Source of the DNA: Tritrichomonas foetus
Lineage: Eukaryota; Parabasalia; Tritrichomonadida; Tritrichomonadidae
Length of the DNA: 64,000 nucleotides
Direction of reading: 5' to 3'
Assembly (NCBI GenBank): GCA_001839685.1
Contig: MLAK01000694.1
Span: forward strand, 8,736 to 72,735
Both the position numbers and the translations under genes were made by a program. Under the pieces are notes generated by a model, which was not told where the DNA came from, made no database searches, and was given only the letters and a program-made list of their open reading frames with translations. Below are positions 1 through 64,000 of this stretch, one piece after another. The number at the start of each line of letters is the position of its first letter. Within the stretch, counting starts at the first letter, position 1.

Positions 1-290
1 TAAAAAAGCACGTTTATAAAAAGGACTTTTTTCATCAAAAAGTTTCTTATCGTCGATTTGTCATCACTTCACCGGAGTTTATCCTTAATAGAATGGATAT
101 TATCCAAAAACACATGAAGGAAATATAACTCAATCAGTTATTCCTTTAATTCATTAATGAATGAATCAAAACATTTTAACGCTTGATTGAAAGTTGTGTT
201 TAACTTCATTTTAACACTGGATTGAAACTTTTTGAGATAAATAGTCAAAATATAAATACTGGACAAAATCTTTTCTTTGCTTAAATGGCC
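1..290. other. Intergenic 5' flank
   Basis: This is AT-rich sequence upstream of the Rab gene. I see no gene or RNA in it. A run of short related phrases (TTTAACG, ATTGAAA, TTTTAAC) lies between about 175 and 230 but forms no clear tandem repeat. Confidence 0.5.
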
Positions 291-300
291 TCATTATTCA
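291..300 (+). promoter_or_regulatory. Initiator-like element of the Rab gene
   Basis: TCATTATTCA fits the trichomonad initiator consensus TCAYTWYTCA. It lies about 43 nt upstream of the ATG at 336. A second TCA (TTTCATCG) sits closer to the start and could be the real start of transcription. Confidence 0.45.
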
Positions 301-335
301 AAAATATTTCATCGAAATAAAATCAGAAAAATCGA

Positions 336-911
336 ATGAAGACTGCAAAGCTCGTAATCATTGGCGAATCTGGTGTTGGTAAAACTTGCATAGCAAAGAG
401 GCAATATCAAAATTTATTCGATAACGAATCGCGCCCAACAATCGGCTCTGGTCATTTTCGTGACACAATCAAAGGAAATAAAAACACAGTCATACTTGAA
501 ACATGGGATACGGCAGGTGCTGAGCAATATCGAGCCCTTACGCCAATTTACTTCAAGGAGGCAGGTGCGGCAATGATTGTATTTGATATCACAAGTCGGC
601 AATCATTCGAAGAAGTGAAGTCATTTGATGAAATATTGAAAAATAACGCACTGGAGGTGCCGACATACCTGGTTGGAAATAAAAACGACAGGGATGAAAG
701 TCGACAAGTGACATTAAAAGAGGGATCTGACATGGCCAACCAAATTGGGGCTGAAATGTATATTGAGACATCAGCTTTAACAGGTGAAAATATTAAGTCA
801 TTGTTTATGCACGTTGTCGATAATCCAAAACTTCAATGCTTGAGGTTTGACAATGCGCAAGTCGAAATAGCGAATCCAGAAAACGATGAAAAGCAAAAAT
901 GTGGATGCTGA
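336..911 (+). CDS. Rab-family small GTPase (Rab5-like)
   Basis: This is a small GTPase of 191 aa, the usual Rab length. Rabs direct vesicle budding, transport and fusion on cytoplasmic membranes. The P-loop GESGVGKT is at residues 10-17, switch I carries the conserved Thr in RPTIG, the WDTAG motif starts at residue 57, the guanine motif NKND is at 115-118 and ETSA at 144-147. The C-terminus is CGC, a CXC geranylgeranylation signal for membrane anchoring. Endosomal Rab5-type proteins look most similar, but the subclass is uncertain. The odd point is residue 62: the catalytic Gln of WDTAGQE is Ala (codon GCT) and the following Glu-Arg is Glu-Gln. By analogy with Ras Q61 mutants this should slow intrinsic and GAP-stimulated hydrolysis. 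Confidence 0.93.
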   Translation: MKTAKLVIIGESGVGKTCIAKRQYQNLFDNESRPTIGSGHFRDTIKGNKNTVILETWDTAGAEQYRALTPIYFKEAGAAMIVFDITSRQSFEEVKSFDEILKNNALEVPTYLVGNKNDRDESRQVTLKEGSDMANQIGAEMYIETSALTGENIKSLFMHVVDNPKLQCLRFDNAQVEIANPENDEKQKCGC

Positions 912-1065
912 TTATGTTGAGTGGATCATTTTATAAATATTATTAAATTTAAATTAAACTTTAGATTTTTCCTCGAGAAATATTTTCGTGATCATTTGGT
1001 GTTGAATTTTGGAAATCATTTAATATATTTATATATACTAATAAAGATAAAATTAAAAAATGGAT

Positions 1066-1136
1066 TCGCTGGTAGTGTAATGGTATCATGTAGGATTGTC
1101 GTTCCTGTGACCCTGGTTCGATTCCCGGCCAGCGAG
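1066..1136 (+). tRNA. tRNA-Asp (GTC)
   Basis: The sequence folds as a tRNA. The 7 bp acceptor stem pairs TCGCTGG (1066-1072) with CCAGCGA (1129-1135), and 1136 is the discriminator G. The anticodon stem is 1091-1095 with 1103-1107, and the loop TTGTCGT places GTC at 1098-1100 (Asp, GAY codons). The T loop is TTCGATT. The T stem has one apparent mismatch in its middle pair and the D stem has three pairs. A run of at least nine T (from 1138) directly after the gene is a Pol III terminator. No intron and no encoded CCA. Confidence 0.93.
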
Positions 1137-2011
1137 CTTTTTTTTTCTCTTTTTCCAATAAATCCAATCGATTTGACTTCCATTTCGTATTTTTGTGATT
1201 ACTTTTATTGTTGTATTATTATTTTGTTGCTTCCTCTTTATGTAGCATGATACATTATTGATTTGCTGAAATTTCACTTTTATTTCTCGAAACATTGTTG
1301 ATCTGAAAATTCAAATTATGCAATAAACACAACTGTATATCGATTTACATATTACATTGATTTCGAATCTAATTTCCCATTTTAATATTGTTTTCATCAT
1401 AAATCCGGAATAAATAGAAGCTTCAGAAATATTTAAGCGCGAATTCTTTTTGGGAAAGGTCACACTCCAAAGAAACATTCATGCAGCAATTTCCTTTTCA
1501 GTAATTATGTTTCATAATCATAACAAATCAACGACGATATAACAATAAGTTTTGACTACATGCTTTCAGTGCATATTAAAGCAAATGATGCTTTTAAGAT
1601 AACAAATAATTGTCAAAGCTTATTACGTGACTGTACATCTTTTCGCATTCAAAATCTCAACTTTCTTTCCCTAATGTTGTCCAATAGATGATAGAGATAT
1701 TAATTGGGACAAAAAGAGTGACAAAAAAAAGCATAATAAATCTCATTTCATTATTTACTCCCAACCCAAAAGAACCACATTTCATAATCATAAATAGAAG
1801 TTAATGAAAGTCAACTGAAGTTAATGAAAGTCAATTGAAGTCAATCAAAGTTAATGAAAGTCAATCGAAGTTAATAAAAGTTAATAAAAGCCAATTGAAG
1901 TCAATGCATAAATATTTTTAGTATTATAATAAAAATAAAAAACTTACAAAAAAATCTTTTCCACACAAAATGAAAAACGAAAAATGAAAGAAGCAAATGA
2001 AAACGAAGAAA
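1137..2011. other. Intergenic region
   Basis: AT-rich. It begins with the Pol III T-run and contains the short tandem repeat at 1798-1904. I see no open frame with coding character. Confidence 0.5.
1798..1904. repeat. Degenerate tandem repeat (GTTAATGAAAGTCAAYTGAA)
   Basis: Phrases of 9-10 bases, GTTAATGAAA and GTCAAYTGAA, alternate about five times with small changes. They lie about 110 bp downstream of the E2 gene's stop. No coding function is seen. Confidence 0.75.
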
Positions 2012-2512
2012 CTAAGTTTCTCCTTTTTTGCAGTATTTCTTGATATACTCTTTGGCCTTCATAGCAAATGTTTCCTTGTCCTGGAACATTTGAATGGCGG
2101 CATCCTTGTTGAGCGGGCTCTGTGGATTCGGCTCGCAAAACAAAAATTGCAAGCCTGCAATGATGTGGCTTATTGATATAGTTGGTGAGTAGTTTTCTTT
2201 CAACATGCTGAGACAGACCTCTCCGTTTTCTGCAATGTTTGGATGCCATATTTTCGTGATCGCAATAACTGATGGAGGCGAAATGGGCCAATCATCGCCT
2301 ACTTTGACACTGAATACAAAAGTACCGCCAGCCCATGTTCCAGAATCTGGTGAAATTGTAACATGGAAAAATTTGATATCATTTGGATTGGGAAAAACGA
2401 CTTTTGCTGTCTTATCAAGATCTTCGATGTCTTTTTGAAGACGAACTTCACATCCAGATATTTGTTGAGTGACTGTACTGCCGACTTTTTTATTGCGATG
2501 CGTTCGAGACAT
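2012..2512 (-). CDS. Ubiquitin-like-conjugating enzyme E2, UBC12-like
   Basis: This is an E2 enzyme of 166 aa from the ATG at 2512. E2s carry ubiquitin or a ubiquitin-like protein on a cysteine and pass it to substrates. The UBC fold is complete: the HPNI motif is followed by the active-site Cys in GEVCLSML, then GLQFLF and EPNPQSPLN. The last two segments resemble UBC12/UBE2M, the NEDD8 E2 that activates cullin ligases, so I favour that role. The frame stays open upstream to a TTG, but MSRTH is the first ATG and a TCATCG motif lies just before it. An acidic-to-basic N-terminal extension typical of UBC12 is short here. A ubiquitin E2 remains possible. Confidence 0.88.
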   Translation of the reverse strand: MSRTHRNKKVGSTVTQQISGCEVRLQKDIEDLDKTAKVVFPNPNDIKFFHVTISPDSGTWAGGTFVFSVKVGDDWPISPPSVIAITKIWHPNIAENGEVCLSMLKENYSPTISISHIIAGLQFLFCEPNPQSPLNKDAAIQMFQDKETFAMKAKEYIKKYCKKGET

Positions 2513-2831
2513 TTTTTCGATGATCAAATATATAAACAAACTTAGTCAATAAAGGTCAATCATGTTTCTGAATAGTACTTTTTTGTCAGAAATTTACCTT
2601 TCAATTTTGGTTAATATTTAAATTTCCAGTCAAATTTCTCGCATCAATTTCTGGAAATCACATCAAATATAGCCGTTAATCATCTCTTTTAGAGAAAAAG
2701 ATAATTCTCTTAGCCTTATATATATATATGTATTTATATGCATACATTTTTCTCTCTAATGAATTAATGATAAAATAGTTGAGAAACAAAATCATTTGAA
2801 TTTGAATGAAAAATAAACATAAAAACAAAAT
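2513..2831. other. Intergenic region
   Basis: AT-rich spacer between the E2 start and the end of the BEACH gene, both on the minus strand. It contains a short TA-rich run near 2720. No gene seen. Confidence 0.5.
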
Positions 2832-5800
2832 TTATTCATGAATAAATGGGGTAAATGTCGCTGTACCATTTTCATATACAAAAACTAGACCATTATCATT
2901 CGGAACAAATTCGATAGCGACGGCATTTAAAGCCTTAAAAGGCAGTTCGTTCAGGTCCAAATAAAGTGCCTCGAACAGAATTATGCGACCACTATCTGTC
3001 ACGTAAGCTACATAATCAGTTCCATCACATGAACTCCATGTTGTCCATGTTGAAATTGACTCTTTAGCTTCTTGACGTTTAATGATATTTCCATTAACAT
3101 TTAATAATATTAATTCTTTTTTTGTTTTGGCAACAATGAATCCCCAACGTTTTGTAATCAACACAGCCATGATTTCATCATTACTCACATCATAATTTGC
3201 ATTACTATCAAGACTCCTATTAATATTATTATTTGTGCTATGTGAATTATTTGTATTGGTGTTAGAATCAAAGTTGTTGTCCCCGTTAATATTTGTGACA
3301 ATTTCCGTTGCCATTTTATTGATGGAAATGATGGCAATACAGTTTTGATCTGTTCCACAAACAGCTAATTGATAATCAGCGTTAATTGCACAGCATGTTG
3401 GCTTTCCACAGAATAAAGGAATAGGTTTTTTATTAACATAGATAATTGAATTTTCACATCCAATTATTACATTAGATTCATCAGAAGAAACACAAACTGC
3501 TTTTATATTGTGATTTTTAGGGCATTTTTTGTATTTGCAAAGAACATTTTCTTGTTTCTCTTTCATGTTTGTATATATTGCTGAAGAAGATTTCCTGATT
3601 TTATTTGAAAAACTAGCTTTTGATTGACTTTGCCTTATTGGAGATTGTGGAGGTGATGGATTTGATTGGTTTGAATTCAAGTTATTTGTCTGTGAATGAT
3701 TCGAAGTTTCATGTGAATGCAAGATCAAATCATAAACATCAAATTTTTGACCATTTGCCACAAAAATTTCATTTTCACCTCTAACTGTGAACGAATTTCC
3801 TCTAAAGTGAGAAATATTATTAAGATCAAAGTTTTTAATTATTGTACATTGACGAGCTATATGTGAAAGAGCTAAAAATGAAATATTTGTGTCATGCAAA
3901 GTAAATGATGATGATTGTGAACGTTGTAGTTCTCGAAAAGGCTGAAGAAAAGCAATTTTAGCAGCGGGAGAAATATTGATTGAACCTTTTGACACTCTTG
4001 AAAAATTAGTTGAGCTAATAAACACATGCCCATTAGAATCGACTAAAATTAGAGAATAATTTAACTGGGAAAGGTATATAATTTTTGCAAAAATAATTTT
4101 TTTATCTCTAATAGTTTGAATATTTATTTGATGATTGAGAATTAATTCTTTTGATAATTTTGGATAACGTGGTGGATGATCATGACTAAACAAATATTCA
4201 AAATTACGTTCGATTTCAAATGAATCACTTTTTCGATTTTTGATTCTTTCATTTTGATCATCTTCAGTTTCTTTTTCTCCTTCATTCGAAATAGCTTCCG
4301 TTAAAATACTATTATTTTTGGTTTCATTTACAATCGCGCTTCCATTCGTGTCTGGTAGACTATTACTGCCTAAAAGAATACTAAAATTGTTAATCGAATT
4401 TATATCTAAACTTCTTGATTTAGAAATTTTTGCTGAATTATTTTTCGGATAACCAGGTGAGTTAATGTTTATTGAGCTAGTATTAATTGTGCTAGATATT
4501 TTATCATTGTTTGATGAATCGTCATCAATTTCGGTTAAATCGTTTAAACTTTCTTTACTTCTAGCAGTTTCTTGAGAAATAGTTGTATCTTTAACGACTA
4601 TATTTAAGTTGCTACTCGTTTTGCGTCTTTGAATATTCACATTCTTCTTTTTTTTGTATTTCCAAACAATGTTAAACCAATGAACTATGTGTTTTGATAC
4701 AAACTCATTCTCTAATGATTTGTTCATCATGCAAACTAATTCATATGGATTTCTATTACACCATTGTGGAAGTGTTGCATTACCAAATATTTCAGGGATG
4801 GAAAAAAATTCAGGTGTCATTTCAACCAATGAATCATTCAATTCTAGGGAAATTTGATTATAAGATTTAAATGGTTTCATTTTTGAAATGAGAAGTGCAA
4901 CATCAGATCTTGAAATCTTTCCTACTTCTGTTTCACGGAAATTTCTTAGAATTTTATTGCTATTGTTAATATTAGCAAAGATCCATGGAATCATTGGATA
5001 TTTATCAATATCATTATATGATCTTCCTGAGAAAATATTCATCAATGAGATATAAGTCAAAGTAGTAATTTCTCGATGCTGCCATTTTTCAGTAAGCCCA
5101 AGCTTCTTAAAGAAACTCATTGGTTTTTCAATTTGTATTAATGCTTTAGGAGCCAATCTTCTAAACATTTTTAGAATTTGATCAGAACTTTGATTCGGGA
5201 AATTAATTAATTGGGTCTTTCCTGATTTGAAGAAGAACTCAATTGCATTGTTTTTATCATTAATTTTCCGTGGAAGTACCCATTTTAACCAGGAATACTT
5301 GTGAAATCGTTTATTTAAAATGTAACCTTCTTCTTCTTCCAAAATGAATGTAGTATGAATTGTTTCCATTGGTTTAATGATTTCACATTCCGAAGAAAAC
5401 ATTATTTTCATTGGAAAAGAGAAATATTGCATATTTTTCTCTATTTTACATATTCGAGTGACTTTTGGCATGCAATAATTTGGCGAGCATATTAAATTCT
5501 CGCGTTTGAACTTATAATTTGATTCACAGAACCAAGGAGCATATTTAACAGTCAGTGATTTAAATAGCCTTTTTCTTTCATCATATAAACTTTTTTCTTT
5601 CTTCATTATTCGACCAATAAAATCAGTTTTTATTGAGAATTTTGGTAACTTTCCATCTTTTCGCTTCAAAACTAAGTTATCATGGTATTGAATGATAGCT
5701 ATCATTTCATCAGTTAAATTTTGATTCTCTTGATTTGTCCAATTTTCAATAATTTCTTGATATTTATTTAACGATTCAACCATTGTATCATTATTATAAG

Positions 5801-8800
5801 CCACATTTACACCAAACAGATCAATGGATTTATTCACTCTTGTTTGAATATATTGAATAATTGGAAGGTTTTCCGCAATTTCATCATTACTGAGTTTTAA
5901 TTGCTCTAAATGATTTTTCACAAAATAAAAGTCATATTTAATTAAATATGAGCAAATAATTAAATCGAAATGAATGAATTGCTTAAAATTTCCTTCAATT
6001 ATTAAATTCAAACAATTTTTAGCGAGTTCTAAATCACGCCATATATTATTTTCATGCCTAATACAAAAGCATTTCTGACTCTGCTGATTAGTGTAATGAG
6101 AAAGGCGGAAATTGTCAGGATTGATGAAGTTTATTGGTTTTGTAAAATTGCACCTAATGATGTCAATTACAGACTTCGAAAAAGGTGATCTGGACATTTG
6201 ATTAAAAAGTAAATAATTTGGAGTGGTTGTTCTTAAGAACAAATATCGTTGAGCAATTGATAGAAAAATTTCTGATAATTCAATCGAATCAAGTGTTGGG
6301 TAAAGTATTTGGAAAAACATTGCTTTTAATTCATCCACGCATGCTTCATTTTGATTACCAACAAAATTAATCATTTCGAAAACATTTTTTAACCCAAAGG
6401 AGTCAGACATTATTACAAATTGAAGAAGGAAGTATTGCTGATCTTTAATTTTCAAATATTGTGCAAGATAAAGTGGCCATAAACTCCATGCGCAATGTGT
6501 ACTATATTCTTTTGAAGGTCTGAGATTCTTTATTAGTAGAGTTGAATCATAATAGGTTGCTAAACAACAACAAATTGGCAAAATTTCTTTGTTTCGTTCA
6601 AGTTCATTAAGAAATAGTTCATATAGCTCTTGTGAAGTGTACCTAACATAAAAATAGTCTAAAAGGACATTAATATGCTCATTGAGAGATATATTCGTAA
6701 TTAAATGTTTCCTGTGTGATTGAACGAGGATTTTCACTAATAAATAAGTAATCCTATCATTACTCAACTGCATTAAGTTGAATAGTGGATCTAAATTCAA
6801 CTCAAAGTTAAAATGTGAAGTGTTAATATCAATTTGTTGATACAGAAATTCTAATAAATCCTTGGTGCTGTCGTTAGAAATTAATAGCTCAGTAGTAAAT
6901 TCTTTGAATTCATCAGGATTGAATGGCATATTATTGCATAGTGAAAGTAGAGCCAATCTACAATCATTTGATGCAAAATTGTGGTAAAACCTCGAAAATG
7001 CCTTCAAGAAATATGATAATGACCGAACAGATGTCATTTGTGCGGTAAATGAGGGAAAGATAATTCTACCCCAATGTTTTATGATCCTTAATTGTGATTC
7101 TGGATCGGAATGAATCAGTAAAATGAAATTAATCAAAATATTATCAATCAAATCTAATTGGAGTGGTTCATATGATATTGTGTCCAATAAATTATAAAAA
7201 CTGGCATAGATTTGATAATTAAAATTCTTCAAAGAATTTGAAATGATACCAAATCCATTCAATTCATGAAAGGAACTTTGACAATTTTCCGTTATTTGAA
7301 ATAAATGACCCAAAATTCCAATAAGCGAATCTGCAACACGGCGATCCTCTTTAATGAGATCAAATAATGGTAACAATGAACAAATTCCACTTGGTTGAAC
7401 AAAAACATAACTTATTGGACTTGTGAGTTCAAAACTTTTATCATGTTGGGAAATATGGCATTGAAAATCGTTTGAAAACTCGCAATAAACGAATTCAGAA
7501 TTTATCAATTGTGGTTGGCAATAAAATATACAGTTTTTCAAAGAAGTTGGTGATCTTTGTGGGCCTGATTCATATATCATATCAACAATATTATTATCGA
7601 TTTCAGAAAAAAGTCCAAATGATCCAATTTTCGATTGTTGTTTAGGAGAAATTGAATCTTTGGCTAAACTTCCAATTGTGACTTCTATTTGTGATTTATT
7701 TTTGAATTTCATATATGGAAACTTCATTTTCTCCCATTTGCTCATATTAATTCTAATGAATAAATACGATTCTTTTTCTGTTTCTATATTATTTACAAAC
7801 CTAAATGCTAACATTGACCATTGCTTTGACGGTATTCTATGATCGAAACTACCAGATGAGTTATATAATTCATTTTGGTGATCAATATGAATTTGATTTG
7901 AATGGAATGTAAATTCAATACATTTCTCAGGCTGTTCAATGAATGAAAAAATTGTTGGTTTGTATTGTGCAATTGATGAGTCGTGATAAATCCAACAAAC
8001 AAAGCAAAAAGTCTTACTAACTTGGTTAACATTAATATTAGTGATTTTTATAGGATATCCGAAAGGACAAAAAACATAAGGCTCTCTAATTGCTGCTGAT
8101 ATCATGGTCTGCAAAGAATTCAATATTAAAATTTGATTTTCTTGAAGATAATTTTGTGATTCAACTGGTACAAAAAGAGATATTAAATTTTGAGCAACCT
8201 TATTATTACTTATTATTGTTTCAATTTTCTCTAATAAAGAAAGTGCTTGTTTAATATGTTTTTTATTTTTTGGACTTTTTTCATTTTCTTTCTTAAGGAA
8301 ATTAATTATCCAGAGATCAATTTCGCTTTTACTGCAGGCAATACTATTCATGGTTGAATAATTGCATAAATCAGAAATATAATTGATTACATCACTCAAC
8401 TTATCGGACTTGGAGAATAGTGATAAAAATGAACGAATTACTAACGGCTGTCTAATAAAAAAAGAAGGATTAAATGAAGACATATACTCAGCTGATAATA
8501 ATTGAATATATTTTTCAAATATTTTCTGTGATGGGTTTTCTTTATAGCTTTTGCTGATACAATTTTCCAAAACCTGCAAATTTTCTTCGGTAAGTAAATG
8601 ATTTTTTGTCGCCATCACTAAAAATAGAAGAATGTTGTCAATTAATTGTTGAGATTGTTCAGAATCATCAAGATGCTTCATTGCTCGGAATAAAATATCA
8701 AACAAAGAACTAAATAATCGAATTAGCTTTCTTCGATGCATCAGTGCTTCATTTATCGTATTTAAAACGTCTGAAACCAAGCAAACTGCTCTTTTGTCTG

Positions 8801-10892
8801 GAAAATAAGTACTTGTAATATCAATGATACCTATTACATTTTGTGGAACATCTGTATTATCTTCTTTCTGTTCCTTTAGGAAATAGGCTAAAAGTTGGTA
8901 TAAAACATGCTGTCGGACAAGAGGTTCATATAAAAATGATAAATATGAATAAGAAAATGAATAGTCATTAAAAAATAAAGCTAAATAAGCTTGATCTAAG
9001 AAAAGATGTCCAATAAAGGCAAAAATTGTGGTACTTGCTAATTCTACATCTGGAATATTTTGTGAAGAAAATGATCGATAAAAAAGTGCAGCATTAATTA
9101 AACATCTTCCCATTTTTATTTGTGATTTCGATGATGATGGGAGCAATTTATGATTGGCAATAAACCTATGTAAAATTTCAGCAAACAATTTTGGTGAAAC
9201 CATTGTACATGAAAGGAAATTGTCAATATTTTGTTCATTGATTGAAACAAGAATACTTAGTGCGTTACATCTTAAAGTATTGATGACTTCATAACCAGGA
9301 AAATTATCAAAAATAGTATATTTTGGATTAAAGATAATATTATTAAAAAATATTGTGTATGGAATTTCACTCATTTTATCTGGTGGAAATAATTTGATAA
9401 TGAAAATGAAAAGTGAGTATAAATCTAAAATATGCTCGTTGTGAATTTCCGCTTTTAAAACTTCTTCAAAATTAATGGTGATTGTTCTGATATGTTCACA
9501 TTGAGTAAATGCTGCACCAACAAAAGTATTTAATTTAGAAATCAAATCTGGATGAATCATTTGGACAAGCTCAATTTGTGGCGGGAAATTCACAGTTTGT
9601 GCAGTATCTAAAGAAATTCGAAATGTTTCTTCGGAATTGAAACAAAGACTAGCATTGAATGCTTCTGCTTTCGGCAAATGAGTAAATATGTGATTTTCTG
9701 GAATATTGGGAATGTGATTAATAACGGGTCTATTTTGTATATATGAATATAAATTAACAGGAATTTGACACAAAAGTGCAGATGCGTAATTAATGGATAC
9801 TTGATTAAAATAATTTCCGAAACAGAAAGAAATAACATCATTATCTGAAAATGCTGAATATAATGCTAAATTCAACATTTTTTGAGCATATTTTTCAGGA
9901 AGTTTGATTTTGGAAACAAAGCTTAAAAAGGATAAAATATCATTGTTGTCATCACAACTATTTTCTGTATGGTCATTTTTCTGTATCATCCATTCTACAG
10001 TCATTGGGATCATTTTGTAGCATTTGTCCGGTAATGGTGAAAATTGGTTACTGCTATTTTTCTCCAAAAACAAATATAGTGTTGATAGAAACCGACTCTT
10101 GTTTTCAATGATTTTATTTTTGATTGAATTTTTATATAAAATAGTAAAAGCAGAAACAATTACATTTCTGACATTTGTAACTTCATAGTCGGAAATTGCA
10201 GCTAGTGCAGCCAAAAGATGCACTAATTGTTCATTTAACTGTTCATCTAATTCATTAGAGGCTGATTGATGGCATTTTAGTATACCGAAAGTATTGCAAT
10301 TTTCATTCTCTTTGAATATTGGAATTTCACATTTTTTGCCTAAGTCTGTTGGTATTTCTTGGCCAGTTGAATTATGAATTTGCGTTAAATCTAAATGTCC
10401 GATTAAATTTTTCACGGAGTTTGTGTTTTCTTCTTTACTAATTTTTTCTGATGAAGTGTGCATTTGATTAATGGTTGAATTTTCTTCTATTGAATTTATA
10501 TTAATCGTCAACTGATTTTTTTGGCTTTGAATGCCTTCATTTTCAATTGTCCATGCTATGTATTCATTTAAGACAAACAAAATAGCGAATTTAAGATTGG
10601 ATTTTGTCAAATTTGACAATAAAATATCGATAAATCCTGAATTGAACTCAAATGAGTAGTTGTGGCTGGCCAAAGTTGACTTAAAATCATGATAATTTCC
10701 TTTTTGAATCTCTTTGGTGGCAAATTCTTCTATCGTACGAAATTCTTCCTGAGAAAAAGATGGAAATTTGATCTTGGAGAAAAACTGTTGGGCTGCATCG
10801 TTTTCGCGTATCGTTGGTTTATCTATATTTGAAGGGAGTCTCAAAACTTGCATGAAAACTTCGCCTTGTGTAAGCAAGGCTGACTTTTTCAT
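2832..10892 (-). CDS. Giant BEACH-domain protein (LYST/neurobeachin-like)
   Basis: This is a 2686 aa protein of the BEACH family, large scaffolds for lysosome size, vesicle traffic and autophagy. In order: a long alpha-helical N-terminal half; a concanavalin A-like (LamG-type) domain at about 955-1110; a PH-BEACH-like region at about 1815-1915; a BEACH domain starting at WQHREIT near 1936 with the diagnostic GRSYND and YPMIPW; and weak WD40-type repeats from about 2260 to the end. The BEACH domain is unusual. It lacks the central HYGTHYS-type segment, and after the WKYK motif (about 2080) comes a roughly 150-residue Ser/Asn-rich insert before LFSHDHPPR (about 2237), which resembles the end of a normal BEACH domain. 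The ATG at 10892 is preceded by an initiator-like TCATTCA, and the stop lies in TAAA. Confidence 0.9.
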   Translation of the reverse strand: MKKSALLTQGEVFMQVLRLPSNIDKPTIRENDAAQQFFSKIKFPSFSQEEFRTIEEFATKEIQKGNYHDFKSTLASHNYSFEFNSGFIDILLSNLTKSNLKFAILFVLNEYIAWTIENEGIQSQKNQLTININSIEENSTINQMHTSSEKISKEENTNSVKNLIGHLDLTQIHNSTGQEIPTDLGKKCEIPIFKENENCNTFGILKCHQSASNELDEQLNEQLVHLLAALAAISDYEVTNVRNVIVSAFTILYKNSIKNKIIENKSRFLSTLYLFLEKNSSNQFSPLPDKCYKMIPMTVEWMIQKNDHTENSCDDNNDILSFLSFVSKIKLPEKYAQKMLNLALYSAFSDNDVISFCFGNYFNQVSINYASALLCQIPVNLYSYIQNRPVINHIPNIPENHIFTHLPKAEAFNASLCFNSEETFRISLDTAQTVNFPPQIELVQMIHPDLISKLNTFVGAAFTQCEHIRTITINFEEVLKAEIHNEHILDLYSLFIFIIKLFPPDKMSEIPYTIFFNNIIFNPKYTIFDNFPGYEVINTLRCNALSILVSINEQNIDNFLSCTMVSPKLFAEILHRFIANHKLLPSSSKSQIKMGRCLINAALFYRSFSSQNIPDVELASTTIFAFIGHLFLDQAYLALFFNDYSFSYSYLSFLYEPLVRQHVLYQLLAYFLKEQKEDNTDVPQNVIGIIDITSTYFPDKRAVCLVSDVLNTINEALMHRRKLIRLFSSLFDILFRAMKHLDDSEQSQQLIDNILLFLVMATKNHLLTEENLQVLENCISKSYKENPSQKIFEKYIQLLSAEYMSSFNPSFFIRQPLVIRSFLSLFSKSDKLSDVINYISDLCNYSTMNSIACSKSEIDLWIINFLKKENEKSPKNKKHIKQALSLLEKIETIISNNKVAQNLISLFVPVESQNYLQENQILILNSLQTMISAAIREPYVFCPFGYPIKITNINVNQVSKTFCFVCWIYHDSSIAQYKPTIFSFIEQPEKCIEFTFHSNQIHIDHQNELYNSSGSFDHRIPSKQWSMLAFRFVNNIETEKESYLFIRINMSKWEKMKFPYMKFKNKSQIEVTIGSLAKDSISPKQQSKIGSFGLFSEIDNNIVDMIYESGPQRSPTSLKNCIFYCQPQLINSEFVYCEFSNDFQCHISQHDKSFELTSPISYVFVQPSGICSLLPLFDLIKEDRRVADSLIGILGHLFQITENCQSSFHELNGFGIISNSLKNFNYQIYASFYNLLDTISYEPLQLDLIDNILINFILLIHSDPESQLRIIKHWGRIIFPSFTAQMTSVRSLSYFLKAFSRFYHNFASNDCRLALLSLCNNMPFNPDEFKEFTTELLISNDSTKDLLEFLYQQIDINTSHFNFELNLDPLFNLMQLSNDRITYLLVKILVQSHRKHLITNISLNEHINVLLDYFYVRYTSQELYELFLNELERNKEILPICCCLATYYDSTLLIKNLRPSKEYSTHCAWSLWPLYLAQYLKIKDQQYFLLQFVIMSDSFGLKNVFEMINFVGNQNEACVDELKAMFFQILYPTLDSIELSEIFLSIAQRYLFLRTTTPNYLLFNQMSRSPFSKSVIDIIRCNFTKPINFINPDNFRLSHYTNQQSQKCFCIRHENNIWRDLELAKNCLNLIIEGNFKQFIHFDLIICSYLIKYDFYFVKNHLEQLKLSNDEIAENLPIIQYIQTRVNKSIDLFGVNVAYNNDTMVESLNKYQEIIENWTNQENQNLTDEMIAIIQYHDNLVLKRKDGKLPKFSIKTDFIGRIMKKEKSLYDERKRLFKSLTVKYAPWFCESNYKFKRENLICSPNYCMPKVTRICKIEKNMQYFSFPMKIMFSSECEIIKPMETIHTTFILEEEEGYILNKRFHKYSWLKWVLPRKINDKNNAIEFFFKSGKTQLINFPNQSSDQILKMFRRLAPKALIQIEKPMSFFKKLGLTEKWQHREITTLTYISLMNIFSGRSYNDIDKYPMIPWIFANINNSNKILRNFRETEVGKISRSDVALLISKMKPFKSYNQISLELNDSLVEMTPEFFSIPEIFGNATLPQWCNRNPYELVCMMNKSLENEFVSKHIVHWFNIVWKYKKKKNVNIQRRKTSSNLNIVVKDTTISQETARSKESLNDLTEIDDDSSNNDKISSTINTSSININSPGYPKNNSAKISKSRSLDINSINNFSILLGSNSLPDTNGSAIVNETKNNSILTEAISNEGEKETEDDQNERIKNRKSDSFEIERNFEYLFSHDHPPRYPKLSKELILNHQINIQTIRDKKIIFAKIIYLSQLNYSLILVDSNGHVFISSTNFSRVSKGSINISPAAKIAFLQPFRELQRSQSSSFTLHDTNISFLALSHIARQCTIIKNFDLNNISHFRGNSFTVRGENEIFVANGQKFDVYDLILHSHETSNHSQTNNLNSNQSNPSPPQSPIRQSQSKASFSNKIRKSSSAIYTNMKEKQENVLCKYKKCPKNHNIKAVCVSSDESNVIIGCENSIIYVNKKPIPLFCGKPTCCAINADYQLAVCGTDQNCIAIISINKMATEIVTNINGDNNFDSNTNTNNSHSTNNNINRSLDSNANYDVSNDEIMAVLITKRWGFIVAKTKKELILLNVNGNIIKRQEAKESISTWTTWSSCDGTDYVAYVTDSGRIILFEALYLDLNELPFKALNAVAIEFVPNDNGLVFVYENGTATFTPFIHE

Positions 10893-10897
10893 GTTTA

Positions 10898-10904
10898 TGA
10901 ATGA
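10898..10904 (-). promoter_or_regulatory. Initiator-like element of the BEACH gene
   Basis: On the minus strand TCATTCA lies 5 nt before the ATG at 10892. It fits TCAYTW. Very short 5' untranslated leaders are normal in trichomonads. Confidence 0.45.
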
Positions 10905-12324
10905 GAATTTGAAAGGGAAAATGGATTGAATTTGAATATAAATTTAAAATATTGTATGAAATTCAAATGGCTATCTAAATTTCAATGTATCAAATTTAAA
11001 TTGCACGCATTCAATTTCAAACCATTCAATAGTACAGAAAATAAAATTGAATAAATATATTGAATGTAACGATGTTTTTCAAAGAATTAATAAAAGTGGC
11101 GATATGTTTTTGAAATAACATGTCAAATTTGTTTGAATATACTCAGACTTTTTGAATGTATGTCACGTGCAAAAATATAGAACAGTAACTTTTTGAGTAT
11201 AATTTGGCAGAATGATATTTTTGAAAAAATCCTTCTCATTGAAACTGTATAGGCATTCAATTTTTGTTAACAAATTTTCATTTGATACAACATGTTCATG
11301 AAAAAATTTAATTGCCAACTGTTAACTATATCACAGTCAACGCGAAAATTGTATGTGAACTGACAATTATTTTTTCTGAGGATCAGAAATATGAACTAAC
11401 TTATATCTCTTTTCATAATTGATATTACCAATTAATAATTATTTAAAAAGAAATATATTCATATTGTTAAGGCAATAATCGTATTATTTATATCTATTAC
11501 TGAAAATTAATCACGATTATTAAACATTGCTGATTCAATGCCTTCTTAAAAAGTTTCTTCGTGAATAAAAATTTGTGGGGAGTGAGAAAAAAAATAATCG
11601 GTATCATACCTATCCCAAAATTGCCAATTGATTAATTTTCTAATTAGAAATGCTTTTCAAATTAGAAATTTTCTTTTTTATATTTCACAAAATGGAATTG
11701 TCCATAAATTCTGGAATTAAGTACATAATTATTCGACTGTCTTTGATTATTTTCGTATTTTTGGTTACACAATGACTTTTATGTGCATATGGACAATATT
11801 AGGAAAACTGAGTAATTTCATTGATTCCATAGTTTTTACTCAAAATCAAATTCAGAGAAACCAACATATTCAAAAGTGAAATCTCTGAAAAATTGAATAG
11901 AAAAGTAAAGGTTTAAATATTCAATCGTATTTGAAAAATATATGCATCATCTCTGTAAGAACACCCAAAGTAACTATAGATATACATATATATCTGAATT
12001 ATCATTCGCTATTAATGAATGAAGATCCACCAATAGTTTTCATTTAATTGAGGTTCTCATTAGGAAACTTGGGAAATTTTGCGATATTGGATCGGGATTT
12101 GTATCAAACTTTATCATTAATACCAAAATTGATATTCATATATCAATCCAAAATATTGTGCTATTTGGGTGTCAAAGAAGATAAGATTTTTTGTAATTAA
12201 CATAATCATCGGGCCATAGATATTAATAATAAAAAGATTATTTTGCATGATTATCAAATGATGAAAAAATAGTAATAACTTTATTGTATAGCTTTATTCT
12301 TTTTATTTTTAACCTAAAATTTGA

Positions 12325-12870
12325 TTATAAGATTATTTTGAGGAATTGAGCAAATTCGCTTTCATCATGCTCATCAGCATCTTGAATATCAGCATAGAAA
12401 AGATGATTGATGAATAGTCTGATATGCTTCCTCCAGTACAGAAATGTTTCTTGTTGTCTATCATGAAGATGCATGATTGCTGATATAAATAAAAGAAAAA
12501 TGAGACATGTCAACCAACTAAATGCTCCTGGTATTGATATTTTAGATATATGATGTTATTGAGAAATTACGGTAAAACTATACTTAAAGTTCCTTCAAGC
12601 GTCATACTATGAATATATCTTTGTCGACTATTTTTTACCAGTTTTATCTTGGTAACCTGAAAGAGTCATTGCTTTCTTTTAACCAAGTGTACCGAGATAT
12701 TGAAGAGCAATCTGGTTAGCATGGTTTCTCCAGAGTTCCAAGTGCACATAAGGATCAACATCAACTAATCTACAAACGAATTTTTCATAAATTATTGATT
12801 GGAACATATGATTTGATAAACTTGGATGAAATTTGTGGTTCTTCTGATCTTGGTAACAAGAACAATACAT
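12325..12870 (-). pseudogene. Possible relic of an unrecognised gene
   Basis: Two coding-like pieces lie in the same minus-strand frame: about 63 aa ending at 12679, and about 62 aa at 12325-12513. Between them the frame is broken by several stops. The first piece includes KFVCRLVDVDPYV and the second RQQETFLYWRKH. Codon choice in both looks less random than the surroundings. I do not recognise the family. The pieces could also be chance open frames. Confidence 0.25.
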
Positions 12871-13506
12871 CCATCATCTCCTTCCTTATCATGCCCATGC
12901 ATTGAAATTAATGAAATGAGTTTGTTAAGATAATAATTCGATGGTGGCTCGATTTCTCTTGACTTATAAATATTGATGTAATGAGCTCTTCATTTGAACT
13001 TTCCCGCCTAGAAGATAGAAAGCATGAAAGTTTGAGATGAATTAAAGTCTGAAAGATGACATGAATGCGTTCATTCATTGAATAATTTGAATAGTATGAT
13101 GTAATTTTTTCTGAGATGTTTCATATTTATCTAAACTTTTTGAAATGTTGAATCTATCAACCATCGAAAGTATCACTTTTTAAAAGGATTATGAACAATC
13201 AAACTCTCGTTCTTTTGTCTGCTTTCGAAATAGCTCAATGCAAATTTTTACCATGTCATATTAAATTTAGACTGAATGAGAAATTGGCCTCTCTAGTTAG
13301 ATGATATATTTCAAATCTTTAATATTCAAGATCAATTCGAAGAACCAGAGAGATCAAGGAGTTAGAAAAAATTAGAAATTATGAAATCTATATTCATAAC
13401 CTAGAATAAGAATTAAACGAAATGACGATAGATTATTGATATTGCATAAAAAAAACGTTATCATTATTCAAAAAGAATAAATCTACAATAATTTTGACAT
13501 TTAAAA

Positions 13507-13674
13507 ATGATTACTTCCATTTTCCCAGTGAATTTAGATGATTTTGACCAATGGAAAAAAAAATCTCACATTCAAGAATCTAGCTTTATGGTAAAACTTT
13601 TATCGGATAATTGCTTAATAGAACTACAAAAGGAGATTCTGAGAAGTGGAAAATGCATTTTTCAAAACTCGTAA
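13507..13674 (+). CDS. Small open frame, hypothetical (55 aa)
   Basis: An ATG-to-TAA frame of 55 codons starts MITSIFPVNLDDF and contains a run of three Lys. It has a balanced composition for such AT-rich DNA. I recognise no family and see no clear initiator motif. It may be chance or part of a decayed gene. Confidence 0.15.
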   Translation: MITSIFPVNLDDFDQWKKKSHIQESSFMVKLLSDNCLIELQKEILRSGKCIFQNS

Positions 13675-14121
13675 AACAGCGAATCAATATATTTCCGTTT
13701 AATTTTTGATTTAACAATATTAAAAGCGGTTTAGGTTAAATTATGTCGGTTATATTTTTTTCTTTGTAATCATTTGATTGTTCACTGTCATAAACATTAT
13801 GGTTACAGAGGAAATCTCACAAATAAGAAAAGTGGCCAACAAAATCATACAAAAAGTTGTCTCTTTCAAAAAGCTATTTACACTTTCATTGAAAAAATGC
13901 TCGTGAATTCTCATTCTAAAGTTTTTCTAACCTTTTTCTATAAAGACAAATTCCCCAAAATTCTGATTCATTACTAAATTTTTCTTAATTTTTAGGGAAT
14001 TCTAGTATTATATAAACTATCTAAGAAATATTTTTACATTTAAAATGCAATATGTTTTGAATCTAAGCCGGAAAATGAAATATCAAAAAATACAATTTTG
14101 TAAGGTGGTAGTATTGAAATC

Positions 14122-14129
14122 TCACTTAT
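14122..14129 (+). promoter_or_regulatory. Initiator-like element of the kinase gene
   Basis: TCACTTAT fits TCAYTWT and lies about 40 nt before the ATG at 14163. A second TCATTGA follows nearer the start. Confidence 0.4.
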
Positions 14130-14162
14130 CGTAACGGTTTCATTGAAAAAGCGAATCCTCAT

Positions 14163-17100
14163 ATGCCTCCAAAGAAGAAGCGCGCTGGAAAAAAGAAACC
14201 AAAGCCAAAGATCATCCTGCCGGATATCATTGAAGATAAGACTCCGCAGGATTTTGGCGATTATAAACTCGGCACTCAACTTGGAAGAGGTGCGTTCGGA
14301 AGTGTTTATCAAGGACTTGATACGAGCACTGGACAACTTGTCGCTATTAAAACAATTCCGCTTAACCAGGGACAGTCCCTTGAAGGAGTCCAAGCCGAAA
14401 TTACGATGATGAGTGGATTAAATAATGAGCATATTGTCAAATACATTGGATCACATAAAACAGACGATTTTTTATACATCGTAATGGAATATGCAGAAGG
14501 CGGAAGTCTTCAGCATATCCAAAAAAAATTCACCAATTTTAATGAACAACTCGCTGCACAATATATTCATCAGGTTCTTCTCGGACTTCAGTATTTACAC
14601 TCACAGTCGATTATTCACAGAGATATTAAGGCGGCCAACATTCTATTAAATAATAATATTGCAAAACTCTCAGATTTCGGAATTTCTGTCAACCTAAACG
14701 AAGGACCAAGGGCAGACGCAGACTTCCAATGCTCTCCGTACTGGGCAGCCCCCGAAGTTATCAATATGGAATCCATCACAGAAAAATGTGATATTTGGTC
14801 ACTCGGAATTACTGCAATTGAAATGTTTACTGGACAGCCACCATTTTTCGATTTGGCGCCTATTCCCGCCATGTTCAAAATTGTTCAAAGCCAAGAAACA
14901 CCTCTACCTGAAAATATTTCACCTGAATTTAAAGATTTCCTTCTCGGATGCCTCAAACGTGATGTCACTTTTCGAAAATCAACTGAAGAACTGTTGAATC
15001 ATGTATGGATCACTCGTAAGAACCTAAATAAAGCAACAAATGCTGCTGATGAATCAAGTGATGATAGTCTTTTCGGAAGCGATTCAGAGAAAAGTGACGT
15101 TTTTGCATCTAAGCCTTCACTTTCACTAAAGCCAGCGAAATCTGGATCAAACGCAATAGATGCATTTGCCGAATCAAGTGATGATGATATGGACTTTGAT
15201 GGTGGCTTGTCTTTCACTCCAAAGAACTCAAATACACAACTACCAGGCATGAAAGCCTTGGATATGTTAAATGATCTAGATTTTGATGATATGAAACCTC
15301 AGATAAAGAAGAAAGAAGAACCAAAAGATATTGAAGATTTCATGGAAGATGAAGAATCATCTGACGACTTCGGTGAAGCATTTACTGGAACTACATCGTC
15401 CTTAAAGTTTGCTCCTTTAAGTCGGCCAAAACTTGCTCCTTCAATTCCATTGAAGCCACTTGGTGATATTGACGATGATAGCGACGAATCAAGTGATGAT
15501 ATTTTTGAAAGTGATGACAATAATTCAAATAACAATAATAAATTAACCTTTGCATTTGTCGATCCAAAAGCAAATATGAGTAAACTTGATGAAATGTTTG
15601 CTGATGAAGAAGATGCCGATCAACGTGAACAGGAAAGACAAAATCGTGTTATGAAAAACACTATCGACCTCATGGAAAAATTACTCAGTGACGAATATCT
15701 AAATAATAATAGTGATGCCACTCATACATTTATTGAAGAGTCATGTAAAGCATTATTGAATAATTTCAATACAGAGCCATCATTAAAGACCAATTTGACT
15801 GATTATCATGGAGTTATTCCAATTGTCGAAATTATTCAAACCCAAAACCAATTTTTGCTCGAGAATGCCCTTCCATTCATCATTGTAGCTTCCAAAGACC
15901 AAACTGATACCCAAAACATGCTTTGTCTTCTTGGTGTTCTTCCGTATTTGTTTGAATATTGCATCTCTCGAGACTATTCGGCCAATATCCAAGAAATGTC
16001 ATTGAAAATTCTTCACAGTTTTTGCACAAGTAAGAAAAAACCACTCCAAATGTTTATTTCAGCTGGCGGTTTACCAAAAATGGCAAAAATTTTGGAAGTT
16101 TATCCACATAAAGAGCGTCCCATTCTTACAAAATTAGTCATTGAAATTGTTGACGCTGTTTTTTCATTCCATTGCAGTACACCAAAATCATGTTTTGCTC
16201 GAATCATGGCGCAATCAAACATAATTGCACTTCTTGGAAAACGATTTGTTGATATTTCTAAAGATGATCCTTCAATGAAAGCACTATGCGACATTTTTGA
16301 AGTCTTTTCAAACGCAGACACTCAAGTGAAGCTTAAAATGGCTGATAAACAATTCATTAATGATATTTTCACCAAAGCTTCTTACAAATGGCGTACGAAA
16401 ACATCAAAACCTACAAAAAGAATTTCTCCATCCGCAAATCGAAGACTAACTACCAAAAACAAACCTGTCAAACTCACTGAAACTACAGCTAACAAATCCA
16501 ACAGCAACACCAATAATAAATCAAATGATAAGTCTCATAATAAATCAAATGATAAATCTCATAATAAATCAAATGATAAATCACATAGTAAATCCAATCC
16601 AAATTCGGTGAGTAAGTCAGGTGAAAAATTAGTTGATAAGTCTGTGGGTCAGTCGAAGGAGAAATCAGATGTTAACCAGAAAGTAAAAAGCACTCTCCCT
16701 GCCCCACAGCAAGAAGAAGATACTACTTCTGGTCTCAATGATTTCGATTTATTAACAATTATGCGAATGTTGAATAATTTGGCAATGGACAAAAGTGTTG
16801 TTCAAGTTTTATGGAATACCAAACTAGTTGATAACTTACTAGAATATTTAAGAGTTGAACGTCATCCACAAATGAATCCAATGTTGAATACATGTTTCTC
16901 TGCCCTTTTCCATCTTTCTCGAGTTCTTTCATCTGAAAATGTGCCAAAAATTGCTCCGTTGATTCCAATGCTTGTTTACATTATCACGAATGACCTCCAA
17001 TTGAAGGAATTAGCAACAACACTCTTTTTGGAATTCATTAATACTCATTCATCTGATCGAAACATGCGAATGAGACTTGAAAATAATAATGGAATAGAAA

Positions 17101-17585
17101 CATTATTTTACTTGCTCGAAAAGAATCCACATAAAGATCAGATCATCAGCCAAATTGCTAACTGGGCAAGCAGTCAAAATCTTTCAATTGAAGATGCTTT
17201 AATACGTAGATGTGACAAATTTGCAGATATTGTTGGAAACGTCTTCAAGAAAGATCAAATTTCTGTTCAAACTGCAGTAGCTGATAAACTCCTTCAGATT
17301 TGTGATAAATGCCCTCATTTCGTAAAAGCTTTAGCAAAAACCCCACTAATTAACATTATTGTTAATAAATTGACGTCAAATGCTATTGATGGAACTCCAG
17401 AATTAAGGAAATCATTCTTATCCATGATTATTGTGTTTTACCAATCATCCGATTCACCAAAGAAGCTTATTGTTGACTGCAGACTTGATCGTGTTGGACG
17501 CAGGTTGATACATGACTCCTCATTACCAGTGAAGAACCTTGCTATTCAACTAATGCAGTCTGTTGCATCGAATTACATCTTTTGA
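14163..17585 (+). CDS. Protein kinase, MAP3K-epsilon/Cdc7(SIN)-like, with helical-repeat tail
   Basis: This is a Ser/Thr kinase of 1140 aa. The kinase domain at about 33-285 has GRGAFGSVY, the catalytic Lys in VAIK, HRDIKAANIL, DFG and an activation segment ending SPYWAAPEV. The start GDYKLGTQLGRGAFG, the PALFRIVQ-like PAMFKIVQ stretch, and a C-terminal half of ARM/HEAT-type helices resemble plant MAP3K-epsilon and yeast Cdc7/Cdc15, which drive septation and cytokinesis. STE20/MST kinases are the alternative. Residues about 300-470 are acidic and Ser-rich with repeated ESSDD motifs. Residues 785-808 are three copies of NKSNDKSH. The N-terminus is strongly basic. The usual GTPYW motif is CSPYW. 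Confidence 0.88.
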   Translation: MPPKKKRAGKKKPKPKIILPDIIEDKTPQDFGDYKLGTQLGRGAFGSVYQGLDTSTGQLVAIKTIPLNQGQSLEGVQAEITMMSGLNNEHIVKYIGSHKTDDFLYIVMEYAEGGSLQHIQKKFTNFNEQLAAQYIHQVLLGLQYLHSQSIIHRDIKAANILLNNNIAKLSDFGISVNLNEGPRADADFQCSPYWAAPEVINMESITEKCDIWSLGITAIEMFTGQPPFFDLAPIPAMFKIVQSQETPLPENISPEFKDFLLGCLKRDVTFRKSTEELLNHVWITRKNLNKATNAADESSDDSLFGSDSEKSDVFASKPSLSLKPAKSGSNAIDAFAESSDDDMDFDGGLSFTPKNSNTQLPGMKALDMLNDLDFDDMKPQIKKKEEPKDIEDFMEDEESSDDFGEAFTGTTSSLKFAPLSRPKLAPSIPLKPLGDIDDDSDESSDDIFESDDNNSNNNNKLTFAFVDPKANMSKLDEMFADEEDADQREQERQNRVMKNTIDLMEKLLSDEYLNNNSDATHTFIEESCKALLNNFNTEPSLKTNLTDYHGVIPIVEIIQTQNQFLLENALPFIIVASKDQTDTQNMLCLLGVLPYLFEYCISRDYSANIQEMSLKILHSFCTSKKKPLQMFISAGGLPKMAKILEVYPHKERPILTKLVIEIVDAVFSFHCSTPKSCFARIMAQSNIIALLGKRFVDISKDDPSMKALCDIFEVFSNADTQVKLKMADKQFINDIFTKASYKWRTKTSKPTKRISPSANRRLTTKNKPVKLTETTANKSNSNTNNKSNDKSHNKSNDKSHNKSNDKSHSKSNPNSVSKSGEKLVDKSVGQSKEKSDVNQKVKSTLPAPQQEEDTTSGLNDFDLLTIMRMLNNLAMDKSVVQVLWNTKLVDNLLEYLRVERHPQMNPMLNTCFSALFHLSRVLSSENVPKIAPLIPMLVYIITNDLQLKELATTLFLEFINTHSSDRNMRMRLENNNGIETLFYLLEKNPHKDQIISQIANWASSQNLSIEDALIRRCDKFADIVGNVFKKDQISVQTAVADKLLQICDKCPHFVKALAKTPLINIIVNKLTSNAIDGTPELRKSFLSMIIVFYQSSDSPKKLIVDCRLDRVGRRLIHDSSLPVKNLAIQLMQSVASNYIF
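16515..16586 (+). repeat. 24 bp coding tandem repeat (NKSNDKSH x3)
   Basis: Three nearly identical 24 bp units encode NKSNDKSH in a low-complexity linker between the acidic segment and the C-terminal helices. Weaker KS-rich copies follow. Such repeats usually vary in copy number between strains. Confidence 0.85.
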
Positions 17586-17965
17586 TTTTTTTATTTGTTT
17601 GTTTTTTTGTTTGAAAAAAATATATATCTTATGTTAATCACTACAACGTTTATGATATTGATTATTTTATTAAAATGTTCTTTAATAAAGCACATGTTTT
17701 ATGTGGTCATTTGGAAGTATTTATACATTTTAATCTTGTGATTTTTTCCCAATTTTATTTTATTTATTTTGTCATTTGAATGATAAGTTGATTGATTAAA
17801 TATAATAAGTAACTGGATTCAATATATGAAGAACAAAAGATGAAATATCGAAAAAAGTTTCGGGAATAGAGAAATAAAATGTCTTATATCTTTTATCAAA
17901 GGATTTAAACAAAAAAGGAGAATTATGAAGCTGTAGAAAATTTTAATACATAATATAAGCTTCGA
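17586..17965. other. Convergent intergenic region
   Basis: AT-rich 3' spacer between convergently transcribed genes. No gene, RNA or clear hairpin seen. Confidence 0.5.
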
Positions 17966-19084
17966 TTAATCAGCTCTTGGAGAGCTAATTGGATCGGTTT
18001 CCGCCATATAACTGTGATGGATGACAGGCTTTTTGTATCCATATTCTCTGTACAAGAGGATGTTGTGTTTTTTGACTTGCGCTCTGCAACTATTCAAGAA
18101 ATTATTAGCATTGGCTTCAGGACCAAAGTCAGGATAAAGTTCGATTAACCTGATAATAGTGCTGCAAATTTCGAAAGCGAATGCAAGAATAACTCTGTTT
18201 TCAGATTTTTCTAGGATATCCAGAACCACAGGAACAAAAATTTCAAACATTGATTCTCTACAACAAGGAATTTTTACCATCTCAGTCACAAGTTCTTTAA
18301 TTGCCATTAAAGCAAATGTTTGATTTTGATGTTCCTTGAAACATTTTGCGAGAATATTTAAGACTGGCTCAATTGATACTTCTTGGCATAAATCTGGGTA
18401 TTGACGAATAAGTTTAGCAAGAAATGAAATGGCACTTACATGACATTCTTTGATTTCATCTGCTATTTTCTCTATTTCAAGAATTGCCTCTTCATTTAAG
18501 AAAGACAAATCTATAATTTTTGTAAATTTAAGTAAGGTCTGATAAATATTAAATTTCTCAGTAATTATACTACAATCTTCATTATCCTTGTAGATTTGAA
18601 CACTATCAGTAATCATCTTCAAGTCATTTGGAGAAATGATTTTATTATCTTTGATCAGCTCATTTAATACAAAAATCAAAAAAGATATTGAAGTGTTTTC
18701 GGTCCTCCTCTCATTCAAATAGCTTATCACATGTTTGAAAAATTTAATTGAATCACAAAATTCATGAATTGATAAAATTTGTCGATTTTTTCGATCGAGA
18801 CAGAACTTAAAAAAATACTGAACAGAGATATCATTTGAAATTGATAGAAAATTATGAATCCATGAAAAATTACATTCAATAGCTTCTGGATAAGTTGAAA
18901 GACATGCTTCAATAATCATCATAATTTTTCCAATCCGTTTTTCATTTGTTGGTTCTTCGTTGATAACCTTCTTTGCGATTTGCCCTGTTCGATCAGTTTC
19001 ACACAAAGCGCTCATAATTGTTGCATTTTCCAATTTTAATACTTTGAATGCGATTTGCTGTTCCCTGGTTTTTTCTTCCGCCAT
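17966..19084 (-). CDS. Alpha-helical (ARM/HEAT-like) protein of unknown function
   Basis: A 372 aa protein made of amphipathic helices with regular Leu/Ile spacing, as in ARM or HEAT solenoids, which act as protein-binding scaffolds. No catalytic motif, signal peptide or membrane segment is seen. The N-terminal part (NEEPTNEKRIGKIMMIIE) is loosely like the SAPS domain of PP6 regulatory subunits, but this is too weak to assign. The C-terminal 50 residues (CRAQVKKHNILLYREYGYKKP) are basic and probably outside the solenoid. It is convergent with the kinase upstream. Confidence 0.75.
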   Translation of the reverse strand: MAEEKTREQQIAFKVLKLENATIMSALCETDRTGQIAKKVINEEPTNEKRIGKIMMIIEACLSTYPEAIECNFSWIHNFLSISNDISVQYFFKFCLDRKNRQILSIHEFCDSIKFFKHVISYLNERRTENTSISFLIFVLNELIKDNKIISPNDLKMITDSVQIYKDNEDCSIITEKFNIYQTLLKFTKIIDLSFLNEEAILEIEKIADEIKECHVSAISFLAKLIRQYPDLCQEVSIEPVLNILAKCFKEHQNQTFALMAIKELVTEMVKIPCCRESMFEIFVPVVLDILEKSENRVILAFAFEICSTIIRLIELYPDFGPEANANNFLNSCRAQVKKHNILLYREYGYKKPVIHHSYMAETDPISSPRAD

Positions 19085-19905
19085 TAGAATGTCGAGAAAC
19101 TCGTCGATGTTGTTCGTAATTCTGGAGTTAAAAAAACGAAAAATACATGTCGATTATTTTATGATTCATTCTTCGAAGCGCAGTGATGGTCGAATTCTGT
19201 TTTAATATTTGATGGAGTGAACTGGTAGAGTCTTCTTCATCTAAATAGACGATTCCATTCGTCAAGAGAAAAGAAGAAGCTTTACTCAAGTTCATTTTTT
19301 TCCAAAAAGTAAAGGATTAAGGCAAAACTGGCGCGGATTTTCTATAAACATTCAATTTTCTGTTTGAAAACGTTTACTATTTTTTCTTCAATTCAATTTG
19401 GAATACAGAAAAAGTTATTGTCATGGCGCCGTTTAATATCCACACAATCTCAGATTAGAAGATTCCAAAAAACTTCGGGATGTATTTTGGATAAAAACTT
19501 TTTCTGATCAATCAAAAATGTAAAATATCACTTTTTTTATCATCTTTGAAAAAGAATAATTATTGAGTTGATCAACTTTTTTGTTCATAATTAAGAAAAA
19601 ACTAATCATGATACGATTATCGTATTAATTGAGTGAAAGACCATCTATTTTGGAACCACTATTTTCGAAACTCCATCTTCTGAGTGACAAACTCCCAAGT
19701 TTGGTCAATTCTAAAGGTGAATTTGAATTCATCAATCTGTGGTTTAACTTTTGGTGGAAATGCAGAGGTATTTGAATGAATAGATAAAATCATAAATTTC
19801 TATCATTTAAATCGAAAAAGGAAAAAAAAAGATTGGATATCAAAAATACAAAAGATTAAGTGTTAAGCATGTTTACAAAAATAAAATAGTATTGATTTTA
19901 ACATA
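19085..19905. other. Intergenic region
   Basis: AT-rich spacer. I see no gene, tRNA or repeat in it. Confidence 0.5.
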
Positions 19906-20220
19906 TTATTGATTTGTTGGCTCAGCTGTAGCACTTCTCCACGTTCCACTTGGCATTTCAGTATTATCGGGTGGAAGGGGCTCTGGGATATTCGATTCGA
20001 AGATTCCTGTATAGAGATTCATATTGATTGTCTTGTCGTCGTTTGGATCCAAAACTTCGATTGAAACCTCGTCTTGCCTTCCTTCGTTAATGGCATCAAA
20101 TATTCGCTGGTTGTCTTTCTCGAGCATTTCTGCAAAACATTTGGCTTTCATCAAGAGATTCGATCTTTCAATATGACGTATTTCTGGTTTTTGCGTCGGA
20201 ATTCTGATCTCCTCAGTCAT
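19906..20220 (-). CDS. Small protein, NOPCHAP1-like (DUF4598)
   Basis: A 104 aa soluble protein. The order of short motifs follows NOPCHAP1 (human C12orf45), a chaperone for box C/D snoRNP assembly: a SNLLMKAKCFAEML helix, an N-x-x-I turn, then a DEVSIEV strand and INMNLYTGIFE, which matches the family's hydrophobic I-x-M-x-L-x-x-x-x-F-E signature. The C-terminal 25 residues are Pro-rich and probably disordered. The gene is divergent from the channel gene with a 126 bp shared upstream region. The family call is my own motif reading and is tentative. That it encodes a protein is likely. Confidence 0.5.
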   Translation of the reverse strand: MTEEIRIPTQKPEIRHIERSNLLMKAKCFAEMLEKDNQRIFDAINEGRQDEVSIEVLDPNDDKTINMNLYTGIFESNIPEPLPPDNTEMPSGTWRSATAEPTNQ

Positions 20221-20346
20221 GAATCTGTGGTAATGGTTTCAGGCGTTATTTGGTCACCAAAAATTTTCATCATCATACAAATGCAATGAAAAAGAATTGG
20301 CGTTCGAAATTCACCTATAAAATGTCAAAAATGATGTCAATCCAAA

Positions 20347-21576
20347 ATGTCAGAGAAATCATCAAAAAAACCTAAGAAGGAATATCCATTTGTACCAGAG
20401 CATGTTGTCAGTGAGAAAAATACAGCTAAACAAGCTGATTTAATAAATAAAACATTTACTCCTGGATACTTATTTGATTGTGATATTGTTGATTTTTCAG
20501 AAGAAGAAGATAATCCATTTGAAATTGATGAAAATGATAATGTTATTGAGTTAAAGCCAAAATATGAAGGAACTGATCGTCCTCCAATAACAATGACTGC
20601 TTTTCATTCATTTCACTATGAAAAAGCCACAGACATTCGATGGCAGCTTGCCATTTTTTGTGTGATTATAATTAATACAGTTGTTATCATTTTAAATGCA
20701 ATTCCACAAATCTCAGTGAAATGCTCATTTTATATGATTGTTGTTGATAGAATTTGTCTTGGTATTTTTATATTTGAATGTGGTGTAAATATTATTGCTT
20801 TTCGAAGAAAATACTTTACAAGCTTTTCACATGTTGTTGATTTTTTGATTATTCTTCTATCGATTGTTGAAACATTTGAAGCACCTTTGGCCTTATTGAC
20901 AACGAATACGGCTCTTCTTAAAAATGTATTGGCATGCTTTCGAGGTCTTCGAGCATTAAGAATTTTACGTGCCTTGAGAATCTTTCAATTTAGTCGACAT
21001 TTCCGACAAACTTTTCATACTGCACTTGATGCATCGAGTAATATATTTTCCATGATTGTTTTATGGTTTTTCTCAATTCATGTTTTTACTATTGTTGCGT
21101 TTTTCGCTTTTGGTGAATCACAACCAGAAACTTATGGAACATATTCTAAAGCCTTCGTTAATATGTTTAGAGCTAGTGTTCATGCACGATGGGCTGAAAT
21201 GGCATTTGCAAATAATGAAGAAGCTTTACATTTTATTACTTTTTATGTCTTTTTTGAATATATTCTATTTTTTTCAATTATGAATTCAATTATTACAAGT
21301 TCTATGGTTTTCGGTGTTCAGAAACTGGATCGAAAGAAGCACTTGAAGCGTGTAAAAGAAAATGAAATCGTTGAAAGAAATCAGGCAGATTTAATTCGAC
21401 AATCAATTAAAGAAAAAAGTAAATTAAATAGAACATTTAAAGTTAAAAAAGAAAATGAAGTTTTGGCAATGATGGAACAACTTGAAGCAATGACACTCGT
21501 TCAAAATGAAATGAGAAGATTGATTGAAGAAGTCTTAGACTCCCCAATCAAACAAATCTCTGGTGAAAATGACTAA
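20347..21576 (+). CDS. Single-domain voltage-gated-type cation channel
   Basis: A 409 aa membrane protein with one six-helix channel domain. S1 is near residue 100, S2 near 130, S3 near 160. S4 (about 198-222) has Arg at regular spacing: RGLRALRILRALRIF. S5 is near 235-255, the pore loop at about 266-287 and S6 near 292-318. The C-terminus is a charged coiled coil, as in CatSper and bacterial NaV channels, which assemble as tetramers. The pore loop reads FRASVHARWAEM where relatives have a T-x-[ED]-x-W filter. Trp282 is kept, but the filter acid is Ala280 followed by Arg281. Ion selectivity therefore cannot be predicted. The cytosolic N-terminus is acidic. The stop lies in TAAA. Confidence 0.88.
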   Translation: MSEKSSKKPKKEYPFVPEHVVSEKNTAKQADLINKTFTPGYLFDCDIVDFSEEEDNPFEIDENDNVIELKPKYEGTDRPPITMTAFHSFHYEKATDIRWQLAIFCVIIINTVVIILNAIPQISVKCSFYMIVVDRICLGIFIFECGVNIIAFRRKYFTSFSHVVDFLIILLSIVETFEAPLALLTTNTALLKNVLACFRGLRALRILRALRIFQFSRHFRQTFHTALDASSNIFSMIVLWFFSIHVFTIVAFFAFGESQPETYGTYSKAFVNMFRASVHARWAEMAFANNEEALHFITFYVFFEYILFFSIMNSIITSSMVFGVQKLDRKKHLKRVKENEIVERNQADLIRQSIKEKSKLNRTFKVKKENEVLAMMEQLEAMTLVQNEMRRLIEEVLDSPIKQISGEND

Positions 21577-22330
21577 ATTTAATCTTTCATTCATACTTCT
21601 CGGCCGAATCACCTGTCCCTTAAAAGAAAAATTCAATCATTCACAAGAAAATGATGTATCAGGAAATGATTAAATGATTCTAAAAACATTTTTGTTTCAG
21701 CAATTTCACAAAAATGATTCACTGTATTCAGTAATTTCCTAACATTTTCGTTCTATTGATGAATTTGATTAGGAATCGTCCTTTACATTTTCCGCTACAC
21801 AAAATATATAAATCAAAAATTGTAAGGTGCAATGAAGAAAAAAATCAACTCGTACCATCCACTCAAGCCAATTAATTGACTGATAAACCATGTTCAGAAG
21901 ATCATAAGACAAATTGCATCTCAAAAAGAAAGAACTCAAGTAATAAAAATGGTTTCAAGCAGATAACAATGAACTTTAATGATTTCAAAAAGATGATTAA
22001 TGATTTTAAAAAGATAATAATTATCTTTCTCTCAGAAGAAGCATAGACCGATTTTTCTAAATCATCCATTTTCATGAAAACTGTTTTGCAAAGATAATTT
22101 GTGCATTTTTGTTTCTTGATTGATATTTTTAATTTCATTTAGTTGTTTCCACAAAAAAAGAATGAAAAAATGGAAAGAGAAAAGCAAATGAAACAATTTT
22201 GAAGATGAGATAAATTACCATGATAATTTTTATTTAATCAACAAAAAATAAAGAAAATATAAAACGATCTTTTCATTTTCCGTCAAGAGACTCAATTTCC
22301 TATTAAATAGAAATGAAACAAATAGAGAAA
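21577..22330. other. Convergent intergenic region
   Basis: AT-rich spacer with repeated short phrases such as TGATTTNAAAAAGAT around 21980-22020. No gene seen. Confidence 0.45.
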
Positions 22331-23602
22331 TTACTCGATTGTTGTTTTTGATCTTGGTCTTTCTGATCCAATATACTGTGACAGAAGGAGTGCTGGCGCG
22401 TATCCTTGAACTCCATTTGCTTTCTTCACAACCCAGTACTCCATGCACTGTCCATCAACAAGGTCGACGACTTCATCTTGCTCCAAAGACACTTCACCTT
22501 CCAAACTGGCCTCGTGCTTTCTTTTTACTCTCAATTTGAGTGGAGCAGTTGCTGGATTCACGTTCGTGAATGAATACAAATGTAATTGATTGAAGTGTGG
22601 CTCTCTGAGTGTTGCAACACATTGTCTGATTGATTTTTCAAAATTTTGGAATTTTACATTTAATGGATTATTTTCATTATTTTTCGGTAATGAACTTTGA
22701 TTAGCTAAAGGTGGACTTGATGTTGAATTTAAATGTGAATCTGGATTTTGATTTTGTGGTTGATCTGCGGCCTGCGGATGCTGTCCAAGTTGCATCAACT
22801 GGCTGAAATCACTTTGTGATTGAGTTTGTGATGTGTTTGAAAGCTGACCAGAATTTGATGATTTCATCTCACCGAGACTCAAAAATGAGTAGCCTTTCAA
22901 GAACCTTTCATGGAATAAATGGTTACATTTCGATTGCTGGTCATCAAGAAAGATTCTGTTTGCTTTTATGTTTTTGTTAATTTGTGATAATAATTGAATT
23001 AATTTCGTTTCGCATTTATTCAAATCGAGAAAGTATCCCAGGTATTTGCAATGGTTTGTGAATCCGGATTCGAGGGCGTTATAAACGTTGGAGCATTCTG
23101 GGACTTTTTTTGCTAATAATAAAACATGGCTATTTAAATTCATCATCTGCTGAATACTTCTCGTGACTGAGTTTTGTTTTTCGTTTAGAAAGCGGGTCGT
23201 TTTAGTGATCTGGTCTTCGGTTTTCTTAATGAAAATATTTGCGATAAATTCTACCATCGTCCTACAATTTGAATCGAGCGTTGAAAAAACCAAATTCGTG
23301 TTTTCGAGTAGTTGCGGGTGAAGGGGCGACGATTGAGAAGCGTTGGATGAAGTATTCGATGAGGATGAAGAATTTGCAGTTGGAGTATAATTTTCACCAT
23401 AACTTTTAATATTGTTTATTTTTTTATCGATCTTTTTCAGAATTTTCTTACAGCGATGCATATATTTCAGGAAATTTTCGATTTGAGTTTTGTTGAGGGT
23501 GACGATTTTGAAAGCTTCACTAAACTTTTGTCTCAGTTGAGACTGCGCACTCTGAGATGTGTAGCTAATCAGTTGTGTGCTTTTCCTTTGAATGTCAGAC
23601 AT
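22331..23602 (-). CDS. SH3-domain protein with BAR-like helical N-terminus
   Basis: A 423 aa protein. Residues about 355-410 form an SH3 domain: the EGEVSLEQDEVVDLVD stretch matches the ELSFxxGD region, followed by YWVVKKANGVQGYAPALLL, which matches the W-x-G-x-x-P segment. The usual ALYDY start is degenerate (RVKRKHE). Residues about 20-230 are helical, interrupted by a Ser/Asn linker at about 75-95. They could be a BAR-type dimer, but no signature proves it. A Gln/Ser/Asn-rich linker (about 250-325) joins the two parts. SH3 proteins of this shape couple membranes to actin. An initiator-like TCACTTTT lies 22 nt upstream. Confidence 0.75.
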   Translation of the reverse strand: MSDIQRKSTQLISYTSQSAQSQLRQKFSEAFKIVTLNKTQIENFLKYMHRCKKILKKIDKKINNIKSYGENYTPTANSSSSSNTSSNASQSSPLHPQLLENTNLVFSTLDSNCRTMVEFIANIFIKKTEDQITKTTRFLNEKQNSVTRSIQQMMNLNSHVLLLAKKVPECSNVYNALESGFTNHCKYLGYFLDLNKCETKLIQLLSQINKNIKANRIFLDDQQSKCNHLFHERFLKGYSFLSLGEMKSSNSGQLSNTSQTQSQSDFSQLMQLGQHPQAADQPQNQNPDSHLNSTSSPPLANQSSLPKNNENNPLNVKFQNFEKSIRQCVATLREPHFNQLHLYSFTNVNPATAPLKLRVKRKHEASLEGEVSLEQDEVVDLVDGQCMEYWVVKKANGVQGYAPALLLSQYIGSERPRSKTTIE

Positions 23603-23623
23603 AAAATTTGATAAATCAAAAAC

Positions 23624-23631
23624 AAAAGTGA
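23624..23631 (-). promoter_or_regulatory. Initiator-like element of the SH3 gene
   Basis: TCACTTTT on the minus strand, 22 nt upstream of the ATG at 23602, fits TCAYTWT. Confidence 0.45.
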
Positions 23632-25064
23632 CAAATTATGAATATTATTTGAATAGTTTACAAAAAATGAATTCAATTTTTCTGATATGCTTCATCTCAC
23701 TTGGGGACAGAGTATGAATAGATTGAGTGATACCTCAAAGCTATACTTCTGAGTTAGGACTAAGATTGTGGTCAAAGGGAAATAAATCTTTTCAAGAATA
23801 TATTGTAAGTTTCAGCATCTGAGGGTTTAAATAATTTCATTACATGAAAAATCAAATAGTAATGAACTCATCATTTTGTTTTATTCATCAGGTGTGAAGT
23901 TTAGTCTTAACTTTTTGTAAGTTATTATGCAGAACCATAACTTTGAAGATTGATTCATCTCATGTCTTATAAAATATTAAATGAATATCTTTATTATAAC
24001 AATCTTTATGGTGATTTAACGGACAGTGAGAACTATTTGCATTATATAAATTAGACTAGATAATTAACAAGCATTGATTTCTCTCTAAAGAAACAAATCA
24101 CTATGACTTGAATATCTTAGAAAGAAGATAAGAGGAAAAGAAGGAAAATGATGTTAAAATTATTTTATCAGCTGCATTCAGACGCAATATCTTCATTGGA
24201 ACATTAATAAATAAAAATGGTAGTTCTGTTTTTTGTGGCTATGTTGGCGTTTACGAATTACTATGGTGTTGGGTATAATGAATAATTTATTCAGAAAAGA
24301 TACAAATCTAATTTGATTATTTATCGATTTGTTTTGAATTTACTGATGAGTTAATTCTTTTTAATTAATTTTCAGCGATCGGTATTTGGTTTTTATTTTT
24401 GTAGTGGTTATAATGGAATTTCTTCGTGCCATGTAACTTTAACATGTTAATTCATTTTTGAAATAAATAAAAAATTCAAAAATGGCTGGATATCTAGGCA
24501 AATGAGTTTTATATAATTGTAATGGATTCATATGTAACCTAATTATTCCACTTTTCATTCTAACAATTCAAGATGAAGCTTGCATTGGTCATGTGAATGT
24601 TGAAGTTGTTTGTTGGTGGACAAGAATCTTAGAATTCTAGAATCTCTTGCTTCGTTCGTTTCTTAAGCATTTGACCATATTACACATTGTAGGATAATAT
24701 CAAGTATGTTGACAAATGTGAAAATTTATTTAATGTATTATCTTATACACACTCAGAAACATATTAGGAATCAATTAAAAACTTTTCAAGAAACCAAAAT
24801 CGATGGAATAACGCCAAAAACATTTCAAACAAATGATAAGATAAACAATACAACAATTAGATCTAATCTTAAAGATTGTATACCAAAGGAAATTGGTAAA
24901 AAAGTGAAAATATTTATATTCAAAAGATGAATCACTTCAATAATCATATATTCGTAAGATATCATTCATTTAACACAAAAATAATTATATTAATATGCAT
25001 ACCTTAGATCTAATTCTTGAGAAAATTATTTAAATTGATGAGATGGTACATCTAACCTCAGAAA
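23632..25064. other. Intergenic region
   Basis: AT-rich. A 74-codon frame at 24706-24930 (plus strand, many Lys/Ile/Asn) ends shortly before the pseudogene and could be a frameshifted upstream part of it. Otherwise nothing is seen. Confidence 0.4.
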
Positions 25065-25604
25065 AATGATGAAATTGGAGTTCTCATTCATGGAACAAAT
25101 CATCTGGAATATGAAAAGAATATAATTACCATCGAAAACCAGGAAGATGGAAAATCTATCGAATATGTGTCAGTTTTATTTGGTTCATATCGCTCTTATG
25201 TACTTTCATCATCTTCAATCGCTGATGGATCATCCTAACCAATGACATCCAATGATAATACGAATGAAACAACATATTTGAAAACGCTATCTCCAAGAAA
25301 AGCAATGATTTTCACCAAAATTGGAACCTTTGGCTAAAATATTGAAGATAAAAACAATAAAGGAATCAAAACTTTTTACCTTCCAATTAAATATCATTAA
25401 TATCTCAGTCGTACAAATGAAAGTGTGCATTCATATAGCTCAGAAGCAAATGATTTGGTTTTGAGAGAATCAAATATATCAAAGAATATTGGAATAGAAA
25501 CACATTCTATCATTTTTTTGGACGATGTTTTTTTCGTCGAATTTCCAAGAATGAATAAAATTATATTTCTTTGTATTCCGATGATTCTTTTCATTATTAG
25601 ATAG
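25065..25604 (+). pseudogene. Decayed protein gene of unknown family
   Basis: One plus-strand frame reads through 540 bp with coding-like residues and only three internal stops, all TAA, at 25236, 25335 and 25398, before a terminal TAG. Segments such as IGVLIHGTNHLEYEKN, YVSVLFGSYRSYVLSSSS and LDDVFFVEFPRMNK look like real protein. The end is hydrophobic (IIFLCIPMILFII), suggesting a membrane anchor. No start codon is clear, and a 26-codon ATG frame at 24927 lies in the same phase. I do not recognise the family. Chance is possible but unlikely in such AT-rich DNA. Confidence 0.5.
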
Positions 25605-27175
25605 TAAAATAGATCTAAATCACTAATTGATTAAAGTTTCTTTTCCATTAAATCTATAAATCCCAAACTACCTACATGAAATCTAATTTGTAATTATACA
25701 CAAACTCAATCATTCACAAAATTTGAGTAAAAATATTTTACTGATATAGATATTTAGATAAAAAACATGGGTTTCTATATTTTGTTCTTCCATTCATTAC
25801 ACATTGTGTTGTTTTGTTTAAAAAGTTAAAAATAGCAATTATTCTATGATTTGGATATGTTTTATTTAGTTAATTTCAGATAAATTAGCATTTAAATCCT
25901 TCTAATAATTTTGAGTTTCGGATTGAGTTGAATGATATCTATCATTTTTCTGAAATATCAACATTTTAAATAATCCAATTGATGATATCAGATCATCTGG
26001 ACAACAAATAATTGCTTTTATATGAAAACCACATACAGATAAAGTGTATTAACGTAGTCTTTTAACGTCTTGATTACAAGGCCATTTTATTCGTTCATGA
26101 CCATATTTAAGCTAATTAACCATGCGATCAGAAAGAGTTAGTGTTGTTTTATGTGATAATCTTATTTAAGTGTTCTTTTCCTCATGTTTATGAAGTCAAT
26201 CATATTCTTTGAATAAATGCTCAGTCTAAAGTATAGCCATGATCCCTGACAACGGAATTCAATAGAGTATCTTTTTTGAAAGTCAAGACTATAATATTGT
26301 GTGCTCTATTTCAAGAAAACTTAGTTTCTATAATTCCTGGACTAGGTTAATGAGATAGAAATGACAATATTGGTTCACATTTTCTGTTCGCAATTGTGAA
26401 CAATTTGTTTCCATTCAATATGTGATTTAGAATGCTGATTTCCTGAATATTTGGGTAGAAAAACTGTCGAAAATACACGCGTAATTATTTTTGAGATTCA
26501 GGAATATAGAATACATATTTACAAAAGTGAATATTGTATTTCTTGAAAATTTCATTAATGACATTCCTAAAAATCATAATTTTTTTCAAACATTTCATGA
26601 GAAGTAAACATATGGGTGCAGTACTTTTTTATACTGCTATAGATAAGAAAATGTGATATTGATAATCACAAATAAGCACAAAATACCAATTTAAGTGTAA
26701 CAAATTTCTAACACATTGATTTGACCACACATTTCATCATTTGAAATGTCGAAAAATACATAAAAATGCATGATTAAAAACTTATTCTCTCAAATCATCC
26801 GACATACTGATTAATTCAATCAAAAAGAACGAAGACAAAGTGTAATCACATTAAAGATTATTCCTAAAAAATACAAATGAAAGCTTTCTACATGAAAAAG
26901 CATCAAAACACTATCTAAACTTTTTTTAATTAATAAAAAATTTAATTACATATTCTTTATAGAAAAATAGATATTTCAAAATATATCAATTAGTTAATTT
27001 TTATCACTTAAACATTGAATACATTTTTTATTGATGTATTCTGAATCAACAATCACCATTACAATGCTTTCGTAACGGCTGAAAATCAAATTCATGAAAT
27101 CATAAACGCATTTTTGTTGACATATTTATGTCAACAAGAAATTTTAAACGTAAATCGAAATTTTGCTATTTTATT
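25605..27175. other. Intergenic region
   Basis: AT-rich, no gene seen. It ends with the upstream region of the WD40 gene. Confidence 0.45.
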
Positions 27176-28630
27176 ATGCAGCCATCAATTATTAAAAGCT
27201 TTAATGTAACAAAAGGCGAACTTCTTTGCTCAGCACCATTTATCAAATCTATGTATGTCGCTGGTGGAACCTCAAATGGAACAGTTATGCTTTTTCCTTT
27301 CAATCCCCAAGAAACACGTTCAAGACGACTTGTTGGTCATCGAGCAGCTGTTACATGCATGTGCGTGTCACAGCATCCACTTTGGCTGGCAACAGGAAGT
27401 GAAGACACAACCGTTCGATTATGGCAAATCCGAGGAAACGATGATTCATGCACAACACTTGAACCAAATGACGGCTCTATTCGCGCAATTGCAATCTCGC
27501 CAAACGCAGACAGACTCCTCGTTGCAGGAAGATTGTCAAATCCGACATTATGGGATCCGTTTGATAAGTCGATAGTTCAAACTTTTGATCATCATGACAG
27601 CATTATCAATGCAGTTGCTCTCAGTACCAAAACTGGTGTTGCTGTTACAGGTTCCAGTGACGGAAAATGCCGCATTTTTGACATCAGGAGCGGCGATTTT
27701 CTTAGATCTGTTGACTGTTTCTCACCAATTACTGCATTATCCATCAACACCGAAGGAACTGTGCTTGCAATCGGAACAGCTGTTGGAAATGTTTCTCTGG
27801 TGAATGTTGAAACAGGTCAAATCACTCAATCATCTCGCATTCACAACCAAGATGTGAATTCTTTAATGATTCAACCAAATGGAAATCTCCTTTTAACAGG
27901 ATCTGCTGATAACACAGTTATATTGTCTGATGCAACTAAATTGGAGCCTATTTTCACATTGAACATCCACAAAGATAAAGTAATAGATGTTCACTTTTCG
28001 ACAGATGGTGATCAATTTACAACATGCAGTATAGATCATAAAATCTATCTCTGGACATCTCCTGATTTAACACTTCAAGAAGATGAACCAAGCGATAGTA
28101 ATCTTGAAGAGGAAGATGAAGAAATTACATTACCAAAGCAAAAAGCACCACCAATGCCACAGCCAAAATATAATTCAGATCAAAACAGACACTTTGAATC
28201 AGATGGATTAAGTCCATATTTACAGAGTCCAAGTCCAGTTAAACGTCATCCAGCTGAGAAATCACCACAATCACAGACTGACGTTCAAATGTCACCACAG
28301 TCTCATGGCTTGTCAGATTTAAGTGAACCATCAATGACTCCAATCAGAGACAGATTTGGTAAATTGGACAACAGAAAGAAAACTAAGAACCTTGTTTCTG
28401 TTATCAAACAACAACCAGTAACAATAGAACAAGGATCATATCAAGATGAGTTTAATATGCTTCTCAGACAATGTGCGTCGGAAATAGATAATGTAGCTAA
28501 AATACTCATCAACTTAGGGCAAAAGCTCAAAGAAAATGATGAAAGGATTGCTCATATTGAAGCTGTTCAAGTGGCTCGTGCGGAAAGAGCAATGAAAAAG
28601 GCTAGTGCTCGCCGAAATGTAAGGAAATAA
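27176..28630 (+). CDS. WD40 protein, POC1-like (centriole/basal body)
   Basis: A 484 aa protein with about seven WD40 repeats (residues about 10-305), then a disordered Pro/Ser-rich linker and a C-terminal coiled coil (about 420-470) ending in a basic tail. Repeats show GHRAAVTCM, ATGSEDTTVRLW, GSSDGKCRIFD and LLTGSADNTVILSD. The seven-blade propeller, linker and helical tail match POC1, a conserved basal-body protein needed for centriole stability and flagella. Other WD40 families cannot be excluded without a search. The frame opens at an ATG at 27128, 16 codons earlier. I chose the second ATG because MQPSIIKSFNVTKG starts the conserved first strand, while the extra residues are basic and look untranslated. 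Confidence 0.75.
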   Translation: MQPSIIKSFNVTKGELLCSAPFIKSMYVAGGTSNGTVMLFPFNPQETRSRRLVGHRAAVTCMCVSQHPLWLATGSEDTTVRLWQIRGNDDSCTTLEPNDGSIRAIAISPNADRLLVAGRLSNPTLWDPFDKSIVQTFDHHDSIINAVALSTKTGVAVTGSSDGKCRIFDIRSGDFLRSVDCFSPITALSINTEGTVLAIGTAVGNVSLVNVETGQITQSSRIHNQDVNSLMIQPNGNLLLTGSADNTVILSDATKLEPIFTLNIHKDKVIDVHFSTDGDQFTTCSIDHKIYLWTSPDLTLQEDEPSDSNLEEEDEEITLPKQKAPPMPQPKYNSDQNRHFESDGLSPYLQSPSPVKRHPAEKSPQSQTDVQMSPQSHGLSDLSEPSMTPIRDRFGKLDNRKKTKNLVSVIKQQPVTIEQGSYQDEFNMLLRQCASEIDNVAKILINLGQKLKENDERIAHIEAVQVARAERAMKKASARRNVRK

Positions 28631-28961
28631 TTTAGTAAAGTTATTATTTATATTAATAATTGCAAACATTTTTATTTTTATTAACTTTACTCGTGTTTAT
28701 AAAACCAGACTCATCAAATAAACATCAACATTATCTATACCATTATCATCATCATCATAATAATAATAATCAAAATTCGTGCCTACAAAATACTCAAATG
28801 ATCGGAAATAAAGTAATTAAAAATAAGAAGCAAGAATAGGCATTAGTATGAATATTTAGTCGATATATTGGATAAGAATAATACAGTAAATTAATTTGCG
28901 TTATTTTTTTCTCTAAAAAAATTATTATCTTTTTTTTTTTTTTGTTGGTTTTTGTGTTCAT
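28631..28961. other. Convergent intergenic region
   Basis: AT-rich. It contains a simple CATCAT/AATAAT run near 28745-28775 and a T-run near 28930. Confidence 0.5.
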
Positions 28962-30836
28962 TTAAGAATCCAAGAAAATGATGAAATTTTCATCAATTAC
29001 TTCTTTTTCACTAATGATGCTTTGTGAGTGTGACATAGGAAGACTTCCTGGTTGATTTCTTCCTCTTCGTGAAGATTTTCTTGAAAGTGGAGGTGTTCTT
29101 GGTCTTTCAATGTGTGGAGGTGGTTTCTGTGGAGAAAATGGTCTAGAAATCGGAGAAATTGGACCATTTGCATTCGTTTCAATTTCTTGATAAAAGTTAA
29201 TCATCTCCAAATATTCTCTTGCCATTTTCTTTGCAGATGGCGCAATTTTATTTGGTAAGCGTTCATTTGGTCTTCGATCAGTAGAATACGAGACTAATGT
29301 CAAAATTCGTCTTTGCGTTCTTCTTCCGAACGAATCAGTTAAAATTCCTTTCTTTCCTTTAAAAATGTTATCTAATTCACGTCTTGTTCCACCCATTGCA
29401 ACCATAATAATCACAAGTGGACTCATTTCCGCGTTCACCATTTCATCAACACCTTCTTTAAGGTCTGCAAAACGACCGTTTGTTAAAATAACCAAAACAG
29501 AAATGGTACGTTCAGTATCCCATCGATGCTGAGCAGCAATTGCGGCTTCATTAATAACTGGTGCTATATAACACTTCTTTGGATAAGTAATTTTGGTTTT
29601 AGCATTTGTATAAAGTTGAATCAAAGTCTTGGCGTTTGGAATTAATCCTCTATTATCAATTTTGTCAAGTGATAAGGAAATCAACTTTTTGCTGTTTCCG
29701 AAATCAGCAAATCCATATGCAATGTATGGTTCACCCATCGTTAAGGGATAAAGAAGATCACACGTATCGTTTATAGCAGCTTTGTATGAAAACAAGCCTT
29801 CATCTAAATGTTGGACACGATTTGTTATGATAGCATCAACATTAGTGGCAGAAAAATCAATGGCAATCATTGCGCCGAGTTGGACGCCTCTTAAACGATA
29901 ATCAAAAAGTCTTGGTCCAGTCCAATGATTCAGGAGAATGACTTTGAGGTTTCCAACTTTCCCTCCATGTGGTGAAGTGAACTGAAAATTAGAAATCTTA
30001 TCATATAAAATGGATTCGACTGTTGTGTCGAAGAAACCAACAAGTCCATCAATATCTCGTTGCCGATAGTCATAAAGATTGATGCGAATAATGGTTGACA
30101 TATCGCCACCACATAAATATTGTATACCAAGTTCAACATTATCCCACTCTGTTTCCCTTTTCTTTAGTTTCACTTCAGATTTGTAAACAGACACAAATTT
30201 ATTGGAGTGAGGTGAAAGTCTTTGAATGACGAAAAATGGGTTGATTTTCTTTAATCCAGGACCACCCAAATTCGTGCCCTTGAATGTGAGGAAAAGTGCG
30301 CCCTGGCAAGGCATGATTTCAAAATAGTTGATATGAAAAACTCCTTTTGGCGCTGCGTTTTCGGGCGGTTGGATTGGAATGTCTAATGAATGTGTTGGTG
30401 AATTGAGAAGTGAAATAGGGTCAATTTCAACTGCGCCGAGAAACTTTTGTTGATTCATTGCAATGGCATTCGTGATGACGTCGTAAATCGAGAAAAGGAG
30501 TAATTCTGGAGTATCTTTGACTCTGTAGGTAAACGGTCGAATCCACAAGGGGTCCAACATGTTCCAGCAAACTTCAGTGCGTCCATATTCTTGATAACCA
30601 AGGTTTGTCTGGATGGAAAACGTGCAAACGGGGTCGGTTTTACTGAAATATTTCGTGTTGGGGAGGCCCTCGGCTGAAACGTGGATGTTGATGATTCGAA
30701 GTGACCCGCATGGAATATCGGCATTATGCGGGGGGAAGATTGGATGGCCATTAATGTTGGATGGGATAGGAGTCAAAAAGGACTCGTGAGTGAACTCTCG
30801 AGTTGTGAGCGGACCAATTGAGGCAAGAGCGCTCAT
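28962..30836 (-). CDS. Copine (two C2 domains plus copine A domain)
   Basis: A 624 aa copine, a cytosolic protein that binds phospholipid, usually with calcium. C2A is at about 45-160, C2B at about 180-300, and the vWA-like copine domain at about 325-530. The MIDAS-like motif IDFSATN at about 324-330 is the copine hallmark (D-F-S/T-A-S/T-N). YAYGFAD-type motifs (PYIAYGFADFG) and LVILTNGRFADL also match. Several calcium ligands are missing: C2A has SKTDP but YDVIT where YDxD is expected, and C2B has KINPF in place of KSDPF. The last 90 residues are Pro/Ser/Arg-rich. The stop lies in TAAA. Confidence 0.92.
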   Translation of the reverse strand: MSALASIGPLTTREFTHESFLTPIPSNINGHPIFPPHNADIPCGSLRIINIHVSAEGLPNTKYFSKTDPVCTFSIQTNLGYQEYGRTEVCWNMLDPLWIRPFTYRVKDTPELLLFSIYDVITNAIAMNQQKFLGAVEIDPISLLNSPTHSLDIPIQPPENAAPKGVFHINYFEIMPCQGALFLTFKGTNLGGPGLKKINPFFVIQRLSPHSNKFVSVYKSEVKLKKRETEWDNVELGIQYLCGGDMSTIIRINLYDYRQRDIDGLVGFFDTTVESILYDKISNFQFTSPHGGKVGNLKVILLNHWTGPRLFDYRLRGVQLGAMIAIDFSATNVDAIITNRVQHLDEGLFSYKAAINDTCDLLYPLTMGEPYIAYGFADFGNSKKLISLSLDKIDNRGLIPNAKTLIQLYTNAKTKITYPKKCYIAPVINEAAIAAQHRWDTERTISVLVILTNGRFADLKEGVDEMVNAEMSPLVIIMVAMGGTRRELDNIFKGKKGILTDSFGRRTQRRILTLVSYSTDRRPNERLPNKIAPSAKKMAREYLEMINFYQEIETNANGPISPISRPFSPQKPPPHIERPRTPPLSRKSSRRGRNQPGSLPMSHSQSIISEKEVIDENFIIFLDS

Positions 30837-31834
30837 GATTATGATTTGATTTGAACGTGAGTATTCAATTAGATTTAACTTTTTGAATATTTTAAAGTGA
30901 GTTAATTTAGAATTTATGATAACTTTTTGATAATATTGATGATGGAGGTGATTTGAGTATCCTAAAGAGATCTAACGAAAGAAATTAATAGATAGCACAA
31001 ATATGATGGAATCTGAGAGAAAGCTTATCGAAAAGTTTGAATTATTCTGTTGTAAGTAGTTTTATTTTTTGAATGACTTATTTTGTTTATAATCAAGTGA
31101 AAATCGAAAGAATTGTGAAAGATGAACAAAATATTGTGAAGATTTTGTTAACATTATTTCTCCATTAATTACAATCGAAAAATCAAGAATTCCATGACTG
31201 ATTAATTTATAACAACTTCTTTAACGTGAGGATCCATTTTATCTGAAAAAAAGTGATGTTTTCGAAAATTTCTATTTTTATTTTGACTCTGTTCCATCAT
31301 TTCATTGCATTCTTGTGTTTTCAGAATGTAATTATCATATTATATAGCTTTCATGGAGAAAAAATGACTATTTGTCTCATAGAATAGAAATAATTTCGAG
31401 AAAATCATTGTTTTGATTGATTCGATGGGAGAAATAATTCAAATACTTTTAATTTATTCTGAATTCTTAATGACCATAGAGAAAATAAATTATCCTAAAT
31501 ATTCTTTTTTGTTGATGTTCACATCTTCAAATATTCTACTTTTTTTTCCATTTTAGTTTGATAAACCAATGAAAATTAACATTTATTCAAATAATTCTGA
31601 TCCAATATTACCAAAAACTCATCTTCAAAAAAGATCAAATTTGATCAAATATTAATATTCATATAATTTTGATCCAATAATAATCTTATAATTATTCGTA
31701 AGATTGATTCATGGAATGGTCATAATCGAACATAAAATTTTGAACAAATTGCTGGAGATATAACAAGTTGATTAAAAAAAGAAAAATTTTCCAAATTTGA
31801 GTCAATTAAAAATACATTTACTCTATTGATCATT
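30837..31834. other. Intergenic region
   Basis: AT-rich spacer. It contains repeated phrases such as ATTCTGATCCAATAWT around 31590-31685, but no gene is seen. Confidence 0.45.
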
Positions 31835-32413
31835 TTATTTTGTGGTTTTTCTTTGCGTTGCAAGTTGCAAAATCCGCTCGTCCTTCATTTGAATGAGCTC
31901 TTCGATTTTTGCAATTTTTTCTTCAAGTTGAGCAATATACTGGGCTTGATCTTCCACTTGCTTAATTTTTGCATCTAAAATCTTTCTGTCTGTTACAGTT
32001 TTCGCGGCTTCAATTTCATCTTCAAGTGATTGGTTTTCATCCTCACCAAATGGCCGCTGGTCCTGGGCTATTTTTGCTTCTATCGCTTGGCGAACTTCCC
32101 ATAAAACCTGTTCGATGATTCCGGCTTTGGCGTTTGCAAGATTATTTATTGTTTCTTGATCGAGCGAATAATTGATCTTCTTGAATACGCGAGTGTTCAA
32201 TGTTTTCCAATTATATATCTTTGTGTCGATTTTGAGGCCTTGATCGTAATTATAAAGTTCGACAAGTCGTGGAAAGAAATGCGCAACAACTTCTGCCATC
32301 AAAACGGCATCGGAAAAATCACGTGGAAGGTTTTTCTTTCGTCGAGAGAGTGGGATTGCGTCGACCCATTTATAAATTTCTTGAAGTTGCTCATCTGAAA
32401 GAGTTATATTCAT
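31835..32413 (-). CDS. SPEF1/CLAMP-like calponin-homology protein
   Basis: A 192 aa protein of the SPEF1/CLAMP type (CH_2, formerly DUF1042), which bundles and stabilises microtubules in flagella and cell cortex. The N-terminal CH domain (about 1-105) shows EIYKWVDAIPLSR, the NLPRDFSDAVLMAEVV core and FFPRLVELYNY, all typical of this subfamily. The C-terminal 60 residues (about 130-190) form a coiled coil for dimerisation. It is shorter than animal SPEF1, which has an added tail. The open frame extends to a TTG, so I placed the start at the first ATG (MNITLSDEQ). The stop lies in TAAA. Confidence 0.88.
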   Translation of the reverse strand: MNITLSDEQLQEIYKWVDAIPLSRRKKNLPRDFSDAVLMAEVVAHFFPRLVELYNYDQGLKIDTKIYNWKTLNTRVFKKINYSLDQETINNLANAKAGIIEQVLWEVRQAIEAKIAQDQRPFGEDENQSLEDEIEAAKTVTDRKILDAKIKQVEDQAQYIAQLEEKIAKIEELIQMKDERILQLATQRKTTK

Positions 32414-32946
32414 TGATGCGTCGTTATTATGCAAATTTTAATTTCACCTTGAACTATCGTTACATAAAAAAGTGTTATGATATTATCTGTTAACCACTTT
32501 TATTTCATCGATAAATAATTTTTTTATATTTAAGAAATGATCAATGAGGAAACTAATTTATCGACTCGCTGTATGAGTTATTAATTATTTGAAAATAATG
32601 ATCATTCAATGGTAACTGAGTAATATACCAATCACCACATCATACATTTCATTGAGGAACACATCTTCGTTTTTTTTTTTGAACATCATGTTCAAGAAAA
32701 GATCGAGAAAAGAAATTCTAGGTCTTCAATTGATTTAGATTATTACTTCTTCTGCGATAAGATATTTACGATTCAAATTGCTCAGCTTTCTCATCTCTAA
32801 CAGAATATAAACTTATCAAATCAATCGTTAAATTGATTAATTTTCATTGATTTAAGGGCAAACTCATTGAAATTAATAATTCGTTCGGAATTTTGTGAAT
32901 TTTTTTCTGGATTTATTCATTGAAAATATTCAAATAACGTACAAAA
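32414..32946. other. Divergent intergenic region
   Basis: AT-rich spacer between the SPEF1-like and coiled-coil genes, presumably carrying both promoters. Nothing else is seen. Confidence 0.45.
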
Positions 32947-35900
32947 ATGGAGGCGAAGAATGCAAAGGATATCCCATGGCTGCAGGAGCCTTCTGCCTCC
33001 CTCATCGATAGTCTTGTTGCATGTGGCCTTGTTACCCCAAATACTCGCGTTACAAATACTCCGAAGCCTCAATCCAATTTAAAGCCAGGTATTAACTCCA
33101 GTATTGGCTCAAATATAAAATCGAATCTCAATTCCAGCTTGAATTCTAACATTAACTCGAACATAAATACAAATACGAAAGCGATCACTTTGGATACAAT
33201 TGGTAATAATAAAAAATGTACTATTCCAAAGTCAGTAGTAAAAGGGGGATCACCAACTTTTGTGTCGCGCGCAGGAATCCGAGCCAGTACACCAAATTAT
33301 GAAAGACAAAGCCTTTTAAATCAAAAAAGGGCAAAAACACCAAAAACTGAAAGAAAAATTGCTCCAACTGTTCCCAAAATCACAACAATTGAGAACTTTA
33401 CAACACCAGCTGCAAATCAGCTCACTTCATCAAACGAATCGCTTTTGGCTTCAAATTCTGCTGATAATACTAATAACTTGAATATATTAAATGGCACGAA
33501 TACAGTAAGATCAAGAGATACAAATACGACAACTGCAACAACTCGGTCCAACAAAATGCCGAAAATTGATGATTATATTGGAATCGAAAGAAAGTTTGCA
33601 GGAAGAAAAGATGCCCAAGAACTTGCTTACAATTATCATTGTATGCTTCAAAGTGTTAATCTCGATGATTATTCAAATCCTGAAAGTTTAAATGATGGAT
33701 TGAAAAAAAGTTTGGATTATACACTTTTAACTGTAAATAAATTAATTATGCAACTTAGAGGATATTCAGAAGAACATGCTAGACTTCTGAATGAAATAAA
33801 AGCCTTTTATGTCCGTAGAGTTGAACAACTCCCTGAAATTAGTCATCATTATACTGAAGAATTAAAACAATGTGCTCAAAAATTGGAAGAAGCCGCTAAA
33901 AACGAAGAAACTCTAAAAAGTGAAATTGAAATACGTGAAATCACAATTACTGGACTTCATTCAGACGTTAAAGATGCTGAGCGGCGATACGAAAAATTGA
34001 ATTTCTTACTTCAAGAAACTCAAGAAAAGCTAGATTCAACTTTATTAACAAATGCTTCACTTGAAGATGAAAGAAAAAGTTTATTATTTCGATTATCAAA
34101 ATCAGAAGAACAAAAATCTCAAGCACAACAAACAGCAACTGCGAATCAAGAAATGCTTGAAAATGCACGAGCACAAATTCAATCACAAGAAGCTTTACTT
34201 GAAAAATATCAACAAGAAGGAGCAGGATTTCGTCCGCTATATTTAAAAGCAACTGATGAAATTTCAAAATTAAAAGATCAAATTGATGATTTAAAAGATA
34301 AAATTGAACATATGGTAGATCGTAAAGAAACAAGAGAGATAGATATTCAAACTGATCCTGTAACTATTGTTACTTCAGGTTCAAGTGCTTCCAGTAGTAA
34401 AAAGAAAACAAGAAATAGAAATCAATCAACAAAAAGACAAAATGTAGCAAATTTAATCGACTTGGCAGGACATAAGCCATTAAGAAAATCAGTCGATCAA
34501 ATGAATCTTTCAGATTCTCGATCACCAACACCAAAGAAGGGAAGTGCAAGAGATGGGAATGTTACACCAAATGTTATTGGAAGTACAACATTCACTTCAA
34601 AGAAAAGTCATTCACCTTCTGTCCCTCCTTCAAATATTACTATGAAAAATATTCTTAGTAATTCACAAGGCACTTTACCTACACATTTATCATCACCTGC
34701 TATAGATACATTTTCTCAAGAAGATAGTGTACAAGATCTATCTAAATTAAATACATCTAATTCTGAAGATGAAAGTATTTCAAAAGAAATAAAATCTGAA
34801 CAACCAATCACACTTAGAAAAGATGTAAGTGCATCAAATAAAACTAATGAACCAGATAGTTATGAGAGCGATAGCATTTATAATAGTAATAATAAAATCA
34901 CACCAATACAACAAATATCAAATAGTGCGGTTAGTTTTCGTCCGGCTCCTTATCCAACTTCAAAACCTCCAATTCCACCACCTTCTGCAGGAAAATCTCA
35001 AGCAAAACTTACAAGAAGTTCATCATTTTTAAATTCGCAATCAAAATTCGAGGAAAATCCTCTTCCTCAAGATTATTCAATTGATCATACTAAAATCGAA
35101 ACGCCACCAACTTTAATTGGCTGTATTTATCGTCTCCTTCCACTTACAATTAATACTACCCTTTCCAATTCGCCTGCATTGCGAATTGAATCAATCATGG
35201 CGAAAGTTAAATCACAAACCAAAGATTTTAATTGGGTTATTCAGCGAATTGTTGGATTTTTCCATTCCTTATATAGTGTGGATCAATTAACAACAGCTGA
35301 AGAAGATACTGTATCTCTATTTCGTAAGAATTTATTAGAATCTTGTAGTATGGAAGTTCTAGCGAATAAAGTTTTCACTGATTTAGTTCAAAGTTGCCAA
35401 TTTTATAAGTTAACAAGTACATGTGTACAATTTTTCTTGCAATTTTTGATGCAAGAATTTTCTATTGTTGATTTTAAGTTTTTCAATATAATATTTAATT
35501 TGTGTTTTGAATATATGTATCCATCCATCAATTCATTAATTGAAGATCCTGAACTTGTTCCGGAAATTCCACAGTTTTTAATTCACATAGAAGTATGTAA
35601 ATTCTTACTCAATTACGTTTTCCCACACCATGCTGGAAAATATGATTTTGATGAGCTTCGCCAAAATACAAAAATAACTCCACACCCTGATCTTGTTGAC
35701 TTTTTTGCATTTGCAACCAAAATGATTTCTTTATTTAGAGATACACATCAACAATTCCATAGTCAAGTCAAGAATCTGTTAACTCTTGTTGGCTGGTCAC
35801 AAACGGTTGATGTCTCTGAGCCATTATTTAAAGATTTCTTTGTTTTAGTGAGGCCAATTAGTAATAAAAATGATATTGAAAAATTATGGCAGCGATTTAA

Positions 35901-36486
35901 ATTAGAAATGTCAATTAATAATGTTGAAGCTACAATTAATCAATCTTCTTTTATTCATTTTTGCTCAGATTTCCCAGAAGTTTCAAATGAGCTTCTTTCA
36001 CTTCCATATATCAATAATTTTGATCGTGTATTTTCTACAATGCCATCACCACTTCAAGAATTACTAACATTCCTTAAGAAACGATTTACAAAATTTGTTC
36101 GTGAATTATATTTAAGAATGCCACTAGAAATTCAGAAAATTCAAGAAAATACAATCTTAAAGATTCGAAATTCACTTTTAAGATGTGATGTTTCATCAAC
36201 TCTAATTTCTTATCGACACTTTTTGCAACTTACTGATTTGAAATTAACAGAGCAGAATCCATACATTGTATTTCAAGCTAATACTACTGTAAATGACGTT
36301 CAAATGATTACATCAATGCTCCATTCAAGGGAAGTTTTAGCGGTTGGTCATCTCGGAGAAAACGTCAAAATTGAGGTGGAAGAGGAGGAAAAGCCAAATG
36401 CAGAAGAAGAAGAAGAGGAAGAAGAAAACGCTGAAAAGAATGCTGATAATACAGATAAAACTAATAGTAACAAAATAGAAGGATAA
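32947..36486 (+). CDS. Large coiled-coil protein of unknown function
   Basis: A 1179 aa protein. Residues 1-210 are low complexity, with repeated SNINSN- and SNLNS-type segments. Residues about 210-280 start a conserved-looking helical part (GIERKFAGRKDAQELAYNYH), and about 285-465 form a long coiled coil. Residues about 470-720 are Ser/Pro-rich and probably disordered. The C-terminal 400 residues form a helical domain (TPPTLIGCIYRLLPLTINTT onward), and the protein ends in a Glu-rich acidic tail. No signal peptide or membrane segment is seen. I do not recognise the family. The shape suggests a cytoskeletal or basal-body component, which I infer only from the coiled coil and neighbours. The stop lies in TAAA. 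Confidence 0.85.
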   Translation: MEAKNAKDIPWLQEPSASLIDSLVACGLVTPNTRVTNTPKPQSNLKPGINSSIGSNIKSNLNSSLNSNINSNINTNTKAITLDTIGNNKKCTIPKSVVKGGSPTFVSRAGIRASTPNYERQSLLNQKRAKTPKTERKIAPTVPKITTIENFTTPAANQLTSSNESLLASNSADNTNNLNILNGTNTVRSRDTNTTTATTRSNKMPKIDDYIGIERKFAGRKDAQELAYNYHCMLQSVNLDDYSNPESLNDGLKKSLDYTLLTVNKLIMQLRGYSEEHARLLNEIKAFYVRRVEQLPEISHHYTEELKQCAQKLEEAAKNEETLKSEIEIREITITGLHSDVKDAERRYEKLNFLLQETQEKLDSTLLTNASLEDERKSLLFRLSKSEEQKSQAQQTATANQEMLENARAQIQSQEALLEKYQQEGAGFRPLYLKATDEISKLKDQIDDLKDKIEHMVDRKETREIDIQTDPVTIVTSGSSASSSKKKTRNRNQSTKRQNVANLIDLAGHKPLRKSVDQMNLSDSRSPTPKKGSARDGNVTPNVIGSTTFTSKKSHSPSVPPSNITMKNILSNSQGTLPTHLSSPAIDTFSQEDSVQDLSKLNTSNSEDESISKEIKSEQPITLRKDVSASNKTNEPDSYESDSIYNSNNKITPIQQISNSAVSFRPAPYPTSKPPIPPPSAGKSQAKLTRSSSFLNSQSKFEENPLPQDYSIDHTKIETPPTLIGCIYRLLPLTINTTLSNSPALRIESIMAKVKSQTKDFNWVIQRIVGFFHSLYSVDQLTTAEEDTVSLFRKNLLESCSMEVLANKVFTDLVQSCQFYKLTSTCVQFFLQFLMQEFSIVDFKFFNIIFNLCFEYMYPSINSLIEDPELVPEIPQFLIHIEVCKFLLNYVFPHHAGKYDFDELRQNTKITPHPDLVDFFAFATKMISLFRDTHQQFHSQVKNLLTLVGWSQTVDVSEPLFKDFFVLVRPISNKNDIEKLWQRFKLEMSINNVEATINQSSFIHFCSDFPEVSNELLSLPYINNFDRVFSTMPSPLQELLTFLKKRFTKFVRELYLRMPLEIQKIQENTILKIRNSLLRCDVSSTLISYRHFLQLTDLKLTEQNPYIVFQANTTVNDVQMITSMLHSREVLAVGHLGENVKIEVEEEEKPNAEEEEEEEENAEKNADNTDKTNSNKIEG

Positions 36487-36873
36487 AATAACGCGAATAC
36501 AAATGCGAATTAATATGTTTGTAGATATATATATATATAAAACTAATTTCCATGATATGCTTTTTCTTTTTTTAATGCTCTATTTAATCACAAAATTGTT
36601 CAGCATTCAATGCATTGTTTGAACTTTTTGGATTGGAACATTATTCTGCCATAATTCTTGATGAATTTTTATGTATTGCTTTTGGATATAAATAATGATG
36701 GAAAAAAGTTCCAAAATAGATGTCAAATTGACAGTGTCAATTTTTATATGTTTATTATGAGTTTATTATTCTTCAAGAAACTTCAAGATCAAGTGATTTA
36801 TGGTGATTTTATGATTGGCTAAAACGAACGTTTAAAAATGAATTGTGTCACTTTTAAAGATTTTACAATTTTG
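36487..36873. other. Intergenic region
   Basis: AT-rich, with a TA dinucleotide run near 36525. A TCACTTTT at 36848 duplicates the initiator-like motif at 36874. Confidence 0.5.
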
Positions 36874-36881
36874 TCACTTTT
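36874..36881 (+). promoter_or_regulatory. Initiator-like element of the uL6 gene
   Basis: TCACTTTT fits TCAYTWT. It lies about 39 nt before the ATG at 36915, and an identical copy is at 36848. Between it and the ATG is a GC-richer segment (GGCGGTTGTGG, then GGCCTTTTTCC), unlike the rest of the spacer and perhaps part of the promoter of this highly expressed gene. Confidence 0.45.
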
Positions 36882-36914
36882 CTTTGAAAAGGCGGTTGTG
36901 GTCGGCCTTTTTCC

Positions 36915-37490
36915 ATGCCTCGTCCAGTTTTACACCAAGATCACCTCAAGATCGAAAAGGATGTTAAGGTCCAAATCAAATCCGGCGTTGTTACAATCAC
37001 AGGAAAACGCGGCTCATTAACCCGTGACCTTTCCTGCCTCCATCTCGATTTCGAATGGGATGAAGCCGAAAAACAAGTTGTCGCCCGCTGCTGGTTCGGA
37101 AACCGTAAACTCGTCGCCCGTATCGGAACACTCTTCGGCCACATCAAGAACATGATCACAGGCGTTACACGCGGATATCGTTATAAGATGAGGTTCGTCA
37201 CAGCTCACTTCCCAATCAAGCATACAATCAGCGACAAGAACGACGAATTCGCTTTCACTCACTTCATGGGTCAACGTGAAAAGAAGAGGGTTGTAGCTCC
37301 AGCTGGTGTCATCATCAAGGATTCACCAAGCCAGAAAGAAGAAATTTGGGTAGAAGGAAACAGCCTCGATGATGTTTCCCTCACATGCGCTAAGATCCAC
37401 CAACACACACACATCCATAACAAAGATCTTCGTAAGTTCCTCGATGGTATCTACGTTTCTGAAAAAGGATACATCGAAGATGAAGAATAA
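36915..37490 (+). CDS. RPL9: 60S ribosomal protein uL6 (L9)
   Basis: A 191 aa protein of normal length for eukaryotic uL6/L9, which sits at the base of the P stalk near the factor-binding site of the large subunit. Clear family motifs are VTITGKRGSLTRDLS (about 25-40), a second module with GTLFGHIKNMITGVTRGYRYKMR, FPI-type NKDLRKFLDGIYVSEKG near the end, and IIKDSPSQKEE. Codons are richer in C at third positions than in neighbouring genes, as expected for high expression. The stop lies in TAAA. Confidence 0.97.
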   Translation: MPRPVLHQDHLKIEKDVKVQIKSGVVTITGKRGSLTRDLSCLHLDFEWDEAEKQVVARCWFGNRKLVARIGTLFGHIKNMITGVTRGYRYKMRFVTAHFPIKHTISDKNDEFAFTHFMGQREKKRVVAPAGVIIKDSPSQKEEIWVEGNSLDDVSLTCAKIHQHTHIHNKDLRKFLDGIYVSEKGYIEDEE

Positions 37491-38408
37491 AATGGTTTTT
37501 ATTGAAAATCAATCATTAGCTAATTTCTCTCTCTCTTTTTATTTATTTTTTGAACTATTTATATTATATTTTCCTTTTTTCTCATTTTTTTATTTTTATT
37601 TTGATCAATCCAAAGGTGAAACCAGAAATCCAAATTCACCTTTTGATTTGACCGAACCTGGTAGTTAATCTTTTTAGAGTTTGGTCGAAATACCGATGCA
37701 TATTAGGATTTTAAATTCTCAATTTCATATTTGATACCTCTGGAGTCCAGAGTGTCCCGCTTCATGTTAACTATATTGTGATATTTATGAAAATCTATTA
37801 GAAAAAGTCCACCACCATAGAAACATTTCTTTAGGAGAATGTATTTCATCATTTTACTGGAAATTCTGCAGACAGCCAAATTAGCAAAAACGGAATATCG
37901 AACAAATATTCTTTGAAAAAGTTCAAGCACTTTTTATGATTTCCTTACGACTAAGATTTTTATTTTTCCTTAGCCCTTTGGCCGTGATGCAGAAATATTC
38001 AATATTAAGATTTTAGTTTCAAATTTACAAGTATGATTAACTATGAAACTTGACTTTTTTTGGTGATATTTTTTTACATATATATGAATTTTTCGATGGT
38101 TACATTCATGGATATGCCTTTGTTAGAATGATTAAATTATGTTTAAATAAACATAACCATCACATAGATCGTTATGTCAAAACAAGAAATCGAAAAACAT
38201 TTCGTCAGTGATTTGAACATATAATCTCTCAAAATTAATCAATAGTGAGAAACTGCTAATTCTTTTACTTCACAAAAAATTTCTGCATATACAGAATCCT
38301 GAAATTTTTACTAAAAGCTGTTTCCCGTCATTTGAAATGACTCATTTCAAAAACATCTAAATTTCTCAGAAAATAATTTTATTCAATCAAAAAAAGTGAA
38401 AAAGAAAA
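37491..38408. other. Intergenic region
   Basis: AT-rich spacer. It has a perfect 9 bp inverted repeat, AAAGGTGAA at 37612-37620 and TTCACCTTT at 37635-37643, 120 bp after the uL6 stop, and a small CTCTGGA/TCCAGAG hairpin near 37740. No gene seen. Confidence 0.5.
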
Positions 38409-39725
38409 ATGGAAAACGAAAAGAGTTCGAGCACAGATTTAGGTACTTTGATTTCCACTTTCAGAGAAAACGCCGAAGGACTTCGCACATGGAATGAGGA
38501 AGTATCTTACATTTTTCGAGATAATCATAATATCGCCAAAACTTGCGCTGATTTAAATGACAATATTCTTAGTTTTTTAGGTCGCCTTTTACGTTGCGAT
38601 TTATTGACAGCTAAATTTGATGTTGTACGAGTCGAAACGGAGAATTGGAAAAAAGAAAATTCGCCTCTTCGAACTTTAGTCAGCTTTCTTTCGCAAGAAT
38701 GGAAAAACGTCGATAAAGATGTAAATACAGCGATCAACTTTTTGATAGATAAAGGCTACAAAGTCGATTATATTAAATTTCGATCAATGATGCGGACTTT
38801 TTCAGTTGATTTGTCAGTCGACAACACCACTAATTCAGATTCAAATATTTCGTCAACAACCAAAAAAGCTTCAATCGAGCCGATTCCTGATTTTTATTCA
38901 GATTTAAATACAATTTTTGAATCAAACATTCCCGACTTTTTATATTCATTCCTTGGTCCTGTCGTTGCAATTTTTAACACAATTGTTTATAGTAAAAACA
39001 TTTTGGATTCATCACAAATAATTCATAATATTGATCATGAAAATAAACTGAAAATGAAAAGCCAAAAAATTCAAATACTTAGAGAAAAAGAAATTAAAAG
39101 AAAAAATGATCTCAAAAACGCACAAAAAGAGTTTGAGCAATTTGATAAAGATCTCAAATTTGAAAATGAAAGGAAAAACAACTTCAAAACGCAAATTAAA
39201 GAAAACAAAAAAATCATTTCAAATTTAAACGATCAAATTAGCAGATATAGTGAAGAATTAATAACTCTTCGTCAAGAAACAAATGAATTTAATCAATCAT
39301 ATCAAGAAAAAGAAGGTGAATTAAACGCGGTTAATGGTGAAATTTCTGAGTTGAAACAAAGTTCACCAAAAATTGTTGAAAATGGTTTGGCATTTTATTT
39401 AGAAGCTCCACTCTCATTTTTAGGTTTAATTTGTATGATTCTAATTCTCCTTGAAAGTTATACTCGCTGGTGGGCACATATCTTCAGAAAATTACATCCA
39501 GAATTGAAACAAAAAAAGGAAATTTCGAGATGGGGATTAAAAACATTTATTTTTGGAATGAAAGAATTCATTCAACTTGTTAAAGAAAGAAGAATTCTTG
39601 AATCAATTGAAAGATCAACTTTTTCAATAAGTGCTGCTTGCTGTGAATTTTTAACAACATTATTCCGAATGTCATGTGTACCTTTTGCCTTATGTGGAGT
39701 GATACATTCACCAATTTCTGAATAG
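38409..39725 (+). CDS. Coiled-coil protein of unknown function
   Basis: A 438 aa protein. Residues 1-200 are helical with a Ser/Thr/Asn patch near 135-150. Residues about 205-330 form a strong coiled coil rich in Lys and Glu. Residues about 345-365 (SFLGLICMILILLESY) are very hydrophobic and could be a single membrane segment, followed by a helical C-terminus with several Cys. I recognise no family. A dynein-like stalk or tethering protein would fit the shape, but there is no motif to support that. Confidence 0.8.
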   Translation: MENEKSSSTDLGTLISTFRENAEGLRTWNEEVSYIFRDNHNIAKTCADLNDNILSFLGRLLRCDLLTAKFDVVRVETENWKKENSPLRTLVSFLSQEWKNVDKDVNTAINFLIDKGYKVDYIKFRSMMRTFSVDLSVDNTTNSDSNISSTTKKASIEPIPDFYSDLNTIFESNIPDFLYSFLGPVVAIFNTIVYSKNILDSSQIIHNIDHENKLKMKSQKIQILREKEIKRKNDLKNAQKEFEQFDKDLKFENERKNNFKTQIKENKKIISNLNDQISRYSEELITLRQETNEFNQSYQEKEGELNAVNGEISELKQSSPKIVENGLAFYLEAPLSFLGLICMILILLESYTRWWAHIFRKLHPELKQKKEISRWGLKTFIFGMKEFIQLVKERRILESIERSTFSISAACCEFLTTLFRMSCVPFALCGVIHSPISE

Positions 39726-39988
39726 GCTTTTTTTATATGTGTGATGTGTACGATAGAAATACATTCAGTTTTTGAAGCTGTTTTTATAAAAGTACACAAC
39801 CTGGAAATACGTTTATTTTCATTAAATAAACTGAACTTTTTCGAATCTTGGAAACAACTTCCCGACTCTCTGATGCTTAATTTACAGCAACGAATTTTTG
39901 CTGAATAGATCTCAACCAATAAAAAATGCCAAAATTCGCTTGATTACTATTTTCGAAATTACACGTTATTTCTAAAATCTCCAGGCAG

Positions 39989-40255
39989 ATGAAAGATTTA
40001 GCCCTTTCCACTAGATCAAAGAGTTACTCAAATATTTCTCTATATTATCCCTACTATGTGGACAATTTTATCGAATTTATCTTGCAATACACCAATTTTA
40101 TTGAATTTGAATTTTCCGAAAGATTGATGCTTAGATTTTTTTTCAAACTTTGCCAACATGCACAATTTCGTCAGAATGTATTAACATCGATTTATAAAGC
40201 ATTTTCGTCTTTTGGTTGTCGAGAATTACGTTCTCAAAAAAAATTCGATATTTGA
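39989..40255 (+). CDS. Small open frame, hypothetical (88 aa)
   Basis: An ATG frame of 88 codons lies 263 bp after the coiled-coil gene. It is rich in Phe and Tyr, and the second half (LMLRFFFKLCQHAQFRQNVL) could form a helix. No family is recognised and no initiator motif is obvious. It could be a real short gene, a fragment, or chance. Confidence 0.25.
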   Translation: MKDLALSTRSKSYSNISLYYPYYVDNFIEFILQYTNFIEFEFSERLMLRFFFKLCQHAQFRQNVLTSIYKAFSSFGCRELRSQKKFDI

Positions 40256-41602
40256 TCAAAATCTAATGAACCAATTGTATTCAACTCACACAAAATCATG
40301 AACATTCTTATTAATAAAGAAGGAAATTGAATTTAATTCTGAAATTATTTGAGAATCTTATTTTTTGGGCATAATTTTTTTTTCTTTCTTAAAATNCTTT
40401 TGAAGGAGCTTATCCATGTAAATACTCTCAAAAATCAAGGATATGTCGCATATGTGTGGGAAAAAAGTAGATTTTCATTTTCAATGGAATATACGATTAT
40501 AATGTATTCAAAACAATAAGTATTTCTAAAAAAATTGCTTTTTTTATTAAATCGAAGAATATCTCAAAAATAAAAAGACAAAATCTTTTAATATTTTGGA
40601 TATATTATTTTTTAATTATGCTAATTATATGGAGAAAATATAAATAAAATCATAAGCGTAGAAGCATAGGTTGTGTACTTTTGTTTTTATTTTTTGAAAA
40701 TCTCTTTATAAATTTTTATCGTCTACTTATGAGTAAATATATGATATATTTTCATTTATGCCTATTTATTCTACTATTTATTTCTTTCTGTTATCCAAAA
40801 ATCTTTTTCTCATCAATCAAAATATCGCTGATGAAATGTGATTTATCAAGGATATCTTTGCGTATCAGATGTATTCCATGAGTAAAATAAGATGGTTACT
40901 GTTTTTGGCTTGATATTCTTTTCTTCTCGTATCAAAATAATATTTTTAGCAGTTGAATCATTGTTTTCTTATGATTTCCCATTGATTTCATGAGAAAAAA
41001 CACATATTTAAAGCCGATTCGATTTTGGCAAATAAAGCAATGAATTTATTAATCACCAAATGAATCAGTCGAGAAGCTGAAGATAAATCTATGACCAATT
41101 AGTATCCCTCAATTTAGTTATACAAAAATTATTGATATCATAATTGAATCTTTTATTTATCTCGTGATGATTCAAATATGACAAAAACGCGCAAAAAATA
41201 TAAAGAAAGTATTTCTATCAATTCTTAGTCTTCTTTATTAAGAAATGAGTACCTATTCGGTGAATCTTGGACTACGATTAAGATATAGATTCAATGGCAT
41301 CTTCCGTGGATTCAATTTTATAAGATCGTTTTTCCCAGTAAGATTTTGAACTCAAAAAAGAATGAATTGAATGACCACTCAGAAAATTGATATTCAAAAA
41401 ATCGCCGTTTTTTCTTTGTATTTTCGAAAAATATCAATGAGAGGATTGAATTTTCAAAGATTTCCCGTTTACTTTTAGTCGGCTATTCAAAATATAAACG
41501 ATTTGTGACTTTTCAAAAACTACTGTTCCAAATTCTTTGTACATTCCTTTGAATTCTAGCATTCAATTTCTTAGTCTTAACGTCTTTAAACGACATTTTT
41601 CT
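40256..41602. other. Intergenic region with an ambiguous base
   Basis: AT-rich, 1.3 kb. One base at 40396 is unresolved. Only a hydrophobic low-complexity frame (40681-40881, TTG start) is present, and I do not accept it as a gene. Confidence 0.45.
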
Positions 41603-42649
41603 ATGTACAGTGGAGGGTTTCCGCTCCCTGACATCGACTTTGACGACTTTGACCTGATCCCGATTGACAACCCCATACCAAATAGCTCACCCAAGACGAT
41701 GAGACCTAACACACAACGTATTATGGAAAAGTTTGGTTTCACTCCTTTATCAGGCGATCCTCTCAAATGTACATCAAATTCAATGGTTTACAAAGCGCTT
41801 TCTCTCTACTCTTTCCCACCAAATTCATCGAATAATGAATTTGATGATACATTGGGGAACTTTACAAACTATGATACCTTTATTCCCCACGATATTAACG
41901 TTATTGAACATAATAACGAATACGATTCAAATTCGCTCGATTCGAATAAGATATTTGCTATCAAATTAAGTTCAAATAAAATGCGATTATTCCATGAATT
42001 TCAAAATAGTCAAAAATTGGGAAAATCTCCTTATTTTGTTCAAGTATATGATATTTACGAAGATGAGACTTTTGCTATGTTACAAATGGAAATTTGTGAA
42101 GGAGGTGATTTATTTGGATCCGTACTACATGAAAGTTTGATCTGGCTGATGATTCATGATGTTTGTTGCGCATTGTATCAAATTCACTCGTCAGGCTATA
42201 TACATTTAGATGTTTCACCTTCAAATATTTTAAGGTCAAAATATTATTTCAAACTAGCAGATTATGGCACTTTATTAGAAGAAGGTGAATTTGGCCCAGG
42301 AAAAGAGGGTGCTGGCCCTTATGCATCACCCGAAACATTAAATTTTCCATCAGTTCCAGTCGATTATCAAACAGACATTTTTTCACTTGGTGTTGTTTTG
42401 TTAGAGGCTTCTTCTGGTTTTTTTGCTCCTCGCGGGGGCGACAAAAAATATGAATTATTAAGGAAAGGCGAGCTTAAATTAGGTGAACATGGCTATAAAT
42501 CAAACGTGAGTGATGAACTTGTTAATATTGTCAATGCAATGCTTGAACCAGATGCGAATAGGAGACCTACTGCTTTTTTTCTTTTGCATCATCCATATGT
42601 AGTGGCTGCTCACCGTCATCGAATGGAAATTCTTTCCCAATCCGATTAA
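41603..42649 (+). CDS. Wee1/Myt1-like protein kinase
   Basis: A 348 aa kinase. Wee1 and Myt1 phosphorylate Cdk1 and delay mitosis. The catalytic Lys121 is in FAIK, followed by MLQMEICEGGDLFG as in Wee1 (QNEYCNGGSL). The catalytic loop is HLDVSPSNI (Asp203, Asn208), and DFG is DYG (220-222). The C-lobe matches Myt1 closely: IFSLGVVLLEASSG, a P-x-GG turn (APRGGDK), a LRKGEL segment and MLEPDANRRPTA. The glycine-rich loop is missing: in its place is SGDPLKCTSNSMVYKA. The N-terminal 40 residues are acidic and Pro-rich. The open frame reaches back to TTG; I use the first ATG (MYSGGFPLPD). The stop is in TAAA, followed by an A-run. It is convergent with the Polo-like kinase. Confidence 0.85.
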   Translation: MYSGGFPLPDIDFDDFDLIPIDNPIPNSSPKTMRPNTQRIMEKFGFTPLSGDPLKCTSNSMVYKALSLYSFPPNSSNNEFDDTLGNFTNYDTFIPHDINVIEHNNEYDSNSLDSNKIFAIKLSSNKMRLFHEFQNSQKLGKSPYFVQVYDIYEDETFAMLQMEICEGGDLFGSVLHESLIWLMIHDVCCALYQIHSSGYIHLDVSPSNILRSKYYFKLADYGTLLEEGEFGPGKEGAGPYASPETLNFPSVPVDYQTDIFSLGVVLLEASSGFFAPRGGDKKYELLRKGELKLGEHGYKSNVSDELVNIVNAMLEPDANRRPTAFFLLHHPYVVAAHRHRMEILSQSD

Positions 42650-42988
42650 AAAAAAAAAAAAAAATGAGGTTGAATCAGATGATAAAGAATTAATTAAATA
42701 TGCGGAATTTTTCTTAGAGAAATCATGACTTGAAAGTAAGAAATAGGAAAAGCAATAATGGATTTTTTTTTTTTTTTGTGTATGTATTAATAAATGTTAT
42801 TTAATGAATTCAGTTATTTATATATATATATATATTTTAACACACATTCACAGAAGTGACATGATCCAACATAATTTTCATGTGTATTTCCCAGAGTGAA
42901 ATAAAAAGAAAGAAATAAAAGAAAAAAGGGAGATTATGAAATATGAATAATATGTATATTCTTTATTTGCATACATATTGAGGAGAAA
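42650..42988. other. Convergent spacer between two kinases
   Basis: A-run at the start, a T-run near 42765-42778 and a TA-run near 42820-42835. No gene seen. Confidence 0.5.
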
Positions 42989-44752
42989 TTACCTTCCGCT
43001 TAATTCTGCAAGCATTGCTTTCGCGATCATGAATCTTTTGTTTTCATTTGTAGAAGGATTCATACAACTAACTTCATTCAAAGATAACAGTTTCCCATTT
43101 TCTTTAATGGAGTTAATAATTGTCATTTTCTTTGTGTTCCAAAAGATGACTAACTTAAGGTGATCATTAAAATTCACCTGAATGTTTCTATCATCTAATC
43201 TGAATAATGTTGCATCATCATTATTCATCCAATATTTAACATGATGCAATGGAGTTGATGATTCATATTTCTGTTGAGGAAGCTCAAATAGAGATCTTGT
43301 CTTCTTGAGTGAGTTGGAAAATCTGCGAAGAATTGAAATTTTCCATTTTTCTGTTTCACTTTGGAGATCAAGAATTTCTGGAGATGTGACATCATAACTG
43401 TCATAATATTGAATGAAAGTTTCAAATGGATCCATTATCATGCGAGATAAATCATTAAAACAAGCACCAACTGTTCCATCCATAAGTAAATATCCAAGAG
43501 CTTTATTGTGATTACAAAATCTTGCAACACAATGCTTTGGAAGAATAGCTATATCAATTTCTTCAGTTTCTTTGTTCTTTGGATTACTGATAATTTTATT
43601 ATCATTCTTTTGTTTTAAGACAGGCTTCTTTTCAGCTTCTTCGTTTTTAGAATTATCTTTTTGAATTGTTTCAACTTTATTATCATTTTGGATTGGGATT
43701 TTGTTTTTATCGTCATTTTTAGCACCGTTTTTAGCGTCATTGTTATTATCATCCTTTTTGAGATTCTCATTTTGTTTGTTGTTCAAATAATCTCTTTTCA
43801 TGCCTTTAGCTTTCGGATATTCTTTATATCCATAGATTGGTTTTCTAGCTCTGAAGATATCTCTTGGAATTTCTTTATGAACAATAACTTTTTCTTTTCT
43901 TGGTTTGTAGTTGGCTAAGAATGGATGCATTAATAAATCGCATGCATTTGGCCTACGTTCTGGTTTAATTCGTAAAATGATACGTATGAAATCTTTGGCA
44001 GTTTGTGATATCGAAATATCACTTGGGAAATGATATTGGCAATTTTTGATATGCTCATATGTTAATTTAGTTCTCATTGTTTCAAATGGCGGATGACCAG
44101 TTAACATAGCAAATGCAGACACGCCAATTGTCCAAATATCAACTTCATAACTATGTCCTTTGTAGGCTTGTGTCAAAAGTTCAGGACTTAAATAATTTGG
44201 TGTTCCACATACAGTATATTTTCTTTCATCATCATAATCAAGTTTGGTGGAGAGTCCAAAATCAGCGATTTTCACTCTTCCATCTGAACCAATCAAAAAG
44301 TTTTCTAATTTCAAATCACGATGAATAATTCTGTTGTCATGCAAATAGACAAGACCTGATACAACATCATGTAAAATTCGAGCTGTCTCTTTTTCGCTTA
44401 AGTAGCCTGAGCGTCTCACTAGATCTCGTACGGATTGTCCTGGACATAATTCAATGATAATATAATAGTTACATGAATCCGAAAAGTTTTTGTAGGATTT
44501 CAAAATGTTCGGATGATCTAAGCTTTTCTGAATCATGATTTCGCTTTTGAGTTTTTCAAGTGACTTTGGCTTAACGTATCTATCGCGTGCAATAGCTTTG
44601 AGTGCAAAATCTCTTCCGGATTCTTTATGTGTAACTCGATAAACTGCTGCAAAACCGCCACGACCAAGTTCTTCGTGTCTGATATATGTATCCTTTGAAC
44701 CATCTTCATGCTGGTGAATGAGCGTGTGGGGAACAATAATTTTGGTGGTCAT
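42989..44752 (-). CDS. Polo-like kinase (kinase plus two polo boxes)
   Basis: A 587 aa Polo-like kinase, which controls mitotic entry, spindle poles, basal-body duplication and cytokinesis. The kinase domain is about 26-278: GRGGFAAVY, catalytic Lys in FALK, HRDLKLENF, DFG and the T-loop TVCGTPNYLSPE with the activating Thr. Two C-terminal polo boxes follow: PB1 at about 400-465 (ALGYLLMDGTVGACFND) and PB2 at about 500-585 (YWMNNDDATLFRLDD). The PB2 phosphopeptide pincer His and Lys in DHLKL are kept, while the PB1 Trp of the pincer appears to be Phe. A charged Lys/Asn linker (about 285-395) joins the parts. The start is the ATG after an upstream TTG. Confidence 0.93.
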   Translation of the reverse strand: MTTKIIVPHTLIHQHEDGSKDTYIRHEELGRGGFAAVYRVTHKESGRDFALKAIARDRYVKPKSLEKLKSEIMIQKSLDHPNILKSYKNFSDSCNYYIIIELCPGQSVRDLVRRSGYLSEKETARILHDVVSGLVYLHDNRIIHRDLKLENFLIGSDGRVKIADFGLSTKLDYDDERKYTVCGTPNYLSPELLTQAYKGHSYEVDIWTIGVSAFAMLTGHPPFETMRTKLTYEHIKNCQYHFPSDISISQTAKDFIRIILRIKPERRPNACDLLMHPFLANYKPRKEKVIVHKEIPRDIFRARKPIYGYKEYPKAKGMKRDYLNNKQNENLKKDDNNNDAKNGAKNDDKNKIPIQNDNKVETIQKDNSKNEEAEKKPVLKQKNDNKIISNPKNKETEEIDIAILPKHCVARFCNHNKALGYLLMDGTVGACFNDLSRMIMDPFETFIQYYDSYDVTSPEILDLQSETEKWKISILRRFSNSLKKTRSLFELPQQKYESSTPLHHVKYWMNNDDATLFRLDDRNIQVNFNDHLKLVIFWNTKKMTIINSIKENGKLLSLNEVSCMNPSTNENKRFMIAKAMLAELSGR

Positions 44753-46225
44753 CAAAGTTTTGGGTAGAACAAATTAAGTTAAACGTACAAATTTTAAATG
44801 CTTTGAATTTTTTTAATGAGGCATTGAATATTTTCAATAAGAAATGGAAGTTTTGAATAATAATTGAATTATCAAAAAGTTTTTTGACATATAATGTAAA
44901 TGCTATGGTTTTGGGAAAAATGAATCGTGAATAGGTTTTAAAATATAGAAATAAAGAAAATATGAAGATATGAATTTTCTGGCAGATGCAAACCATTGTG
45001 GTTGAACTTTGGGTTGTCCTCTATTGAATGGAAATTATCTCTTGCATATACTTCACTAATATGAATAGTCATTAAAAAACAATAATAGAAATTGATTTTT
45101 CGAAATATATCAAAATAAATTGAATAACCAACAGTCTTGTTGGTATTGCAGTATATGTTTTACATTTCAGTTTTACATGAGTTTTATAAATAATAAATTA
45201 CAAAATCTTCAATTTTGGAAACGTAAAAAATGTCTTTCTAAAAGTATTGTACCCACCAGGCCACTTTTTCAAGACAGCATTCAAAAATTTATTCCAAAAT
45301 CAAATAAGTTGAATGCAATGACTTTTTCTATACTTAATACAAACCAAATACCAAAAAAATACAATAAAAGAAATGAATTAAAGAAATATACAATTTTTAA
45401 TAAAGCCTTCATCAATAGGCTTTTTCTTTCTTTCTTTAAACATAAGTCTTCAATATTATGAGTCATTTTATTAGTTTGTAATAATTAAAATCTGGAAAGT
45501 TTCTATCTAAAAACGACCAAGCATTTCTATTTCTGAACAACATGAATTATAATTGCGTTAACAGTGTAAAGTAGTTAAAAAGTGACTTCTATTTCGGGTC
45601 AAAATTGCATTCAAAAATGGACACTCAATTTAATTATTGAAAAGGAAGAAATCGGGGACATTCTATAAAAATATTTTTAGTGTTTTTTCTTTGAAGATAC
45701 ATCATATAATTGCATAGTAAATGAATCTAACAACAATTTCCCAAGAAAAGCTCAAGAAAACAGATAAAGCGTAAATATATAATTGAATACTTTCAAAATT
45801 GAATATAAATATGGTCAAAAAATAATGTTTGAGAACTTTACGTGAAATAAAATGAATTAAAGCATCAAAATCCATAGAAATCTAGTCAAACACATTGAAA
45901 AAGTGAAATCACTCACTTTTTCTATCACTCATGATTTGGTTTACATCAAACGTCATTTCCCCCACTGGTGGTATTAAAAAGGAGGGTTTTTATTGTTTTG
46001 AGCCACCATAGAACAAGTGTAAAATAATCGTCATGCTTTGAAAAAGTTTATATTTATTTCTAGACAAGGTGAAAACTATTTCCGATTTCACTTTATGTCA
46101 ATTGAAATTAACTCAGTTTTTTATTGTCGTTCATTGAAAATCATATGAATGTTTCAATCAATATTGTTGATTGTGAAATGACTGCTTTTGGTCATTGAAT
46201 TAGCATCTATCAAAAAGTGTGGGGG
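44753..46225. other. Divergent intergenic region
   Basis: AT-rich 1.5 kb spacer. It contains a basic 94-codon ATG frame at 45177-45461, listed separately, and nothing else clear. Confidence 0.45.
45177..45461 (+). CDS. Small basic open frame, hypothetical (94 aa)
   Basis: A Lys/Asn/Ile-rich frame of 94 codons (MSFINNKLQNLQFWKRKK onward). Its composition is what random AT-rich DNA gives. A TTTCAGTTTT lies upstream, but no good initiator. I list it only because it is the longest frame in the spacer. Confidence 0.15.
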   Translation: MSFINNKLQNLQFWKRKKCLSKSIVPTRPLFQDSIQKFIPKSNKLNAMTFSILNTNQIPKKYNKRNELKKYTIFNKAFINRLFLSFFKHKSSIL

Positions 46226-47656
46226 ATGAATGCTTTCTACAATTCTTTCATTATATTCCTTTGTGAAATTATTGTATATACATTCCAATGTAACAAGATG
46301 ATTGAATTAACGAAAAGATATGCAGAATATCAAAGACTTCCCATTCTCCAAAATATAAATATAACCAGGCAAAGGTTTTGGGAAGAATTTCTAAATAGAA
46401 ACATTACAATGACTTATGATGATGCAAAATATCTTATTCAAAATAAATATAATCAACTCTGTAGTTTTTCTGGTAGAATAAACCCTTATCCTGAACCTTT
46501 TGATTATGAACAATATATTCCTATTCATTCACATGGAACACTAAAAACTGAACAAGATTTTTTCAAGTACATCGAGTTTGCTTCTCTGAAAGACATCCAT
46601 GGACAAAATGTTGAGAAGCCTTTTAATGAAACATACATTCTGATTTATGCATTAACTGTTTATAAGAATCCAGTTCAAATACGTCGTATGATTCTTGCCA
46701 TGTCACATAAGGGTCAACATCCTTCAATTTCTAAACATTTTGATCATTCAACAATTAAAAATTCAACAATTCAAAATTCATTTCAACAAAACGCAACAAT
46801 TCTTAATTCAACTATTCATAAGTCAATAACACAAACAATGAATCCAACTAAAAGAGACAAAATAAATAATACAAAGAAAGTTGCATTCATTCTATATGTT
46901 GATATAAAAATGAATATTCAATCTGTAATTGAAGAACTTCAAGATTTGAATGATATTTATTTTGTTGAACCAAGATTCAATGTTTTCTGGGGACATATTA
47001 CACAAGCTGTTAGTCAGCTAGTTTTATTGTCAAGTGCAGCTATTTATTTCCCTAATTCATTGTATGTTTCATTTCACAGTGAATCTGATTATCCACTTCA
47101 ATCGACAGAATATATTCTTGAATTTTTAGAACTTTTCTATCCTATCAATTATGTTGGAGTGAGGAATCTAGAGCCTTATACAGTTCGAAGATTGAGAAAG
47201 ATGCATTGTCGCTATCCACATTGTGAACAACATATTAAATGTTTACAAAAACTCTTCCCAAAACGATATGAAAAACCAGGTCTTAATTATGGAAAAGGTT
47301 CAAATTGGCCAACAATCACAATTGAATCTGCAAGAACAATTCGTAATTTTGTATTAAATGATCATTATTTACTTAATTATTTAGATTATGCAGCCCATCC
47401 AGATGAAAATATATTTCAAGTAACATTTCGAACATTAAATTTAAGTATCAGTAAACATGGTAATATCCGATATATTGTTTTCGAAGGAGCACACCCTTTT
47501 ACAATTGATGAAAAACGATTAGAAGATGCGTTGAAATATGAATGTAAACTTTGGGCTCGAAAATTCCTTCCAGATAAAAGTGATGAAGCAATTCGAATTC
47601 TTCATGAACGAATTAAAACCATAAATATCACGGAACGACTTTTAAAGTGTGCTTAG
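46226..47656 (+). CDS. Core-2/I-branching-type glycosyltransferase (GT14-like)
   Basis: A 476 aa type II membrane protein. A short N-terminal hydrophobic anchor (about 5-22) puts the catalytic domain in the Golgi lumen. The domain resembles family GT14, which adds beta-1,6-linked GlcNAc or xylose: ILYVDIKMNIQSVIEEL, then FNVFWGHITQAVSQLVLLS (about 250-270), the SESDYPLQ motif equivalent to SGQDYPL, GSNWPTI and HPDENIFQ equivalent to the SPDE(H/T)xxQT motif. An Asn/Thr/Ser-rich insert with repeated NSTI-like motifs (about 175-205) splits the domain, and several N-glycosylation sites are present. The start is the first ATG (MNAFYN); an upstream GTG was not used. A surface-glycan role is inferred. 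Confidence 0.82.
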   Translation: MNAFYNSFIIFLCEIIVYTFQCNKMIELTKRYAEYQRLPILQNINITRQRFWEEFLNRNITMTYDDAKYLIQNKYNQLCSFSGRINPYPEPFDYEQYIPIHSHGTLKTEQDFFKYIEFASLKDIHGQNVEKPFNETYILIYALTVYKNPVQIRRMILAMSHKGQHPSISKHFDHSTIKNSTIQNSFQQNATILNSTIHKSITQTMNPTKRDKINNTKKVAFILYVDIKMNIQSVIEELQDLNDIYFVEPRFNVFWGHITQAVSQLVLLSSAAIYFPNSLYVSFHSESDYPLQSTEYILEFLELFYPINYVGVRNLEPYTVRRLRKMHCRYPHCEQHIKCLQKLFPKRYEKPGLNYGKGSNWPTITIESARTIRNFVLNDHYLLNYLDYAAHPDENIFQVTFRTLNLSISKHGNIRYIVFEGAHPFTIDEKRLEDALKYECKLWARKFLPDKSDEAIRILHERIKTINITERLLKCA

Positions 47657-47802
47657 TTGAAATAATTTTAGCGCATTTGTGGTTGCCATCCAACTCCTGA
47701 CTACTATTTGTGGTTAATTGTTATCTATAAATTGCATAACTTAATATTTTATTGTTCCTTATGAGGAAGCTCATGAGCTACTCCAGCAGTTATTATATCT
47801 GT
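47657..47802. other. Short spacer before the mobile-element pocket
   Basis: AT-rich 3' flank of the glycosyltransferase gene. No feature seen. Confidence 0.4.
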
Positions 47803-47810
47803 TGAAAGAA
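47803..47810 (+). repeat. Target site duplication, left (TGAAAGAA)
   Basis: The same 8 bases occur at 49122-49129, directly outside the two ends of the element at 47811-49121. Confidence 0.7.
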
Positions 47811-47824
47811 TAAGTCTTGACAAA

Positions 47825-48010
47825 GTTAACCAACCGGTACAACCCTTAACCGTTAACCAAAAAATAATTCGCAAAGGCTAGCCTAACCTTATTGTTAGTC
47901 AGAATAACCGCAATTTTGGTTAACCAAAACCTTTAAGTCATTGTCAGATTAACCAATAAATAAATGAGCCAAAAGGTTTTCAAAAGTGACATCTGACTTT
48001 TTGTTAACCC
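47825..48010. repeat. Left subterminal TTAACC array
   Basis: TTAACC-type motifs occur at 47826, 47846 and 47853, then a perfect 16 bp palindrome TTTTGGTTAACCAAAA at 47914-47929, and further copies near 47949 and 48004. ATCTGACTTTTTGTTAACCC at the inner edge has an inverted counterpart in the right array. Confidence 0.75.
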
Positions 48011-48936
48011 AAAACGTCAGAAATAATTATAGAATCAATATTAACTCATATATTATTAATTCTAGGTTGTAAAAGTATTAAAACATTTATAAAGAATGAA
48101 ATAACATCTTTATTAATATTTTCATGTGAGAATACACAACAATTAAGATTTATTTACGATCATTTTGATTATTATGAATTCGATTTATTATATTCAGAAA
48201 TGTGAAAATTTTAAAACTAAAAGAATAGAAAGTCATCATTATATAAGGAAATGTGATTGTTCAAGTTACAGAAAGTGGAGATACTAATATTGTGGTGTGA
48301 TTTATTTCATTAATGAAACAAATTATTTTCTTAATTGCTTCTTTCATGTTTTATATATATATATATTTCTTCCATATATTTTTCAAGTATATCCATTGTT
48401 GAATCATAATTTAAACTTATTTGTCGTCTGTTTTCTTCGTCTACTTTATCTTCAAATCGTTTTAAACATAAACAACTTTTAGTAGTGGAATTGGATATCA
48501 TTTAAAAAAATAAATCTTATTTAGTTTATGTGTTGGTCATTGACAAATTATAGTTTTTTTGTTGGGATACCATAAGTTGAATCCATCAGTTGTATGAAAT
48601 TCTGTATTATAATTTTTAATTGGTTCTATTAATTTTAATTCATTTTATGAATAATTTAAATAATTAATTTAGTTTGATAATTGTCAAAATTATTGAAATG
48701 AGTTCAATTGCTTTATTTCTTTGTTATTTAACAATCATTGAAACATTAATGATAGGTATTATCGAAATCATTGGAAAATAATGGTGATGGAAAGTTTCAA
48801 AATTCGGCTTCTTCTTCCATTCTGACATATATTTCACTATTTTTCTTTATATTAAATGTATTACATTACTTGTAATTGAAGTTTATCTGTAAAAAAAGAA
48901 ATAATTCGAAGTTTCAAACTTTTTCAATTATCAATT

Positions 48937-49098
48937 ATTAACCAAAAAACCTATCGTTCGGTTGGTAAAGGGTTTTTGGTAAACCAACCAAATGGTTAAC
49001 CTTTAGTCAGATTTTTGGTTAACCATCGAGAGGTTCAACCTTCTCTATTGTTCGGTTTGGTTAACCAATCGGAAATTATGGCACTTTTTATGGTTAAC
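48937..49098. repeat. Right subterminal GGTTAACC array
   Basis: GGTTAACC or near copies occur at 48938, 48994, 49017, 49057-49068 (TTGGTTAACCAA, a perfect 12 bp palindrome) and 49092. The phrase AGTCAGAT next to them mirrors the left array in inverted orientation. Confidence 0.75.
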
Positions 49099-49121
49099 AG
49101 GGCCATTTTGGCCAAGGCTTA

Positions 49122-49129
49122 TGAAAGAA
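49122..49129 (+). repeat. Target site duplication, right (TGAAAGAA)
   Basis: Identical to 47803-47810, immediately outside the right end of the element. Confidence 0.7.
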
Positions 49130-49184
49130 TATGATAACATAATGAGAAGAATAAGATAAATAAAAATGAAATTACTATCAAATA

Positions 49185-50470
49185 TAGGGTGTCCGGTAAT
49201 GTGATGTCACTANGNNTAATANAGTCATTTCTAATAAGTCATTTTTTATTGATAAGTATTTCAAAATATGTAGTCTCCATTGGCATCAATAACTTTTTTC
49301 AGTCTATTTTGCCATTCTGCAAAAACTGAAAACAAAGTTTCCGATGGAATTTCATTGAAAATTTGGACTATTGTTTGAATCAAATGGCTTGGTGATTCAA
49401 AAACAATTCCTTTAACTTTTTCTTTAATAGTTCCAAATAAAAAAAAGTCGCTAGGCGCCAAATCAGGTGAATATGCCGGATGTGGAACTGATTCTAGTGA
49501 GTTTTCATTTATATATTTTTTGACAATTTTTGCCACATGAGGCTTTGCATTGTCATAATGAACAAATAATTTTTTATAATTATTCGAGTTTTTAAACTCA
49601 ACAATTTTTGACATAATGGCTGTAATATAATATGCAGCATTAAACTTTTCATTTGGCGGCAAAACATCAATATGAATTATCCCATGAGGGTTCCAAAATA
49701 CAGTCACCATAAATTTAGTGATCTGAAACCCTGGATTTTGNTTGGGATTACTGAGTTTTCAGGAATCCATTGTGTATTGAAATCAGTCTTGGAATAAAAC
49801 CAAGACTCATCTCCTGTTATTAAAAAGGTGAAATTAGTTTTTTGTTCTGCATTCAAAATTTTAAGAAGTTTTTTTGCCAATAAAACTCTATTGGCCTTTT
49901 GATTTTCTGTTAGAATATGTGGCACCCATCGAAGATGCACATGTTTATACATTAATTTTGATGTTAAACGATCATAAATTGTCGATTTTGGTTCACCTAA
50001 AACATTAGCAATATATCGACACGATGAATGTGGAAATTCGGTTAAAACATCTAAAATTTTCCAGTCAAGAATATCATAACTTTGGCACTTTTTCTCTTTT
50101 TTCACAGGCTGTGTGTTTTGACTTCTGTTCAGTTCTGCCATGACTCGGTAGATTTGTCTTTGAGACAAACATTTTTCTTTCAAGACACTCTTCATTTCTT
50201 CATATATTTCTTTGCCCCTTTTTCCTTCAAGCTGCAGAAAAGTTATGATTGAATGTTGATCAATCATTTTTTAATAAACGTGCATCGTGTACGTTTATAA
50301 ATTATTCTTTTTTTTTATGAAAAAGATTCTTTATCTCTATTTTCAGTCAAGAGAAAAAAAAATTGTTTTCAAAATTTTTATGTTAACATTGCATAGTTTA
50401 TTATTTATAAATATAATGTATTGATTNCNCTTCTAATGTNGGTAGTGACATCACGCCTCCGGACACCCTA
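49185..50470 (-). mobile_element. Mariner transposon (1286 bp)
   Basis: The element has 28 bp terminal inverted repeats (49185-49212 and 50443-50470), identical at 24 of 28 positions; the four differences are one block. Both begin TAGGGTGTCCGG and are flanked by TA, the mariner target duplication (49183-49184 and 50471-50472). A transposase frame fills the minus strand. Size and repeat length are close to Tvmar1 of Trichomonas vaginalis, a known mariner. Seven unresolved bases lie just inside the two repeats and one in the transposase, as expected when reads from many copies are merged in assembly. Confidence 0.93.
49261..50267 (-). pseudogene. Mariner transposase, frameshifted at an ambiguous base
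   Basis: The transposase starts at the ATG at 50267 and ends at 49261. The N-terminal part holds helix-turn-helix DNA-binding regions (GKRGKEIYEEMK, LSQRQIYRVM and a second one around SCRYIANVLGEPKSTIYDRL). The catalytic DDE/D triad is intact: TGDESWFY, HYDNAKPH, and the last Asp in YSPDLAPSDFF. The last two Asp are separated by 34 residues, the mariner D34D signature. The frame changes between about 49704 and 49741, and an unresolved base N lies at 49741, so the break may be an assembly error and not a true mutation. Without that, all motifs are present. Confidence 0.9.
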
Positions 50471-50472
50471 TA

Positions 50473-50591
50473 TTTAAATCTAACATTTTCATTCTAAAAT
50501 TGCGAACAACAGTCTCATGACAAAACACTTTCTGTAAACCAAATCAAGTTGGTTTAAGTTAAGTTAAGTCAAGTGCAACATTCACGAAAAA
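50473..50591. other. Short spacer
   Basis: AT-rich with repeated AAGTTAAGT phrases near 50545-50575. No gene. Confidence 0.4.
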
Positions 50592-52439
50592 TTAAACATG
50601 CCTTCTCTCAAAATCAGGGAAATAGAATTCATCGTGAACACTGTCATCATCAACACGAGTAGATTTCCTAATTGTATGACAAATACAGACAACAACGACA
50701 ATTATTATGACAATTAATGAAATAACACCCAATACAATACTTGAAGTTACTCCAATGTCATTTGTGGTACCAATTACATCGTTCAAACGTGGCCGGTAGG
50801 GTGTTCGTGGTGGAATGAATGTATTGGATGATGTAAACTCAAAGGATGCTGAAAATACATTCGATTGTGTAAAAACATTGGAATCTGTGGGTGGCGGAAT
50901 ATATGTGAGAGTATTCGATTCAGTGAATTCTTCAGATGGCGAAAAATTACTTGAAGCAGAAAATTGCTTAGATGCTGTGAAGATGCTGGAAGCTGTGAAA
51001 AATTCAGTAGCCGGTTTAATTAGACAATCTGAATTATCAGATTCAGTATATGTCAAACCTTGAGAATTATCAGTATCAATTTTAATTGTTGAACCAGCTT
51101 CTAAATTCACATAAAGATTTAAAAACGTGGCAGTAAATGTCCCTCTAAGATAAATAGTCTGATTACCTTTAGTTTGACTTAGGATAGCTATACAGCTTAC
51201 TGAAAATGAAGGATTTGTGACAGGAAACTTCTTTGGATAAGTCGTGGTTTTGCCATTAGAATTGTGAACAAGTTGATAAGAAACGGGTTGATTGTTGTAT
51301 AAATTGTTTTCAAAGGACATGAATGAAATAGTTCCCACACTAAATTGTAGGAGAAATGGGAACAATGCTGTATTTCCACGTGAATAAACATATCGCAAAT
51401 CATTAAAAATTGAATAACCGAAGGAAGTTGCAGCATAGCTAGTTTTACAATTGGTGACAGTTAAATCAGTTCCAGTAATTTCAGTTGCAACAGAAGCTTC
51501 AATGTTGTGTATGTTTACATTCATTGCAGCTCCATTACCAGCATAAGGTGTTGAGCAATTATCAAAAGAGAGCTTGTAAATATCTATTTTTTTGGCATTC
51601 ATGCATAGGACACCACCACCATAAAGTGAGCTACTACATCCAATGAAATTAACATTCGAGAAAGACACAACTTCTGTTATTGAAAATAATGAAAGTCCTC
51701 CAGCACTTCCACTACTTGGTGATTGACAATTCTGAAACACTGTTTTAGAAAATGATAAATCATTGATTGATTCGCAATAGCCAGCTCCGCCATTTCCAAA
51801 TTGGACAGTTTGACAATTCTCAAAGGTGCAACCTTGAACAGTCATTTTCGTGATTCCTTTTGCATAAAATGCACCACCATTTTTCTGGGCAACTACGTGA
51901 CATGAATTGAAGCGGCAATTCTCCAAATTAACAGTTGTGAAAGATCCTGTGGATTTAGTGATGCATATGGCTCCACCATTCCATAATGCTTCAATGGAAT
52001 TCCCATGATTGTCAGTATTACAATTAGTGAAAGTCGAATCAACAACGTTCAGTGAATTGCATTGTGAGATGAACAAATCACTTGATATTTTGTCATTTCT
52101 GGATGTATAAGTTTGACCAGTGATCGATGGGCATGCTTCAAATTGAAGAGAAATAGGCGAATTTAGAAAATTGGAAAAATGGCAATTCATTATTTGAATA
52201 TCAAAGTTTGAGGAGTATTTCGAGTTTGTGATAATGTGATTCAAATTGAATGAGGCGCGCATGTTTTTGATTGAAAACTGTCTAAACTTTGAAATTTGAG
52301 GTATATTGAATAGTAATCCTGGATTCTTGAGAGAGCCGGAAAACAAAAACGTAGAATTTCGTAACGACAACTGTGAAAATTCCAAGAATGTGTTAGCACT
52401 GGCTCCTATTTTTAAAAGAAATAGGAATAAGGACAACAT
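50592..52439 (-). CDS. Pmp-like surface protein with right-handed beta-helix
   Basis: A 615 aa type I membrane protein. A signal peptide (MLSLFLFLLKIGASA) is followed by a long repetitive ectodomain, a transmembrane helix near 565-590 (VLGVISLIVIIIVVVVCIC) and a short acidic tail. The ectodomain has about seven short F-x-x-C-type repeats (FTNCNT, FENCQT, FQNCQS, FIGCSS, FDNCST) alternating with GGA(I/F/G) or GG(G/L)-type turns, the pattern of chlamydial polymorphic membrane proteins, which fold as a beta-helix; Pmp-like proteins are known in Trichomonas. A Ser/Phe-rich stalk (ASSIFTASKQF, ASSNFSPSEEF) of repeated F-x-x-S-x-x-F motifs precedes the membrane. The start is the first ATG. A role in adhesion is inferred. 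Confidence 0.8.
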   Translation of the reverse strand: MLSLFLFLLKIGASANTFLEFSQLSLRNSTFLFSGSLKNPGLLFNIPQISKFRQFSIKNMRASFNLNHIITNSKYSSNFDIQIMNCHFSNFLNSPISLQFEACPSITGQTYTSRNDKISSDLFISQCNSLNVVDSTFTNCNTDNHGNSIEALWNGGAICITKSTGSFTTVNLENCRFNSCHVVAQKNGGAFYAKGITKMTVQGCTFENCQTVQFGNGGAGYCESINDLSFSKTVFQNCQSPSSGSAGGLSLFSITEVVSFSNVNFIGCSSSLYGGGVLCMNAKKIDIYKLSFDNCSTPYAGNGAAMNVNIHNIEASVATEITGTDLTVTNCKTSYAATSFGYSIFNDLRYVYSRGNTALFPFLLQFSVGTISFMSFENNLYNNQPVSYQLVHNSNGKTTTYPKKFPVTNPSFSVSCIAILSQTKGNQTIYLRGTFTATFLNLYVNLEAGSTIKIDTDNSQGLTYTESDNSDCLIKPATEFFTASSIFTASKQFSASSNFSPSEEFTESNTLTYIPPPTDSNVFTQSNVFSASFEFTSSNTFIPPRTPYRPRLNDVIGTTNDIGVTSSIVLGVISLIVIIIVVVVCICHTIRKSTRVDDDSVHDEFYFPDFERRHV

Positions 52440-52660
52440 TTGAAATATGAAATAAACGTACCTTTTTTTCAAAGCCTCACTCAATAATTAAATGTTTATA
52501 TGACCATCTAAGAATGTGTGATATTAATCGTAATTTTTCTATCGTAAAGGCTAATTTTCAAATTATGGTGAATAAAAAATGATTTGTCACTTTTCACAAT
52601 ATTGAAGAAATTGATATATTTACAAATTGGTTACCCGACCAACTATCAATTTATTAATTT
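52440..52660. other. Divergent promoter region
   Basis: Spacer between the Pmp-like and proteasome genes. It includes a TTG-led open extension of each frame, which I treat as untranslated. Confidence 0.5.
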
Positions 52661-52667
52661 TCATTTT
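52661..52667 (+). promoter_or_regulatory. Initiator-like element of the proteasome beta5 gene
   Basis: TCATTTT fits TCAYTWT and lies 6 nt upstream of the ATG at 52674. This supports the choice of that ATG over the TTG at 52584. Confidence 0.55.
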
Positions 52668-52673
52668 CTTCAA

Positions 52674-53450
52674 ATGTCTGGACTACAATTTCCCCAACAT
52701 GATGTAATCGATGGCGAAAACCAAGCTCCATTACAGCCCGCTAACGTCGAAGATCCATGCGGTTTTATTAAAAACCATCTTCATTTTAATTATACAAACG
52801 ACGCTCCAGATTCAAACAGAATTGCCGCTTATCATGGTACAACGTGTCTTTCTTTCATTTACAAAGGTGGAATTGTTGTTGCTGTCGATTCTAGAGCAAC
52901 AGGTGGTAGTTTTATCTTTTCCGGAACAGTCATGAAAATCCTCGATATTGCTCCAAACATGATCGGAACAATGGCTGGTGGTGCCGCCGACTGCCAATAT
53001 TGGCTTAGAAGCCTCAGCCGTATTTGCCGTCTCCATAATTTCAGATATCAACAACCATTAACAGTCGCAGCAGCCTCAAAAATTCTCGTAAACGAGCTTT
53101 ACTCATATAAAGGTTATAATCTTTCAATCGGTACAATGATTTGCGGTTACGATAGCACAGGCCCACATATTTTCTATATCGACAATGACGGCTCCAGACT
53201 CGAAGGAAAGCGTTTCTCAGTCGGTTCTGGTTCCACATATGCCTACGGTGTCCTCGATACTTGCTACAAGTACGAAATGACCAAGGAGGAAGCATGCGAC
53301 CTCGGAAGGAAGGCGATCTATCACGCAACTTATCGTGATTCCGGAAGTGGTGGCAGAGTCACTGTTGTTCACATTGACGAAAACGGCGCACAACGCATTT
53401 CACAAACAGATGTTTTCGACATTCATGATTTCGATAAAAAGGTCGAGTAA
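52674..53450 (+). CDS. PSMB5: 20S proteasome subunit beta5 (chymotrypsin-like)
   Basis: A 258 aa catalytic beta subunit of the 20S proteasome. A propeptide of 55 residues ends at His-Gly, and the mature chain begins at Thr56, the N-terminal nucleophile (HGTTCLSF). Catalytic residues in mature numbering are Asp17 (Asp72), Lys33 (Lys88) and the following SGSG motif. Ala20, Met45 and Gly47 (75, 100, 102) form the chymotrypsin-like S1 pocket, which identifies beta5. The start is the ATG after the initiator. Codons are richer in C and G than neighbours, as in the ribosomal gene, and the stop is in TAAA. It acts in cytosol and nucleus as part of the protein-degradation system. Confidence 0.96.
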   Translation: MSGLQFPQHDVIDGENQAPLQPANVEDPCGFIKNHLHFNYTNDAPDSNRIAAYHGTTCLSFIYKGGIVVAVDSRATGGSFIFSGTVMKILDIAPNMIGTMAGGAADCQYWLRSLSRICRLHNFRYQQPLTVAAASKILVNELYSYKGYNLSIGTMICGYDSTGPHIFYIDNDGSRLEGKRFSVGSGSTYAYGVLDTCYKYEMTKEEACDLGRKAIYHATYRDSGSGGRVTVVHIDENGAQRISQTDVFDIHDFDKKVE

Positions 53451-54056
53451 AGGTCTCTTCTTCTTATCATACATTTTCCAATTATCTATCTCTATATTTT
53501 TACTTTTATATTTTTTTTTTGCCAACGAAAGCAGTTTGCGTTACAACCAAAAGTTAAGCAAGAATTTATATTTCGCCTTTAGAATTGACCCAACTTAGAA
53601 GAAATCTGTTTCTAGTTGTAATGTTATGCAGAAAATCATGGTTGGTGAGCCAGAAGTTGATCTTTTTGGTTTCTGTGATCTATGCATTGTGTGGTGATAG
53701 TATAGATGTTTACTGGTATGACGATACAGGATCAAAACACCTGAGATAGTTTTGTCAATTTAAAATATTTTTATGGCTCGAAAAAAACTGATGATTAGTT
53801 TCACTTTTTTATTGTTAGAGAAGTTGAGCAGAAAAGTTTTAAAATAATAATGTGAGCCTGAGTATAAAACGATTTTTATAGTCACAATTCTAAATAAAAA
53901 AATATGATTATTTTATTTTCGAAAAAGAAAGAAAAAAAACTTAATAATTGAATAAAACAATTTAATTTTATTTATAAAAGTGGAATAAAAGAGTGAAAAA
54001 CCAATCCATTTGATAAAAAATCAATTATTTTAATTAGAAATATTATATACACTTTA
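53451..54056. other. Convergent intergenic region
   Basis: Slightly less AT-rich in the first half (53630-53760), with no open frame of note. No RNA gene recognised. Confidence 0.45.
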
Positions 54057-54284
54057 TTATTGTTTTGCTGCTTCAGCTAAAGCTAACAAAGCTTGTTGGA
54101 AGGATTCTTGAACGTATTTTGCGGTTTCTAAATATTTAACAACGCAGCGATCAATTGCTTTTTTCTCTGGAACGGTAAGCTGCATAGAACTTGCTTTCGA
54201 AGGTGGAATGACGCATTTATCGTAGATTTCTTCGACCATTGTCATCATCCTGCGTCTCAAAATTGGGTCTTTCGAGATATTCAT
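54057..54284 (-). CDS. Tim9/10-like small Tim chaperone, cysteine-poor
   Basis: A 75 aa protein of the small Tim family, chaperones that carry membrane proteins across the intermembrane space. Here this is likely the hydrogenosome. The two-helix layout and key residues match Tim10: MVEEIYDKCV, a loop with LTVPEKKAIDRCV, then KYLETAKYVQESFQQ. The usual twin CX3C motifs are incomplete. In the first, the outer Cys is Ile20 and only Cys24 remains; in the second it is Ala43 and only Cys47 remains. One disulfide bridge between Cys24 and Cys47 would still be possible. The start is the first ATG; a TTG one codon upstream was ignored. Loss of these cysteines is in line with the absence of a Mia40-type oxidation system in such organelles. 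Confidence 0.8.
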   Translation of the reverse strand: MNISKDPILRRRMMTMVEEIYDKCVIPPSKASSMQLTVPEKKAIDRCVVKYLETAKYVQESFQQALLALAEAAKQ

Positions 54285-54461
54285 CAATTTTTTGATTCAA
54301 GCTGTGACATCTTATGTAAAAAAATTAGATATGAAAATGAGATTATTTTCTGTTTGTATCTGGTCAAATAAATTCATTTTTGAAGATTTATTTGGTCTTT
54401 AAAAGAAATATGAAGCCAATTATATATAGAAATGATGCAAGAAACAATTTAATCAAAGATC
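54285..54461. other. Short divergent spacer
   Basis: 177 bp between the small Tim and TFIP11 genes, with both promoters. No distinct motif seen. Confidence 0.4.
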
Positions 54462-56105
54462 ATGCAAAACAAAGGAATTTCTTTACTTCAAAAACTCGGA
54501 TTAAATGCAGATGAAGAAGTCAATCTTAATACAGAAGAAGAATTAAAAATACGTCCAAGACAAGCCGGTTTATCAGCAGAAATTGATGGAGTCCAAGGCG
54601 AATCTCCAATTTTCGAATCGGTCGGCGCATGGAGAATTAACGGGCCTGAAATTCCAGTCATCAAAAATTTAAAATTAGTCAAGCCACAAACCAATTTTTG
54701 CACAAGCAAAACATTATCGCCTTTACAAGCTTCAATTTGCCGATTTCACGAGCAACACGAACAGCACGAATCAAATAAACAACTCACATCACTCAAACAG
54801 AAAGCAGAGGCCCTTGAACAAAAAATCGAATCAATGAAAAATGAACGAAGAAATATCAACGAAACAACGAAAACTCGAAAAGAACTTGCACGTTTACTCC
54901 AGAGATTTCATGAGATACCTTCGGACTATGCAGATGCTTTCAAGCTTGTAAAATTGCTTGCAAAAAATCCTTCATTAGTTGCATCAACCAGACTACAGGT
55001 TGCAAAGTATCAGCAAGAGAAGAAAAACCCATTTGAAATTTCTAACCTCTCTATAACTGTTGCCAATTCATATTCGTCAAATTTAATTTCTGAAGATATT
55101 TTTTTCCAGGGGCATTTTGATGAATGGGGAATATTAAGAGAATTTCTTTTTGATGTTCAAAATCTTCGTTCAATGAAAAATAAAAATAATGTACCTGATA
55201 AATTATGGTGTAAATTTTTAAGAAAAAGTCTATTCCCAAAAATGTCACAAAGACTTTCTTATGACACTTCAGATGCATGTGCAGATTGGGCAAATTCATG
55301 GTTTGAAAAAGGTTTATTCACAGAAAGTAATTTAATTTTATTTTTTATTAATGTTGCCAAACCATTTTTAGTACATAATCTTCAAATTCTATGTAAAAAC
55401 ATGAAAATTCATAAATGGATCATGCTGGCGCAAACTAAAACCCTTGCTTCTCAATTTGGTATTATTGTTAGAACTCATGCTGACGAAGTTCTGAAAAAAT
55501 GGAATCCGCCTTCACCATTTGCGCATGAATTGTTGGAGCAATGGCCAAATGTTTTAGGAAACTCTCTAGATTTTATGTATCATACTGTTGCACCAAAGCT
55601 AGTGAGCGCATTATCTGATGGAAATATTGATCCAATTATTGCATGGATAGATATCCTTCCAATACCTCTCTCAGCATCAATCGTTGCAGATGCATATATG
55701 AAACATTATGTAAATGAAATATCAATCATAATTAAAAAGGACAAAGTGAAAGCTGCAGAATTATATATAAAAATGAAAAGTGAAATTCCAACCAAAATAA
55801 TTTCACATCCAAAAATAATAAATAGATTTATTGATGCACTAGATATATTAAAAGATCCAAACCCAATTTTAAAAGGAATTAAAATAGAACGTGATCCGGA
55901 ACCATCAAGTGTCGGCGACCTTTTAGAAGACATTGCAGCTAAAATGAATATGGTATTCATGTCAAAAGGAACAATTGATGGAAGAACTTCATATTCAATT
56001 GGACCACACATTTTCGGAGTTCTTGATGGAGTTCTCTTCTTCCAGCAAGAAAAAAATTGGATTCCAATATTTGTCAAAGATATTGAAGCAATTGTGAAAC
56101 AATAA
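54462..56105 (+). CDS. TFIP11/Ntr1-like spliceosome disassembly factor (GCFC)
   Basis: A 547 aa protein of the TFIP11/Ntr1 (STIP) family. With the helicase DHX15/Prp43 these take apart finished spliceosomes. The last 60 residues match the family end very well: MNMVFMSKGTIDGRTSYSIG, GVLDGVLFFQQEKNWIP. The middle GCFC region (about 195-470) has the pattern of paired W-x-x-W and L-x-x-W motifs (EQWPNVLG, ARKSLFPKM). A coiled coil is at about 105-150. The N-terminus keeps pieces of a G-patch (GISLLQKLGLN, then LKIRPRQAGLS), but the glycine core is missing. Trichomonads have few introns, so this supports an active spliceosome. Start at the first ATG; the stop is in TAAA. Confidence 0.87.
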   Translation: MQNKGISLLQKLGLNADEEVNLNTEEELKIRPRQAGLSAEIDGVQGESPIFESVGAWRINGPEIPVIKNLKLVKPQTNFCTSKTLSPLQASICRFHEQHEQHESNKQLTSLKQKAEALEQKIESMKNERRNINETTKTRKELARLLQRFHEIPSDYADAFKLVKLLAKNPSLVASTRLQVAKYQQEKKNPFEISNLSITVANSYSSNLISEDIFFQGHFDEWGILREFLFDVQNLRSMKNKNNVPDKLWCKFLRKSLFPKMSQRLSYDTSDACADWANSWFEKGLFTESNLILFFINVAKPFLVHNLQILCKNMKIHKWIMLAQTKTLASQFGIIVRTHADEVLKKWNPPSPFAHELLEQWPNVLGNSLDFMYHTVAPKLVSALSDGNIDPIIAWIDILPIPLSASIVADAYMKHYVNEISIIIKKDKVKAAELYIKMKSEIPTKIISHPKIINRFIDALDILKDPNPILKGIKIERDPEPSSVGDLLEDIAAKMNMVFMSKGTIDGRTSYSIGPHIFGVLDGVLFFQQEKNWIPIFVKDIEAIVKQ

Positions 56106-56120
56106 AAAATACTGTATGTT

Positions 56121-56566
56121 GTTGTTGTTAAAGATAAATGTTGTTATTAAAGATAAATGTTGTTATTAAAGATAAATGTTGTTATTAAAGATAAATGTNN
56201 NNNNNNNNNNNNNNNNNNNNNNNNNNNNNNNNNNNNNNNNNNNNNNNNNNNNNNNNNNNNNNNNNNNNNNNNNNNNNNNNNNNNNNNNNNNNNNNNNNNN
56301 NNNNNNNNNNNNNNNNNNNNNNNNNNNNNNNNNNNNNNNNNNNNNNNNNNNNNNNNNNNNNNNNNNNNNNNNNNNNNNNNNNNNNNNNNNNNNNNNNNNN
56401 NNNNNNNNNNNNNNNNNNNNNNNNNNNNNNNNNNNNNNNNTTAAAGATAAATGTTGTTATTAAAGATAAATGTTGTTGTTAAAGATAAATGTTGTTGTTA
56501 AAGATAAATGTTGTTATTAAAGATAAATGTTGTTGTTAAAGATAAATGTTGTTATTAAAGATTAAT
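56121..56566. repeat. 19 bp minisatellite, interrupted by an assembly gap
   Basis: Tandem GTTGTTRTTAAAGATAAAT, unit 19 bp, begins 16 bp after the TFIP11 stop. Four full units precede and six full or near-full units follow the gap; the last unit ends in AAGATTAAT. The only variable base is A/G at position 7. Unresolved bases fill 56199-56440. Confidence 0.95.
56199..56440. other. Assembly gap (242 N)
   Basis: A run of N inside the minisatellite. The repeat on the two sides is out of register: the distance between unit starts at 56197 and 56434 is 237, not a multiple of 19, so the gap length is an estimate. Confidence 0.95.
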
Positions 56567-56717
56567 ATTGTAATGACAGTGAAAGTATTATACAGGCAAA
56601 ATAGAATTGAGGAAAAATATGATCGGCGAGATCATATTTGAGTAGAAAAATAAACCAAATATGTGTCAAATGTCACATCATTTGACACTTAATTGAAGAT
56701 TTTGAACAAAATCAGAA

Positions 56718-57026
56718 ATGATTTCACTATTTTTTGTCATATCCGTGATGTATGGTGGTGTAAGCCAAGCCGATCCTGCTGATGAAATTGCTATTGAGGC
56801 CATTTCACTTGCAGTCGAAAAGTATAATTCCGATAAAAATGAGAATCTACAATTTGTTAAAATTGTTGAATTGACTTCACAAGTAGTTGCTGGAACACGT
56901 TTTAGGGCAACAATAGAATGCAAGAAAGGAGAGGAAACAAAACTTTATTTTATTGATTTATGGGTTAAGCCAGGAAAAGACTATCCACGCAATTTTGAAA
57001 TTCAAAGTTTTGAACAAAAAATGTAA
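56718..57026 (+). CDS. Cystatin-family cysteine protease inhibitor
   Basis: A 102 aa protein of the cystatin/stefin fold. These block papain-like proteases. The inhibitory loop QVVAG is at residues 55-59. GG at 13-14 (MYGGVSQADP) is the usual N-terminal glycine, and the helix AIEAISLAVEKYNS comes before the loop. The second hairpin (usually PW) is not obvious: KPGKDYPRNFE is the likely place. There are two possible starts. The first ATG gives a hydrophobic leader (MISLFFVISV), perhaps a signal for secretion. The next ATG, at 56748, starts exactly like a cytosolic stefin. I keep the first. The target could be the cell's own many cysteine proteases or those of the host. Confidence 0.85.
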   Translation: MISLFFVISVMYGGVSQADPADEIAIEAISLAVEKYNSDKNENLQFVKIVELTSQVVAGTRFRATIECKKGEETKLYFIDLWVKPGKDYPRNFEIQSFEQKM

Positions 57027-57304
57027 CAGTAAAAAACATTATCTATTTCATTTGCTATTCTATTCATGAAGATTTTCTATTTCGTTTTTTTCTAAACATA
57101 AATGGTCTGTAAAATGTTTTAAGGACAAATATTCCCATAAAAAGTTTTTATTCAAATAATGTACTTTTTCTGAAAATCAGATTCTATGATCATTTAAAAA
57201 GTTTAACTTTTCGAAAATGAACAAAATTTATTTTTCAATACTTATCTATATTCATACTCTCAAAGATTATCAGCACTCACAAAATCATTTCCATTTGTTT
57301 TATT

Positions 57305-57310
57305 TCATTC
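57305..57310 (+). promoter_or_regulatory. Initiator-like element
   Basis: TCATTC, 12 nt before the ATG at 57323, fits TCAYTW. Confidence 0.4.
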
Positions 57311-57322
57311 ATTCCCCAAAAA

Positions 57323-58111
57323 ATGTCTGCAAGCGCAAGACCAGAAGTTATCAGACCATTCTCTCATAAGAATGGTCCAAATTCAGCACGTGGAGAGCGA
57401 GAAGGAATGTATTCAGCTCGAAATCAATTCACTGCAATTAAACGTACGAGTGATAACATTACAACAGACGATATTGTTAATTTAAAACGCGAAAAACAAA
57501 ATCTTTTACAAGAACGAACGCTTTTGAAAGCAAAGCTTGCTCGTTTTGCAGATATTAATCGCCATCCAAAAGCCGCAGGAAGAAACCAACAAATCGCCAA
57601 TTCACTTGAGAGACAAGTTCGCACACTTGAACAACTGACAGCATCGAAACGCGCGGAAATTGCCCAATTAATATATTCAGATCGTGCTGCAGTTATTACT
57701 GAGCTTCAAGAAGAGTCCAAAATGTTGCACCTTGAACTGATGAGACTGAAGCAAACCAAACAAGAAACAGAAGCTGAACTTCGCCGAGTATCTGCAGAAT
57801 TGGAAGAAGCGTGCCAGAAATATTCGCCAGCGGTTTTGACAAAACAACAAAAAAAGATCAAATCCCTCGAAAGAGAAATTTCTGCTCAGCAAGCCAGAAA
57901 TGAAAAACTCAAACAGAAAATTAATACCATGCAAAAAGACCAAGAAGCAAATAATTATGATGATCAAAATGCCAAAATTCAAAAACAGATTGATGAATTG
58001 AAGCAGAAGATTAAAGATGAACAGAAAGCAATTGCTCAACTTGATCAACAAATGGCAAAGATGAGTGATGAGCATGCAAACGAAATGCAAGAACTTCAAG
58101 CTCAGTTATAG
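57323..58111 (+). CDS. Coiled-coil protein of unknown function
   Basis: A 262 aa protein. The first 45 residues are basic and disordered (SARPEVIRPFSHKNGPNSARG), and the rest (about 50-262) is one continuous coiled coil, with a break at FADINRHPKAAGRNQ near 75-90. No other motif is seen. This layout is common in axonemal and basal-body proteins such as CCDC and CFAP families, but I cannot name one. The neighbours are unrelated. A TCATTC initiator is 12 nt upstream. Confidence 0.85.
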   Translation: MSASARPEVIRPFSHKNGPNSARGEREGMYSARNQFTAIKRTSDNITTDDIVNLKREKQNLLQERTLLKAKLARFADINRHPKAAGRNQQIANSLERQVRTLEQLTASKRAEIAQLIYSDRAAVITELQEESKMLHLELMRLKQTKQETEAELRRVSAELEEACQKYSPAVLTKQQKKIKSLEREISAQQARNEKLKQKINTMQKDQEANNYDDQNAKIQKQIDELKQKIKDEQKAIAQLDQQMAKMSDEHANEMQELQAQL

Positions 58112-58574
58112 TTGAGTTATATTTTTAGTCGATTGTTATCTTATATTAAAAATTTGCATATGATTTTGTCCTCTCTTTATTGTGAATGAATATTTTTTGG
58201 TATTTAATGATGATAATGTATTGAAACTTATTTTTATGGAAGAAAAGAATAAAAAATTGTTTCACAGTTATCTTATAATTTTAAGCGATACCATAAAATA
58301 TCGGCTCATTTAACTCAAAAGGATCAATATTTGTGTTTTAAGCAAATTAAAAAAATGACTTTAACAGCCCCTGATGTGATCATGACCATAATTTTAATAT
58401 ATAGCTATTTATATGATTTAATATCAACCAATTTTTTTTAAATAATGAAAGAATTCATTTTAATAATGATGATAATGTATTGAAACTTATTTTATGGGAA
58501 GAAATCAGATAAAATATGTAATTAGATAATAAGGAAAGAAATCAAACATTTTATTATGATTGACTTCTAATAAG
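58112..58574. other. Intergenic region
   Basis: AT-rich. Part of it is duplicated: TTTAATGATGATAATGTATTGAAACTTATTTT occurs in near-identical form at about 58203-58235 and 58460-58492. No gene seen. Confidence 0.5.
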
Positions 58575-58645
58575 GTGCGACAAGTGTTACAGTGAACATT
58601 TAAGGTCAAATAGACGAAAAGTGTTCACGGTACAAATGGTCGCAC
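58575..58645. repeat. Palindromic (foldback) repeat, copy 1
   Basis: A 71 bp imperfect palindrome. The outer 7 bp GTGCGAC and GTCGCAC are perfect, and the inner arms GTTACAGTGAACA and TGTTCACGGTAC pair with a few mismatches around a loop with TTTAAGGTCAAAT. It lies 200 bp upstream of the 4-TM gene. It shares 30 of its first 40 bases with copy 2. Confidence 0.8.
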
Positions 58646-58844
58646 TTTCTTTATGTATAAATTGAAAAAGAATAGTGTTTATGCCCATTATCTTGGAATT
58701 TGAACAATCACTAGTATTTACTCATGAATTATCATCGATAATTTATCACATAATTTTGGGGTAGACACACATCAAAATACAAAATTTTAATTGTTCAATC
58801 AAACAATTAAATATTGAAAAAGTTTATTTTTTGACATCAAAAAA

Positions 58845-59423
58845 ATGGGAGCCGTTTTAAATATTCTTCAACTTGTTATTGTACTATTATGTTTTCTTCT
58901 ATCAATATTTGAAGCACTGTCAGCATTCATAATATTTTGCATCGAAATTTTTATTTTCGTTCAAGTCATGTCGATTCCGATTTTCCAAAACAATCAAAAC
59001 GACTTATACATTAGCTCAATCCTGATGCTAGTCTCATCGTTTATGCTCTGCCTATCGTATATATTGGAGTGGAGTATCAAATCCTCGAAAATCGTTCACG
59101 CTTTGCGAAACATATCAAATTTATTCTTTTCAGCAGCCGCAATCTACCACTTGATCGTAATGAAGAAGACAAACAAAGCAGAAATACTTTCAAACGTTTT
59201 GGCCACCTGGGGAACAAGCGATTACGGTGAAAATTTCGAAAATAAATATAAGTGCACAAGTGTCACAGATTGTATGCCAGAAATTGAAAAATCCTTTAAA
59301 AAAGTATTTGACACTGGGAGAGGCATCAAAACGCCACTTGGCTTTTTTTGGGCCAGCATTATTTTTTACGGAATTCTTTCGGTCTTTCTTTTGATCTCAT
59401 CGAAATATATTTTTAACATGTAA
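58845..59423 (+). CDS. Four-transmembrane protein, tetraspanin-like layout
   Basis: A 192 aa integral membrane protein with four hydrophobic segments, at about 5-28, 30-45 (joined), 55-75, 85-105 and 165-190; the exact count is 4 or 5. Before the last one lies a hydrophilic loop (about 110-160) with YKCTSVTDCM, two Cys that could form a disulfide. Tetraspanins have this arrangement, but their CCG signature is absent, so I do not assign the family. Two related palindromic repeats flank the gene in the same orientation. Confidence 0.72.
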   Translation: MGAVLNILQLVIVLLCFLLSIFEALSAFIIFCIEIFIFVQVMSIPIFQNNQNDLYISSILMLVSSFMLCLSYILEWSIKSSKIVHALRNISNLFFSAAAIYHLIVMKKTNKAEILSNVLATWGTSDYGENFENKYKCTSVTDCMPEIEKSFKKVFDTGRGIKTPLGFFWASIIFYGILSVFLLISSKYIFNM

Positions 59424-59451
59424 GTTTTGTTTGTATACAAGCAGATGTAAA

Positions 59452-59534
59452 GTGCAATCGATTTTACCCTGAACATCTAAGGTCAAATGGATAGTCAAAT
59501 TACCAAAAAGTGCTCACGGTAACACCGATCATGA
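59452..59534. repeat. Palindromic (foldback) repeat, copy 2
   Basis: An imperfect palindrome of about 83 bp related to copy 1 in the same orientation. Arms: ATCGATTTTACCCTGAACA and, read inwards from the right, ATCGGTGTTACCGTGAGCA. It shares the CTAAGGTCAAATGGA core and carries about 13 extra bases in the loop. It lies 28 bp after the 4-TM stop. Confidence 0.75.
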
Positions 59535-59886
59535 TTTATTTCTGATTTAAAAGCAAAAAATATATGAATCTAATTTTGCATTCAGTATTCATGTTTGAAA
59601 TTATGCCATTAAACTAGTGTTATTCAATCACTATCCTTTATTTTGTTTATATTTTCTATGAAACCACGAATTAAAAAAGAATAATTTTATTATTTATATT
59701 TTTGCATAATTTTCAGCAGAATATTGGTAACTGAAAGGTTAGGACACATTGGTTTACCAACTTTATAATTTGGTTAATTTTTGATGGAGAGAAAGTCATC
59801 AATTCATACATCAAAATTTTCTGAGTATAAATGGCTGATTATTGATTAAAAAGGCCATATAATATCTGAAAAAGCTTGCTATTCTA
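59535..59886. other. Intergenic region with GGTTWACC motifs
   Basis: A cluster at about 59726-59780 (TTGGTAAC, AAGGTTAGG, TTGGTTTACCAAC, TTTGGTTAAT) resembles the subterminal motifs of the element at 47.8 kb, suggesting a decayed related piece. No ends or duplication are seen. Confidence 0.35.
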
Positions 59887-60804
59887 ATGGAGAGATTCAT
59901 ATTCCGATATCGATATTACATTCGTTATGCTTCAGTTGTTTCATTCGCCTTTCTCATCTGCCTATTAATCATTCCGTTATTCAGAACATCAAACGTTAAA
60001 CATATTTCGACTAATAAAAAATCTTTCTCGCCTCCAACTTCCTTCACCTTCGATGTTAACATCTCATCAAAACAGCAAGAAAAAATAACAGTCGATCCGA
60101 AAAAACTAGGCCTATATTTAAATTACCATGACACCTATTCGTGTCCGTATTATACAGACCGAGTTGATTTAATCGCTCCCGAAATAAACCGGCTCGCACA
60201 ATTTTGCAGATCTTTTGGAATCACACTAATTTTCAATTCATTAGTCGAGCCGCCTTCAAAATTCACGAAAATCAAAAATCTGATAGAAAATCCTCCTCTT
60301 CATTTGGACGAAACCTCACCATTAGTTCAAGATAAATGTTTATATGAAGATTTTGATATCAATCCAATTTACACAAATGGAACGATCCATCATGAAATTC
60401 TATATTCAACTTCATCTGATCTTTTTGTGAACAATCATTCAAATTCAGTTCATCTGGCAATTGAAAAAGGTCTGACACATATAATTGTCGGAGGCATGAA
60501 ATGCAACATGTGGCTTCCTCCACTTTTTGAGCAATTTTCATCTGCCGGCATCCAGCCAATTTATCTTTACGACCTCTCGGATGTTGTTTTCTTACGAGAG
60601 CTTCAGAAGGAGAAATTGGACACGCACATGGATGCTCTGAAACACTTCTGGAAGTGGATCAACAAAAAATATGGAATGATCACTAATCACTTTTCACTTT
60701 TGGATAGACCAACTCTCAGGCAACCACTTGGAAGGAACACAAACTTTGATAGAAATGTTGAAGCATACTTGTTCAAAGAATATTTTGATCCAAACTACTT
60801 ATGA
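59887..60804 (+). CDS. Membrane-anchored isochorismatase-like protein
   Basis: A 305 aa protein. A basic N-terminus and one hydrophobic helix (about 15-35, FAFLICLLIIPLF) make it a type II membrane protein. The rest (about 75-285) has an isochorismatase/cysteine-hydrolase-like layout: a YYTDRVDLIAPEINRLAQFC helix, GITLIFN strand, then IEKGLTHIIVGGMKCNMWL, which resembles the catalytic-Cys strand and turn (VVGGVATDVCV). In this reading Cys in MKCN would be the nucleophile; the Asp and Lys partners are not clear. Some residues suggest sugar-related luminal enzymes instead. Confidence in the fold is moderate. Confidence 0.55.
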   Translation: MERFIFRYRYYIRYASVVSFAFLICLLIIPLFRTSNVKHISTNKKSFSPPTSFTFDVNISSKQQEKITVDPKKLGLYLNYHDTYSCPYYTDRVDLIAPEINRLAQFCRSFGITLIFNSLVEPPSKFTKIKNLIENPPLHLDETSPLVQDKCLYEDFDINPIYTNGTIHHEILYSTSSDLFVNNHSNSVHLAIEKGLTHIIVGGMKCNMWLPPLFEQFSSAGIQPIYLYDLSDVVFLRELQKEKLDTHMDALKHFWKWINKKYGMITNHFSLLDRPTLRQPLGRNTNFDRNVEAYLFKEYFDPNYL

Positions 60805-61121
60805 ATATGAAAAAGGTTGTTTTTATACGAATATTTAATATATGTTTTGATTGTGTATAATAATAAAATTGCTTTTGCTGAAATTTTTCCTTTTTTTCCC
60901 AAATGAATATTTCTGTGGAAGGCTTTCTTCAATTTAAATTTGTAACATAATTCACTCAAAAACATAAAAAAGTCAGAAAAACAAAGATAGAAAAATATTA
61001 TCAAAAAATAGTTAAAAATAACAATTTCCTTTTTAACAAAATTATAAATAATATATTAATATATAAATGAATAACATCCATGAAAAAAAAAAAAAAAATA
61101 ACTATTTGATTATCTATGATA
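60805..61121. other. Convergent intergenic region
   Basis: AT-rich with an A-run near 61084-61098. No gene seen. Confidence 0.5.
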
Positions 61122-64000
61122 TTAAGATTCTGATTCAGAGTCTGTATGAAGGCTTTCAGACCCGTCTTCGTCTGATGAAGAAGCATCTGTACCAAACACC
61201 TTCTTTGATGTTTCTAAGTAGCTTATATAGTTCTTTGTTGTGTTCATTCCTGATTGGATTGTATGGATAAGCAATAGAGGAAGCATTGCCAAGAATGTAC
61301 TTCCGATTGCAGGAATCCAATAAAGTGATGAACTTAAAAGTGGTATTACAACACCTCTGTAGTCATCAGAAAGCTTAAATGCATCAATAATAAGGGCACA
61401 TAATGGGAATATCAAAATACTTGCCCAGATAAAAAGATGATGTAGCCATGTCCAATAATAACACATTAATGCAATCCTTAAATTAACTATAATAACTACA
61501 CCAAAATATACTGTTGTTCCAAATTCTCTTAAACCGAAATTGTGACCATTTGAATAAACAAATGGTTGCATTGCAAAATAAGGAACAATAAATGCACAAA
61601 CGCCATGATACATTCCTAAAATCAGATTTAACCAGAATCTTCCATAACTTTGTAGCCATTTTCTTTGACCACTGCAATTGAAGATTTCTGGAATTGACAT
61701 CATCGATTCAATTGAAACATCTCTGTCTGCTGCAGCAAAAATGACTGGTGGAACTGATGTGAAAATAACATTATAGATTGTATATAAAACAGATTCATAC
61801 ATTGTGGCACCACCATTTCCAGTAATGAACCCAAAAACAATTTGGTTGAAAGAAAATGCCATGTTTTTGTAGAAGGAATAGTTAACAAGATCAACATTTC
61901 GATAGAAATTCAAATAACCATGAACAAGAAGAAGCTTCTTCAGGAATCTAAATTGTCCAATTGCATAATCAGATGCAAGAACAGCTTGTCTTCCTTCACG
62001 ACCAGAAATTCCAACACCTATGTCGGCTTGAAGAATCATTCCAACATCATTTGCACCATCACCAACTGCCAAAGCAAGTGAGCCTGTCTTTTCACGCATG
62101 ATTTTAACAATTGTTGCTTTTTGGAGGGGTGAAACACGGCAACAAATGACAGATTGGCAGCGTTTAGACAATTGATAAAACTTATCGGCATGTTCATCAT
62201 CTAATAAATGATGCAATGAACTACCACTTGCTACAAGGGCCATTGGTTGACTAGATTTTTCATTGATTGCACTTTCAACAATAGTCATTAATTCATCAAT
62301 ATCTTCAGTATCAAGTTCAATAAGTTTCATGTCGGATGAAAGAAGTGAGCAAGCAAATCCAATATTGATTGCAGTTTCTCGTTTATCTCCTGTAATCACC
62401 CAAATATTGATTCCTGCTCTTAAAAGAGATTCAATTGTATCAGGAACACCGATTTGTAATTTATCTTCAATTGCTGTTGCTCCAATTAAAGTTAAGTCAC
62501 ATTCAACTTCATTCGCAACTGCATTTACTGCTTCATCACGACCGGTAATAGCACAGTTTGCATCATTGTATCTTTCGATCCATCTATTAAAGAAATCTTC
62601 ATCAATTACTCGATAAGCACAACATAAAGTACGAAGACCATTTGCAGCAAATTCTTTCAAATTTTCACGTGTTTCTTCTTTGTTTGGTGATTTTTCGGAA
62701 AGTCGCTGGAAAATCAAATCGTCAGCACCTTTACAATATAAAACAATTTCATTTGTTTCGGGATGTTTGATAATTACACTACTTCTTTTACGTTCGGATG
62801 TAAATTCAAGATTTGCAAGTACTGGAACTTGAACTTCTTCATCGTTTACCTTCAATGTGATTCCTGATGATGATCTACCGGTAAATATGTAGCCAAAATC
62901 AGCAGCAGCTAAAACTAGGGCTCCTTCATCTGGAGATGAAGCCTGGAAAGCAATTCCGTATTCTTCCTTTTCATCTTCTTCTGGAATAACTGCATGGCAA
63001 ACTGAAAGGAGCCATAAAAAGTGACGTACATCAGTTGGACAATCTTTCGATTTAATTAATTTCATGAAATCCGCATCTTTAAAGGCTTTTCCTTTGGTGT
63101 CTGGTGGTGGAATTGAAATCCCACGTCTTTTTGCTGCAGCATAAGCAACTTCTGTAGTTCCACATCCGTAAATTTTTCCACCAATACTACATTTCATGAA
63201 TTCCATCATATTTCGAGTCAGGGTCCCAGTTTTGTCAGAAAAGATGTACTCAATTTGCCCAAGATCATCAGAAATATTAGATGTTCTTGCAGCTGCTGGC
63301 ATGTCATTCTCTTCATCATACATATCAGCGTCGAATCTAACAAACATTGCCTGAAAGAGTCGAACAATTTCTAAAGTCACGTATAAAGAAATTGGAATAA
63401 TCGCATTAATAATAACGATATGAGAAACAAGCAAAATAAAGAACATTTCAACTAAATTTCTTTTGTTTTCTTCATTTCTGCCAAAATACCAATGCTTTCC
63501 TGTGTTAATATTTTTGGTTTCGAAAACATATCCAACTCCTGCACCAATAAAGGCAAAAGAAACTAAAAAGATTAAAATCGATATCAGTTTCCAATTCAAT
63601 CCTCGTTCAAGAAGTGATCTTTTTGTGCGTGCAGCACTTGAGTTCTTCATAAGTTTTGACTCATGACCAGTATAAACAACAGCGCCGATAGCCCATTGCG
63701 TGTTCCTTAAAACGCATCCACGGAGGAGGACTTGGCGGTTATCTAAAGAATATTGAGAGGAGTTGATTTCAATATTCCCGTTAAAAACATATAACTTGTT
63801 GTTTGGAAGATCACATTCGATCTTAGCATTGAACTGGGCACAATCAGGTCCTGTTTTAAGATTATTGGTGACTGGAATAGCTTGTCTGATTTTCAAGTTG
63901 GTTTCTCCATCCAAATTGCATGTATCGATATAAGCAATTCCATCATCGTGATTAGTGGAGAAAACTACACAATCTGCTGGAATTTGCTCATCTTTCATAA
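61122..64000 (-). CDS. P4-type ATPase (phospholipid flippase), partial at window edge
   Basis: The C-terminal 958 aa of a P4-ATPase. It moves aminophospholipids from the outer to the inner leaflet and keeps membranes asymmetric. The visible part starts in the actuator domain (KDEQIPAD, then DGETNLKIR, the P4 form of the TGE motif). The phosphorylation motif DKTGTLTRN is at about 254, the nucleotide-binding domain follows with SSPDEGALV, KGADDLIFQRL and TGDKRETA, and GDGANDVGM is at about 644. Transmembrane segments M3-M10 are visible. The C-tail is Ser/Asp/Glu-rich. The first Met in view is internal to KVKKDEQIPAD-type sequence of the family, so the true start lies beyond 64000; about 150-200 residues including M1-M2 are missing. 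Confidence 0.97.
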   Translation of the reverse strand, partial: MKDEQIPADCVVFSTNHDDGIAYIDTCNLDGETNLKIRQAIPVTNNLKTGPDCAQFNAKIECDLPNNKLYVFNGNIEINSSQYSLDNRQVLLRGCVLRNTQWAIGAVVYTGHESKLMKNSSAARTKRSLLERGLNWKLISILIFLVSFAFIGAGVGYVFETKNINTGKHWYFGRNEENKRNLVEMFFILLVSHIVIINAIIPISLYVTLEIVRLFQAMFVRFDADMYDEENDMPAAARTSNISDDLGQIEYIFSDKTGTLTRNMMEFMKCSIGGKIYGCGTTEVAYAAAKRRGISIPPPDTKGKAFKDADFMKLIKSKDCPTDVRHFLWLLSVCHAVIPEEDEKEEYGIAFQASSPDEGALVLAAADFGYIFTGRSSSGITLKVNDEEVQVPVLANLEFTSERKRSSVIIKHPETNEIVLYCKGADDLIFQRLSEKSPNKEETRENLKEFAANGLRTLCCAYRVIDEDFFNRWIERYNDANCAITGRDEAVNAVANEVECDLTLIGATAIEDKLQIGVPDTIESLLRAGINIWVITGDKRETAINIGFACSLLSSDMKLIELDTEDIDELMTIVESAINEKSSQPMALVASGSSLHHLLDDEHADKFYQLSKRCQSVICCRVSPLQKATIVKIMREKTGSLALAVGDGANDVGMILQADIGVGISGREGRQAVLASDYAIGQFRFLKKLLLVHGYLNFYRNVDLVNYSFYKNMAFSFNQIVFGFITGNGGATMYESVLYTIYNVIFTSVPPVIFAAADRDVSIESMMSIPEIFNCSGQRKWLQSYGRFWLNLILGMYHGVCAFIVPYFAMQPFVYSNGHNFGLREFGTTVYFGVVIIVNLRIALMCYYWTWLHHLFIWASILIFPLCALIIDAFKLSDDYRGVVIPLLSSSLYWIPAIGSTFLAMLPLLLIHTIQSGMNTTKNYISYLETSKKVFGTDASSSDEDGSESLHTDSESES

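Follow-up and report, generated by a model that had tools for sequence, protein, structure and literature searches.

The window, a 64 kb stretch of the Tritrichomonas foetus genome (C304:8736-72735 in an assembly totalling 63.7 Mb), contains a 1311 bp element that is probably a non-autonomous member of a T. foetus hAT lineage, carrying Maverick cargo and moved in trans. T. foetus is a parasite of cattle. The element belongs to an old and decayed family whose other copies are dispersed in the genome. What seems new is a hAT-like non-autonomous family with Maverick cargo; the kind of element is known, and the combination is a variant of it. On the sequence evidence, the DNA of one mobile parasite, a Maverick, appears to have been carried and dispersed in a trichomonad by another, hAT-like one.

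Ends and subterminal arrays of the element

The element spans window positions 47811-49121 and has TGAAAGAA on each flank, at 47803-47810 on the left (read directly and located by script) and at 49122-49129 on the right (read directly). At the composition of the window, two 8 bp stretches in fixed places would be identical by chance with a probability of about 4e-5. The duplication measures 8 bp if both ends of the element are taken to start with TAAG, which is the placement that makes the ends symmetrical. The left terminal inverted repeat, TAAGTCTTGAC (47811-47821, plus strand), was read directly and has similar left ends in other copies; the right one, TAAGCCTTGGC when read inward (49111-49121, minus strand), was located by direct reading together with an end-pattern search. 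These outer 11-mers are identical at 9 of 11 positions. The flanking repeat, the length and the imperfect inverted ends, all claimed in an earlier note made from the sequence alone, were confirmed by this reading. Its inference of a trichomonad family agrees with the genome, and no coding capacity was found in the element. A Pfam search of the element in six frames, with X at stops, matched no family. The neighbourhood holds a 485 aa open frame (46199-47656), which stops 154 bp upstream of the element and matches Core-2/I-Branching enzyme below the threshold, and a mariner-like element (49185-50470) that lies about 55 bp beyond it, is flanked by TA and has 26 bp inverted ends with four mismatches and a partial Transposase_1 match.

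Inside the ends, hexamer counts define two arms on the plus strand: seven TTAACC/GGTTAA hexamers fall in the left 226 bp (47811-48036; 31 per kb) and eight in the right 201 bp (48921-49121; 40 per kb). There are none in the 884 bp between the arms and 0.35 per kb across the remaining window, where the maximum outside the element is two per 230 bp. Two perfect palindromes were read directly within the arms, one of 16 bp with GGTTAACC at its centre (47914-47929) and one of 12 bp, TTGGTTAACCAA (49057-49068). The octamer GGTTAACC occurs four times in the window, each time inside the element, against 0.26 expected, and four was reached in none of 100 shuffles. Both palindromes and the subterminal arrays described earlier are upheld, and the hexamers are restricted to the element's ends. 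When motif columns were compared with other columns among the other copies, identity was 0.85 against 0.77 in the left arm and 0.77 against 0.79 in the right arm, which gives no consistent sign of constraint on the motif.

Maverick/Polinton DNA in the interior

The middle of the element is not featureless but mostly Maverick-derived, a captured fragment that the earlier note had missed; the rest of the note's sequence description holds. The segment covers about 714 bp (48037-48750), with approximate bounds set by similarity to two other contigs: that to C438 begins near element position 227 and ends near 940, where that to C734 ends as well. C438 matches the element over positions 227-958 of 1311 only. 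An ATPase remnant at 48035-48139 (plus strand) corresponds to the final 35 residues (205-239) of a C438 frame (E 6.8e-4, 54% identity), and a decayed gene with seven stops at 48264-48641 (minus strand) corresponds to residues 2-129 of a 129-aa C438 protein (E 7.3e-24, 47% identity); one of the C438 proteins is listed as TRFO_29210 of T. foetus. The ATPase frame on C438 has Walker-type motifs, read by eye, and matches Pox_A32 (23.5 bits at a cut-off of 22.8, E 4.4e-5); the 129-aa gene follows it on the opposite strand. C438 itself gave no DNA polymerase hit. On C461, homologues of the ATPase and of the 129-aa gene lie no more than 10 kb from an 1129 aa open frame that has a DNA polymerase B domain. 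An ATPase, the 129-aa gene and DNA polymerase B form the set expected of a Maverick/Polinton, and it is by these three taken together that the cargo is called Maverick. Long uninterrupted DNA polymerase B frames were also noted at C461:45294-55017, there alongside the ATPase and 129-aa genes, and at C645:37155-38459. A protein search returned 110 relatives, a single one of them with a species name, T. foetus; in viral contigs there was no relative of the 129-aa gene and no match to a left-end pattern.

Maverick sequence is present in 12 of the 13 independent copies that include an arm and are long enough to judge (the window copy, the copy borne by a TTAA-flanked repeat, and those on C292, C238, C904, C168, C1, C371, C187, C350, C943, C945 and C144). 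Copies that are too truncated (C146, C842, C377, C205) or that show a Maverick part without an arm (C438, C734, C374, C115:102613) fall outside this count. The exception is C144, whose junction falls, by eye, at a motif copy and therefore fits a deletion; a form that predates the capture is the alternative. A foreign coding fragment thus lies inside non-autonomous ends and has been amplified with them as a unit, which is what defines a Pack-type element. Between the Maverick segment and the right arm is a motif-free, element-specific spacer (48751-48920). A second capture was considered for this spacer and rejected, as its 30 matches are all on contigs with family copies. For annotation these results counsel caution, in that Maverick gene matches in T. 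foetus may be the cargo of a short transposon.

An interior that is mostly Maverick DNA would also be expected of a doubly deleted Maverick derivative, in which the arms are Maverick termini and a Maverick integrase moves the element. We consider this very unlikely. The duplication is 8 bp and not the 6 bp given for Polintons in the available part of PMC10045372, and C461, C326 and C645 are absent from the element's DNA matches. With up to three mismatches allowed, the 21-base end patterns matched nowhere on C438, C461, C326 or C645, a comparison with these contigs as a whole rather than with mapped Maverick termini, and the C144 copy consists of arms alone.

Copies across the genome

A search of the genome with the element's DNA gave at least 51 matches (40 of 41 candidates scored), which fall into two main classes: a copy borne by a TTAA-flanked repeat, and independent decayed copies with about 65-89% identity to the window copy over the matched parts. 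Left ends similar to that of the window copy were found on C238, C904, C168, C371, C945, C292, C144 and C146, and a diverged one on C187; right ends of independent copies are on C1, C377, C292 and C144. Among these copies the outer bases are similar and the flanks unrelated. The earlier note had named similar ends with different flanks as the pattern to look for, and this is present; a single copy, the outcome that would have spoken against a family, is excluded.

The 8 bp duplications anticipated at other copies were seen in part. The C292 copy has both ends, measures 1001 bp and is adjoined by ATTCTATG and ATTCTATT, a duplication matching at 7 of 8 positions; it and the window copy (8 of 8) are the only two-ended copies with a duplication. 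The C144 copy (280 bp, arms alone) has both ends, and a duplication looked for beside them was not found. A partner duplication was likewise sought for C238, C904, C168, C371, C945, C1, C377 and C187, with none convincing. C521 and C860 fall outside the copies read, and C146 outside the duplication check.

Many of the matches have another history. The most numerous ones were spread by a TTAA-type transposon, which the earlier note had missed, and not by the hAT-like family itself. At 13 of 16 right-end pattern sites the copy runs to element position 1311 and is followed by an identical flank, GTGAAATATGG (the 16 rows of the flank listing represent 13 places). Wherever its left side is readable the copy starts at element position 137, at six of the 13 places and at six more (C410, C127, C200, C262, C1006 and C1016). 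Its host is a repeat about 3.14 kb long, with 95-100% identity in aligned pieces, whose right end is CATCACTTCACCGGAGTTTATCCTTAA; the DNA beyond that end differs in all 12 loci listed, and at two loci the left end, which is inverted, was read as well. The repeat is a younger TTAA-type transposon carrying one truncated old family copy. It is represented by L047:3880-7019 (C172), flanked by TTAA and with inverted ends GGATAAACTCCGGTGAAGTGATG, and by 12 further right-end places; the listed copy contains no frame longer than 89 aa.

With 13 of the 16 right-end sites inside one TTAA-flanked repeat, it might be argued that no transposition unit exists, and that a chance 8 bp repeat surrounds a Maverick relic, which the TTAA element and segmental duplication have spread. 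The independent ends already contradict this reading: eight further left ends have similar outer bases and unrelated flanks, and the 7 of 8 duplication at C292 has a chance of about 1e-3 by arithmetic from the per-base match rate. We regard it as scarcely credible.

Some copies have internal deletions. C904, C168 and C371 each have a large left-arm gap bounded by two AACC/TTAACC motif copies (C371 has a further, less clear gap). As the gaps run between motif copies, internal loss may be favoured by the arrays themselves. On C187, another TTAA-flanked element (L033, about 442-1818) sits at a CCCTTAA site in the left arm of a family copy; its inverted ends begin GGGCATAGTTTAGC.

The earlier note had also predicted that a longer copy would share these ends and encode a transposase. 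No transposase gene with the element's ends was found in the genome by element DNA, by right-end and left-end patterns or by the arms-only copy from C144, which as a DNA query gave three matches, none giving a transposase gene. A 14-base end pattern with two mismatches had 220 sites against 179 for a reversed control, so that most of its sites are due to chance; among those listed, 11 were read and two are family members (C144 and C146). As no gene with the exact ends was found, we infer movement in trans.

hAT elements of the same genome and related systems

A profile search of the genome gave 11 hits to the hAT dimerisation domain and four to MULE domains. Merlin was rejected on zero hits for PF12762 (IS1595-type transposase). 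The hAT ends were located by comparing hAT loci with one another. The element at C967:98628-101410 is bounded by the terminal inverted repeat TAGGCCTGGG at either end, has an 8 bp duplication, CATATAAC, on its flanks and contains a hAT dimerisation domain; its reported 622 aa frame contains unknown bases because about 1.5 kb of the element is an assembly gap. One end each of this type was found on C83, C311 and C615, with different flanks. The palindrome TATCGATA occurs four and five times in the two outer 230 bp of the C967 element and not at all in 700 bp of its interior.

We also scanned for palindromic hexamers, excluding those made of A/T only. None of 248 window controls reached four per 250 bp (the maximum, three, occurred in three controls), and the 1311 bp element gave four GTTAAC. 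ATCGAT reached four to six in four of five C967-type stretches and three in C83; at the other loci the counts were five (TTCGAA, C739), three (C121, C108) and two (C553, C203, C155), in a comparison that somewhat favours the loci, as they were scanned in overlapping steps and the control was not. Given the matching arrays at C967-type loci, the element's end architecture is that of a C967-type hAT with another motif. The two families, alike in their ends and distinct in their palindrome arrays, form a natural pair in which to study how a transposase tells its own family apart.

The terminal sequences agree less evenly. The 11-mer TAGGCCTGGGC of the C967 hAT matches the right end of the window element at 9 of 11 positions; over the two C967 ends the right repeat scores 9 and 8 of 11, and the left one 7 and 6. 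Of ten of the 11 hAT loci (all except C1016), read for about 1.5 kb on each side, none has such an 11-mer together with the element's arrays. Four of these ten (C83, C108, C203, C155) contain an 11-mer one mismatch from the end pattern, which on C155 lies within the coding domain. A near-match common to C108 and C553 was rejected as an end, being part of an internal stretch shared by both, and a search of C108 for inverted ends with an 8 bp duplication gave no convincing pair. A second hAT pair (L070 and L072, on C121 and C739) has an end that appears to be TAGGGATTCCG, with TTCGAA and GGTACC palindromes nearby. On C155 (L074, about 1401-1500), two GTTAAC palindromes next to the hAT dimerisation domain may point to a relative that has the element's motif.

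The hAT class is favoured by the 8 bp duplications of the window and C292 copies, by the resemblance of the right repeat to a hAT of the same genome and by subterminal repeated motifs, putative binding sites, in both the window family and the C967 hAT. Against it stand the two-ended C144 copy without duplication, the poorer match of the left repeat and the lack of consistent conservation at the motif columns; in addition, the fifth base of the element's end differs from the G of the hAT terminal consensus. The earlier assignment to a hAT-like family is thus backed by a hAT in this genome whose end architecture matches, and not by a transposase with the same ends. These data support GGTTAACC as the putative motif of a non-autonomous hAT family.

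A non-autonomous MULE with the same Maverick cargo, or another element making duplications of about 8 bp (P, KDZ/Zisupton or Merlin), is an unlikely alternative to a hAT, though one with points in its favour. MULEs typically take up foreign pieces, MULE domains are present in the genome, and hAT elements are not the sole makers of 8 bp duplications. Duplications of 4-10 bp are given for IS256 and MuDR together in the available part of PMC10045372, and with those MULE domains 8 bp alone does not exclude a MULE. However, MULEs of Trichomonas vaginalis have duplications of 10-14 bp in the table part of PMC2725143, and the nearest terminal match found, among the hAT loci ends compared, is a hAT.

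On the hAT reading, an ancestral hAT mini-element would have picked up a Maverick segment before multiplying. A hAT transposase supplied in trans may have bound to the inverted ends and, as a dimer, to the palindromes, and its cut-and-paste of the element would have left the 8 bp duplications. The family would later have become immobile and decayed, an extinction suggested by the age of the copies. A far bolder proposal, to which we give very little credence, is that the Maverick cargo was kept stable in the hAT mini-element, its copies across the genome acting as RNA source loci against Mavericks. If true, this would be a transposon-borne defence against Mavericks. A further part of that proposal is that trichomonad hAT families may diversify by exchanging palindromic octamers (TATCGATA, GGTTAACC), with ends that stay nearly unchanged.

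The suggestion that the family may be undescribed is borne out within the titles and abstracts searched, which contain none such; subscription papers and Repbase lay outside that scope. In the main text of PMC11415386, 'hat', 'maverick', 'mite' and 'mutator' occur zero times.

Compared with known systems, the element shares an 8 bp duplication, short inverted ends and palindrome arrays inside the ends with the hAT superfamily, of which the C967 hAT is the nearest found. It differs from that hAT in lacking a transposase, in having GGTTAACC in place of TATCGATA, in its Maverick interior and in its ends. Pack-TYPE and Pack-MULE elements are non-autonomous inverted-repeat elements with captured foreign coding DNA; here, in contrast, the cargo comes from a virus-like Maverick and not from a host gene, and the ends are hAT-like and not of MULE type. 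MITEs are likewise small elements with no coding capacity, inverted ends and dispersed copies, whereas this element measures 1.3 kb, has an identifiable cargo and exists in few, strongly decayed copies. Mavericks/Polintons supply most of the interior (the 3' end of the ATPase and the 129-aa gene), as decayed fragments only; they differ from the element in duplication length and size, and its ends were not found on the Maverick contigs. The TvMULE families of T. vaginalis (PMC2725143, available part) are also trichomonad DNA transposons with inverted ends, but their duplications, as given in the table part of that source, are longer than the 8 bp of the window element.
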